Assembly: GCA_950295325.1 (NCBI GenBank)
Contig: OX485803.1
Location: forward strand, 40,687,554 to 40,751,553
Origin: Polytrichum commune
Lineage: Eukaryota; Streptophyta; Polytrichopsida; Polytrichales; Polytrichaceae
Length of the DNA: 64,000 bases
Direction: 5' to 3'
This document shows positions 1 to 64,000 of the stretch, piece by piece (positions within the stretch are counted from its first letter, which is position 1; every line of letters begins with the position of its first letter). Made by a program: the position numbers and the translations under genes. The notes beneath the pieces were generated by a model that saw only the letters and a list, made by a program, of their open reading frames with translations, made no database searches and was not told where the DNA came from.

Positions 1-884
1 GTGATGGCGATTCCGCGCCCGCTTGCCTCGTCTCGAGAAAAGTGTCATCGGATTTCACTCCGAAAGGGCCCCACAGCAGGTAACGTATTTACCTCTCAGT
101 ACAGTGCTTTTTCCTCTAATTTTCCCCCACGCTCGGATGAAAGATGAAAGCGTCAGGCATTGCCACGGACCCAATTTGCACCATTGGGCAAATTCCCGGG
201 CCTCTGGCTCCGGGAATCAGTTTTTGTGAAAGAGTAGGAGCCACTACGGGTGCTGATGTTGATGTTGAGGTTTGGGTTAAGTCCATCGGCCTCCGAGGGC
301 GGAGGTTTAGCAGCTTTCCTGTTCGGGTTCGCTTTAGAGAATCTTGGACAACTCGGAACAATTTTGCGAGCTTTCGAGTCGTCAAAGCGTCGTCGTAATT
401 TGTCCTGCAGAGACGGCGGAGCGCTGAAAAGGGAAGAGAAGCTGTTTTGCAAAGTCGTCGCGGGCGGGTCACGCAGCCTTAACGATGACGACGATGATGA
501 ATTGCGCTTTTGATCAAAGTTCGTTGTCTCATTTCTCTGGGGAATTATGAGGTACAAATTTGGGGGACCGGAAAAACTTGGTGGATCGACTTAGTAGTAG
601 TACTACTGAGCTAAATTTCGTTGTGGACCCTCTCCTCCGCAAAATTCAACTGAGTCCATACTCCACTTTCATATGTGCTCGGAGTCGGCCTAACCTCAGT
701 CCTCGGGGAGAGTAGTGATGATGCCCGGCTCAAAGTTGAGGTAGCCAGTCCATTTCCGTGGGTTTCGCATACTCGAGGGCCCCTCCGAAGAGGGCCGACC
801 TGTCTGTCGTTCGGCCTTCCCACTTCGGATTCCCAATTCTATGTATGGCCTGCGAATTGCCCGTCCTTCTTTCCTTCCTTCCCC
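1..884. other. Upstream region without an assignable gene
   Basis: The first ~80 bases read openly and end at a plausible splice donor (GT at 80-81), so they could be the tail of an exon from a gene starting outside the window. I cannot find a matching downstream exon or a recognisable protein. The moderately GC-rich stretch at 230-520 has several overlapping open frames on both strands and no family resemblance. The remainder is likely the promoter of the RINGv gene. Confidence 0.25.
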
Positions 885-893
885 TATATATTA
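885..893 (+). promoter_or_regulatory. Candidate TATA box upstream of the RINGv gene
   Basis: TATATATTA lies after a pyrimidine-rich CTTCCTTCCCC stretch, the usual setting of a plant TATA box. Transcription would start near 915-925. The main ATG of the RINGv gene is at 1290, so the leader would be ~370 nt, or would contain an unseen intron. Confidence 0.35.
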
Positions 894-928
894 TTACAAA
901 TTCAACTGTGTAAGGTTGATCCTCCGCC

Positions 929-958
929 ATGGCGATGGCGAGCTTAAATTGGTGTTGA
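929..958 (+). CDS. Possible 9-codon upstream ORF
   Basis: A short frame (MAMASLNWC, then TGA) starts in a very good plant context (GCC ATG GCG) some 40 nt after the candidate TATA box. If it lies in the leader of the RINGv mRNA it would be expected to reduce translation from the main start at 1290. Neither the transcription start nor the leader structure can be proven from sequence alone. Confidence 0.2.
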   Translation: MAMASLNWC

Positions 959-1289
959 CATGTGTTTTGCATGTATGTGTCCCAGATGCCAAACACCAAA
1001 GATCACCATAAGTTGGCGTGACTCACTTTCTGTTGATCCGGCTGCCAGTCTCTTCCATGTAGCTAGTAGGTGTTATTTGCTTGCGGTAGAAGAATTTTGT
1101 GGAAGTAGACGACGAGGTAGCTATGAAAGGAGAAGAAGTACTTACTGAGTTCATGAATAGGCGGGAGTCGTGTTTATTCCAATTTATGAGTAGTTTGGGT
1201 TTGGGTTCAGTGAGCGTGGAATATGGTACTTGAACTGTAGAAGAAAATTCTTCCAACTTCATGCAAGAGCGTAAGTATCGCGCACCAAC

Positions 1290-4200
1290 ATGCTTCGACG
1301 ACTTCATTCTCTAATCAAAGGCTCCAGGGATGTGTCCCAGGCTTTGGATTCATCCCCTGCACATCACCTTCATCATCAACAGGCAGGTGACCGCCCTATC
1401 CATTTAATTGCGCAACCTCGGGAGGGGCCGACACCCAGGGGATTGGTGCAATCTGGGGTTGGTGTCCACAATGAAATCCACACCATGTTTCCAAGGGACT
1501 CATCAAATGGCGAGGAGGAGGAGGAGGAGGAGGAACAAGCCAGAACAACCTCCAACAACAACAACAACAACAACAACATGCCTGAGGCCGAGGAGGAGTC
1601 TTCTTGCGAAGGATATTCAGACACTTCGTGCCGTGAGAAGTACGAGGATGCGTTCGAGACCATTGATCTACAAGAAAGCTTCAGCAATTCGGTAGTCGAG
1701 AATGGAAAGGATTTTAGTCGTGGAGAAGTGAGCGGTAGTACCAATGAGTCTGACCCCGCTATCGCCATCGCCTTGGCGAAGGGTGTGCAGCTGGATGAAG
1801 GCTTTACGGCCATTGACATCTCAAAAGAAGAAGAGGAGAAAAATTTGGGCAAAGGTGGTGATGGTGGTGGCCCGGAGCGCACCATCAGCATGTTGAGCCT
1901 GGACAACTTGGAATGCTGCAGGTCAGTCAGGCAGTTTGTTTGCGGGAAGGGTTTAAGTTTTAAATTATTACATGACCGAGGGAGGGGTGCATTATGGTTA
2001 CCGAAGTGGTCAAGGCTTCTACATTTTGTTTGTAGGAGTAGATTAGGATTCGTTTAATGGGTCATTTTGAGCGTTCGAGCACAATTGGGCGCCAAGTATT
2101 TGGATCGTTTGAGGGTTCACAGTTCAATTGAGGGCCAAATCCTAGGAGGTTTCTGCCGAAACACATGATGGAGTTTTTGGGTGGTTTGAAAGTTCAAAGC
2201 GCAATTGAGCGCCGCATATCATATAAGTTTCCTGCCAAAACACATGGTGGAGGTTGGGTCGTTTCATAGTTCGGAGCTGAATTGAGCGCCAAATCTTATG
2301 TGGTTTCTGCCCAAACACATGGTGGAGGTTTGGGTCGTTTGAGATTTCGGAGCTCAATTGAACACCAAATCTTATGAGTTTTCTGCCAGAACACATGATG
2401 GAGGTTTGGGTCGTTTGAGAATTCAGAGCTCAATTGAGCTCCAAATCTTATGTGGTTTCTGCCAAAACACATGATGGGGTTTTGGGTCGTTTCAGAATTC
2501 GGAGCTCAATTGAGCGCCAAATCTTATACAAGTTCATTGCTGTTGTTGATTACAGAATCTGTCAGCAGCAGCACACGGAGGAACCACTCATCGACTTGGG
2601 TTGTTCGTGTCGAGGAGAATTGGCCAAGGCGCACAGGTCGTGCATTGATATGTGGTTCAAAAACAAGGGTTCCAACAAATGCGAAGTTTGCCAGTAGGGT
2701 TTTCAACCTTGGCCACCCATGCTCAAGCTCAATTTCTGCGCTTGCAAGAAATACTAATTATAAGTTAGGAATCTGGCACTAACTACACCCAATACAACTC
2801 ATTGATCTATTTGTAATGCAATGTCCGTGTCAGACATGTAGCAGCCAACATTCCAGCTCCAGCATCGCAGCCAATCGTAAGTTCATCCACGCTGAAGTTA
2901 CTTCATTTCAACAGCTTTTTTACTCTAAATAAAACCAATGGCACTGACTCAATTGGGTGCAGAGCAGAGACACACCTTTGCATTTGAAAAGTTCAAGAAA
3001 TACAAAGGTTCGGAACTAAGCTGACAACATCACAAACCTCTAAATTCACATATCCACCACATCAAACTATAACATAGGGTTGCAATTTTGATTTTCTTTC
3101 TTTCTATCATAGTATTTTTAAGCATGTGCTTAAGAACGTTCTCCTTCAATTCTAGCTTCAAGAATAAATCCAATAAGCAAAGTCCTTGATTGCCAAGCAT
3201 TAAGTGGCAAGCTCTCATTAATGGATACCTCATTATTACCTATCTACCTTCTCCCATCTCCCAAGATTCAACTCAAATATCATGCCAAGAAGAATCTCAC
3301 TGAGCGTATAGTCTCCAAAAGTCTTACCTTGGATGAACACCCACTACACCACTTAAGAATGCTATGATATTACATAGTTGCACGAACTAAAAGGTTGAAT
3401 ATGAGTTGAAGCACTGTGTGAATTTCGAGATGGGTATTTTATGAGTTTATTGTTCTGATTGTGGATGTGGTTTTGCTTGCCCTGACAGCCGCATTTCTGG
3501 GTATGGAGGGTTGGGGGTCCGTACACAATCGGCCAAGCAACTTCAGCATATTCAACCAGGGTAGGGCTCTATAATGGACTGATACTGGTTCGGCCAGTTC
3601 TACTTGAAGTTATACAGAGGCACCCTTTCCTTCCAGTTCTGTGGCTGCTATTGCTGGCATTCATGACATACCTCTTCGTGGATGCGATCAACACATCCAC
3701 CATCGGATATGCTGCAATGCCTATTGGCTTCCTTTTTGGTAAGACGAGGTAACATTGTGTTGTTTTTTCTTCTTCCATCCGAACTGAGCCTGAGGGGATC
3801 GGGGATGTGTGTGATCACTTGTATGTATGTGTGGGGTTAGGCTCACTTTCAACCGCTCTGGGCGGCGATGCTGATTCTGGTTGCGGGGCTCTTGTTTGAT
3901 GTCCTCATCTCCATCTTTCTGGGGGCTTCCGCCTTGCCTGTTAATATAATTATTGGTAACTTTCTCTGCCCTTCCTACCTTCTCACACTCTTTCTCTTTT
4001 GCAAACAAAAAAAAGAAACAAGAAAAAAGAAAAAGGGAGGCAGAGTGCCGGAGGAGATGGAAGGGTAGAGAGAGGCAAAATGACAGGATGATGGGCTTGC
4101 AAAAGTTCCATCCTGGTCTCAATCTTCCGTTCCACCCAAAGGCCTACTACAGTAGCGTTGGGGTTTTGCATTTTAACATGACTTAGTGCACGAAGCATCT

Positions 4201-5979
4201 TGCATTCCACATTGTTGTCAATGATGGAGTGCTTGAATGTTGTGATGGAGGAGGCATACCCTCCAGGCCGAAACAACACTTGTAAATCGCTTCCACTCGC
4301 CTCTTTCACATCACTCAAGGATTTGCAAGCATGTCAGAGAGCATGAACCGTTTTTAACCAGTGCCACTATATTATTGTTGTGTTTCAGGATTTTGGCAAA
4401 TGATTGTTATTCTACAAGCTAATAGTGCTTCATGCGTTGATGCTCATGATAAGCAACATAATATTGAGATACTGCCTAACACTGCAGTTGTAAGGTAGAG
4501 ATACCCAGACTCCAACAAATAACCTAAAGTCAACACTATGTACCACTGTCATACATTTGACCCCCCAAATGTGTGCTTTTAGTACATGGTACTGATGTTA
4601 GGTTCAGTGTTGGTTTTGGGTATACGTACCTTACCTGTATGTGCTTGGTTTAGGTTAGGGTCAACCAGTCTAATGAACATCTCCCTCTTTTTGTAGGCGT
4701 TCTGGTGGTACTGGGCTTGGGCACAGCTGTGCGGTTGATTCTGGAATGTTGCCATCAAAGAATCATGCAGCGCAACCTTCGCCGGTTAGAGCTGCAGCCA
4801 ATATCCAGTGCATATGAGGCTCCATTGCAAGTTGTCACTCAATCCTCCGATGTACAGGTCAAATTCCTTTCTACTTCATGATCTCCTTCGAGGGATGACA
4901 TTTGTGAGAGGATTTTGCACAACCAAGAGGTTTGAACCTCTGTTGGACCGGTATATAGGTGAATGCATGGCATCGATACAATAGCATGAGTGGTGGTTTT
5001 GAAGAACCTACCTACAGGGTATCAAAATTGTAATAGTAGTCACGTATTCATACTTGGTGGGTATCACAAGATGAGTGAATTTTTATATACCTGAGTCATT
5101 ATTTGGGTCAATACCATCCTAGTACCACATTGATACTAGGCTAATTTTACCTAGGTATGAAGGTTTTTGAATAGTTTATAGACTCGAGTGGTGGCAAAAT
5201 TAAAAATATCCTCAAATTCTGGACCCTATTGGTCTTGAAATCCTCATTATATATACCCATGTGGTATCAAAAAATGGTCATACCAGTCCAACACTGGTGT
5301 GGACGTTAGGATAGAATCAATAGCATGCGAATGAATGACCTTGAGCAGAAGACTCACTTCCACATTTTTAGGTCTTTGACTGTCAATACTGTCGACACAA
5401 GAAGAGGATTTTTACATGACATCTACTGGCTCCAGCTAACAGAACTATCTACTAGTTTACTCCTCTTCCCAATTTTCTCCTTGAAGATATTATAACTCAC
5501 TTATGGGAAAGGAAAGTATTGAATAACTAATCAGATAGTAATATTTCACAAATACATTTTCTCAACGAATCCCTCTGTAGGCAGGTGCAGATGATGATCA
5601 CAGAAAGTAGGAATCTGACTCTCAAAATTGGTAGTGCCAAGATTTTCATGTTAGTCTTGAGACCATTCCCTAGGAAACTTCATATACCACCTCATTGTTG
5701 CCTACGTTAGGACATGAAGCCAACATGCATTTAAGAAGTAGATCTTAGGGGTCACCCTCAACACTTGCTCAAGAATGTTACGTGACGCTTGAGAGAAGGA
5801 TGTTTTTGAACTCTAGGTTCGATGTGCACTTATGCTACTTGTATATATGTAGCATAATAATTCTCTGTATTTGTTGTGATGTTATGGTTTAAGATTGTCA
5901 GCCTCATAGTCTCTTTTGTTTGTTGTTGGCTTTGGCTCAGACTCAACCTCCTGCTCAACCTACAGAACTTGGTGCTTAG
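1290..5979 (+). CDS. RING-variant (RINGv, MARCH-like) membrane E3 ubiquitin ligase, 7 exons
   Basis: Proposed exons are 1290-1921, 2556-2693, 2834-2876, 3489-3560, 3841-3955, 4697-4857 and 5941-5979. They join in phase to 399 residues. A low-complexity acidic and Asn-rich N-terminus (~1-207) is followed by a C4HC3 RINGv finger at about 210-256: CRIC, 13 residues, CSC, 7 residues, H, 2, C, 12, CEVC. Next comes the plant-typical FWVWRVGGP segment, then two hydrophobic helices (~304-322 and ~333-350) separated by ALPVNIII, as in plant membrane RINGv proteins. RINGv proteins transfer ubiquitin from an E2 to membrane substrates; the substrate here is unknown. The finger is split after its first cysteine pair's second codon, by an intron carrying a minisatellite. 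The last exon is the least certain: without it translation would continue past 4857 and stop at 4879-4881. The start is the first Met of the long frame. Confidence 0.85.
2085..2530. repeat. ~76-bp intronic minisatellite, about 6 units
   Basis: The motif CACATGATGG (or CACATGGTGG) recurs at 2162, 2241, 2316, 2392 and 2468, giving spacings of 79, 75, 76 and 76. A further diverged unit lies before 2162. Each unit contains a version of GAGCTCAATTGAGCGCCAAATC and of TTTCTGCCAAAACACATG. The array fills most of intron 1 of the RINGv gene and stops about 25 bases before the exon that begins the zinc finger. Confidence 0.85.
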
Positions 5980-8327
5980 GGATTCCATGGGTGTTCAAGA
6001 AATCTATCATCAGCTCCAAGTGCCAAACGGTGAATGCGCGTGTATTTACCAACACTTGTCCCTACAATCCGAGGTCCACATATTCAACCCAACACATCTG
6101 CTCTCTCAAGTCATGAAGCATGAAGACATTTAAAGCCAAGCATGTATGATGGATTGATTAACCTTATAGTTAGCACTTGTTAGATTCTTCGCATGAGTCT
6201 TCTGCATGTTTTCTTCCAAGTCAGGTGCTTGCGCGCGGGCCACCTTGCCTCATGAGGTCCAGTGGTGCCATTAAAACAAAGATTTTGATTAGCTTTTTCC
6301 AACAATGATAAGCTCAAAGTGGGAGCCAATTCTTGGGGTAGGGACCATCCAAGTCCAAACAACAGGTACATTTCGGTTTAGTTCTGCTTTCCTCCTGTAG
6401 AGGTGTGTAAAAAAAATAAAAATAGAAAGGAACCTGCAATGATTGAAGCAGCATCAATAATCTCTAGTCTCTAGTGACAGCATTAGCATCAAGAGTGCCA
6501 TCACATTATTTATGTACAGACTGCATGTAAAACATAGTTGCGACATGGAATGCGGTTCTACTGCTACCATGGCCACCCTTCCTTGTCAAAACAATTTTTG
6601 TTCTCTCCAAGGTTACGTTTCAATGCGACTACAGCTAATATGACTAGTACTTTTGTCCTACAACTACTGCCAACCTTTGTGACACATCCAGAGGTCTGTA
6701 AAGAGGAGGGTTATGTCATGTTGCAAAAACTGAGATATGAAGATCGTCAAGAAACAGTGAAGTGAGCAGAACAGTCACAAGGTCAAATACCTGCCAGATA
6801 ATTTGGATCTTCAATATTTGTCTTGGAGGGGTCGATTTTACAATATGCATATTTGCCACATATTTGCAAGGCATCCGTGTATCATGATTCCCACATCATT
6901 GACATTATATCAACAATCCTCCACATTTTGAAAGCCAACATTTCCACATGTCTGGACATTTCTACACTGATATGTGCAATTAGGTTGACCCACATTAACT
7001 TCTCAACATTCCACGTTTTTTTGAATATTTATACCACAGAACAAAAATACATGAAAGTTTTCTTTTTACTGTAGTTGCTATACAGGTGATCCAATAAATC
7101 AAAATAAGCTTTTGTGATGTGGTTTTGACCCAGCATAACACTTCTCAGTCATAGGCTGATGCACTGTGTGGTTAAGAATTATCCAGGCATATTTTGGGTT
7201 ACCTACATTTTGTGTACATTTAGTCTAAGTATTGTTCATTATAACCAGTAGCTAGCCACTAATCCAAGAATACTATTGATTAATGAGGGTTGAATTGTCA
7301 AATAGGTGCTACATATTTCTTTGAGCCAATCCTAGTTCAAGTTGTTCACTATGTATACAATAAAATATTCAAGCTTACTCGCTACGCAGGTGTCAAATAT
7401 TTTTAATATCCTACTGCTAAATCCTAAGAATTTGGTTTAAATTAGTTGGTGGTTCCATTGATTCGGCCTCTCCTCCTCCCTTCTTTTAGAAAGGGAGTGG
7501 AGTGCAAAGGTTGAATAATATTATGGAGGTAATTTGCATGGGTAGAAGAATCAACTTATTCATGAGTTTAATCTAATTCCACATATAATTGAGTAAAGAA
7601 GAATACATACTATTAAAGCACACTAGAACTAAAGATAAGATTGCACAAGCATATATACATATGTAGAGGCACATGAACAATGCTTGGATTGAGATGGTCA
7701 TCTTCACTCCTTATCTTGCTCTTTATTGTATTTTTTTCTCCTTGGTTCATACTATGTATATGGGATATCTCAACCCTCATTTTCCACAAATCATATAGGC
7801 TTATTTAAACATTATTCATTCATATACCTCTAACAATCACAAACCTATAACTACAAGCAACCTAATGCTCTATCCTCAACACTCATACGTTGAGAGTAAT
7901 CAAAGGATTGCAATTTCATTACCCTTAATAATGATTGTCATCTCTCCATGTTTTCAAAAGACATAGTTTCATACAACTTCAAAGAATCACCAAAATTTGT
8001 CAAAATTGGTTAATTTCTTCACCACGTTGGGGTAATATGTGATTCTTCCACCATACTCCAAGTGGAGGGCGCTCCCTTGTAGAGTATCTTCATTCTCCTA
8101 AAGGTTGTGCCTCTCCACAAACATCTATACTTGGTTATCGCATCCCATCGCATCAAATTGCAACAGACTCACATTAGAGCTTAAATCTTTCTTTAACTCA
8201 GATTCTCTAGCAACTCTCCATTTTGTTTTGTGAATTTGTTGTAGTTTTGCAATCTAGTATATGTCATATTGGCAGACTTAGAGCCAGGTAATGGCAAGAG
8301 CATGAGGAGGACGAAGTGTTGCAGCGC
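5980..8327. other. AT-rich intergenic DNA, no gene seen
   Basis: The start is the 3' untranslated region of the RINGv gene. I find only short open frames without splice context, a few poly-A and poly-T runs, and no recognisable domains. An open frame on the minus strand reaches the LINE insertion point at 8328 but has no recognisable homology. Confidence 0.5.
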
Positions 8328-8340
8328 TACCACGTGCACA
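8328..8340. repeat. Target-site duplication, left copy
   Basis: TACCACGTGCACA is repeated exactly at 10960-10972. The two copies bracket the LINE, fixing its insertion boundaries at 8341 and 10959. Confidence 0.85.
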
Positions 8341-10959
8341 GAAGAAGAAGAACTCCAACCCCCAAAAGGGGGGCCGGAGTGAATAGAGTGTCTGTTCGTA
8401 GGACATCCTTGGCCATACCCCAAGGTAGTGGCGTTGGATGTAATACTACTTCACCCTTTTCAGGGAGTAGACACTATGTTAGTAGCAAGTGACTTTTTTA
8501 CAGGTTTTAACCGGTGGCATGGGTTTTGGGGGAAAGTATGTGGGCCTATGTGATTAAGTGTGGTTTTGTAGGTCATTTACAAATTGTCTATTTTCTAGCT
8601 GTCTTTTATGGATTAAAATTGAATGTGCATATTGTATGGCAATTGTGTTAATTTGTTTAAATGTGTTTTTAATTTGTGATGGGGGAAGTTTAAACTTTGT
8701 TTCTAAATGCGTTCATCGAGGGGATGTGAGTTGTGGCTCTGGCACCTGATGCTAATACTATGAGTGGAGTTGCATTCCAGCCTCTTGCATTGAGGTTGTT
8801 AATGAGTGGTTGGTATTTAGTAGTTTTTCTTTCTCTTGTTTTGGCCGAGAACCTGTCATTGCAGTATGTGAATTCGATGAATTGTATGGTGACTTCCGGA
8901 GTGGGTGTTTCTGGTGGCGGGGAGTTGTATGGATGCCCAATGACACATAGTATGTCGGGTTTGAGTCTAGCATTGCAATGACATCTTTGGGTACTACATG
9001 TGCATGGGAGTAACCAGCTAGGTACTGTGTTTTCTTGTGGGGATTCATTGTATGTGCCAGCATTCATAAGTATATAGTGCCGGGTTACTTTATTTGAGAC
9101 AAGGAGTTTTCGAATTTCCCAGACTGTTTTGTTGTGTCTTTTTGTGATTAGTGCGTGGATATGCTATTGTTTGCATTTAAGGAGTACGTGTAGCCATGTG
9201 TCAGCTTCTGGTGAGTTGCAAATTGGGCATGTGGTGGATGGGTATGCGTTTCGTCCAAATAAGAGTTGTTTCCAGGCATGTCCCATATATTGTCCGGTTC
9301 TAAATTTCACTAAACATGTTTTTTGTTTATCTGTGATGACCAGGTTGTTCCAAAAGTCATTTGATAAGTCTTTGTCAATGTCTTTGTTATTAAGCCATTT
9401 GTGTAGTTGGTGTGTTTGGGTTGCTACAATTGTTAGATTGTGCTTTTTGTCATATTTGAGGATGTATTTACCAAGGTGACGGATTGGGCCTTTATCTGGT
9501 GTGTCTTGCATTGAGTGCCACCAGTCTTTTTGGAGGTAGTATGGTGTGGGGTGGGCATGTTCGTATGTTTCCACTGCGTCCCTATGTATTAATGTACATC
9601 CCATTTTGGCTAGTTTATATGCGTGTTCATTGCCACTTATGTTTGTGTGGGCTTTGACTTTATGTAGTGTGGTGATTTGTGTGCGGGACTGTAACATCTT
9701 AATTATGGATTCAAGTATTTTTTTGTCTGGGTGACTATTGTGTAGGGTGGGGTGTTTTATCTGTGTGTTTAGGAGGTATAGGACATTGAGGCAATCTGTG
9801 AAAATGTGTGCTGGTTCATTTCGATATGTGGTAGTGAGGAGGCGGAGGGTGTGGTGTATAGCCATGAGTTCTGCTCGTAGGATATTTTGGAGTCCTGGTA
9901 ATCTTTCTGCGATTTCTAGATTTTTGAAAGGGTTATATATGCCATATCCTGCTTTTTCTCTCCTCCAATGTTCTTGGGTTATAGCTTTGGGAGGTATAAA
10001 TGATCCATCTGTGTAATAGCAAAATTGTGGTTGGTATTTAAGGGGTAGGCAAATGTTTTGATTGTTGATTAATGGGATATTGTTGGTTTGGGTCGTAGGG
10101 GGAGGAGGCGGGTATGTGAGTTGGGATCATTTCTTATTGCAATTTACTGGTGTGTCCATGGGTGTTGGTGGTACATTTGTGTTAAACATAGTGGGTATTT
10201 GTAGGGTGTGGCCAATAAAGTTCATTCGTTGTGCATATCCTCTTGGTCCGAGGGGTGAGGTTTTGTGGTGTATGCACAATATTTGGATGTCACGGCTTTC
10301 TATTCGGGGTTCAATTCGTAGTTTTGGTGGTATTGTGGGTTCATCATATGTAATAGTATTTGCCTTGAAGTGTGTGATGATGTGTGAGTCTAGGAAAGGG
10401 CCTACATGTAGATGGAGGTTATGGTACCAGATAGGGTCAGTTGTTATGAGTATTGTAACTGTGTCGGGGTTGTTTTTGGCTGCAAGTCGTGCCCAATGCA
10501 AGGCTTGTTGGGTGTCTTTTTCTGAATGTGGGTGGGCATACCCGTTCCCTATCCATTTGTGTTGGAATGCGGTCCCTATTGACCCAAATACTTTGTCTCT
10601 TGTAAATGGGGAAGAGAATTGTTTTAGTGAGGTAGTGCATATTACCGGTGATGAGAAGTATGAGTGTGTGATTTGAAATGAGTCTATAATGTGTTCAAGG
10701 ATGGCATTAGGGAGTGTGTATTGTGAGAGTTTGAAGGGGTCATTTTTGGGCATTCTATATTTGTATCGTTGGTACAACCATGCAACTTCCTTTTCAAAGG
10801 ATTGTATGGGGGGTATTAAGTTTAGCGATTGGTGTAATGCGTTTTGGTATTGTTCCCATAGCCACTGTAATCTTTGTTCAGGGATGGTAATTATGTGGCG
10901 CCCATCCTCATCGTATATATGTAATGCACCGTGTTGACTTTGGATGGTGGCATGTGTGT
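8341..10959 (-). mobile_element. 5'-truncated LINE, copy 1, with RNase H and RLE-like endonuclease
   Basis: This minus-strand non-LTR retrotransposon is flanked by a 13-bp target-site duplication. Its 3' end (8341) is a short (CTT)n-type tail instead of poly-A, and copy 2 ends similarly. The 5' end lies inside the coding sequence, so reverse transcription stopped early and the RT domain is not present. The 3' untranslated region is ~213 bp (8341-8553). The G-rich + strand and the conserved minus frame show the orientation. The exact duplication and a frame nearly open over 2.3 kb suggest a fairly recent insertion. Confidence 0.85.
8554..10959 (-). pseudogene. LINE polyprotein C-terminal part: PCIF1-like domain, RNase H, CCHC, RLE-like nuclease
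   Basis: One frame runs from 10959 to 8690 with two in-frame stops (near 10127 and 9164). A one-base shift near 8690 then leads into the last ~45 codons, ending at 8554. In order: a domain at ~10630-10345 with FGSIG, GNGYAHPH, ITTDPIW and DSHIITHF, resembling PCIF1-type N6-adenine methyltransferases, where AHPH stands at the place of the catalytic NPPF; RNase H at ~10015-9590 (YTDGSF, AELMAI, FTDCLN, HKVKAH and GNEHAYKLA give the acidic residues); a CCHC knuckle (CPIC, 9 residues, H, 4, C); RHNKTVWEI; then KPDIL and IEFTYCND with downstream Lys, as in the restriction-like endonuclease of R2-type LINEs. RNase H degrades RNA in RNA-DNA hybrids, and the nuclease would nick target DNA. The methyltransferase assignment is tentative. 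Confidence 0.7.
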
Positions 10960-10972
10960 TACCACGTGCACA
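10960..10972. repeat. Target-site duplication, right copy
   Basis: This is the exact partner of 8328-8340 (TACCACGTGCACA). Host sequence resumes at 10973. Confidence 0.85.
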
Positions 10973-11768
10973 CAAGTAAACAGAGTGGCGCAAGGAGGAG
11001 CACACCTAGGTCCAAGATCAATGCAAGCAAACTGCAAAACCAAAGCACGACAGACACGAGTAGATCACTTAGTGCATTTTAAAAACGACGTGCGGCATAA
11101 TATAGAGAGGATTAAAATCATTTGAAATAAAAATTATAAAGGAATTCCAAATAATGAAGGGACCATTAAATGTAGACAATCCCATCATAAGTAACTTAGA
11201 TGGACATAAAACGTGGGCCATTATTTTTTGTAAAATTAGTATAGGGGCTAAAGATAAGGATCCTAGAAGGTATGTTTAGTATGGTACGTAAATGGGTTTA
11301 GGACTCACGGGGATGGATGATAATTGGGATTTCCATCTGTCCAAAAATGGCTTAAAAGGAATATAGAATACAAAAAATTGCAGTGACTTGGACAATATAA
11401 GTAATGGAAGGGTGTAAACAAATGGGCCATTTATGAAATTTAAGTAATTATAGGGAGGCTTTAATTCATCCCTTGAAGGTAAATAGCCCCAAAACAAAAA
11501 AACCCCCAGCCGCATGTGGTGCACAAAAATGCCTTAGAGTGATCTACCCGTGACGACAGTTCTATGAGGCACGAGAAAGAAAGACTAGTGACACCACATG
11601 CACTTAAGAGAATACGTCGACACCACAAGGAAGATCCACGATCTATGAGACAGGAGCAAAGACATGTGACACAAGAGAGAGAAGAGCCAAGGAGGCAGAA
11701 GCGAGCATGATTGTGTGTAACATCCGGTACACAAAAACCATATTGCCAAGAGGAGACGCAACATTGAG
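10973..11768. other. Intergenic DNA, no gene seen
   Basis: This is the right flank of the LINE insertion. Only short, poorly supported open frames occur. 11540-11720 is purine-rich (GAGACAGGAGCAAAGACATG and similar) and may belong to a degraded repeat. Confidence 0.4.
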
Positions 11769-12660
11769 ATGGAGAACATGTTGGCTTTATTCATCACATC
11801 GTTACTATCTACTACATTTTCCAAGTGTATTTACACACTCCCACATCACAAAGAAGCACCAACAACACTCCTCACCAACACTCCTCACAAAGTTGCAACC
11901 AACTATCTAAATCTTGGAGAAGAACAACACAAAGCCTTCCACTTCGCAACCACAGTTGGTACCCACAACCAAATCCACACCAAGACCAAGCTCGGCCCAC
12001 AAAAACACCTTGAAATACCTCCACCGCTCCCTCACAAAACCACCACAAACCAAACACACAAAGGTAAGTAAAAAATAGGCTTACCAATTTACTTCAAAAA
12101 GAAAAACCCACAAAATACAAAGTTGCCTCCTCCCACTCCCACAAAAAACCTCTACAAAACTTACCTCCAACGCCAATTGTTGCTTGCCATTGCCAACAAT
12201 ACCTACAACAAGAAAAGAAAAAAGATAACCACCCACACATCCAAACAACGCCGACACCGCTCAAATGATACAAACATACCCCTCCCCAAAAAAAAGAATT
12301 AAAACAAAATCATCCATATACAAGAAACATAATTACCAAAGGAAAAATCCACTTGATACATAAACACAAAATTCCCCCACTATAAAATCCTTTATAATGG
12401 TACAAATGATATTGACACAAGTATGAGAAGACCAGTAGTACCCTATACCCCAAGCAAAGGCGGACTTCTAACCATGGTACACAAATCAATTCACTCCACA
12501 TAAAACATCTCAAAAATCTCCACCCCACTAAAACTATCCTCATATGTCCAAACCATTCAAATCCTCAATGAACCCATCCAACCCATTCTACTCATCCACC
12601 TATATATACATGCCCACCCACCCCAAATACTACACCTCATACAAGACATCACTAAGATAA
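11769..12660 (+). mobile_element. LINE fragment with APE-type endonuclease, decayed
   Basis: Plus-strand translation gives a Thr/Pro/His-rich leader (11769-12070) and then, with breaks, segments typical of the apurinic-like endonuclease of LINEs. These are ILYNGTNDID, then SKGGLLTMVHKSIHST, a YVQTIQILNEPIQPIL strand pair, and YMPTHPKYYT (12380-12640). The endonuclease nicks the target to prime reverse transcription. Several stops and shifts show it is dead, and no RT domain follows. It runs opposite to the nearby copy 1. Whether it is the 5' part of the same family cannot be settled here. Confidence 0.5.
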
Positions 12661-14046
12661 ACATCGATAAAATCCATAAGAGAGCAATTCACAAAAAAAC
12701 ATGGCTTTTGCACCCAACCAATTCAATTAGAGTTTGGTGTCTAAGTAGTTTTAACATCCAAAAAAATCCACTCTCAGCCCAAGAATATAAGTACTTAATC
12801 AAACAATTGGATCGAACCAATCGTCATAATCCTATATTGGACAAAGGAGGCAACTACACAAATGACAATTAGTTATTGGCAATAATCAACTAATTATGAA
12901 TTATCTCCTCTTCCTCCCAAGGGACTAGCCAATAGCCAACCAAGCAAACAAGATTGTTTGCCAACTTCAAACAAATCCAAAGAATTGAACCTTATCAAGA
13001 TAAGGGCTTTAGACCTTGGAATTCACTCAGACAATGATACTTGAACAAATTTACATCTGCAAAATATCCACACTCTTCTTGAGAGGATTTTTTTAGTCCA
13101 AACAATTCTTGAGTCTTCATTGACTATACCGACTATGGCCTACACCAGGATATATGTGAGAGGATTAGGGAGTTCAACCCTCAAGGGATGCCTCTATCTA
13201 TAGCTATTTTCCAACCTTCCCTTTCACATTTTTCACATGACCATTGCCCAATATTCAAATTCCTCCTAACCCTAGCCAATAATCATAACTATTTCTTTGT
13301 AGAACTATTAACCTCTTTTCACTAAATGAGTAATAACTTCTTGTTTTTCTCACTAATTCATAGTTTTAAAGGATTTTTTAAACCACAAACTAGCCTAAAT
13401 TTCAAAATTACTCCTTGACAAGAAATGTGGATGGCAATTAGTCAACCCATACCTTCAGCTGGGTGGGCCATGAAATCCTAGGAGTATAATCACAGCATCT
13501 TGCAAAATTCCACACTTCACGCTACACCCATGTTGTAGTGTTAGCATGATGATGTAGGAAGACCCTTACTTTGTAGAGTAATGCTATGAAATAGGAGGCC
13601 AATATGAAGGTGCGAAGTGGCTCTTTTCCTTTTTCTTTTTTTATTTGGCCGCATGGCAATCTCATATTGATTGAGACCCACTGAAAATCATAGTTCGGCA
13701 TACAAAAAGATGAACCACGAAACACCTTATAGTTCTAGTGACTACTACAGATATATGTCCAATGTTGGCAACACAAAACACATAGAATCTTCGACATTTA
13801 ATGCACAAGGAATCTTAAGATGTAGAGTTCAATCCTTTGTCCAAGTTCCCACTAATGCAACTTCCGTCTATATGAGTTATTTTGTGTCTAACTTATGGTG
13901 TGCCAAAGATTGGAGGACACGGAAATAATATTCTCACTTTCGGTGACGATTGTGCAATGTGTTATTGGAGGCCAACGAATCATTCTCCCTTTCTGTTGTG
14001 CAACGTGTCACTAGTATGTAGGAGACCAATAGAGTAGAAGTGCATG
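12661..14046. other. Intergenic DNA, no gene seen
   Basis: AT-rich sequence with scattered stops in all frames. No splice-framed coding run, tRNA or clear repeat was recognised. Confidence 0.4.
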
Positions 14047-14588
14047 GTTTCAACAATGACCCAATTTTTGTCTAAGTTTATCTTTATCCACTCATCATGT
14101 GTTTTGGAACCGACACCTAATGAGTTAACTACACACTAACTAGGTTCTAAACACCCTCACTATGTGCCTTCAATCCGACACCTTAGCCAACCAATCAAAG
14201 CAAAGGAATAGGAAGGAATTTTCGTGTCCTTGAAACCATGCTTACCTTGTCATATCTAGAAAAACTATGTTTTTTACTTTCAGAAATTTTTTGAATTTGT
14301 TCCTTGGAGCTCGCCGAAAGGCCATCCCCTCGGTAATAGGACATCATACGCTACATTAAAGTGATCAAAACCAAGTGGTTGCTATGATGCAGGCAACTTC
14401 TAGGATAAACATAGACTAATGCATGTAACCTATAAATCTCAAGTTTGAACTTGTGAAGTTCAACCATTTGTGCATCCATCAATTTCTACAACCTAGTTTG
14501 AGTTTGAACTTGTGAATCAACCAATTTTTCCATTCATCTGTGTCCAAAGCCTGGTTTCAATCAGACGTGATCAAAATGCCAACAACGC
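14047..14588 (+). repeat. ~0.54-kb dispersed repeat, copy A
   Basis: This block is closely similar to 20101-20641 in the same orientation. Both begin at GTTTCA near CAATGACCCAATT and both end at CAAAATGCCAACAACGC. Differences are mostly single bases. It holds no evident coding sequence. It may be a non-autonomous element or part of a larger duplicated segment. Confidence 0.75.
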
Positions 14589-15706
14589 GATCACCTATGT
14601 TCGGGGAAAACCGACGGCTAGTTCATTATCAGCCGATGGATTTCCCCTCATGGCCGGTCCAAATTTCCAACCATCGGATGGCAATCCGACTGTAATTTCA
14701 ATCCTCCGGCAATTAGCCGATGGACCAAAAAATGTCCTGGAAATGTAGCCGATTCTTCTTGTGAGTTACTGGATTTTAGACTTGTGAGTTACTGAGTTTC
14801 GCTATTTGTATAGCAATCCAGAGCGCTATTTGTCTGGGGCATCTGATGATGCACTTGAGGAAGTACCCTAAACCTTAAACTTTTTGAATTATGCAACCTT
14901 TCCATGACCAAATCCAATTGCTTCTATGAAGAATTGGGGGACCCTTGGCCTTCAAGCGGTGAAGGCATTGCTAGGTTCAATTCCTGCCAAGGATATTAAC
15001 TCTTCAAATTTAAAGTTTTGAACATGCCTTTCTTTTCACTTATTCAAGATTTTGTACTAAGAAATGATTTCTAATAACTTTTCATACATTTTTTAAACAA
15101 TTAGTGCCGGTATGAATTCCATTCAATCGGATATTGGCCCATGAAAATATGAAAATATAGGCAATTGGCCGATTGATTTTACAAAAGACCAGCTCTTGCC
15201 GATGTAAATTGGAAAAAATCCGACGCTTCGTAGCAACTACCGGCAATTAGCCACTAAGGCTTCAAAAACTTCCCGAACTCTGTTTGGAACTCCCTATTCC
15301 CTATTAAAATACTACCTTGTCCATCATAGGCTCATAATTTGGTTCCTATAATATGATTGCAGATCCCCTTGATGGTGGCACTATCACGTTGAAGGGGCTC
15401 ATGGAAGTGTTTGATGAAACTACGCACACTTGTGTTAAAAGTTTTCAAGGAGACCCCAAGTATACTTCTCTGAAAGTCACAGTGAGGTTTTTGCCCGACC
15501 CATCAGCCAACACCAGATCACTATATCCGTTAATCGAAGACTTTGAGAAGTCTCATAATATACTTTACCCATAGTTTGGGATGTAATATTTTTAAAATGG
15601 GGAACATTGGTAATGAACTTTCTACATATTCCTGCATGAGGAATGAATATATATATATATATATAGTAAGTATCTATACCATAATCAAAACATGCACTAA
15701 ACTTGA
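14589..15706. other. Region with recurring GCCGAT motifs and one coding-like stretch
   Basis: From 14589 to 15260 the words GCCGATGGA, CCATCGGATGG and CCGGCAATTAGCC recur in both orientations, suggesting an internally repetitive insertion that begins exactly where copy A of the dispersed repeat stops. At 15353-15574 (+) a stretch of 73 codons follows a good acceptor (TTGCAG) and has even codon use (LDGGTITLKGLMEVFDE, then FLPDPSANTRSLYP). I do not recognise the family. It could be an exon relic. Confidence 0.3.
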
Positions 15707-15936
15707 TACAGTAACCTCCCGCTTAAGTACGCAACTTGAACATGCGTAGTTTGTGCGTACTTAGCTGGTAGGTGCGTACTTTAGGATTTAGGGTTCCCAA
15801 ATCGTTGTTGCTTGTGTTTCGCTACAATGTCGAAGAAACCAAACGGAAAACGTCTCAATGAGCATGAACGCTGCGAAATCATCTTGAAGCTTAGCAGAAC
15901 GAATATTCCGAGTAAAAGGGCTCTAGCCTGAGAGTA

Positions 15937-16431
15937 GAGAGAGAAGAAACGTTGACCCCTAATGGGATCAGCATGATTAAAATGCCCGTTCGACCCACCC
16001 TTGATATTATGTCCACTGGACATAATATCAGTGGTGCAGGACTATTAACCCCTCTCGGGGTGGGCACTGTAGAAATTGGGGTGACCAAGTTTGGCCATGT
16101 GTTGGTGCGGTTGTAGTGCTTGTAGGGGCAAAGGTTATAACTTTGTGGGGTGGATGTTGAGTCATGAGCCTTCCATTAGTTTATTGTGATATCTTTTATT
16201 TATTGATTGGCTGGTGTTTTGGGAGTTCTTATGGTAGTTGTGTGTCAAGTGGTATTGGCTCGTTATTTTCTATCCTTCTTTTGTGCAGAATTATGGACAT
16301 AGCATATTGTATAGCGATGACATTAATTGCCTCAAATGTGTTCTTGATCCTCTGCTTAGGGGTTTTAAATGTTGTTTCAATGTTATCCATAGAGGGGATA
16401 TGTGTGGCAGCCCTAGCGCCTGCAGTGATGA
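15937..16431 (-). mobile_element. LINE copy 2, 5'-truncated, nested in the pogo-like element
   Basis: This 495-bp insertion is flanked by CCTGAGAGTA at 15927-15936 and 16432-16441, a perfect 10-bp target-site duplication. On the minus strand its left-hand coding end reads GARAATHIPSMDN, then QRIKNTFEAINVIAIQYAMS, matching copy 1 (GARATTHIPSMN, then QIKNTFKQINTIAIQYAHS). Its 3' tail is TC-rich (TTTCTTCTCTCTC), like the CTT tail of copy 1. Coding sequence stops at ~16229 and a ~290-bp 3' untranslated region follows. Only the last ~65 codons were copied. Confidence 0.85.
16002..16030. repeat. Perfect 14-bp-arm palindrome in the LINE 3' region
   Basis: TGATATTATGTCCA, one central C, then TGGACATAATATCA. 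In RNA this forms a strong hairpin ~70 nt from the LINE's 3' end, a position where some LINE reverse transcriptases recognise their template. Copy 1 has no identical palindrome, so the role is uncertain. Confidence 0.8.
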
Positions 16432-16811
16432 CCTGAGAGTACATCATTAGTGAAGGCAATGTTAACACTCATGAACTGAATGTCGGTTTAGAAAATGAAG
16501 TTACATTCTAGGGTTTTGACTCTCTTTATGAGCATGTTCTTGACATCAAGGATTAGCTGCTCTGCCTTGAAGTTCAAGCAGAAGCAGAGGAAACATTTGA
16601 TGGCCTTAAGAAATCATTTGAATCATTTCAGAGTAAGATCCGAGCGGTCGGCCTCAAAGCCAAACGCAAAAAACTTCAAAACTTACGCCAAATGACGATT
16701 CATGACATGTTCAACTAATAAATCTTGAACCCTAAATTTTTTGCCAAAAAATGCGTACTTAACCGGGATGCGTACTTAAACATGTGCGTACTTAAGCGGG
16801 GGATTACTGTA

Positions 16812-18267
16812 TCGAACTTGAAGTCCTTGATTAGTCTCCAATTAGCAGCGGCACGCCTGCCTCAGACAACCTCATGGACATTCATCCTCATTTGTACGAA
16901 AACTACGCTGCTCTTGTGGATGCGCAATTTGCCGATCAAGCCAAAACAGGGAACTTATAATTCCACACAGTGATCTGATCATGTCCAGTGTGGAATCAAA
17001 AATCCTCGACAAAACAAACTAGGCATAGCTGGATTGAAAGTATGCAGTGAGTAGGATGCCCTGATCAATCAATCTCCAGGAGTTTGTTTGTTGTGAAGAG
17101 TGTTGGTGCGATTGATAGAGGTTTACATGGCATACTATTGTGGATTACTTCTGTGAGGTTTTCAAAAACAATGCTCAGGGAAGCCGAACGCTGAAGAAAT
17201 ACATCAACACGCACACCACTGTCCGGGGAGAACTGACAGTTAGTTACAGATGAACCAGCTGAGGTCGAGAGATAACCAGTTGATGAAGTTCGAGACTTCA
17301 GGAGAGTTACCGATCATTTTAGAGGAATCCATAGAATATACCTCAAATGAATCAAGCAAAACCAGAAGATGTCAACATGTAACTGGTTGCATTTAGAATG
17401 ACTAGGATCTTGACCAACTATATATTATGCCCAAAAACTTCCCAGGCACTCGCACACACACTAACTTAGCCACTGTAATGTGATGCTGGGAGCTTGCTGT
17501 GCAAGTGCTGCTGACCTTCATAAATAAAATGGAATCAATTCGCTTTCACTGATCGTATTCCGCTTGAAGAACATTGTATTCTCACAGTTTGTGTACTTAC
17601 ACTACTTACCAGCATACGTGGTTCTGGCAACATCGTTCTTTCAAAGTACCTAGGATCATTGTTGCGAAGGACAAACTTTGCAAAAGCCCAGTTGAGAGCT
17701 AATTACAAGCTACAATCTGTGTAGCATATGTATACGTAATACGGCAAAGTTCAAATTATTACCCCTTTTTGCACTCACGTATATTCGTGTGTGTTATGCA
17801 AAAGGTGCACCCTCGGAAGTGCTTTCCACATTTCAAAAGCAGCTACAATACAACGACCACGATTCTCGCACATTGTCTAACTTGCTGCCAATTGCATCAA
17901 GGTGGGTTGAAGGAAGCGGTGGTGGTTGGCAATTAATTCAGAGGAAGAAGAACTCGTGGGTTTTCGGGGGGGATTGATTTCGAAGCTTCCGAGCCAAAAC
18001 ATTCCATGCTTCGATTCAAGGTCGGGAACTTGTAGATGGATGTTAATGCCTTCATATCCGACCAAGATGAGTTGCATGAGTGTGTGCATCTCAAACTATT
18101 TGATGGACTTACAATCATGAAGAACCTTTAGGATACTATTTTTTGTTCCTTGTCTCTCTATTTCTTCAACTCTAATTGTTCACCATGACAGACTATAGTG
18201 CATGCTCAAACTGTGACAGTTTGACGGTTGTGTGGCATTCGTGTCCTCAATAAAATGTAAACATCAA
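16812..18267. other. Intergenic DNA with weak coding-like stretches
   Basis: 17789-18120 (+) contains several open, moderately GC-rich pieces (for example QLQYNDHDSRTLSNLLPIAS and NAFISDQDELHECVHLKLFD in different frames) that could be remains of an exon. They do not connect by usable splice sites, and I recognise no family. Confidence 0.3.
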
Positions 18268-18610
18268 CTACACTAAACAGGTAGATTAGTGTTAGATGAA
18301 GATTAGTGTTAGATGCAATAGTTACCTAAACACTAATTTTCAACTGATATTATAATTAGTGTTTGAATAAGGTTTGAACAAATTATACCTTTTACGAGGT
18401 TCTCATATTTTTCTTCCTTCAATTCTTCATTCCAAGATTTACAAAATATCATCTAACACTAAATGCGCTCATGTAAATATTTAAAGTTACTACTTGGTAC
18501 AAATAGTGTTAGAGTTGACATTTAGTGTTCTAACACTATAGAGACAATTTACATTTAGCGTTTTCGTCGACTATTAGTGTTTCCAACACTAATCTACCTA
18601 TTTAGTGTAG
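18268..18610. mobile_element. MITE-like element with 26-bp terminal inverted repeats
   Basis: The left end begins CTACACTAAACAGGTAGATT and the right end is its inverted copy with one mismatch (ending AATCTACCTATTTAGTGTAG). The 343-bp interior is AT-rich, non-coding and dotted with further TTAGTGTT and AACACTA words in both orientations. No clean target duplication is visible, so the superfamily is not assigned. Confidence 0.7.
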
Positions 18611-19089
18611 CCAAATTGTGTGAATCACGTGTGGAGGTGAACCTCGTCGCCAAAGACATGTTTCTTTTTGTATCTTGCATAAGTTTAAAAGGAACCTCCA
18701 AATGTCCACAAGCATATTTATTGGCAATCTTGGAAAAGTAAGGTAGAAATACCATGACCTGTGAAAATGAGGTGATTCGCATTGAAGATCTGGTCTGACA
18801 ATCATGAGATAATTTTCCAAGATACACGAGAAGGATTCATGAAGCATGCAAGTTGTTTCATATTTTTCTGCCCTATACAAAAAATGCTACAATTTTTCAA
18901 AGTGGAAAGTTGTCTAAACCCCTACTCGTTCACTAGATTCTCCCTACACCGAACACAGTAATCCACATTTCCATACATAACATCGCCTGAATTGGTTACC
19001 TCATGAGTACATTAACACTTGACTCCCATTGGCTACACTAAGTGCACACGCATTGAAGTTGTCGTCGAGCCATGATCAGTTTTAGAAAT

Positions 19090-19235
19090 GGCACTTCATC
19101 ATTATGACGGCGGTCTAGTGCACGGCTAGAGGGTGGTTAACAGGTTATGGTATTTCTACCTTACAGGGAAGGCTTCGAACGTTCGATTCACTCCTTTATG
19201 ACCTATCCCAAAGAAAACAAAACAAAACAAACTTC
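19090..19235 (+). mobile_element. Possible tRNA-derived SINE
   Basis: CGGTCTAGTGCACGGCTAG (A-box-like) is followed ~70 bases later by CGAACGTTCGATTCACTCC (B-box-like), then GACCTATCCCAAAGAAAAC and an (AAAAC)n-type tail. A related tail (GACTTATCTCAAAGAAAAG) recurs at 19893-19912. The boxes fit the consensus only loosely. Confidence 0.3.
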
Positions 19236-20100
19236 AATCTTATCACCAACGTGAATTTGAGCAGGTTTGCCTTAGGGCTAAGTGTACAGAAAAAGTGCTC
19301 TAGTATACTATACTAAAAGCATAATTTTTTTGGTCAAATTCCTAAAAGTAGTAGCACAATATTGTCTACATTGGATTTTTTATGGCACCCTTTGTTGTTG
19401 TGTTAGGTACTCAAATATAGAATATCAAGATGAGATCTACAAAACTTATCATTCAAAGTGATGCTCAAGACGTAATGACTAAGTCTGGTTTTGGACGTAG
19501 ATTTCATGTCCTTAAATATTTAAAGGTTGGATTTGCTTTCATATTCCTTGACATCATTATAAAATTGAGGGCAGTATTACAAATTTTTGTAGAAAACATC
19601 AATTTAATGTAATTCCATCATATTTTAAACAATTTCTAGACAATAACATGTTCAATATACCTATTTGCACACTACTTGCACCATCTTCTAAAATATGTAG
19701 ACTTTTCTTGAAAACAAATTGTCAACATAAATTGCTTGGCTTTGTAGATCAATGTGTTCTTTCAAATGTTTGTGATTTTCTCCTTCACAAAATTCAAAGT
19801 TCGTATACAGTTCTAAATCACTTTCAATTAAACCTACACAGGGTACTGGAGTTGTGTACTTCACCGTGCTTGCGCCCCTTATCTTGTTAAAGACGACTTA
19901 TCTCAAAGAAAAGAACAGAACAATAACAGTGACCTTTGTCCTTGATGTGTGAATAGAACATTGTTCATCCTGGATTGCTCACATAGAGCTTCCCATCCCA
20001 CTAAGTTAATCACTTATTGTCATTTCTTATTGGGGGGAGTTGTACAGTTTGGTTTCCTAACACCTACTGAGGGGGTAACAGGGAGAAATGCCTCGTATAA

Positions 20101-20641
20101 GTTTCATCAATGACCCAATTTGTGTCTAAGTGTATCTTTACCCACTCATCATGTGTTTTGGAACTGACACCTAATGACCTAATTACACACTAAATGGGCT
20201 CTAAATACCCTCACCATGTGTCTTTAATCGGTCACCCTAGCCAACCAATCATAGCAAAGAAATAGGAAGAAATTTTCATGTCCTTGAAACCATGTTTGCC
20301 TCATCATATCTAGAAAACCTGTGTTCTTTATTTTCACAACTTTTTGAATTTGTTCCCTAGAGCTCGCCGAGAAGCCATCCCCTTGGTAATAGTACAGCAT
20401 ACCTTACATTAAAGCGATCGAAACAATGGGCTGCTATGATGCGGGCAGCTTCTGGGAGAAACATAGACTGATGCCTGAACCTATAAATCTCAAGTTTGAA
20501 CTATTGAAGTTCAACCATTTGTGCATCCATTTGTTCATACAGCCTAGTTTGAGTTTGAACTTGTGAACTTCAACCAAGTTTTGCATTCACCTATGTCCAA
20601 AGCCTATTTTCAATCAGACGTGATCAAAATGCCAACAACGC
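20101..20641 (+). repeat. ~0.54-kb dispersed repeat, copy B
   Basis: This is the partner of 14047-14588, in direct orientation about 6 kb away. Similarity ends abruptly at AACAACGC, after which the two loci differ completely. Confidence 0.75.
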
Positions 20642-20815
20642 CAGAAAGGTCGCTCATGGTTCCTGGTGATCCGGAAATCCATTTACGACGTAAAGGCGTT
20701 TCTTGATGATCCTCAGGGGCCCGAGGACATTAAAGACCCTCAAATCAAATCAAGAAGCGATTATCTTCAAATGTATAATCCGTCCAGTGGAGCACGAAAA
20801 CCACATTACCTCTAG
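20642..20815 (+). pseudogene. Coding-like fragment with faint cytochrome b5 resemblance
   Basis: An open frame reads RSWFLVIRKSIYDVKAFLDD, then PQGPEDIKDPQIKSRSDYLQ and SSGARKPHYL before TAG. The SWFLVI, IYDV and AFLDD spacing recalls the strand and helix before the haem ligand in cytochrome b5 domains, but the HPGG haem motif is replaced by DPQGP. There is no ATG and no downstream partner exon. It starts exactly where dispersed repeat copy B ends, so it may have been carried by that repeat. Confidence 0.3.
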
Positions 20816-21584
20816 CAACTGTGCTTTCTGTGTGGGTGTACTGCAGTGAGACACAAGATGCAAATTGATCACCTCCTACACCACCATTCGATCTGCTAGC
20901 AATGTCAGATATACTTACTGGAATCCACTTAACACATGATTCAAGGACTGCTTTGAGCCCGATTTGTAAGTGTGCAAAACCCTTACCAATAATACTATTA
21001 CGGCCCTCACCTTCAAAGCAAATGTAATCTCATAGAAATTACGCATAGTGGAGCATTGACTTCGCTACTCCCAGAAGAACTAAGTTCGCAAAGTGGGCAA
21101 TGCAAGCAAAAGACTTCCTTTCTTACCTAAGTGTCTGCAATTGCATCTTCTCCCCAAAGTGTCAACTTCAGGAAGACACCACATTGAGAATCCCTAGCAG
21201 TCACCATTCCAATTAAGCGACCCAGCCTCCTGTATCAACGATACCTTACGAACCAGAATAGTAATGTAAACCAGATGTACCAAAGTCCACAGTTCGCTGG
21301 GATGGAAAAGCGAACTCCCAAGGGGCATGTCCGGACTTATACACCATTCGACAGCAATCAACGAGAGTAACCACCGATATAAACACAAGATGTGGAAATT
21401 TAAGAGAGCCTTCTCCAAATCTCGTTCATGTTAATTCATGAAGAAGCATTTCATATGCCAAAACAAGAGGCATACAGAGGAATGCAGCTTAAAACAACAC
21501 GATTTCAGTGATTTGGGTCCATCTATCAGTGAGACTACATCATCACTAAGAGACTACATCCTTAATCCCCTGCACTCATCCAGC

Positions 21585-22783
21585 CTACAGGCCGAGCTTG
21601 GTTCTGCGCCAGTGCCTGCGCTTGGCATTGTACCTGCAAGACAAATTGATGCCTTTATAGTCGGAAACTTGAAGATATGAATTACGAGTTACAATTCCAC
21701 ATGCAATGCTGCTCAGAACAGCTCTTTCAACAGCGTTACTTATAGGTGGGGGTGCCTGTATAAAATCATATCTGATTCTAGATATTATTTATCTGAATGA
21801 AGAATCATGCACCAAGACCAAACCTGATGGTGTTGTCGGTCCTCATGCGAATCCAATGAGGGATGGGGCGGTTTTGCCTCAGCTTCTTAGCCAGTTTCTT
21901 CTTGATCCTGAAGGTCTTTTGGGACGGCTGCAAAACAAACCATGACAGAGCTGACTACTCGACAAAGGACAAAATCCCTCCTCGGCAACAAGAATTCCCA
22001 CTAAGCACTTGACAACTTTCAATAGCATTTGTTGTGAACACAGTAGTCCACATCTTACATAAAAAGAAAGTTTTCTTGTGAAATTATCTCCCACTGAATA
22101 ACACCCTAAATACATTCTGGCATTCAAAACTAGATGATGCAAAGAAATTTGCTCTCACAACTAGGGTTAAGAATGCAGAAGTATAAAACCCTAAGAACTA
22201 CCCTTGACAAGACAACACCCATATTATAAACCCTAACAACCAGGAACTCCAATCATTACCCCCTCGAAGAGAAAAGGGCCTGCGACACACTAAACATCCC
22301 CGACATTACAGTCCAGCAGCCATGTGACGCAAACATCCCCACAAAGTGCATGCCTAGAGCGTAAAACTGAGGTCCCAAACGCAGAACAGCAAACAACTAT
22401 TCATTCCTCGGAGAAAATGAAGTCCGCACGAGAGGAAAGCCTCGGTTGAGAAAGAGAGTGAGAGAGATGAATAAACCAATTTTTCGTGTAGAAGATTCAC
22501 AAAAAGAAAATCTCAAAAACTGAAAAAACGAGAACAATGTATGCAGACCGGCAGTCCCATGAGCAGAACTGTTTACACAACGACCTCGTTAGAGGCCGAA
22601 CCTAGGGTTGGCAGTGCCGACCAATAAAGACCTAACAACCCTAGGATAAACATGCTCACACAACCTTCGTTGCAAGATAGAGAGAGCGAATAGAGCGTTT
22701 TGTTTCACAGAAAGAGATGATAAATTCGTGAACAGGAAAATGCGGGGAGTCAAAGAAACAGAGGAGAGCCAGAGACGTACCAT
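21585..22783 (-). CDS. RPL39: 60S ribosomal protein eL39 (L39e), 3 exons
   Basis: Exons on the minus strand are 22781-22783 (just the ATG, followed by donor GTACGT), 21824-21927 and 21585-21633. They join to 51 residues, the usual length of eL39. The protein starts [20 protein letters not shown], continues [16 protein letters not shown] and ends [15 protein letters not shown]. eL39 is a small basic protein lining the peptide exit tunnel of the large ribosomal subunit. A first exon ending right after the start codon is common in ribosomal-protein genes. Both introns are GT-AG, and intron 1 (853 bp) carries AAACCCTA words. The last residue is Leu where Phe is usual. All splice-site phases agree, and every conserved segment of the family is present. 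Confidence 0.93.
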
Positions 22784-22890
22784 GGTGCTGGACGGACAGG
22801 GGCCACAGAGTAGACGGAGGGAGCAACAGCAATCGCCAACGCTGGAAAAGAGACAGGCTGAGGTGCGAGACGACCTGTTGTAGGGCCTTG

Positions 22891-22904
22891 AACCCTAACC
22901 CTAG
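22891..22904 (-). promoter_or_regulatory. Telo-box-like element upstream of the eL39 gene
   Basis: AACCCTAACCCTAG lies ~110 bp upstream of the eL39 start codon. Telo-boxes (AAACCCTA) are typical of plant ribosomal-protein and translation-factor promoters and 5' introns, where they boost expression in dividing cells. Further AAACCCTA words occur in intron 1 near 22187 and 22229. Confidence 0.55.
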
Positions 22905-22939
22905 TCACGAAATTAGCCGTTAGATCTCCCGGATCCAAC

Positions 22940-24554
22940 GGCTATGATAGAGCTAAGATGGGAGATCTTGTTCCCACGTTCCCTGCAGGAGCTCCCTAAT
23001 ACATATGGTTAAATTGAGGTTGGATGTTCGATTCCAAACACGGACAAGGTTGATTAATACACAAGCACATTCATCCATGATGTGGCATACTCTTGGAGGT
23101 TCTAACTTATGTGACATAAGCAAATCGCACTACAATGAGGACCACTTCACACACGAGTCAAGGGCCGTGACCATGTGATTGAAAGGGCCATTGACTCTCA
23201 TCCAAAAGTCGTACCAGTTGTTCAATTGACATGGTCTGCCAGCATTTACGTGGAGGTGGACCTAACGCAAATTTTTGACAAACCATGAAACATTATTCAT
23301 AATCTGTCATGTAAGAATTTATGTGAATTTTGCATCTATTATAATTTCTTTGGGTCCTCGGGTCTCATCTTTTAGTGTGAATTGAATTTGGACAGTCTCA
23401 GCCATTCCAACCAATGACTGATCTTAGAATGCAATGGTCATGGGCCTCCAGTCTCTTGTGTGTGAAGTGGGCCCGATTGTTATAAATAGGAGTTTATTCC
23501 TTAGGGATCTCTATAGTGTGCCTCAAAGCCCATATGAATATAGTGTGCAACCCTAATTACACTTGTCGTGCCTCATGTGATATATCCATGTCCTTCCCTT
23601 GGGATGGAAGTCTTTCAAATGGACATTATTTTTTATCTGATAGAAATGTTGTAACCTATAGCATGAAACTACAATGCTAAACAATGTGGGTTGATAAAGA
23701 GTGTACACCCACATTATTATCCCCGGTGTTTTAATGTGGAAATGAGCTCAATTACATGGTTACCAAAATTAATGTAGCATCTTAAAACATTATTTAGTTG
23801 CTAAACTCATTATGATTGATGGTGATTTAAGGGCTCTCTCTCTCTCTCTCTCTCTCTCAAACTTGACCCAAACCTGACCTGAACCACAGTTCCATTGTAC
23901 ATGTTTAATCTATGACATAGATAAGCTTGGCATGTCAAGAAAAAATTGTAGGAAAAACACACAATACCACAGCTCTCTAGCATTTTGGGCACCTTTTTGC
24001 CTACATAATTAATCACAGTGCAAAAGTAAGTTACGCAACCCAAAAAAATATTATAAAATTGGGCAAATTCAAAAAGTGATTTAAAATAAGTGAGACATTC
24101 ATCGAAGTCAAATCTAAAATTCAAGGATGGTTTTCCTAATTTCATTTATGCCGGCTATGATTAGCCTAAACACTTCCCTTAACCAACATTCCTTACCCTA
24201 AAGTTTGTCTTTTACTTGTATGTCAAGGTTTTACTTGGCGTTATTATGATTTTAGGCACTCTTTGAATGTTTTTTTCTTTTTCGGGGGACAACTCAACAA
24301 AATTAATTTCCCATAAATTTTGGCACCTTTCAAATTAATTATTTTCTACCCAAACTGCTAGTGAGCTACGGTATGTGCTAAAATTCTTTACTCTTGACCA
24401 TATTGTGGAGGGTTGTCTCCAACTTTGAGATTTAATTTATTTTCCTTGCCATTTTTCTATTTAAGAACCTGACATGATTTGAATAGAACCCTTACTAAGA
24501 ATGGAAGAGTTTGGTGGTTACTAGACACATAGTCAAATATAGTTGTAACCTTCT
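22940..24554. other. Intergenic DNA, no gene seen
   Basis: AT-rich DNA without a convincing coding run. A (CT)n tract lies at 23834-23858. Confidence 0.4.
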
Positions 24555-25075
24555 TTGATAACAAGAACAAGTAACATCCAAGTGTGAACACAAAGTGGTT
24601 AGGAAATTTGCTCTTGAAACGAAGAAGTTGATGCATAGTCTTTGTCCTACAAACAGAGCCAATAAACAATGACTTTTTGTAGATATAATATCTCCTAACC
24701 ACTTTGTGTTCACACTTGGACATTACTTGTTCTTGTTATTTTTGGCCCACTTTATGTAATGTGGATATTAACTATAGTTTTAATATATGTATATACAAGT
24801 GCTCCCTAAAATGCATTGAAAGAAATCTACTTAACTATAGTTATTTCGGCAGTTCTTGATTATTTATTTTAAAATTTTCAGGTGATAAATGAGTAGCTTC
24901 AATCCTTATCTTGTATTTGAGAAGAAGGTGCACAAAATCCAAGAAAGGTTTGGTATAGTGAATAGCCATGGATTGGCATGAGCAAAGTAATCAACTATAA
25001 TTATAGTCTTTCATAGCAAAGGACAGAGCCTCACGGTTCTACCGTTTTCTTGTTTTTTGTTTGAAAGCTTTGATC
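24555..25075 (+). repeat. Dispersed repeat with internal inverted arms, copy 1
   Basis: Within it, AACAAGAACAAGTAACATCC at ~24560 and its inverted copy at ~24740, with the neighbouring AAGTGTGAACACAAAGTGG, form ~48-bp arms around a ~90-bp loop. The outer part (24690-25075) is the reverse complement of 58030-58430, sharing CCATGGATTGGCATGAGCAAA, TGCACAAAATCCAAGAAAGG and the words around AACTATAGTT. This points to a transposable element family with no coding capacity visible here. Confidence 0.65.
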
Positions 25076-25142
25076 ATGGCTTTAGGCAAAGTTATTGCAA
25101 TTCTATTGATGATTTATTCCATGCGACACCCTATATTCCACG

Positions 25143-25186
<44 letters not shown>

Positions 25187-27357
25187 ATCTTGCTCTTGTT
25201 TAAAGCCATATATTTTGTTTAAGCTTGTATTCCTTTACTTTATACCTATCATGCACACATAAATAAAAAAGTAGTTACTGTATGGACTAAGTGTTCATAA
25301 GTATAGATGAATGATACAAGGTGACTAGGGTTAAGGATGTAGAACACATCCCTAACACGTGGTAAAATTAGGGTTGTACAGAACTTACCTTGGGTAAGAT
25401 CTCCAATATAAACCCCGTAAACCCTAAAAGAGGCTCTTTTTTACCATTCGCACAAGGGCTTGGTGAGGTAACTTGGAGCACACTTGCTGGGATACTAGAT
25501 ACGTGTGCTAAGTGAAGTAGAGGATACTTAGGCTATTCACAAAGGAGAGCATTCTACTTGTGGTGATACAATCATGGCTAAAGAACAGGTTTGAACACCC
25601 ATTTGACATTTTGTAATGAGTGTTACTACTAGCAATACTAATATGCATGTAATGTAAGTTTGATGTGTGTGACATGGATAACAACTGGGTCCTGCTGTTA
25701 TTTACCTCGTGTACGTAACTAATCCTCAATTATTTGTTGGTTGGTTGCATGGGCACAGGTGAGGCAGGCCCTTCACACTTACAATACTACGAAGTATTGT
25801 GAATATGACATTTTATGTATTCCTTTTGGTTGATACTACTAGGCATATCTCCTGGTATGTTTTCCATATATATAATAGTTAGGGTACATCCTTGTTGGAG
25901 CAATGCATGAAGAGAGGTAATTAGATCTACAAAGGTATGATGGGGTCAGCCACAATTTGTTTTTGAGTACTTAGGAACTATGTATGAGTACTGAAACCCT
26001 AAGTATGATACAAATACTTATGAAAGTACAGTATATCGCATTATTACATGTTTGTATTGTTTACATACAATTAGACATGGGCGTTTACAAAGAGCATTGA
26101 ACATACTTAGCCTTAAAACGATATGATGAGAAGGTTTGATTTGAGGTAATGAGGGTTATGAAAAAGTTCCCACCCACCCACCCTTGCATTGCAATGAAGA
26201 AGACATTGAAGGATTAGGCCTCTGAAAAGAGGAAGTTCAAGCTTTGCAAAAAGCGTTGAAAAGTCAGCTCTCTCTCTCTCTCTGTCTATATATATATATA
26301 TAGAGGAAACATTTGTTCAATATTTGTCTTGGGCATGCTTTTCTTTCTTCAATGAATGTTCTATTGAATATCATAGTTTTTTAATTAAGTTTTTGGTATT
26401 CATAAATTGTGTATAGAAAATTTATCATATATTCATTTGTTCCTACAAAATTGGAATTAATTTTCAAATCTGATTCATTAATCCCAATTGGAGTTTGTAG
26501 ATTGTAAAGGAGAAAAAAATATTCTTTTACAATTAATTACATTCCCAATGCCGTGGTACCTTACCATGTCGGTTATTTATAGGCATATTATTTTTATAAT
26601 TTATAATTTTAGATTTGAGAAATCATGGATTTAAAAGAAAACTCAAATTTTCCATATTAATCTTGAGATTTTTAAAAATAATTTCCAACAAATTATTTTT
26701 TATAAATAACATTAATTAGTGGAGAAGTGGTAAGGGTACTCCAGTATATGCTTGCTTGCAAGTACATGATGGTGTAAGAGATATAGTTAACAACGCTCGG
26801 GTTTTCAAACCAAACGTGCATTTCTACTTACTTTTAGTTCATTCATGAACTAGATTAGGGTTTGACTTTCTTTTTAGTAAAATAAATTTAGTCAATCTTA
26901 ATAAGCATCTCAAAGTTGAACTCGAGATTCTTTACTATGGAATAACAACTTAGATTCAAATCAAGTTAGTTATCACAATGCACAAGGGGTACATTCATTG
27001 TTAGAACTAGGAATCACAAGTGTGCTTGACCTTGAAATTAATACTCCTAATATCCAAGATTTCCCCCCTTTTAGAAATTATATATGTACAATATATAGCT
27101 AGGATATCCCCTCAAATGTATACACAAGTGAAAATTAAGTAAATCGTATAGACCCCAATCATATGTATACATCAAAAATATCATGTAGAAAATGTAGCTG
27201 GAACATTTTTAGCAAGACATGTTTATTTATCATTGAAGACTTGTTCATCCGTTGGATGAAATTCATAACGCTTTGTTTTTACAATATAAGCCCTTGTAGC
27301 CAATGCAATGATGGTTTCTAACTATGTTGGCTCAAACCACCTATCGATACGTGTGGG
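25076..27357. other. Intergenic DNA, no gene seen
   Basis: Strongly AT-rich. It holds a (CT)n tract (25147-25183) and a mixed CT/TA tract near 26270-26302. No conserved domain or spliced coding run was found. Confidence 0.4.
25147..25183. repeat. (CT)n microsatellite
   Basis: About 18 uninterrupted CT dinucleotides. Confidence 0.95.
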
Positions 27358-28264
27358 TTAGTGGCCAAACAAAATATGTTTGTTCAATGATTTCTCATAT
27401 ATTGCGCATATTGGAACTTGAATATATGGAAGATTTGGGTGTCGGATGTCGTGAATTCTCTCAAAGGATCTGGATAACTTGTGGTTAATTTGTTCGTCGA
27501 GAAGAAGTCTATAGGCGATGAAAGCGGATTCTGGCTTCTGGTGAGGCCACGTTGCATGTGCTTTCTTGACCATCGGATTTGACCGATGTTACCCTCCTCC
27601 CCTGATCTCCTCCGTTCCTGCCACCACTCATCCATTGCGTTGGAGGAGCCATTTATCAACGTATGTGATTTTGCGTTTTGCAAAGGTAGCTTCTCTCATT
27701 TTGTGTTCTTTGTGTGATGTATGTGTGTAGGTTTCTAAGTTATCCTTTGTGTGTAGCTGTTGGGGGGGGGGGCATTTAGCTAGTAAGGTGTTGTGTGTGT
27801 GATGTGAATGTGGGGAGCAAGGGTTTCTATGTCTTTGTGGCCCCTTTGTTTGCGAGTTCATTTGTTTTTCTGTTCCCTCTGATTCTGGTGTGTGCTCTAA
27901 CCTTTTGTATCGTTGTTTTTTTTGCTTGGCCTGGTAAATTTGGCGACTTGTTGATGCTATAAATAGCATGCACGGGGTGATGATGTTGTGAGGAAGGGTG
28001 TATGATGTAGTTGCCTATTAGGTATATGCTACTTAGGCCATCTACAAAGATATAGGTTTCTAATTATGTGGTTTGGATGGCCTTGATGGCGAGCAATATT
28101 GCATTTAGTTCGGTTTTTAGGATGTTATGGTATCCTTGGAGTCTTTCTGCTATTTGCAAGTTGTTATTGGGGCTATATACTACTAAGTCGGCTATGTTAC
28201 CTACTCCTCCTTGACACAAAGTACCTATGTGCCTCGGGGGTTCACTCCCTCTTATATTTTGCAT
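27358..28264 (-). mobile_element. LINE copy 3, decayed RNase H region
   Basis: On the minus strand, SPNNNLQIAERLQGYHNILK followed by TELNAILLAIKAI parallels copy 1 (NPFKNLEIAERLPGLQNILR, AELMAIHHTL). QKVRAHTRIRGNRKTNELAN parallels LHKVKAHTNISGNEHAYKLA, and KHILFGH parallels KQLLFGR. Reading it needs several frame changes, and many stops are present, so it is much older than copies 1 and 2. Neither its ends nor a target duplication could be fixed. The RLE-like end seems to be missing or too diverged. Confidence 0.65.
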
Positions 28265-28439
28265 ACACGTGCGTTCGGGACCTATTTATTGGGGGGGGGG
28301 GGTTATTTACCTTGCAGAAAAGATTATAAGGTGATGGTATTTTACATGTAAACATGTTTCACTATTTTAAAATCCCCTATTTTACATGTACATTCTTTAT
28401 AAAAATTATTTACAATGAATATATTAGACCCTATTTTTT

Positions 28440-28640
28440 ATCACACGTTGTTCTACGATTTTCACCAATGAACCCCCCGAGCTATGTGCTAATTCTTGGA
28501 GGTGACTAGAAATGCGATTATTGCCTCATGAGCAAAACAAGGGAACTTGATGGGAACAAATGAGAAGAGTGGAGTCGGGCATGTTGGGTCGGGTCAAGAG
28601 GAGAGTAAGTTGAGTAGGTTAGGGTTTTGAGTGATGAACC
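28440..28640. repeat. Member of a dispersed repeat family also at 31.5-32.9 kb
   Basis: The words GAGCAAAACAAGGGAACTTG, ATGGGAAC and GTAGGTTAGGGTTT recur at 31915-31980 and 32740-32860 in the same order. No coding sequence was recognised. Confidence 0.5.
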
Positions 28641-29403
28641 ATTACTAGAATATGTGGCCCTGTTGTGGGGCACTTCCAACTCCACAAACAACTTTGACCA
28701 TAGGGTCTATATTTGATGGGATAGTATGTTAATTACAAATCTACAAAGCTTTTATATCCATAACCATATAATTATCTTAAGAAATTAAAAACTTTGAAAG
28801 TAGGACTAGAAGTAACAAAGGCATTTTTCAAGATTCCAATACACAAAAATATAGCATTGAAAATTGCTTGTGGTATACATTTATTGACGAAACACATTGC
28901 AAAAATTGCATCACTAATGATTCAAGCATGAACCAATAAGCTTTGGCATACACATAGATGACTTAACCTCGAGCATAAACAAGTTATGCTAGACACTCAA
29001 CATCATTGCTATCCAATGCACACAACTTGAAAGATGGTTGATATGTCACTGTCACAGTTGATATAATCGAATGGCATCACTTAGAGTTTGAAGTATCATA
29101 TTTGTTCTTCAAAGAACCTATAGCTTTAGAAGCCAATATAATAAGGCCATCATGTTGCAACTAGACCCAATTTTCCTCCCATTAGATGATGGTTTGTTTA
29201 AAAGGTCCATAAGTTGTCGTGATATTCCCCATTTCAATCCAACTTTCCTTCGCATCTTTTGCACCTTTCCCATCCATTAGGATCCCACATCATTTGTCGT
29301 TGCCACACTAATTGCAGTTGCAACTCTACCCTTGATCATTTTCCTACAACCTTTGTAGCATATGTTTTCAATGCGCTCCACCTTTGCACAAAGTATACTC
29401 CAC

Positions 29404-29405
<2 letters not shown>

Positions 29406-29436
<31 letters not shown>
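29406..29436. repeat. (GA)n microsatellite
   Basis: About 15 uninterrupted GA dinucleotides. Confidence 0.95.
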
Positions 29437-29438
<2 letters not shown>

Positions 29439-30334
29439 AGGCATTTCTTGAATATATTTAAGCTTATTTTCAAGCATAAACCTTTCATAATAACTTCTCT
29501 TAACTAAGAGGCCAAACTATTCTACTACATATTCATGTTCCTTTGCAAAACTCAGGAGGGGTGGGTGGGACCATCCTTCAATGCTATATCATTGCATATC
29601 TATCACCATTGTTTTTGTAACTAATTCACCTTGGTGTATATCTAAGAAGTTCAAAACCCTTGAGCATTCTAATATCCAAGGTTTTCAAAGTCAAAATCTT
29701 GAAAAAAGCCTCAAAGTGTATACTCCACAAGTTTAACTCTTACATCACCTTAGACTAAGTATTCTACAACACTATAGAATACATGAGTACTGTTTACACA
29801 TTATTTTTGTAAGAAGATAAAATACAAAACATAATGATGTCGTTGAGGTTGTGAAGGGTTTGCGTCGCCTATGCCCATGCCACCAACCAAATCCAAGGAG
29901 AGGGATAGTAACGTACACGAGGCGAATAGCAACATATCCCAATTGTTATCTATGTCACGCAATCATACAAGGCAAGATTATATATTTTGTATCAACACAT
30001 ACTCAAATTACCATTGACTATTCAACATGTTATTTTGCCATCTTGTTTGAAACACTTAGTCCACACCTTCCACACTTCCACATTTTTTTACTCTAATCAC
30101 AAAAGTTTACTTAGGGTAACACTACTCATGCGGCTTAATCCTTTGATATTGATGTTCTCATGTTTCCCTTTCTCTTATTATATGATTAGGTAACTAACCT
30201 AGCTTGACCATAGATGTGTCTTACCAGATCTACGGTGGATACTTGTTAGGTATAACTTTCCTAACCCTGAGGTAAGTGAGCCTTTAGGGTTGTATTTTAC
30301 TATCAGTGTAAATATTTCAAAGCAAAGTAGAAAC

Positions 30335-30340
<6 letters not shown>

Positions 30341-30385
<45 letters not shown>
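30341..30385. repeat. (GA)n microsatellite
   Basis: About 22 uninterrupted GA dinucleotides. A (GTAT)n tract follows nearby at ~30643-30670. Confidence 0.95.
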
Positions 30386-30387
<2 letters not shown>

Positions 30388-30957
30388 ATGAGCCCCCACT
30401 AGGGTTTCAAGAAGGTTGTTCCTCCTTCCCGGAGGGTTTCCTTCAAGAAATGAAATATTGAATGTTATGAATGGAATTAGTCTCATTGTTTGGGATGACG
30501 GTATAGAGATTATTCTCAGCAAGCATATAGCATAAGGGCTCCTTAAGGTCTATACAACAATTTTGTCATTGTTGGCATTTTTCAAAAAAATAATCTCAAC
30601 AAATTTTTGATTATTCTCTTGAGATATTTGTTCACGTATGGTGTGTATGTATGTATGTATGTATGTATGTAATAACTAGTAAGCTAAGTTTCTTTAACCT
30701 AAGTATTCAGTATAAAGGTCATCCTTTGTTGATTGTCACATTGATATAAGTTTTATTTTTGAAAAATAAATGCCACCCTATGTTATATTCCACCCCTTTT
30801 GGAAAATATTCATACATTGGACAATTGCCAAAATAACTATAATTAACTAGAAATATTGCAAACTAATTTGAAGAACAACTATAGTTAATTAGAAAAGTTA
30901 AGACCAAAATTCAAGAACAACTACAATTGACTAGAAAAATTACAAATATTATTATAC

Positions 30958-31110
30958 ATTCGAAGAAATTCGTCTCTTGATTTGCTTCAGCCGAGGGTCT
31001 TTAGTATGCTCAAGCCACTGAGGATCATCACGAAACACCTTCATACGATCACTCACAGTGTTGGGCTCTGAAACAACCTCCATGTATACCACCAACACAA
31101 ATAACACACT
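30958..31110 (-). pseudogene. Unidentified coding-like fragment
   Basis: The minus strand stays open for ~45 codons with unusually even composition in an AT-rich setting: VYMEVVSEPNTVSDRMKVFR, then DDPQWLEHTKDPRLKQIKRR. No family is recognised. No flanking exon or start was found, so it may be an exon relic or part of a transposon. Confidence 0.3.
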
Positions 31111-31479
31111 AATGACACTACAACATCACAACAAAATTTTGTGAACATGTTGCGATCAACTTTAGTTAACTAGATTTTTTGGCATATTAAATTGGGAACA
31201 AGTATAGTTACAAAAGGTAACTAGTTAACTAATACTTTAATTAATTGGTTATTCGTCCAAGGTTTGAGATTATTGGAAGTGTGCCCCTCAAGGAGTGCTT
31301 TTAGCATGTTCATATTATTTGTATATTATCTCTTTATACTAGATAATATGAATCTCCATCAAAGTATATTCAAATTACTTTGTGTTGGTGTTGAGAAGAA
31401 TAACATTGCAAATCAACAAACTATCACTATCTACTAGAAAGTCACATCACAATCTATATTTACATTGTAAACTATCAAT

Positions 31480-32801
31480 ATACTACATACATGGAGGCCC
31501 AAATTGAGCTCCAAATTTGGTCATCAAAGAGTATGCGTGCATTACTTGGTAATTTCTCTTAATCGGACACCCACATTTAAATGGTGTGGAGTTGGGTTTG
31601 GATGCAAGAGTGGACACCAAAAGAAATGTGTTTAGAATATAAGAGAGTGGACTATAAGTTAAAATACACAACACAAGGGATCTATACGACCATCTAATGA
31701 GCTCAATAATCTTTAATTTTTTTAAGAACAGATAAGACACTCATATGGGTTTCAAAATTATGAGAAAAATGGCTATGGCCACAATCTGGGTTTGTTGCAC
31801 TAATTGGGTATTTCATATCATATGAGAAGTAGGTGCAGAGCTACAAGTGTATGTTTAAGGCCCACGTTACCCTGGGTACAAATCTTTGGTGTGACCCAAA
31901 ACTGTGATTATTCCCTCGTGGGCAAAACAAGGGATCTTGATGGTAATGCATGGGAAACGTGGATGAAGGGAGTGGGTAGAGAAGGTACAAACTATATGAC
32001 CATCTAACGAGCTCAAGAATCTTCAATTTGAAAATGAATAAGATGTTCAAATGAGCTCTAGAAATTATGAGAACAATGGCTATTGCCATGACTTGGATTT
32101 GTCAACCATCTTTCATCGGTTGAGTATATTTCATATCCTATGAGAAGTAGGTGCAAAGAAAAAGAAATGTCATTTTTAAGGCTCACTTACCTTAGGTGCC
32201 AATTCTTGGTGTGCAAGATGATTGACAAATCCACATCGTGGCCGTAGCCCATATGTGTATCTTATTCACCATCAAAGTGAAAAATCTTGAGCTCGTTGGA
32301 TGATCGTATGGATCTTGTCTTCTCTCTCCTCTTGACTCGTCCACATTTCTTATCAAGATCCTTTGTGTTATAAGGCTCATGAATGAGGCAATGATCGTGT
32401 TTTCAATGGTCACACCAACTAACAATTAGTATCTATGGCCTTAATGGTTAGTGGGCCTTAAACGGACATTTTGAGTTTGCACCTACCTCTTGTAGGATAT
32501 GCAACATGCAATTAGTGCGAGATGATTGACAAAATCCAAATCATGTCCTTCGCAGACAGCACAGCCACATAAAGATCAGTAATTGCGTGTTTTCATCATA
32601 TCCTACGAGAAGGAAGGCGTGGAGCTAAAAGTGTCCATTTAAGGCCCACTTACCATTAAGGTCTTAGGCACACATTATAAGTTGAGGGTGACCATTGAAA
32701 ATGTGAGTACATATTGCCTCACTCATGAGCCTTATTAAAGAAGGGATATTGATGGGAACTCATGGGGAACGCATGGGGGAACGTGGACGAGTGAAGAGTG
32801 G

Positions 32802-32839
<38 letters not shown>

Positions 32840-32860
32840 TAGGTTAGGGTTTGGGCAGCG
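31480..32860. repeat. Mosaic of diverged repeat units
   Basis: Blocks around CATATCATATGAGAAGTAGG (31813, again ~32132 and, altered, ~32598) and CCATCTAACGAGCTCAAGAA (31690, 31998, and inverted near 32290) recur in direct and inverted order. Similar words appear at 48780 and 50830 inside introns of the large gene. This suggests nested copies of one non-coding repeat family. Confidence 0.55.
32804..32835. repeat. (GA)n microsatellite
   Basis: About 16 GA dinucleotides, roughly 1 kb upstream of the TAF15-like start codon. Confidence 0.95.
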
Positions 32861-33292
32861 ATGGTGAGTCGTTCGTAGTTGTTGTTGCAAGAACCTTGAC
32901 AAGGGTTTTGGCATGGCCATCATCGCCATGGCTCCCGCCACCTGCCTCCTGCTCCTCGTTTCCCTCCTCTTCCTGCGCCTCATGTGACGACCGGGCCAGG
33001 AGGAGCGGCACGGCTCGGCTGCGTTACTTACCTACTGATCTCGATTCAAATTCGGTCCCATTTGGTTCATCCTGCGAAAAGTTGATGATGTCGAGGGCCG
33101 TGGGACCCATGCGAGGAGGCTCGTTCGAAATCAAGCGCTCTGCGATTCCTGTCCGGGCTCGTCTCATCACGGCTCCTGGATTGCGCCTCACGTGAGTTAC
33201 CAGATTGGCGCGAGTAGTGTCATCGTGTGTCGCATTGGGTGTGGTGAGCTTCGGGGAACCCTTTGTCTCTTTGCATTTTGGTTTTTGGTTGC

Positions 33293-33848
33293 GGTCAGTC
33301 TCGCATTGGCTGTTAAGGCTCTCGAGTCACTCTGGAGCCTGCATTAGGTTTTTATTGCTCGTCCCGTGGACGTCGCTGCATCTGTCCGTGTCACACGAGG
33401 AATTTGTGAGGAATTTCGAACTGGGGGAGCTACAGGGTCTGCTGGTGCATGTCATCACTGTACTTGCTGTGTTTGGTGGACGATAAAAGAATAACGCATT
33501 TATGTACGTTGTGGTGTGTATTTGTGCTTAATTTTGATCTTTATGTGGCTGTGCTGTCTTAAAACCGTTTTGATGGTCACTCTCGTATTGGCTTTTCAGG
33601 CTCTTGAGTCACTCTGGAGCTTGCATTAGGTTTTTAGTGCTTGTCCCGTGGACGTCACTGCATCTGTTCGTGCTATATGAGAACTGGGAGGAATTTGGAA
33701 CTGGGGAGCTACAGGGTCTGGTGCATGTCTGGTGCGTTTTTGCTGTGATTGTTGGACAATAAATTAATAACAAACACATTTATTCTATTTTCTGTTGTCG
33801 TGTTTTATTTGTGCTTGATTTTGATCTTTATGTGGCTGTGCTGATGTC
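33293..33848 (+). repeat. ~285-bp tandem duplication upstream of the TAF15-like start codon
   Basis: Unit 1 (~33293-33562) and unit 2 (~33575-33848) share GAGTCACTCTGGAGC, GCATTAGGTTTTTA, GTCCCGTGGACGTC, GAGCTACAGGGTCTG and TTGATCTTTATGTGGCTGTG at a constant 282-287 bp offset. Unit 2 ends about 6 bases before the TTGCAG acceptor, so the duplication most likely lies in a 5' leader intron. Confidence 0.8.
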
Positions 33849-33891
33849 TTGCAGCAGTTTTGGTGGAGGCTGCTGGTACAGTGCTGCAACG

Positions 33892-36868
33892 ATGATGGGG
33901 TTCGGTGGAGCTGCGCCTCTTGTCACCAGCGCTATTTATGTGTGCAATCTGCCACCGGGATCGGATGAAATGCTTCTGGCAGATCATTTCGGGAAGATTG
34001 GACTTTTAAAGGTTCTCTCATTTCCCATTGTTTGATCATGTTGATTTGCCCAATTTTCTGTAGTTTATGAACTTTAAGAGAAATTTTGCAATGGAGCATG
34101 ACTCTCCTTCCCAGATTCCTTTTTTATTGCCTGCTGGATGCTCAGCAAATGCATGGCAACAGGAAATATGAACCTAGCTTCTGTCTCTGATCTCACGCCA
34201 ATGGAAGTTTTTTTTTTTAGAGAGTTTTTTCTGCCCCACATGTTTTGCCAGTCCAGAGCAATTTGACTTTTGACTCCATGGTAGACGCCCTCAAATTACT
34301 TGGTTCCTTGAGGGGCTGAAGCAAATACTTGGTTTGGATGTGGTTGAGCTTTAATTGGTCTCCTGAGTTTGTTGCATTTGTTATAGTCTCGTTGTTGGTA
34401 GGGAGTGTGGAAGAAGGTTCTGATTTTTCTTCACCTAATTCACAGAAAGATAAGAGGACTGGCAATCCCAAGATTTGGATATATCGAGACAAGATTACGA
34501 ATGAGCCAAAGGGTGATGCCACCATCACATATGAAGATCCCCATGCAGCAACAGCTGCCGTGGAGTGGTTTAACAGCACAGAGTTTCATGGAAACATAAT
34601 AAGTGTCTCAATAGCTGAGAACAAGAAGGATGTGCAACCTCTTGTACCTGAAATAGTCCCCCCTATGATGGATGCTCCCTTACAAGGTGTGGCGGAGTTC
34701 GGAACAGACCCAAATCTTGGTGGAGAGTATAGTGGAGATTATGGTGGAGATTATGGAGGAGATTATGGTGGGGAGTATGGAGGGGAATATGGTGGGGAAC
34801 ATGGAGGAGGTGCTGGAGGGCCACCTGGATTAGCAGGAGGTAGAGGTAGGGGACGAGGGGATGGCAAGCCATGGCAACAGGAGGGTGATTGGCCATGTCC
34901 AAATCCAAGGTCTGTGACGACGTTGGTGAGCAGTATCAGGCTTCTTCACCCCTCTTTAGAGTTCTAGGTCCAGTTTCTTTAGGCAGAAACAACATCAAGT
35001 CAATTCTCACAAGAAAGTCCTACATTTGCAAAGGTGTGTGCACAGGAAGAACAGTATATATTAAGAGCATCTCACAGCTTCATCTGCCATAGTGTGCATG
35101 AAGCAATTACTATATGTGGATCTGGTCATGTTTAGACTTTGTCCTCTGCATAAATGTGTTTTTCCCTATGATCCAACACCTGTCATGAGAGGTATAATTT
35201 CAAGTAGTAACTAATCTGAGGTTTGTACCTTGAGCCTGACTATTACTTTTGTAAATGCAGCTGTGCCAATATCAACTTTGCATTTAGAGGCGTCTGCAAT
35301 CGATGTGGCACTGCACGACCAGCTGGAAATTCAGGTGGTGGTGGAGGTGGGGCAGGAGGTGGCCGTGGCCGTGGGCGAGGGGGTAGTGATGCTGGCCGAG
35401 GAGGACGTGGTCCTGGTGGACCGCCGGGATTGTTTGGCCCAAATGATTGGAATTGTCCCATGTAAGTGGCAGTGTGATTGATTACTTTACTTAGTCTGGG
35501 TTTGCAAAATGCACGGTACAGATAGATATTGTTGTTCCAAGTGTGAGGTTGCTCTAGGTGATTCAAGTCCAGATTTAGAAGCACAAATCTGAAGTGAGTT
35601 ACAGAAGCCCCTTGACTTGACAACCGGATGTATCCCACTGTACATCTGAAAGGTGCATGCCAGGAAGATAAGAAAGGGGTCATTGGCCTTCTGCTTGCAG
35701 TGCTGACATAGGTGGTCAATGCAGGTGTGGCAACATAAATTGGGCAAAACGCACCAAATGCAACATCTGCAATACCACAAAACCTGGTCACAATGAAGGG
35801 GGTGCCAGGTATATTTTGCTTGATTTCCTGCCCTTGTTATTGGAATTGCAATCTTTATTGATAGAGTAAAAAATAAGAACCACTTCTCTGCTATGTTTGT
35901 AATTTAGGCACTTTGCTAGTATTGTGATTCTCATTGTTTTGATGGATATGTGAACCTGCTTGCAGAGAGGGACGGGCTGGAGGATATAAAGAGTTTGATG
36001 AGGCTGAGATTGAAGAAACTAAACGGAGGCGAAAAGAATTAGAAGAGGTTCTGTGTTTCCTCCCTGCTTTTTATCTACCAAATGATTTGCCCTCAGGACA
36101 GTTGTATTTCGAACAGAGACTGTGGACCATAGTCTTGACTGTTTGAGCACAGATGCAATTCACAATTATCAGTGCAGTCTGCTGCAAGAATGCATAGTGC
36201 TACCTTTAGTGCTAGGTATAGCTACTGGACTAGTTGCACTTGGATGTCCATTTGTTCTCTAATAATTTCAGTTCCTCTTTCAGGATGACGGAGAAATGTA
36301 TGATGAGTTTGGCAATTTAAAGAAGAAGTTCCGCACCAAGGCAAAGGTAGGAGAACCCCAGACAGCTGCAACTCAAGCAGTCACTGGGGTTGGCAAGGCT
36401 GGATGGGACAAAGAGGACCTTGGAGTTGTGGAGCGACAAACAAAGGAGAAGAGCAAGGATCGCAGTGGTTTAAAAGATGATTATGATCGGGAGCACAGTC
36501 AAGGGAGAAGAGGGGATCATAGAGACATGGACAGTGGTCGAAATGGACACCGAGACAATGACTATGAGAAGGATAGGGGGCGAGGAAGGGATGAGAGGGA
36601 TGACCGCGAAGGGCATCGAGACAGGGACCGAGATCGGGATAGAGATTGGGACCGAGATCGAGGAGGCCACCCTGACAAGGACCGAGACCGGGCTCGTAGC
36701 AGGGATCGTAGTAGAGATCGAGATCGAGATAGAGACTGGGACCGTGGCCGTGGAGGCAGGGACAGGGAGCGTGACAGGGAGCGTGACAGAGATCGAGAGA
36801 GAGAGCGAGACAGAGAGTGGCCACGGGAGAGAGAGCGTGTACGAGAGCGTGACAGATTTATGGATTAA
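33892..36868 (+). CDS. TAF15/FUS-like RNA-binding protein (RRM, two RanBP2 zinc fingers, RD/RE tail)
   Basis: Exons are 33892-34011, 34446-34909, 35261-35461, 35725-35808, 35966-36047 and 36284-36868, giving 511 residues in phase. An RRM spans ~13-96, with RNP2 IYVCNL and RNP1 KGDATITY. A Gly/Tyr/Glu-rich linker follows, with repeats of GGDYGG and GGEYGG. RanBP2 finger 1 (GDWPCPNPSCANINFAF, then CNRC; ~186-213) and finger 2 (NDWNCPMCGNINWAKR, then CNIC; ~256-280) are separated by an RGG-like Gly-rich stretch. GGYKEFDEAEIEETKRRRKE and DDGEMYDEFGNLKKKF come next, then a tail of Arg-Asp and Arg-Glu dipeptides. Plant TAF15 homologues are nuclear, bind RNA and associate with transcription initiation and stress RNA granules. 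A start at 33844 is also in frame but straddles the acceptor, so 33892 was chosen. An upstream non-coding exon is likely. Confidence 0.9.
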
Positions 36869-38249
36869 CAGGGCCTTGTCACTGTGATTCGATTTTTCAG
36901 ATGTGTGTTATTCTTTTTTGCTTTCCCTTCATCCCTCGCAGGATTCAAGAAAGCATCCAGTCATGGAAGCACACTTTTAAGTATGTCCCCCTTCCAAGGA
37001 GAACTTGGTATACAAAGGACCCATGCCATCTGATACAAAGGAGCAATTTCATGTTTTCACCTGTGGAGTTGCTGCATGGACCTTCACCATGTTAGTGGCT
37101 GTAACAAAGCGAATCTCTTGATGACAGTGCTGAACAACCTCTCAGGCATCTCTGTTTAAGCAGTGCACCCAGCCACCTTGGGACAGGTTCTGAACATGTC
37201 TGGAGGTTTTCGACCAAATAGAGGACATCAGTTGGGTAACCCGCTAGAACGGAATAGGTGTTGTACTGTAGATGTAGTCAGAGATATGTGGAATGTCTAG
37301 AGATAGTAGATGTAGCCAGAGATATAGACAGAGGACATGTGCTTCAAGTACTTATTCCAATTGGTGTTCAATTCTAAAATCAACCTTGGGCCCTGTAATA
37401 CAATTTGTGGGGAAAGTTCATCACGTGCTCACATTGATCTGTTTTAAGGTTTTCTTGTACTCTTAAGACTCCTTTGAGAAATTCTGTTTGGAACACATGG
37501 ATAGGGTGTGCCACCGAGCCGATGCTGCTGTTAATTTTGAAGTTTGGTGTATTGGGACTGGTTGTATAACGATTTATTTTTACCTTGAGTGACACCAAAG
37601 AGGTCGATAATGGACTCGGACTGTGAACATGAAAAGGCTCAGATATCCAGATTACATCGGGTGTTGATGAATTCATCAAAATGTCATGATACAAATACGT
37701 TGCTCTCTAACAGAATGCAGCAATGTTGTACAGGAAGACTATGGTAGACTATGATACACTTGGGATCCCTCGTCCCTGTCCTACGATCCAACGCTAGCCG
37801 TCTATCGGATCCGGCCCCACTTGAACCGATTTTAATTTATTTTCCTGCCAATTTGCATCCAGAATTGGTAAACTGGATGTCATATATTATGACCTGAATC
37901 AAAGATATTGAGCCTGTCTTTTGCCAAATGGTCGATGAATGATTACTTCAGGCTTTCCAGATTTACAGGAATTCAGCCATCTCATTTGGGAAGAAAAAAA
38001 TCACTCAGATTGCATCATAATGCAATTGGGCTTAAAAACGAGAACTAACTTACAGAATCTGATGTCGGAGTCGGTGGCTTGGAGAGGTCGATAACATCAT
38101 TTGCTGTTTCGGAACCAAACACTCTTGATTTCGTAGCGTTAGATTGCTTCGTCTGATTGCTGCTCTTCTACATTCTCAGTGTCCATCTTTCTATGGGTTT
38201 TAGGGACGTAGGTTTGGCTACTTTTTGTGATCGGAGCCTGAGAGATTTC
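36869..38249. other. 3' untranslated region of the TAF15-like gene and converging spacer
   Basis: Roughly the first 500 bp are the likely 3' untranslated region of the TAF15-like gene. After that no coding run is convincing. The next gene arrives on the opposite strand. Confidence 0.5.
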
Positions 38250-38352
38250 GATGAAGAAAGTGTGAGCGAGTCTGTTAACCTGCCCGAACTTCTTAGAAGC
38301 GGTGCGGCACCACTCTGCATAGACATTGAGCTCTTTCGACATTGCTGCATGG
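38250..38352 (-). repeat. Partial duplicate of the 3' end of the large membrane-protein gene
   Basis: This stretch resembles 38421-38545, the last coding part plus stop of the large gene. Both contain GAAGAAAGTGTGA, TTAACCT and GAGCTC or GAGCTCC followed by TTCGACATTGCTGCA. On the minus strand both read MSKELN. It lies beyond the stop codon, so it is a tandem remnant in the 3' untranslated region. Confidence 0.65.
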
Positions 38353-38449
38353 GTTTAGGGTTTAGATCGGACACTGATTGATTTGGCTAATCTTGTGGCA
38401 GGAGGCAGCCAACCAAATGTTGATGTTGAAGAAAGTGTGAACGAATCTC

Positions 38450-41220
38450 TTAACCTACTCGAACGTTGTAGAGGCGTTGTGGCAACGGAGCAGGCTTAAT
38501 TTCACCGCTGTGTGGGATATTGAGCTCCTTCGACATTGCTGCAGATCCGAAGTCGCCAGATCCTTTAAGCTCCTGCGACACATCAGGGGTGATGACTTCG
38601 CCATCAGACGGCGTGAAATCGGAGAGAGAGTCACTGGAATGCACTCGATGGTTCCGCCGCGACCACGACCGGCCACCAGCAGCGCCCCCCCCACTCGAGC
38701 TCGCAACATCAACATGACGACTTTTTCCGATGGGGTCGTCCACAACGAAAATCTCCTGTGTCAGTGAGCTTCCAACTGCCTCAGATTCCTGTCGCTTCCG
38801 TTCAAGAGAATTTTGGCGCCTCCACTGTTGCAAGTCACCCCCAGGCCAGTAATCTTCCGAACTGAGGGGAATAGGAGCAGGAGGAACATCATTTTGTGTT
38901 CCTGGAGACACCGGTCGGTGTACACTCGCGGCGGTTGTGTATGCAGATTGTTCATGATGTTGTTGCCCAGAACTGCTTGCTCGCTGGTCCAACTCCAAGT
39001 TAGCTCGCGGCTTGGGCGACAGACGGGGACGCCGAGCGACTACCGTCTGCGTCCCTTGCGCAATTAGGGTTACAACTTTCGACCACTGGCTCCGAGGAAT
39101 GCATGGAAGGATAAGTCCGACAACAAATTCTCTCAATCCAAGCGTAGGTGAAATCTCCTCTGAGTTCGAGAGAGAGAGCAGCTGCCGGATTAACGCGAAC
39201 CACTCGTTGGCAGATTGAACGACGAAGCTGAACACGAGAAGCACGAGCATGAAGATGCCGACACCGGTGTGGTTCTCTTGTGGTTGGTAATTTCTTGCGA
39301 GGATCGCTAGAGCGGCTGCGAAGACGCCGACCTCGCATAAGAGTGACAGAGATTCTACCAACTGAACCCCTCGTCGATGGAATGGCTTCACAATCACGAG
39401 GTACAGAAACTGGAACACCGTGAGTGCAAACACTAGCACCACTTGGCTCCATGACTCATCGGAAATGCGGTATGCTCCGAAAATCACACCGAGGGCTATC
39501 CTTCGCCCCAAGTCCATTAGAATGTAGGTTGATTGGAAGCATCCTAGGAGATTGTATGCCCATGGAACGGAGGATTCATCGATCTCGTCGCCAGCATTCA
39601 TGGTGCGAATTCTTCGTAATCCGTTCCTCCCCAGACCCTGCTTGCGGGGATTGATGTTCTCATTGTTATTGATCATTGTGACCAGGCGAGGTGGCCCTTT
39701 TCGATCTTCGAATAAGATGCCGAAGCTTGGAACGATTCCGGGGTTGACGTCACCTTCTGCCCTCACCCACTTGCCTTGGTACCCTTCCCCGACGAAGAGT
39801 GAGAGTGGCCGGCCGGTTGGTGGTGGTGGGGTGACACCGCTCCTTCGAATTGTTGGTCGAAGCTCCTTGTACTGGACAACTTTTCTCACCAGGATTGCGT
39901 AGATGAGGAAGATTGCGACGGCGAGGAAAGCCGATGTCGGGATCGCCAACAGTACGACTCCCACAATGATGCCGGTTCTTGTGCCTCCTGTATCATCCGT
40001 ATGTTTCTCTTAGTACATTCACATCATCCTTCCTAGCATCCTTCAGTGCAATTTTTTTACATGATCTCTGCCACTTCTCATTAGGATGCTGTAAACTCTC
40101 ATTGTTAAGACTCTTGGATTGCAAGCAACAGCAATTGGTCGAGACGAGTCGAATTTCTAGCAAAACCTCTGGTTAGACTGATCCACAAGAGCTTCGACTT
40201 GTGGTTCCTTCGGCATGTGTTTGTTCGCTTGACCACACATTTTTTGACAGTATGTTTCATCCGTATGTTTCTCTTGGTACATTCACATCATCCTTCTGGT
40301 TCGTGACATCCTTCCGTGCAATTGCATCACATGAAACTCTGCAGACCTTGTTAGGATGCTGTAAACTCTCATTGATAACCGAGTCTGGATTTAAATTTGC
40401 AAGTAACAGCAATTGGTCGAGACGAGTCGAATTCTTACGATGATCGTAACCTCTGGTTGAAGTGACCTACAACTACAACTTCGACTTGTGGTTCATTCGG
40501 CATGTGGTTGTTTGCTTAACCTTAACTTACACAATTTTGATTCATTGTGGCTGACGCAAGCAAGATGAAACTTCATAGAAAGTAAGTATGTACTTCCTTT
40601 CTTTTATTACACACCTCTTATGATGAAAGCGGAAGCTTGGCATACAGCTGGGAGTGCGAGGAGGAGGAGGAAGAGCTCGAAGCGGGGGAAACTAAGGGCT
40701 CCGTATAAGGTCGTCTTGCTTCTCCACTTGAGGAACAGAATGGTGAGAATGTGCAACAGAGTAAGTCCTCCGCCAACAATTGCCAGCCAGAACATGTTGC
40801 GTTGAAAATCTCGCCACCTGAAAACCGTCCGAATAAAAATTAGCTTGCATCGTGACAGCTTTTTGCACTCATTTGCCACTCTTGTGATTGACGTTGCAAA
40901 AAAATTCATGTTGTTAATTTGTTGGTGAAATTATCGCAGAAAATACCACTGACTTCATTTGGATGCATGGCTGTCTGAAGGTGAGCAAACTCAAACTTCA
41001 ACATGGGTGGCATTGCAATGACGCTGCATCCAAGATCACATCCGTCGACATCCAACTAAAACATCTTTCTGGATTTAAACGAAGATCTCTGCGGTACCAA
41101 CTATTCTTGACTTGAAAAGCAACACTAGAACTCGGCTTACCCAGTGAATCTGCTTGCATTCAGCTCGCTCTTCAAAGCTTGCAGGTTGGGATCCTACAAC
41201 CACAAAACAGCACGTTGCAT

Positions 41221-41275
<55 letters not shown>

Positions 41276-44200
41276 CCCCCAGTCATCGGCTCTTAGATAT
41301 GTGAAATGAAGATAAAGCTCACGAGGATGCACAATTTTAAGTGGAATCTACGTTGACTGCACCCAGCAGAAACAAAGTGATTGTTGCAAGTGGATATGAC
41401 CAACAAATTGCAGATTCTTACCACGAAGTAGGTTTCATACTCTTGTGCGGATAGAGGCGGTCCGAATTCGGTCCCATTGGCACCTAACTGCCTCCGCCAA
41501 TACTCGAAAGCTCGAAAGTCTTCATGTTTGCTGGAGCTGTTCACGAGGAAGAGGTTTCTTAAATACGCGCAAGTCGTACAGTTGGATGGCGAGTTTTTAT
41601 CGTCGGTGTTGGTGTTGCACTTGTCACCTCTCTGCATCGAAAAAAATTGTCGGGTGTCAAAACATCAGATTTCGGAGGGAGAAGTGCTACGATTTGCCGC
41701 CCAAGGTGACAAAGTGCAAAGTGCAGCCTTAGGGCATTTAGGGTGAGTTGCCATGTAGGCCGGCCGCTCGCCCACCACATTCTAGTGGGAATAAGGACAA
41801 ACTCATCCAAATGTACACCCAAAACCTCCGTAATGTCACTCCCTCTCTTACATCTCAGTTTCAAATCAATCTCCTTGTTGCCACATTTCTCTCATATATC
41901 CCGAGTTTTGACACTAATGTAGTCCACCAAATAATTCACACCACATGCTGGCACGCATCACATTGTCATTATTGCAATGTTGATTTTGTGTTATTTCATA
42001 ATGTCACATGCTACACGAATTCTCTAATATCATGCATCCATGTTAACGTTGCAGATTTCCTTGATATCATGTGCTCTTAAGTTGCCACGGGCGTGATACT
42101 TGGGAGGTTTGAGTGTAGGTGGAATCTAGTGGGACAGGGCTCGTATGTGCCAACTACACTAAATAGTCTCAAGTTGTATGGGTGGAAAATTAACGTGGAA
42201 ATAATTAACACTAATTAACCCCGGGTCTTCCCCTAAATCTCCATGGACTCGAGAAGATGAGAGTAGCATCACTAAATATTCCTAATATTATGGACCACAA
42301 TAGTTTTCTTAGAGCCCACGCTAATTCACACAACAAGAATTAACGTGGGCCACATTAATTTCCAACCCACGCTGAATTTCTAGTAGACAAAATTAGCATG
42401 GGCCACATTAATTATTTTCTTAGAAAATTAATTTGGCTGATTCTTTTGATTTGTGCTACTTCTCTCCTATAACTAATATGCACTCTGTCGGTTTATAAAG
42501 ACTTAATGAAAGACCCAAGATCTTGGACCCACGTTAATTCCACCTTGACTAAAAAATTAGTACTGCCCATGCTAATTACTTCCATGCAGATTTTCCATCC
42601 ACAATAATAAGATTATTTAGTGCAGTGTCATGTTGACACGACTAGGGCTCTAAGCATCTAGTTTAGACTGTTCGCCAATAGTGTGTGTGACTGTAAATAG
42701 CATAAACAGTGCAGTTGGAGTTTCAGGCTGAATCAATGAAGATATAATGGAGAGAGAGAGAGAGAGAGACCTGCTGTTTGTGCCATTTGAATATGTAGCT
42801 ATGTGCAAATTGCGACGACAACGGATGGAGACTACTGTCGAGTCTCGCAGGGGCTTCTGAATCTGAAACTGCGACGAGCAAGCTTCGTTGTCGAAGACGG
42901 ACTGCAACATCAGCTGGGGACACATTTGTACCAAAATTTGTGAAATTGTTGGCGTCGGCATTTGCTTGCCAGGGAGTGTTGACATGGGGTACAAGCCAGC
43001 GGAGCCCCCGGGCTGTCTCGATGTACTCGATCGGCAAACTTACTGCAAGAAACTCCGACAAGGCGAAAATCTGCATGTGGCCTGCCATACCCTGCACACA
43101 ATAGAACAGCAGAGTTCCACCTTGTTTAGAGATGTTGGCAGACTTGAAAATGAGAATAATTCTCCAAGTCAACGAATTCGACGCGTCGAAGGCCTGGATG
43201 CACGGTTGAAACATCTGACACACAAAAATGCCATTCTATGCACAGGTGAACCTTGGATTGAGCCTGTTACAAGTCCACTTTATGGATCTTGACACACAAA
43301 AATACCATTCTAAGCACAGGTGAACCTTGGATTGAGCCTGTTACAAGTCCACTTTATGGATCATGGAATCTGCAGTTTCGCTGGGAGTCCTGGGCAAGAG
43401 CAGACGAACTCCGGTTGCAAAAAAAATCGCCGGCATGCTTCCTCATTCGAAGTTGCTATCAGAATGGAATTCGTCGGCTCGCGTATCCAACCGCCAGATT
43501 GGTACGTGGAGTTAGAAGTGCCCACAGTAGGCACACTTACCTTACAGTGCTACAAGCAGAAGAAGAGGATGTCCTCTTACCAGCAAGTTTCTTGAAGGAT
43601 CGGCACCGACGCAACCAGTTTGACTTGAGAAAGCCCCAGCACTTGCAAGATTTGCTGAGGCAATTGCGAGGGCACCTGAAGCTATAGTGGTGCCGAGGAG
43701 TCCAGCTGTGATGAAAAATGATAAGGCAACCGAGACTGCTGGCACATCATCTGGAAATTCACCACCACCCAAAAAAAAAACTTCAAACTTCGAGTACAGG
43801 GGTGTTTTCAGGGGGGCTATGAAATGAGGCACTTATTGATGGGATATTCCCTGTATTTGATGAAAATTCTCAAAAAAGAGTCTGGTTTATTATATTTATG
43901 TTGATTGTTTTGTATTTTTCATTCCTTTGAAATTTATTCCACCCTGTATTTTTCTGCACACGGTTCTTAATATCAAACAAAGAGTGACCTCCCCGAAGCT
44001 GGCAAGCAATTTTGAAAGCATTTCCATTTGTTTCCGGAAGTGGATATGCTGTAGCCTAAGTACTACTTACAATGTGTGACTTGTAGAACCACGGAAGCAA
44101 CATTGGGGTTCCCTGCAACATCCAAAGTCCGATTTTCTGCTACCGATATTTTCGCAGTGCTGCCCTCCAGTATAGACACCACGAGAGCATATGTGGTCTT

Positions 44201-47200
44201 GGAGACCTCGTTGAAACTGCACGTGTGCGACAATAGTGTTTGGTGCTGATGATCCAGTAAGAAATTTATAGCATACCCCAAATCACCAAAAAATATTTAA
44301 ATTACCTTAGCAATGATCCTAGTTCGTCAAATAATTACTTTCAAAAACAAAAATATGAAAACATGCAAAATCTTGGGAGTCGTGACGATGAAAATCTGGC
44401 GAGTTAAACCTTGACCTGGGAAGCAACATACTATGTGCACAAAATCATGCTATCTCCATCACTTAATATGGAAAAAATGTATATATTTTCAATACCTTTC
44501 CGAAATCAACGATGATCTTTTTTAAAGAATAAATCCTATGAAGTGCTTTCGTCCAATATATACAATATATATATATATATATATATATTGTGACTCGATT
44601 GAAGAAATAGCCTCACTCCTACGGTATGCACATAATGGATTATCACTTAGAGGAAAGAAGAAAACAGGAGCAAAGAGAAAGTCGACGAACTTAGGAGATA
44701 CTTGCCTTCTTAATATCCCTCCAGTAAGTGTGACACCGCTGCTGTTGAACAAGAATACGGGCTTGGTAAATTGGATGATGACAGGCAGCATTCGATCTCG
44801 GGTATGTGCGCGTGCCGTAGTACTCAACTGAACTTGTGGCCTCTTGTTATCTAAGACATTTAGAAAAAACGAAAAAAAAGAGAAGACGTAATCCTTTGGT
44901 GATCAGAAAAATCTCCGGGGAGATTTTTGGGCATAATCGGTCAAGATCCTAGTGTTTCCAAGTCCAACCAGTTACATGTTGTGATCTTTCGGTTTTTCTC
45001 TATTAATTTGAAGTATATTCCATAGATTGTTCTAAATTGATCAGTAACTTTCGTAAAGTCTTGAACTTCAACCGGTTATTTCTTAAATTCAACTAGTTCA
45101 TCTGTACTTAGCGGCCGGTTCTCCCCAGTCACTTGATCAGAAGCTAGGTTGTGTCTGCTGCAACATGATGGAATTCTTGTAAGGGAAATTGGGAGGCAGG
45201 AATATAGACACTCACCATATAGTAGAGTAACACTTGTTGTCTCGGCCACAGGATTACCGTACCTACTAAATGATGTGTTTCCAGGAAGGCTTACGGTCAC
45301 CGGTGTTGATGTGGAAGCTCCCGTATCATTCAGGGTCAGCTGCCCCAACAAATTAAGGTAAAGGGGCCGTGACAGCAAATTATGTCAGTCTTGTTTGAAG
45401 AGTTTTTGAGAACACTCTTTACTTGGAACATTAAGAGGTATCTGCAAAGTCCCTCTTTGAGAGAGACTTTTCTAGTGGGAGGATGTTTCTATAAAGAGTC
45501 TTGTGTTGGAGCCTATTTTTGAAAGTTGGCTGAAATTCTTGAACCTCCTCTTCTAATCCAAAAAGCTTTGAAAGATCTTCAGGATCAAAAATTGGGTCTA
45601 ACACATATGCTAACTTGTCCCACTGATCTCAATATGTCGAGTTAGAAAGCTTGATTTTTATAGTCCAACTCCACTCCTGTAGCATATTAAATCAAACTTT
45701 AAGAAAACTTGGATGACTTCATGCATAAGCTCTCAGACTGGTCTTTTTAGTCAACTCACCCAGAGTTTGATCCGGAGGCTTTACAAATTAATCTATTCTC
45801 ACAAGAAAGTCTGGATTGTTCAAAAACAAAGTCACCTGAAGTTTAATCTGGAACTTTACAGGTTACTTTATTCTCTCAAATACGTTTGCTTTGTTCAAAA
45901 ACAAGGCCTGAACTATGGGGTCTGCTCTTCTAAATCCCGGGTCAACCTAAGCAAGGCTAACTTGTACCACTGCTCCTACAATGACCCTAAACCCTAAACC
46001 CAGAAAAGCTCAAGTTTTATAGGCCGACCTCATTTGCCTAAAAATGCTAAATCGAGCCTTTAAGAAAACTTGGTGACTTCATGCATTTGAAGTTCTCACG
46101 TCACCTGGAGTTTGATCCAGATACTTTACAGATTCATCTCTATTCTCTCAGGAAAGTTCGGTTTGTTCATCATTCACATAAGTTTGATTTTTTTTTCCTT
46201 TCAATGAAAAATAGGTGGTGAAAAATCCAAATGCAAGTAGGAGAAAAAGGTTAAATTACCAAGAAACCAAATCGGCGGTTCCCCCGACTCTTGCGTTGGG
46301 TAGGGAGAAGAGTGCCACTAGTGAGATGGAGCAAGCGTTGAAGCTCCACAGCGGTGATGTTCAAAGGGTCAGTAAAATCCAGGTAGATGTGGAGGTCGCC
46401 CGCGTTATTTGTTGCCTGGATTGTGCGAGTTTGGTTTCGAATCGTGATTTGTGAGTTCTTGATGGCTGTCCAGATGTTGACGGTGGGAAGCAACCGACCT
46501 GGGAGGAGAATGCAAGCATATTACACTCTGAGAAACTATGGAACATCCACAGCCACCATTATTACTTGCACACAACCTGAAAGGGTCAATTAACACATCC
46601 TTAAACTATAGATCAATTATTCCACATGCTTAATAATAACCCTTTCTAACCGATTCCCTCTTTACCATTCTACTTGAAAGTGATGAGCTCTGAATTCTAG
46701 GAATGCGACCCTAATTTGATGGCACATGATTTTTTTTTGAAGTACACACTATAGAGTGTAGTCCACCGTCATCTCATAGTTGGCAGACCAACTAACTTAC
46801 CTGACCCCTCTTGGCACATGATGGTGATGCACTTATCATTGTCTTCTGACCTATTTTAATTGAAGATTTTTTTTATGAAATAAAATGGCCTACTAAAATA
46901 ATTTTCATCCAATCCGATCTGCCATAACATTATTAAACAATGTGTGTTCATTCTACGGGCCTTGAGAATATAACCATGAGATGTTAGGAGTTCAATCTTA
47001 ATCTAAGTCTCCTTGCGCAAGGCTGAGCATCCTATGGTTATCTTCTTAGGGTCCACAAAACGAATGTAGACTGCTTAATAATGTTATGGTATGCGTCATT
47101 GTGTGGGGCTTTTGTCATCATTGTTTTCGTGACCACTTCTTGCACACCGTTTTGTTGTCGCCACTCTCAAAGTGAACAATATCTCTATAAATCTTAAGAG

Positions 47201-50200
47201 TACTTGTCACATAGCCTTGATGCCACCACTGCCCAACATGAACATCTCTTAGTTTTGGATTAACTTTTGTACAGTAAGTTTAAAACCCACGTAAAAGTCA
47301 TGCAACCCATGTAAATAGTGTCTTGCATACTACACATGTTGATTCCTTTATTTTTGTCAAAATAACACGGTGGTCTACAATACCACATTAAATATCAAGC
47401 TAAATAAATTAGTGATTGAAATTTGAAATAATGATTCCCTGTTTACCATGCTATTTGAGACCGAAAATTGAAACAAACAGTGTATGTACTTACTGAAGCG
47501 GATGACGACGCTGGAGTTGGAGGTTCTTTGATAGGGATTGCCTAATGCGTCCGAGCAGAAATCTCTGGCTGTGGTGATGGTCACTTTGCCAGTCGGAGAC
47601 TGTGTCGATAGAACAACTTGTATCGAATATTCGAGTCCAGGCGTGAGAATTTTCAACGTAGATGGCACCACAGTTCCAGGACCATAGACTAACAGCTGCA
47701 GGTTTCATCATGGTGAGAAGATTCAGAGTCGGAGGGAAATCACGATTCCATCACAAACTTAGCACTTCTTCCTAGACGATATTAAAATAAATACGTGATT
47801 AATACTACGAGATGATGAGCAAAGCCAAAAATCAAGGTTGTACCCATTCTCCACATAATTCCTGGAGATTTGTGTGTGTGTATATATATATATATATAAT
47901 ATTCATTGTCTAAGTGAAGCCTTTGTCTTCTTATATGATATGTACAGCCACCCTGCATTTATGTTGATTGTTGAACTTAGAATAGTTAACAAATTTTGAA
48001 CACGTAGTGATCCAGTGAATCTCTTTCAACACATGATGATGCCTTGTGGTCGAAGTAAGGAGCGAATCATGGGTTCCATCACCAACCCATTTGAGGAAAG
48101 TGAACCTAAAACAAACATTTTTAGCTTTTGCACCCACTTCTTAAGGATATTAAGCGTGTGACTCGTATGAAGTGATTGTTTCGCGAATACGAACCGAGGT
48201 TGTATCCATTTTACCTTATTGTAATTTTCCAGAGCTTGTATTAAATATCTCATTCACTTTCAAAATGAATATTCACTAAGTATTTGCTCCTAAAATGATC
48301 ATAGAGATCGGTCCCTCACGATTATGGTGGGTGACTATTTTAGTTGGAATAGTTAACGAGTTTGAGCACGTAGTCTATTTGATATCTTTTAAACACATGA
48401 TGCTCCTTTGGTGTTTGTTCTTAGATCCACATCTTCTGAATGCCCACCATTTCAATATAAGGTGTCCATTTATAATAAGTAACCAAATCAGGTCTGCTAA
48501 CTTTACACAATGAGGGTAAATTTATGGGCACAGACAACTTACATCACATGAACTCGCGGATGAACATTGAAATGCTCCACCTGTGCTACAATTTTTGGAA
48601 AATCTCACAAAAACAGTGAGATTGAAGGCGTTTGTGTACAAGGGTCCAGCATCGATGGCTGCTGTTGGGGGTGTATTATCTGTAGCCGCACATAAAACAT
48701 TTAGTGTCATGATGCATTGGTATATAGCATTCAAGTCACACAGAAGGTAAGGGACCCTAAATTGGACACTTTAATCTCGTCTTCTGCTTCTCCTAGGACA
48801 CCAAACACGCAATTAGTACGAGATCAGTGGCAAATCCAAATTGAGGAATTTCTCCTGATGAACAGATGCATCAACAAGCCATAATTAGAACTCGGAACAG
48901 TAGCGAGTGAGTGCTGATTTAGCTGCTGTAAGTTAAATAATATTAGGTGCATAATTATGCTTCATCATCCTTTGCCGCTAATCATGTTGTAGAGAGAGAG
49001 TCATATAGTAATAGTCATACCTACTGTCCAACTGTACACAGTTGATAGGTAGGATCCACTGGACATGTTGGCCCAAACATTGAAATTGTGGGAGCCTGTT
49101 GAGAGATTTGCATAAGAGTCTCTACCCCCCACACAATCCTGGTAGCTTCCGACATCCAGCTGCAACAAAATCGTCAAAGGGTAAGGTAGAGCACATTGCA
49201 AAAACCAACACCTCAAATCTCGCTTGAATTTGAGAATGTCCACCACCTTAAAATCAAAGTTTCCGTGTTGGTTGTGAGTCTGAATCTAGAAATGGAAATT
49301 TGAACCCTTTATACCCTAATTATGATTAGTGGCATATTTTGATGTGTTGAGAATTGGACCCTTTTAATTGCTGAAGAGAACCATCACCAAATTCTAAGGT
49401 AGAATATGTTAAAACCAACACCTAAAATCTTGTTCTACATGTACATGTGGAGTTTAAGAATGTCCACCACCTTGACATCATGTTTATGTGTTGGTTATGG
49501 GTCACCTATCAATGAAACTTTGACCTCTTACACCTTTTGCATGTGGAATCCCATACAACTGCTAATGAGAAACATCTATGAATTTATCAATATAATAAAT
49601 AGTAGATGTAGTCATCGCTCATAATGGTTCTCTTAGTACCATCTACCATAAGTAATGCTACTCTTCTACTGCCTGTTAATGTCACAAGCAACTCTACAAC
49701 TAAATGCAATAAATCTTGAGATTTGAGAAAAGCACTGGTTACTTGACACAAAGTGTGTTGAAGAAATCTAAAATTCTCAAAACCCAAAGTAGCCTGACGT
49801 CCTTTAACTCTGAGGTACTTAAGAATTGCAGCAAATCTGGGATTGTGGATCACTTCCTCTGGTCATATATCTAAGGTACGTATGCCCAAAACCAGCATAA
49901 TGTACTATAATCAAAGATTCAGGACTTCAAATATATGAAGGTGGTACATAGTGTTGGTTTTAGGTTATGTGTCAGTTTTGAGTATATCTACCTTAGGCTT
50001 TTGAAGTAATGATGGCCATATTTCACAAACTTAGAAATTGGTGTGGGAAGGAAGAGAAGTTATCAGAATTCATCATTAGTTTAAACACGGAAAATTCTAC
50101 CATGGAATAATCCATGGCCTTTTGACTTGAATCAGAGCCCATTCTTGCAGGTTGCAACTGCAAATCTAAGAATTTGATTTCTGATGCTCACATGGTTGCT

Positions 50201-51442
50201 ACATACAACTTGAACTTAACCTTGAGCTCAAACTTGTTGCAAGTAAGTTTAGTGGGCTATGGTTTAACAAGTTGCGCCTGCCCTTATATGTATCTATTAA
50301 GATGGTGGAGCTTTGTCTCAAATGTTGGTCCCTGTTTTTTTCTTTTTTTCTTCATGTTGCTTTTCAAGTTCAAGCCCAAACTTGAACTTGTAGAATAAGA
50401 CTGCACATTCCAGCCCAAATTAATCCAGGAAAATGGAAAATCAAAGCTCCACCACTTTAGGGACATGTAAGGAAAGGGTTCCAAATTCTTTCACTTGGCC
50501 CACCAAACTTGCCACCTTGAGCTTGAGCTCAACTTTAATGTGTACCTGGCCCTTAGACAAAGTTACACTTATCTTCCCTTGCACTCTCTTGAATATTGAT
50601 GATTCAATGCGAAGAGAAAAATGAGCGCTTTTTCCACAGTGATGATAATAGATTAATTAGTTAACCCTGACTGTATTTCAACTGCCTTAAAAATGCTTCC
50701 ACTGACCCTCCATTCCACATTTAGTTTTGTGCATGTGACATCGTTAAGCAAAATGCCATTTAGGTGAGACTCTGGGAGGCTGCCATCAAGATGGGTCTTA
50801 AATGGTTACTTTTTCCCAACTAGCCCACTTCTCCTAGGATATGAAACACAAGATTAGCACACGACAAATATCTCACTCATTACCAAAGTGAAGATTCTCG
50901 TGCTCATTGAATGGTCATTCATATTAGGTTCCCCCAATTATGTCAACTATTGGATTCAGAATGGTCATCGTATTTTGAGTCCAATCTCTCTTGAACACAA
51001 GATGCCTATTTGGGTATCCATTCTTGGAGGCACACCAAACCACATACCACTCAAAATGCAAGTGTTGTTTGGTTACTTTTCTTCATCAGACACCTATATT
51101 AGATCACTGTGTGGTTCGGTGAGGATCAAAAAACAAATACAAATCAAGACATATGATGTATAAAGAAAACAGATTGGACAACACCTTCAAATTTGATTGA
51201 CTGCTCTGGACACACTCGATAGTGGACACAATTGGGAGGACCTGTGTAGTATTCAAACTCAGGATTCATCAAACATGCACTTCCAATGACCATAACTTAA
51301 TCAGGGCTGGCTCGATTTCCAATCGGATTTTTGCTAATGCATTATCATAGATTAATGCAACACAAGTTTGGTTGTGATGATGCAAATCTAATTGGCAGGA
51401 GTTGGAGAACATGAGAAACTAACCAAATAAAACCCACATAGA

Positions 51443-51482
<40 letters not shown>

Positions 51483-51746
51483 CTGGCATTGAATGGCGCA
51501 GTGATCCACACAGGGGTTGCTGCCATCAGAGGCGACGACGCTGAACCAAAAGGCGGCACTTGTGTTGGCGGTGACCTGCTCCGGAGCTTCCTTGAACACA
51601 ATGCTCTGAGCCATGGTGGCTTGCAAATCTATCTCGGAGGAAACTACAATCAATACCCATATCCATATTAACCTCACTAATTTAGTTGACGACGACCTCC
51701 TCCTCCTCCTCGTCATCGTCATCGCGCTCCGGCCAATATCCATCAT
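38450..51746 (-). CDS. Large multi-pass membrane protein with four Ig-like modules, 14 exons
   Basis: Minus-strand exons: 51483-51746, 49021-49159, 48543-48679, 47494-47695, 46260-46498, 45216-45339, 44702-44850, 44071-44245, 43581-43750, 42771-43091, 41422-41631, 41141-41193, 40615-40817 and 38450-39987. They join in phase to 1307 residues. A signal peptide lies at ~22-46 (LVRLIWIWVLIVV). Four Ig-like modules cover ~50-476, with DNTPPTAAI and DNKRPQVQL type starts, WTV ends and many N-glycosylation sites. Membrane helices follow: one in exon 9, two in exon 13, one across exons 13/14 and four in exon 14 (including YILMDLGRRIALGVIFGAY and WSQVVLVFALTVFQFLYLVI). The tail (~975-1307) is Ser/Pro-rich and probably cytoplasmic. 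The architecture recalls TRP/Pkd2-type channel-like or receptor proteins, but no family is certain. A stop lies in frame upstream of the chosen Met. Donors of exons 1 and 10 are unusual (GTCTCT). Confidence 0.82.
41224..41280. repeat. (CT)n microsatellite with C-run, in intron 11
   Basis: About 24 CT dinucleotides followed by eight C. On the transcribed strand it is G8(GA)n, about 30 bases upstream of exon 12. This is an unusual place for a purine tract so close to an acceptor. Confidence 0.95.
42154..42625. mobile_element. Second MITE-like element with CTACACTAAA-type ends, in intron 10
   Basis: The left end is CTACACTAAATAGTCTCAAG. The right end, inverted, reads CTGCACTAAATAATCTTATT. The interior carries several AATTAACGTGGG and CCCACGTTAATT words in both orientations and could fold on itself. 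The ends match those of the element at 18268-18610 for about ten bases, so the two may share a transposase source. Confidence 0.45.
42769..42770 (-). other. Splice donor of exon 10 inside a (CT)n tract
   Basis: Exon 10 ends ...CAGCAG and the intron opens directly with GTCTCTCTCTCTCTCTC on the minus strand. The preceding CAG helps U1 pairing, but positions +3 to +6 (CTCT) depart from the usual AAGT. Confidence 0.6.
43216..43363. repeat. 74-bp tandem duplication in intron 9
   Basis: Two adjacent units begin TGACACACAAAAATGCCATT and TGACACACAAAAATACCATT and share GGTGAACCTTGGATTGAGCC. They are nearly identical, so the duplication is recent. They lie ~125 bp upstream of exon 10's acceptor. Confidence 0.9.
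51481..51482 (-). other. Splice donor of exon 1 inside a (CT)n(CA)n tract
   Basis: Exon 1 ends TGCCAG and is followed by GTCTCTCTCTCTCTC then CACACACA on the minus strand. It is the only in-phase donor that joins to the LDVGSYQDC exon, which continues the Ig-like module. Confidence 0.6.
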
Positions 51747-52059
51747 GTAGTAGTACTGCTTCGACGCAGGTCCGATTCCTGCCGACGTTGATGGGTTTCG
51801 GGGATTTACATTATTATTATTATCTTCTCAGTGTTAATAACTTTGGTTGTTGCACTTGTAAGCTCGTCAGCAGTCCTGCTACTGCCGAGGTTTTTCTCCC
51901 TCCATTTGTACAGAATGGATCTCTGCAGGCACATGAGCTGCGCCTTGGAGGTTTTGTTGGGCGTCGTTGTCTGCATCACCTCCACCTTGTTTCTAATTTA
52001 ACTACAATAGATTGATTCCCTCCTGCCAGATCTAGTTCCGCTCAGTGAGCCTTGCATCG

Positions 52060-52633
52060 AGTGCCACCCACAAGTGAGATAATCCTCCTGCAACAACATT
52101 ACAACTCTCACATTCTTCGCATAAAATAACCCCCGTTCTACACATTACTCAGGTTTTCAGCTTTGTATCCACCCCTCCACCTCCCCCCCCCTCTCTCTCT
52201 CTCTCCCTCTCTCATCCAACGCAACCGACTAGTTGACAGCCTAATCCAAAATGGAAGATCAGACCTCCCTCCCTTCCCGCTGCTTCCTTGCTACGCCAAT
52301 GGAATTGCCAAAAGGGGAAGACTAAGACTTATCGTCCAGGTTCAAACCCACAAGTGAGTTGATGCTCACTGCAACATTACAACTCTCACATTCTCCGTAT
52401 AATATAATCTGTTCGACAAATTCCTCAAATTTAAAAGCCTGATCTAAAATGGAAGATCACACTGTTTCCTCAACACGCCAATGGAATTGCCAAAAGGGGA
52501 AAGACTGAGGCTACCGCCGGCCAGATTCAAACCCAAAAGTGAGTTGATGCACTGCAACACCATTTCAACTCTCACATCCTTCGTGCACTTAAATCCATTC
52601 TACAAACTTATTCCTCAAGTTTTCAGCATAAGA

Positions 52634-52674
<41 letters not shown>

Positions 52675-52945
52675 CCCAACCGACAAGTGGCAGCCTAGCC
52701 CAAAATGGAAGCTCACACTTCTCTCCTTTCTTCCTCCCTCTGGTTGCACAGCGTGTCAATAGAATTCCCAGATTCAAGCCCACTCAAGTAACTTCTTCCT
52801 CCTGCAACATTTCATCGACCCTCCGAACAACATCCACCGTACAACTACCTCCATTCCACAAACCTCTCCACTTCCCGTCCAGCTTCAGATCAACACGCAA
52901 TGGAAGATCATTCACAAAATGGAAGATCATTCACAAAATGGAAGA

Positions 52946-52985
<40 letters not shown>

Positions 52986-53000
52986 AGGAAAAAAAGGTAA
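52060..53000. repeat. Diverged tandem units upstream of the large gene
   Basis: The words CCCACAAGTGAGTTGATG (52349, altered at 52066, 52530 and ~52778), CAATGGAATTGCCAAAAGGGG (52300 and 52480), AAAATGGAAGATCA and (CT)n recur three to four times at 180-280-bp spacing. The block is just upstream of the start of the large minus-strand gene, so it is probably in its promoter or leader. It includes (CT)n tracts at 52188-52206, 52638-52671 and 52953-52983. Confidence 0.65.
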
Positions 53001-53871
53001 AGAGATCTTCACCAGTATGAGATATACAGTGCATGAAATTCAGACCGTTGCTTTGTGCGTGTGTGTTGGTTTGTCGCGTTGCTTTCATGTGTCGGGTGAT
53101 GGTTGAGCAATGTGAATTTGGGACAGTAATAAGGTAAAACCTTTCCTGTGATCAGTAGCAGCCGCAAGTGAGGGAGATTGCAGAGGAGCCCAAAAAAAGG
53201 AAAATTGCAGGAATCATTGTCAGTGGTGGCCTGATGTCTAATTGTGGGGCTGCAGTCCGAATTTCTATATTTGTGCGGCGAGGCTCTGCAACATTATTAT
53301 TGTGCAAAATATGTCATTGGCTTGGGTATTTTTGGAAACACCAGGCTGGCGGACTGCTATTGAGACACTTGGTCAAATCTACACATGAGCCAAGTTTGGA
53401 GTGTTTTTGTTGTTGTTGCTGCTTTCTCCAAACAAAGCAAGCGGGCGTGTGGAGATGCAGAAGTAGAGTTGGAACTTGGAAGGTGAGCCCAAAAACGGCA
53501 GTGATGGAGATAGATCGCTTGCTTTCTTTCTGCAATAATTTCCCAAAAACTCTGCAATACACACACTGGTCTCCATGTAGGCTACTCGCCCACTACATTC
53601 ATGAGAATACTGTTCTCCTTCTTTAATATGACAGGTTTGGTTGCGCAAGAAAGTGTCATGTTTAGTGGTGCATTTCTTTTTAATTGATTTTGAAATACAC
53701 ATTTTAAAATTCATTTTAAAATACTCGGAAAATTTTGAGGCATTTTATAATTTATTTTTTTTTATAAATTCACGACTACCATAGTCAGTCAAGGCCAGTA
53801 GGGCAAATATGAACACGCTCAACTTCGCCATTTGTTCCATGTTACCATATAGCATTAGTACATTCAAACTC

Positions 53872-54084
53872 ATACTAGGGCCACACCAAAAAGCCCAGCC
53901 CTACGTATTCTCCGAAAATTCAGGGCTGGGATTTTAGATGGCTGGAGCTACTGGTTGCAGGCTACCCGCTTGCTTCCAGCCACTCCAGTAGCTCCAGCCA
54001 TCTGAAATCCCAGCCCTGTATTTCCGGAAGGGCTGGGTTTTTTGGTGACTGGAGCTGCAGAGTATTTCGGTGTGGCCCTGGTAT
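53872..54084. mobile_element. Fold-back element (long imperfect inverted repeat)
   Basis: Outer arms are ATACTAGGGCCACACC and GGTGTGGCCCTGGTAT (one mismatch). Inner arms, a 34-bp stretch starting CAGGGCTGGGATTTTAGATG (53922-53955) and its inverted copy (53985-54018), differ by very few bases. A ~29-bp spacer separates the inner arms. The short word AGCCCAGCCCT also recurs, inverted, as AGGGCTGGGTT. The whole ~213 bp can fold into one long hairpin. It may be a MITE or a hairpin small-RNA source. No clear target duplication is seen. Confidence 0.75.
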
Positions 54085-57000
54085 CAATGGCAGTGCCTAA
54101 GCCTTGAGTGTTGCCACACGAGCTGACAAATACTGGAATACATAACGCACCATATGGCACACTGGACAAGTTGTGAATGGTGGTTTGCATTCTCAATATC
54201 TTCATTCTTGGATCAATACTTGGGCAGAGAAGAGCTCAAAGAATTGATCTTAGAAGAGGGGAATGTTTTCAACAATGATTTGCCAAAAAGGACCTCACAG
54301 ATTTGATGTCTTCAATGACTTTCAATAATAATAAACATAAACAAATATTTTTAAATATTTTTAAAAACGTTTATGCCTCCGACCTCTAGAATTAAAAATG
54401 CAACACCAATCATGTTTTCTAGACATCGTATTCTGCATAGTATGACATTTTGGTCTTGAATGTCAATTGTTGAGGTTTCTCAAGAAAATGGATTGTTCCA
54501 ATGTAAAATGTCATTTTGTATACACAATGAAGATACTTAAGTGTGAAAGAACATTTTTAATGAAAGGAATATGGTCACAACGTCACACGATATGGAGCTT
54601 ACAAAAGAATATAGTCCCCATGATAATGTCTCCACCATGTCATACAATACGAAAGTGAGAATCTATTGTCTTCTAATCATGTTTATTGTTGTTGGAACCT
54701 GGCATCTTGTTCAATTTATCCATATAAGATTGCATGTATCATCACATCTATAACCACAATCTCCAAAGGATGTTGCCCTACAAAATTTGGTAGTAATTAA
54801 TTGGGCATACTCACGGGGCTTGAGGGAGCTTGACTATCGGTGTTGGCTGGCCATCCACATCATTCCCCTCCATTGGCTCTTCGTTCAAATCTAAACCCAA
54901 ATGGATTTATTTACCTTGTGTTAAATCCACCAACTCTGCCATGTTGGACTTTGCATCAACAATTTCCTCTCATGCTAGTTGCACATATTCTTTAATAAGC
55001 ATTTCTTCACTTCCAAGATTCAAAGAGGAAATAAAATTTGCCAATTGATTTGTTGGTTCTTTCATTCTCAACTTCTCACATTCATCGTCCATGGCAAAAT
55101 CAACACTTCAATTTGCAGGTTAAATCTTGGGCATCCTCAGCTATTTCATGCGATTTGGGGATTCATCTCTCTCCACGCTTGAGAGCACCACATAATAACA
55201 TGCCTTACATCATGCATTGTTTTCCTCATCCTAAGAAATCAAACTAAGAATTTCTCAAAGAATCAAACTAAGAAAGAACCCATTCCAAGAGCTTCTTATG
55301 ATAATGAAATGTGAATGAAGCAATTATTCCTTGATCCAAGGGTTGCATTGCACTTGTACTAAGAAAGCAATAGTAATATTACTCAATTACAAGGTTGGAA
55401 AACCAAATGAATTCTACCAACATGCTTAAGAGAGTGAGTAGCAAAATTGTATGTAATTAAAAGTACCTTCCATTGTTGAGATTTGAAATGTACATTGAGG
55501 CTCATCATCCAACTCTCAAATACATATGATGTCATCCAAGCCATTTGGTTTGCAAACGTCCACACATAACTTTTTGGCAACCACCTTCCAAAGCATCTTG
55601 GGGGTAGGGATTTGTAAATCATCACAAGTCTCAACTTGTTAGTGAATGTCTCGGAGGGTGGACTCTTCATTGGATATCTAAATGATGTGCGTGGGTCAGT
55701 ATGAAATTTATATGAGACATTTACGTAGAAAAACAAATGTATATGTTCTAACGGCATGCTAGAAAATGGATTCATAAATTTATACCAAACTTTTCAAATC
55801 AATGTGATAAATGCCTCCACTACATACACAAATTACTAAACAACAAAAAAAATGCCTTTATTACTTATACAATCCACTTTCACTTTCCAATGAGAAAGCC
55901 GTTGAAAGTTTTTTCATGCATATCATGTAACTCAAAGATTGAATAAAACAAACAAAGACAAAAGCACAATAACTTAGCCACAATCCATATGGCAAAACTC
56001 AAGGGAGTCTATGGGCGCTCCAAGTGCCTTTAGTTTGTAAAACATAGAACCCAAATGCAAAGTTCCCTTACAAGAATGGACAAGGTAGCCATTGAGGACT
56101 ATTGCCTTATGACAACAATGAATAAAAATGTGAATTTGATTAAACTAACACATCTATTGTCAAAAACAAATAAATCTCTAGACCTTAGGGTTCCTTTTGT
56201 ACATTTACATTCACTTCAAAATATGAATGGCCTTTCTACATGTACACACTAGAGAAAAAACAACGTCTTTCTCTTATTGTATGCTATGTATGCTCATGCC
56301 TCAAACAATACCCCCGAGTAGAGAGTCAAGAGACATGCACATGAAAAAGTAACAATAAACAAAGTCATATTGATCTAGAATCTAAGTAAATATGGACAAA
56401 CAATTTTTCCAAACTTAATAATGCATATGAGTTTATTTTTTTTGCATAGTTGAGACATGCACATTTGTACAACAATTTATTGAAGGAAGAATCTAAAAGA
56501 TTGTGATGAATATCCCAATTACACATACTTTGAGAAGTAATATGATCAAATATTTCCTCTAGATGTGTACATTTTCACAAATGCTACAATGAACATGCAA
56601 CTAGCATGTGCTACAACAATAGATAAAGTTTACATCTAGGAATTGTTGATGTCATATCTATGTTACATGAATGCTATATTATAGGGTCCACCAATAGAAA
56701 TGCACAAGTTAAAATATAATTTTGTCCAAAATTCATGAAGAAGTCTAGATTTAATCAAAACATAATCATTGATAATGGCCACGTGCTCCAAACAAGTCGA
56801 TTGTCTTGCTATGAAAGCATCTCTAATTCCGATGGGAAGGGGGGGGGGGGGGAGGTTTAAGGTGTCCAAATGACTTTGTCACAACTATGGGTACATGTAA
56901 TAAGAAGGGGGCCCATGCCAAGTTTTGTCAAAGGTCTTGGGATACCATCCAAAACATTGTGCGGAGAACCTTGCATTTGTGAAAGGGTTTGGTTTGAAGC

Positions 57001-58024
57001 ATTTCTCATGGACTCCTAACTCAAGGTAGACAAGCCCAATACAATTATTTCTCGGAAATTTGACCACTTCTAGTGTACAATACATTTAGGATACGAACCT
57101 AGTTGATTTACAAATCTTGTATGAATCCAGTTTTTTTCATAAGAATGAAATTAAGATGACTAAACCTCATTTTGTGACAAATTCTTCAACAACATATAAG
57201 CGGTTTTCTTAAGTGATCATATAGGTGTGCCTAACAAGGTAAGTGTTGAGTGAGTGAGTGGTGAATGTTGACCTTCTAGCTAATTCAACCAATGAATTGT
57301 TGTATTAGTGGGGGTATTATACCTTAGAATGATCAATAAGAATAGGAGAATATTGTACCACATTGCACCGACACGTTAGGTGTTTGAATGAGACATATGT
57401 ACCCCAAAGTTGTCCCAAAGCTTGCAGTTTCAGTTGGGTGTTGTGCCACCGTATGTTGGCGAACACCGTGTCATTCTCATTCTCATTTTGTATAACTTAT
57501 ACAAAACATCCAAAATATGATGTTATTGTTACAGGCAATTGTCCGAGAAGATGAGGGATATGTGGGTCCCAAGACCCATAGGAGTCCCAATTTTTCTTGT
57601 AAAGTAGACGAACCTAAATCCAACACAACTCTTAATACATATACATGAGTGGTATTTATTTAAGCATAGGCCTAAAAATGGACACCAAAAAAACAATGCT
57701 TAAAGACTTTACACATAACTCTAATGTCATGCTTAGCAATTGGAGAAACCTTAAGGTACTCCTTTGTTCATTGCCAATCAAGCTTGTTGTAGTCAACCAA
57801 ACATTCGAAACGATTTGATGGACTAGGCAATTCATCTCTTTCCAATCGATTCAAGAATACAAGATCTTTTCAATTTGTGCAAAAAGTAAATATCTATCTT
57901 TCTATATATCTATCTATCTATCTATCACACACACACACCAACAACGATAACAACAAGAGTACGAGATCTAAGATAGAGCCAAACGCGAGTGAAGCCACTC
58001 ATGTTGAGAGACACCATAAAGAGC
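54085..58024. other. AT-rich region without convincing genes
   Basis: All frames are full of stops apart from a few 60-130-codon runs lacking splice context or recognisable motifs (for example 55383-55775 on the minus strand). A G-run lies at ~56839-56852, and (TATC)n/(CA)n tracts at 57897-57938. The region is probably decayed transposon sequence. Confidence 0.4.
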
Positions 58025-58490
58025 AACAAGAAAACAGTAGAACCGTGAGGCTTTGTCCTTTACTATGAAAGACTACAATTATAGTTGTCCACTTTGCTCA
58101 TGCCAATCCATGGCTATTTACTATACCAAACCTTTCTTGAATTTTGTGCACCTTCTTCTCAAATGCAGGTCAAGGATTTTGATATCACTTGAAGTTTTTA
58201 GAATAAATAATCAAGAACTACCGAAATAACTACAGTTAACTAGATTTCTTTCAATGCATTTTAGGGAGCAATTATAATTCTATATATACATATACATATA
58301 CATATATACATACATACATATATACACACATATACGTATATAATTATAGTTAACATCCACATTAAATAAAGTGGACCAAAAATAACAAGAACAAGTAACG
58401 TTCAAGTGTGAACACAAAGTGGTTAGGAAATTTGCTCTTGAAATGGAGAAGTTGATGCAGAGCCTCCGTCCTATAGACAGAGCCAACAAA
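58025..58490 (-). repeat. Dispersed repeat, copy 2, inverted relative to 24.5-25.1 kb
   Basis: It shares with copy 1, in reverse orientation, the words around CCATGGATTGGCATGAGCAAA, CTTCTTCTCAAATGCAGG and AACTACAGTTAACTAG. At 58385-58490 it shares GTGTGAACACAAAGTGGTTA and the following ~60 bases in the same orientation as the inner part of copy 1. The two members thus differ by an inversion or carry a palindromic core. A TA/CA-rich microsatellite interrupts it at 58280-58340. Confidence 0.6.
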
Positions 58491-61400
58491 ACCAACTTTT
58501 ATGTTGATGTGAATGAGGGATGCTTCATCTTGATCATAGCCACAAGCTCATACAAAGTCTGGCTATGGGACAAGCGCTATTGCCTTGTGTTGGCCACCGT
58601 TGCCTCAAAATAGCGTAAGTGACACTATTACGCATGTGACACTAAATACCATAAACGCTCTAGTGCAAACCGGCCCTTACTTAGTCTCATGAGAGATGAA
58701 ATATTTGACCAACTACAATGGCAAGGACGAGGGCACGATATTAAAGCTATTTTTGCAGGTGGCCCGGGGTTTGCCGAACTCCACATTGAAGCTCAAAACA
58801 ATTATAATCATCTACCTCAAGTCATAGTGAAGAGGCTATTAGTTAACCTACTCCCTCTTGCATTGATGTTGTTTGTGTGAGAAACTTTGGCTATGGTTTT
58901 ATTGCGAGGAGTTAGCTCACCAAACCCTAGTCCTTCGACCGGTGTAACTTCATCCTTGCGCCCATGAAATTCAACTCCTAAGAATGAGGCAATTAAATAC
59001 CACATGTTGGTCTCGTTGTCGATCCTTAGAGTCATTTTTACACACATGATCAAGGAGAGAGCGAAATATTGTTGTATATGAGTGTGTACCTCTTAATCAT
59101 GCAACATAAAAGCCTTGACATAGTATGTAGCTCGGAGTTTTTCTTTTCTTTTCCTTTTTTCCTTTTTTCCAGTTGATTTGACATTGGAATTGGTTTAAAG
59201 ACCCCGAATTAGTGTACACTCGAGGTCATTTCAAATGAATTGGCAATTAACATCTAGGGAGTTGGTTTTTCATGTTGGATGGATGAGAAGTACGCTTCTA
59301 TACCAATAAATCCCCGTCTCTCACAACCAAGGGTTGTGAGAAAAAACAAGTTTTGGTTTTCTTGTAGTCATGGTTAACGACTTGTAGCCATGACCATGAG
59401 AAACCTTGGTCATAGGACATAGACGGAGAGGTCATTTTTTTTAAAGAATGAAAAATCCAAAATTCATATGAAATAAGATGTACTTAGACTATAAACTTTC
59501 TCAAAGTATATTATAAATATCACTATAAATTATCCGGTTTTTTCTTGACGGCCATCTTCATACACTGTTGAGAAAACCTATTTGGTTTGTCTCGTTGCAA
59601 AACTCGGGTGACCACCAAACAATATTAATTTAAGGACATGTAGGATTTCATGGCACATTCTCATCCATTGTTTAATGCATTAAACCTTATTTCTGGTGAC
59701 CTTGTGTAATACAAAGTGGGACAACCACCTATCTTTCAACAAATCAAGGAGTTACGAAAATGGCAGTCATGATCCATGGTCATCTACGACTAACTCCTAA
59801 ATGTCAAGAAGCCAAAAAGTGGTTGTGACAAATTTTTAAAGATACATCTCTCAAGGCAAACTTTTCTCTTTCTTGTTTCTTTGTCTCGCACCTTGATATA
59901 ATAAAGTTTTGCACCGTTTAGAGCAAATGGGTTGAAATTTTATGTCAATGACTCCAAGATATGGACCTTGAAGTGGTTGGAACCCTTCAGTTTTTCTTTG
60001 TTACAAAATCAACTATTTTGGGAAAATAACAATGTGAATGACATGCATGTGTTCGGTTTTTCCCACTAAATGACGCAACTCAAACTTTTAACCAATCTTA
60101 TCGATGATCGAGTGATTTTGATACATTTCGGAATTTTTGTAATTTCATGAAGGAAAAAAACTTGTAAAATGATTTGGTGGGACCAAGAATAAAGTTCCAT
60201 ATTCCAACCACACAGATGTGAGTTACAATTAACTCCCTACAACTTTCTCATGTATGCCAACACAAAATAGGCATTCTTAATCACAATTTAAAGTACATCC
60301 TTGATTCAAGCTAAAACCCCTCGACTTTTAGGGGTTAAGGAGCCCCCATTGAGCTATTTGAATATGTTTGTTGGTTTTGTACATCAACATAATTTCTTAA
60401 GTCGGTGTTGTGACCATCTTGTACCTAGCTTGAATAGATGTTTTATCTACTACTCTCTCTCAATCGGTGTAACATTTTAAAAACTTAGTATTTATGCTAC
60501 TATGGGGCCGAGTATCGATCCCATGTCTTTGTCTTGATGCTTGCACTTGCATTGCCTTGGAATATGACTTATGCCTTACACTTGTGCAAGACCAATCATA
60601 TTGCTACACATCACAAAGTCCGAGTACTTAAATGATATTCCATCTTAAAAAACTAGAGCATAAGTTTGGTGAAGGTACTTTGTTAGTTACATGAGTTTTT
60701 ATCTTTTTAGTTTAAATTACGGTGTGGGTACAAATTGAACGCATTCAATTGCAAAAGGTGTCCTTCTAGTTACACGAGCTACATACACGCGTGGTTACTT
60801 GGTCTCTTTGGGTCCGACCACACTTGCTACATTGATTATCCCAATTAGTGCATGTTACTATTTTGGAGTCAAGGAATGCTATAACTATTTAACAAGAATG
60901 TAATATTTTAACCATGTGAAGTCATTTATGTTTTACAGTATCCAAACAACCTACTAAACTTTCATCAGTAAAAATTAAACTCACGAGGAAGACGTTAGTG
61001 CACTGCGTGACTTCAAATTGTAACATGCAGCTAATTGGGATAATCCATAACATTGTTTCAGATGGCTTGCCAAGTAGCTGCGGCATATTTTGCCAACCTA
61101 AGTTTCTTCCACATTCAAATTGAATGTGGCCACTATTCGGGAATCGTTCCCACTAATAAGGGGCCCTGCTAAACAAGTCGTAGTATATTGTCGAGGTCAC
61201 CTTCAAACCCTCAGCAAACTTAGACGGTGTAACCCGCTGCTGACCGGTTTACATGGAAGTTACTCCCACCAAAATTAGATTCTCTTAGTTTCCAAAACTT
61301 GTGAAGGTGTCCGTTAACTCTTTGTTGACTAATTCTTGTGATCTTTAATTTATCGCTTTTGAAATCCTCTTGGAATCGTTGACCTGAGGTTACAAGTTTA

Positions 61401-62349
61401 TGTTCCCCGAAATCTAATATTAAAGTGCTCTCTAAGAAACTACTTTCCTTAGTTCTTAATCATCTATTCGCTCTTGCATCTTTCCTGGTTTGAAAGATCT
61501 CGCAAGATAATCTTATTTCTTCAATTCCGGAATGTTGTATTTGAAGATCCCTTTTTATAAATCTTCAAGGAGAAAGTGCCTTAGGTTTTCAAGATTATGT
61601 TCCCCGAAATCCTAATGTCGAGGTTAAGTGTTTCAAGGGAAATTCTAAATGTTGCAAACAATATCTTTCATGGTTCGAATGCATCTAATCTTCATTACTT
61701 TCCAAGAATATTCCAAGAATGTCTTCATAAAGAGTTTCTAGTTCAAAACATATTCTTTAACATTATGAAAATCTTGAGAATCATCTTGCCTCTTTAACCT
61801 TGATTATATTGTTCTGATGGTATCCTTGGTCCTTCAACATTCCAAATTCACTTGAGAATATTTGAGGGATTAGAATCCTTGTTGATTCTAATGTATATGG
61901 TAAACCGATTTCCACTTAAAGATGTTTGATTACTATCACCCTCATTTATGAGGTATTAAACTCATGGCCTAAATTTCCCCAAGTGTTCCCCTTAGATGCT
62001 TTGAAATCCCCTTAGGCTAATTCCCTTTGAATTGGATTTGGCACCGCGTAATAATTTAGTATCTAGTCATACCCGGTATGACGTGATGGTAAGCCGGTAA
62101 GCCCACAACTTACCTTCCTCAAATATGAGTGACTTGTGCTTTTACTGTAATAATTTATCTTACTTGGCCGGCTTGAGGTCGGGGATTAACTCGAGTGTAC
62201 CGCCGAATGAGATTTCCTCCTCTCTGTAATTATTTCCCTTCGGGTCCTTCGGCTCGAAATTCTCCTTCGTCAAAGGTCTTAGTTACCGGAGCAAACTTAA
62301 TCCGAAGCTTTGACCAATTTGCCTTAGTGTAGTAACATGTGCTAATATC
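58491..62349. other. Region without convincing genes
   Basis: No spliced coding run or known domain was recognised. From ~61200 the base composition shifts to more CpG-containing sequence, continuous with the minisatellite and the GC-rich block that follow. 61200-64000 may therefore be a single, different repeat element. Confidence 0.35.
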
Positions 62350-62700
62350 CTCCGAGTTAGGATTTGAGAACCTCGGCTAAATATTTTAACACTTTAGAAT
62401 GCCCTCCGAGTTAGGGTATGTATTTGCCTCGGCTAGCTATCTTCGTGCATGATTGTCTCCAATGCCCTCCGAGTTAGGGCTTAAGTATGCCTCGGCTACT
62501 CGCATTAATATTCCAATGCCCTCCGAGTTAGGGCTCGAATGCCTCGGCTACTCGCATTAATATTCCAATGCCCTCCGAGTTAGGGCTCGAATGCCTCGGC
62601 TACTCGCATTAATATTCCAATGCCCTCCGAGTTAGGGCTCGAATGCCTCGGCTAATTGCGATGCTAGCTCGATTGCCCTCCGAGTTAGGGCACGAAAACC
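62350..62700. repeat. 52-54-bp minisatellite, 7 units
   Basis: CTCCGAGTTAGG recurs at 62350, 62404, 62467, 62521, 62573, 62625 and 62678. Each is followed ~20 bp later by CCTCGGCTA, and in the middle units by CTCGCATTAATATTCCAATG. The three central units are identical, while the outer units diverge, as expected from unequal exchange in the middle of an array. Confidence 0.9.
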
Positions 62701-62719
62701 TCGGCTAAATGTACTAGCT

Positions 62720-63661
62720 TGAGAGAGTGCTAGAGGCTCCGACACTCATGTAGAGTTTGCGTGTTCAAATGAAGTGTATTAGGTGCCTTAAGTTTGGCCT
62801 CTTATATAGTGTTCAAAATCTATCTTTAATTAGATGTGGCGGTTAGTCCTAACTTCCCCTAATGCCACATGTTCATTTCAGGCTAATTTTATCCCTGTAT
62901 CCGGTTACAGTCTAATTTTAGGCTGCCCGGATCTATTTACAGCAGTTATAATGTCCGAATGTAAAATGTACTTGTGAAGTTCATTCGTTGGATTTCTTGG
63001 CTTAACCTAGATGTGCCTCTCGGTACGGTTATCATCCATGGGCCTCCTTCATCCGGAATGCAACTATTCATTTAAAGGGAATAGTTTATGTTCATCTAAA
63101 AAGGACTTTCATCCTTTTAGGCATGTCCTTCATCTACCCTTGCTTAGGTGTTTACTAGACTACTAACTATCCTATCTCACTAACTTGTCCGTTCTCGGAA
63201 CTATGGTGGCGTTCCCGGTGTGCTCCCGGTATGCCTTCTCGTTCCCGGGCGTTCCCTCGATGAAGCTCCTTGTGCCCGATACGTTCCCGCGTTCCCAGCA
63301 TTCTCATGGAGGCTCCCGGGTACGTTCCCGCCGGCTCCTTCGTTCCCGGTGCGCTACATAACCGGTGGCCCGGTCCTCAACCATTAACCTGCCCGGTTCT
63401 CAAGCTTCCCTTTTCGGCTCGCTCCTTAGCCGCCAATCTGTCCTTCCTGCCACGATCTCTCTCTCTCGCCGCTAATACCCGCCGGTTATCCGTCTCCCTC
63501 TAGCCGCTTCTTCGGCCACCTGCAAGCCCTTCCACCTCTGGTTCTCGGCCGCTCCTGGTCCTCTTCGACGTTTGGTTTTCTGCAGCTCATCCGCTACTCT
63601 TGGATGCTGGGAGGCATACATTTTATTCCCCCTCCCGAAATGAAGCATGTCCCCATGCTTC
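62720..63661. other. GC-rich block with recurring CGTTCCCGG words
   Basis: 63180-63360 repeats GTTCCCGG, GCTCCCGG and CGTTCCCG many times, and 63360-63560 is rich in CCGG-containing words. Frames are short and of low complexity. It could be the end or leader of a retroelement whose coding part starts beyond it, but no defining ends were identified. Confidence 0.35.
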
Positions 63662-64000
63662 CTACATTTCTTGATGCGCGGGACCTGGGCGATCTGGTAA
63701 TCCTATTCGAAGGATTGTCCCCTGATTGATGGTGCCGAAACGGCCAGTATTGATCGTGGTTTGTTGATCTTCCAGCGTCTGATTCACATACTCCTTCAGT
63801 TGAAACAAACTTACTTGGGTGGGAAAGTTTGGGTAGTGATCCAGAAGCCACTGGTGTCGTCTTGTTGCCTCGAAGCACACGGCGGTGTCCTCTCCTCGCA
63901 ACGCGCTAACTGCATGTTGAAAGGTTGCCTTATGCTGCTGTTGTAACTTGGAAATTTCAAGTTTTTGACTGTGTGTGTATGAGCGCAGGGATGGTAATGC
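63662..64000 (-). CDS. Unidentified open frame running in from the right window edge
   Basis: The minus strand is open for ~112 codons from the window edge to 63662. It contains SQKLEISKLQQQHKATFQHA, RGEDTAVCFEATRRHQWLLD and TQVSLFQLKEYVNQTLEDQQ before the stop. The frame begins outside the window, so this would be a C-terminal part. The Gln/His-rich helical character and neighbouring repeats suggest a transposon-related protein, but no family is recognised and a host gene is not excluded. Confidence 0.4.
   Translation of the reverse strand, partial: ALPSLRSYTHSQKLEISKLQQQHKATFQHAVSALRGEDTAVCFEATRRHQWLLDHYPNFPTQVSLFQLKEYVNQTLEDQQTTINTGRFGTINQGTILRIGLPDRPGPAHQEM

Follow-up and report, generated by a model that had tools for sequence, protein, structure and literature searches.

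Introduction

Whether a LINE can carry a domain of the PCIF1 (CAPAM) methyltransferase family within its own polyprotein, and what such a domain might do there, is the question raised by a locus of Polytrichum commune. The DNA analysed, here called the window, is a stretch of 64,000 nucleotides. The original prediction, made from the letters alone, proposed a LINE protein at 8554..10959 of the window, in which a segment laid out like a PCIF1-family adenine methyltransferase stands next to RNase H and an RLE-like endonuclease. PCIF1 itself has an N-terminal WW domain, which binds the phosphorylated tail of RNA polymerase II.

Retroelements equipped with DNA methyltransferases are already known, among them DIRS elements with a Dam-like N6A methylase (PMC5890265) and LINE and DIRS elements of Symbiodinium with a DNMT (PMC6338049). 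These resemble the family described here in that a nucleic-acid methyltransferase has been captured by a retroelement, but they involve other methyltransferase families and other types of element. At the level of titles and abstracts, with subscription literature mostly outside the coverage, no report was found of a PCIF1-type, RNA-cap-related domain in a LINE polyprotein or in any other retrotransposon. The presence of a PCIF1-type domain in a LINE polyprotein is provisionally regarded as new, the PCIF1 type being the new part.

The copy in the window

A single retrotransposed unit occupies window positions 10959-8341 on the minus strand, and nucleotide matches to copies in the same genome run from 10958 to about 8340. 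It is a 5'-truncated copy, 2619 bp in length (8341..10959), of a non-LTR retrotransposon assigned by its motifs to the Dualen type. A perfect 13-bp direct repeat, TGTGCACGTGGTA, abuts both of the boundaries that were found independently by alignment to other copies; this target-site duplication, to which no strand is assigned, lies at 10960..10972 on the 5' side of the element and at 8328..8340 on its 3' side. As a chance control, random 30-base pieces of the window were compared in 5000 pairs; in 6 of these the longest shared word was 13 bases or more. The window copy thereby displays the hallmark of target-primed reverse transcription, namely 5' truncation together with a target-site duplication. 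The 5' limit given originally, 10959, coincides with the element boundary, but the 3' limit lies at 8341 rather than at 8554.

Three open stretches on the minus strand, 10957-10130, 10126-9167 and 9163-8693, form one frame split by two stop codons, the first (10127..10129) between the PCIF1-like domain and RNase H and the second (9164..9166) just past the CCHC finger. A frame check of the window placed all the motifs named earlier in this one minus-strand frame: FGSIG (10588-10574), GNGYAHPH (10549-10526), ITTDPIW (10447-10427), DSHIITHF (10390-10367), YTDGS (10015-10001), CPIC (9229-9218), RHN (9139-9131) and KPD (8962-8954). Since it contains two in-frame stops and has Tyr at the position of the last catalytic Asp of RNase H, the window copy is dead.

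Other remnants of the same kind of element are scattered in the window. An APE-endonuclease-region remnant of another copy (12309-12617, plus strand) lies close to the element's 5' side in opposite orientation, a remnant of the 3' coding end of another copy is found at 16232-16432 (minus strand), and an older, diverged RNase H remnant with 39-42% identity at 27842-28180 (minus strand). A Pfam search of six other open reading frames of the window returned just a weak RRM, slightly under its cut-off. A Utopia-like insertion into a U2 snRNA gene was considered and rejected, there being no Rfam match at gathering score in the window; two weak matches, far below the gathering scores, were the only ones obtained for 7500-11500.

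Homology to PCIF1

The PCIF1/CAPAM-like domain, 276 aa as conserved in the family, occupies 10130..10957 on the minus strand and was delimited by Pfam and HH comparison. Despite its Pfam name, PCIF1_WW, the family PF12237 describes the CAPAM-like methyltransferase domain and not the WW domain (PMC7641849). The window domain matches PF12237 with an E-value of about 7e-10 (6.6e-10 to 7.2e-10) and a score of 39.2 bits against a cut-off of 31.1, the match proper extending over 10490-10846, whereas the reversed domain and two shuffled versions gave no match to this model. All eight members of a diverse family alignment also match PF12237 (best E-value 8.5e-14), and in one genomic copy model positions 13-173 of 176 are covered. 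HH comparison with two vertebrate PCIF1 chains gave 89.5% and 92.5%, against at most 5.7% for 50 column-shuffled controls and 0.08% for the reversed control. Profile comparison, which the original prediction had called for, thus supports the assignment of the segment to the PCIF1/CAPAM family.

The PDB chains 6irv and 6irx we take to be human and zebrafish PCIF1, respectively. A figure legend in PMC10544176 gives these species the other way round, with no effect on any result here. Among PDB sequences, PCIF1 is the top match of the window domain alone, but a weak one (E=0.53), and it is the best match of the family profile (E=0.036); identity between the family and PCIF1 is about 25% in the HH comparisons. 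A single-sequence AlphaFold model of the window domain had a pLDDT of 38.8, too low for fold comparison. A reading of the segment as Sel1 repeats (E about 0.06, under the cut-off) was set aside. With the PCIF1-like domain, the RT and the RNase H-RLE regions as queries, no confirmed relative was found in a collection of viral contigs, nor was one found with the PCIF1-like domain in prokaryotic genome contigs or a phage collection.

The family in the host genome

In the 408 Mb host genome, the window domain as query gave 135 matches from the best 134 of 2042 candidates, other copies being 54-91% identical. A search with PF12237, in which the best 150 of 697 candidates were scored, placed all 150 over the Pfam cut-off, with a best E-value of 1.1e-12. 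As only the best candidates are scored in such searches, these copy counts are lower bounds.

Longer family members, for which the original prediction had asked, were found, and in 16 of 16 long loci an RT lies upstream. One locus, L009, consists of a single open frame of 2663 codons in which Pfam recognises RVT_1 (7.1e-29), PCIF1_WW (1.4e-10) and RNase_H (2.9e-12), in that order. The RT is of the non-LTR type, its closest solved structures being R2 RTs (8.3e-31). No APE was reported by Pfam in L009 itself at E-values up to 1; in a sister copy, L011, Exo_endo_phos_2 is found over its cut-off (5.3e-7) upstream of the RT. In each of the 16 long loci, those domains that are present share a strand and follow the order APE, RT, linker, PCIF1-like domain, RNase H and RLE region, the APE region being found in 15 of the loci, and the linker between the RT and the PCIF1-like domain measures 444 aa. 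The predicted protein therefore has a Dualen-like architecture with an additional, integral and conserved PCIF1-type domain between RT and RNase H.

A PCIF1-like domain lies downstream of each of the best 20 RT places of the genome (18 matched by comparing lists by eye, one of these with the domain at an unusual 4.4 kb, and two fetched). As these RTs are 94-100% identical to the query, and hence close relatives, this result does not extend to RT families further away. Nearly identical copies exist in two pairs, one with 99.7% identity over 7.6 kb and the other with 99.1% over 9.3 kb, which suggests recent movement. The family may thus have been active recently, although segmental duplication of a pair would also fit.

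Upstream of the APE, 2A-like motifs of the form GD[I/V]xxNPGP occur in 13 of the 16 long loci (L009, L010, L011, L012, L013, L014, L015, L016, L019, L021, L022, L023 and L054), with one to three in each, sometimes in tandem; none was seen upstream of the APE in L017, L018 or L020. These motifs suggest that the N-terminal part may be released by ribosome skipping.

At E-values up to 1, Pfam reported no WW domain in the 2663-codon frame, and neither a Dam-like methylase nor a tyrosine recombinase was among the matches for five long frames. When a vertebrate PCIF1 domain was used as query against the host genome, nothing scored like a true host PCIF1 gene, the best match reaching 29.3 bits (E 1.3e-4), and each of the six places fetched among the 150 scored proved to be a copy of the retrotransposon family. 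It is likely, though not proven with six of 150 matches checked individually, that the host has no PCIF1 gene, and the element copies may be the sole PCIF1-type sequences in its genome.

The catalytic loop

In the window domain, AHPH (10526..10537, minus strand) occupies, according to the alignments, the position that the catalytic loop (A)NPPF has in PCIF1, as had been predicted; in the family alignment, the A-N-P-P-F of PCIF1 faces A-H-P-H-[N/T/S]. Among 49 aligned rows, the loop reads AHPH[N/T/S] in 44, AHPPN in two, and AHPNN, GHPYN and VHLHT in one each. NPPF occurs in none of the 49, and the first residue of the loop is His in every one. Across the same rows, which include subfamilies near 50% identity, 47 columns are invariant. 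The rows come from places picked for long frames or a high PF12237 score and include the window copy; hits shorter than 215 aa were left out, four of the 53 loci (L029, L031, L034 and L050) gave no row, the match being split between frames, and one place is counted twice (L002 lies inside L019). Of six further places from the list obtained with the PCIF1 query, two have AHPPN and three AHPH, and one (L057) is decayed, its motif being unreadable.

DNA encoding GYAHPH was found at 426 places genome-wide against 0 for the control, as compared with 11 against 7 for GYAHPP; DNA encoding GYANPP, at 2 against 2, is no commoner than its control. The GYAHPH sites listed are not one recent clone, as they fall into at least 45 DNA versions, with differences at each of the six wobble positions. 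Such 18-base patterns fix the protein letters, so that they count copies and synonymous variety but do not by themselves measure constraint.

Other landmarks of PCIF1, such as F512, S514, P515, G535, S536, G538, P554 and W588, numbered by counting from N553 of PCIF1, are present in at least 80% of 21 rows, and the turn FGSxG, the stretch F-x-S-P and the Trp past the next strand are kept. The family thus resembles PCIF1/CAPAM in profile homology over most of PF12237 and in retaining F-x-S-P, Q-x-x-S, FGSxG, A-x-P and the following Trp, but differs from it in the absence of NPPF, in having no WW domain reported in the 2663-codon frame, and in being built into a retrotransposon polyprotein.

A point mutation in NPPF is reported to lower PCIF1 activity (PMC6318281), and N553 and F556 are described as the residues usually mutated to inactivate the enzyme (PMC10544176). 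Both of these positions differ in the family. In the available part of PMC8868631, the motifs named are NPPF/Y and NI/LPY, none of which has His first. The suggestion of a working adenine methyltransferase was accordingly not borne out: NPPF is missing from all the aligned rows, DNA for GYANPP is at control level, and the residues at the N553 and F556 positions are altered. It had also been proposed that longer family members without any methyltransferase motif would count against the methyltransferase link; in these members the catalytic motif is indeed absent, but the domain itself is present.

Selection

The dN/dS analysis drew on 11 of the 16 long loci, of which 7 to 11 were kept per domain after sequences with stops or short coverage had been dropped, and covered a dS range of 0.15-1.5; the pairs are not independent. 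Median dN/dS was 0.113 for the PCIF1-like domain (13 pairs), as compared with 0.061 for RT (6 pairs), 0.079 for RNase H (19 pairs), 0.088 for APE (5 pairs), 0.089 for the RLE region (9 pairs), 0.112 for the linker (18 pairs) and 0.058 for the segment that separates RNase H from RLE (10 pairs). The PCIF1-like domain is under purifying selection, with a constraint about that of the linker and somewhat weaker than that of the enzymes.

A possible role and its alternatives

We consider it reasonably probable that the window holds a dead, truncated Dualen-type copy from a large and recently active family whose integral PCIF1/CAPAM-derived domain has been re-tooled, so that it would bind RNA and would not be a canonical writer of N6-methyladenine. 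Both key loop residues differ and the rest is kept, and the domain is therefore more probably a binder of its substrate than a methylating enzyme. As judged from these residues, it is most likely a re-tooled, probably non-methylating nucleic-acid-binding module, and adenine methylation by it is somewhat disfavoured. A comparable case is Drosophila Pcif1, a PCIF1 relative reported to be kept without catalytic activity (PMC10544176), although this is a single host gene and not part of a mobile element.

We infer that the domain would keep a PCIF1-like fold and substrate surface while losing canonical N6-adenine writing, and that it would bind the element's own RNA in the target-primed reverse transcription complex. 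The target would plausibly be the capped 5' end of the RNA, or the RNA-cDNA junction. Given that the substrate of PCIF1 is the cap-adjacent adenosine of mRNA (PMC6318281), the domain might plausibly recognise the capped 5' end of the element RNA, or else the RNA-cDNA duplex between RT and RNase H. Such binding might favour the choice of full-length templates, or the completion of the first strand before RNase H removes the RNA. What the data show of the life cycle itself are long open frames, the 13-bp target-site duplication of the window copy, near-identical copies, and a 3' end that is conserved in part of the family.

The evidence may be set against three other explanations. We give very little credence to the idea that the PCIF1 match is an artefact of chance or composition and that the segment belongs to the thumb or connection region of an RT. 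The match is certainly remote, with only E=0.036 for the family profile against solved PCIF1 and about 25% identity, but the genome search reached an E-value of 1.1e-12 with all 150 scored places over the cut-off, shuffled and reversed controls were negative, and PCIF1 was the best match in the PDB sequence set. The RT-thumb reading was moreover rejected on the PCIF1 profile match and on the separate 444-aa linker that already lies between RT and domain. If the homology is accepted, the domain might descend from a single capture and persist passively, as a relic or a spacer, and the absence of the canonical catalytic motif, together with a dN/dS equal to that of the unassigned linker (0.113 vs 0.112), speaks for this. 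A value of about 0.11 nevertheless amounts to strong constraint and therefore disfavours a relic, as do 47 columns invariant in 49 rows that span subfamilies near 50% identity, and this explanation appears highly improbable.

As the conserved His could itself be catalytic, the main rival explanation holds that the domain is a working N6-adenine methyltransferase whose His-Pro-X loop is non-canonical. Such an enzyme might mark the element RNA, next to the cap or internally, or the cDNA, and the benefit might be a more stable RNA, escape from host sensing or resistance to silencing. A residue that is strictly conserved in an active site may signal a change in catalysis and not its loss, and His in 49 of 49 rows under purifying selection is what would be expected of an active site. 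Other PCIF1 landmarks are kept; with F-x-S-P, the FGSxG turn and the following Trp retained, SAM could still be bound. There are, in addition, known cases of retrotransposons that encode an adenine (DIRS, Dam-like) or a cytosine methyltransferase (PMC5890265). Against this stand the differences at both N553 and F556, positions that inactivate PCIF1 when mutated (PMC10544176), and the lack of a His-first motif among NPPF/Y and NI/LPY as named in the corresponding part of PMC8868631. An active enzyme is therefore doubtful, though far from negligible.

Returning to the re-tooled domain, a broader proposal may be put forward tentatively, as one that is possible but would not be our first expectation: a group of LINEs may have captured a cap-adenosine methyltransferase and re-tooled it into a permanent component of their replication enzyme, in which the His-Pro-X loop would represent either a new form of adenine-methylation catalysis or a reader of the cap or 5' end for full-length templates. 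If true, this would be a case of a LINE reading or marking the 5' end of its own RNA. The family would then provide a natural experiment with many replicates on whether the 5' ends of LINE RNA are read or marked by the element itself, which bears on the choice of full-length templates, and hundreds of related PCIF1-type domains that have a fixed, non-canonical catalytic loop.

RNase H, the C-terminal region and the 3' end

The RNase H domain that had been predicted is real, and matches PF00075 with an E-value of 6.7e-13 at 9596..10024 on the minus strand; its D-E-D-H-D residues are invariant in the five long copies aligned. It is followed on the same strand by a CCHC zinc finger, CPIC...H...C (9173..9229), recognised from the sequence, with its four positions invariant in six copies, and then by an RLE-like C-terminal region (8693..9163) containing the motifs RHN, a C-rich CTC..CHC, KPD, IEFTY and K..KY. 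Across the C-terminal part of six copies, the CCHC, RHN, the C-rich CTC..CHC, PD, E and K are invariant. The region fits an RLE in its motifs, as had been proposed, but Pfam gave no match and PDB sequences no relevant one. The RLE label is consequently motif-based, and so is the Dualen label that depends on it.

In Dualen, RNase H is located between RT and RLE. Dualen (RandI) elements are defined by their dual endonuclease (PMC3636483, PMC4640811), and the family shares with them an APE-type endonuclease upstream of the RT and an RLE-like C-terminus. What sets it apart from them is the additional PCIF1-like domain that follows RT and precedes RNase H. The descriptions of Dualen contained in the available parts of these two sources do not mention such a domain, and an unnoticed homologue in Dualen is possible.

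The 3'-terminal region of the element, at 8341..8485 on the minus strand, is probably a structured RNA, as judged from identity across loci and a consensus fold, and ends in CTTCTTCTTC. Among the 16 long loci, ten share these 145 bases at 81-90% identity, and none of the six L009-like loci gave a match. Folding nine sequences together gave a consensus of -48 kcal/mol; 5 of its 42 pairs show changes on both sides, and the covariation term is small (-1.45). All nine folded 3' ends finish in CTTCTTCTTC with small variations, and this conserved terminal region is possibly a start signal for reverse transcription.
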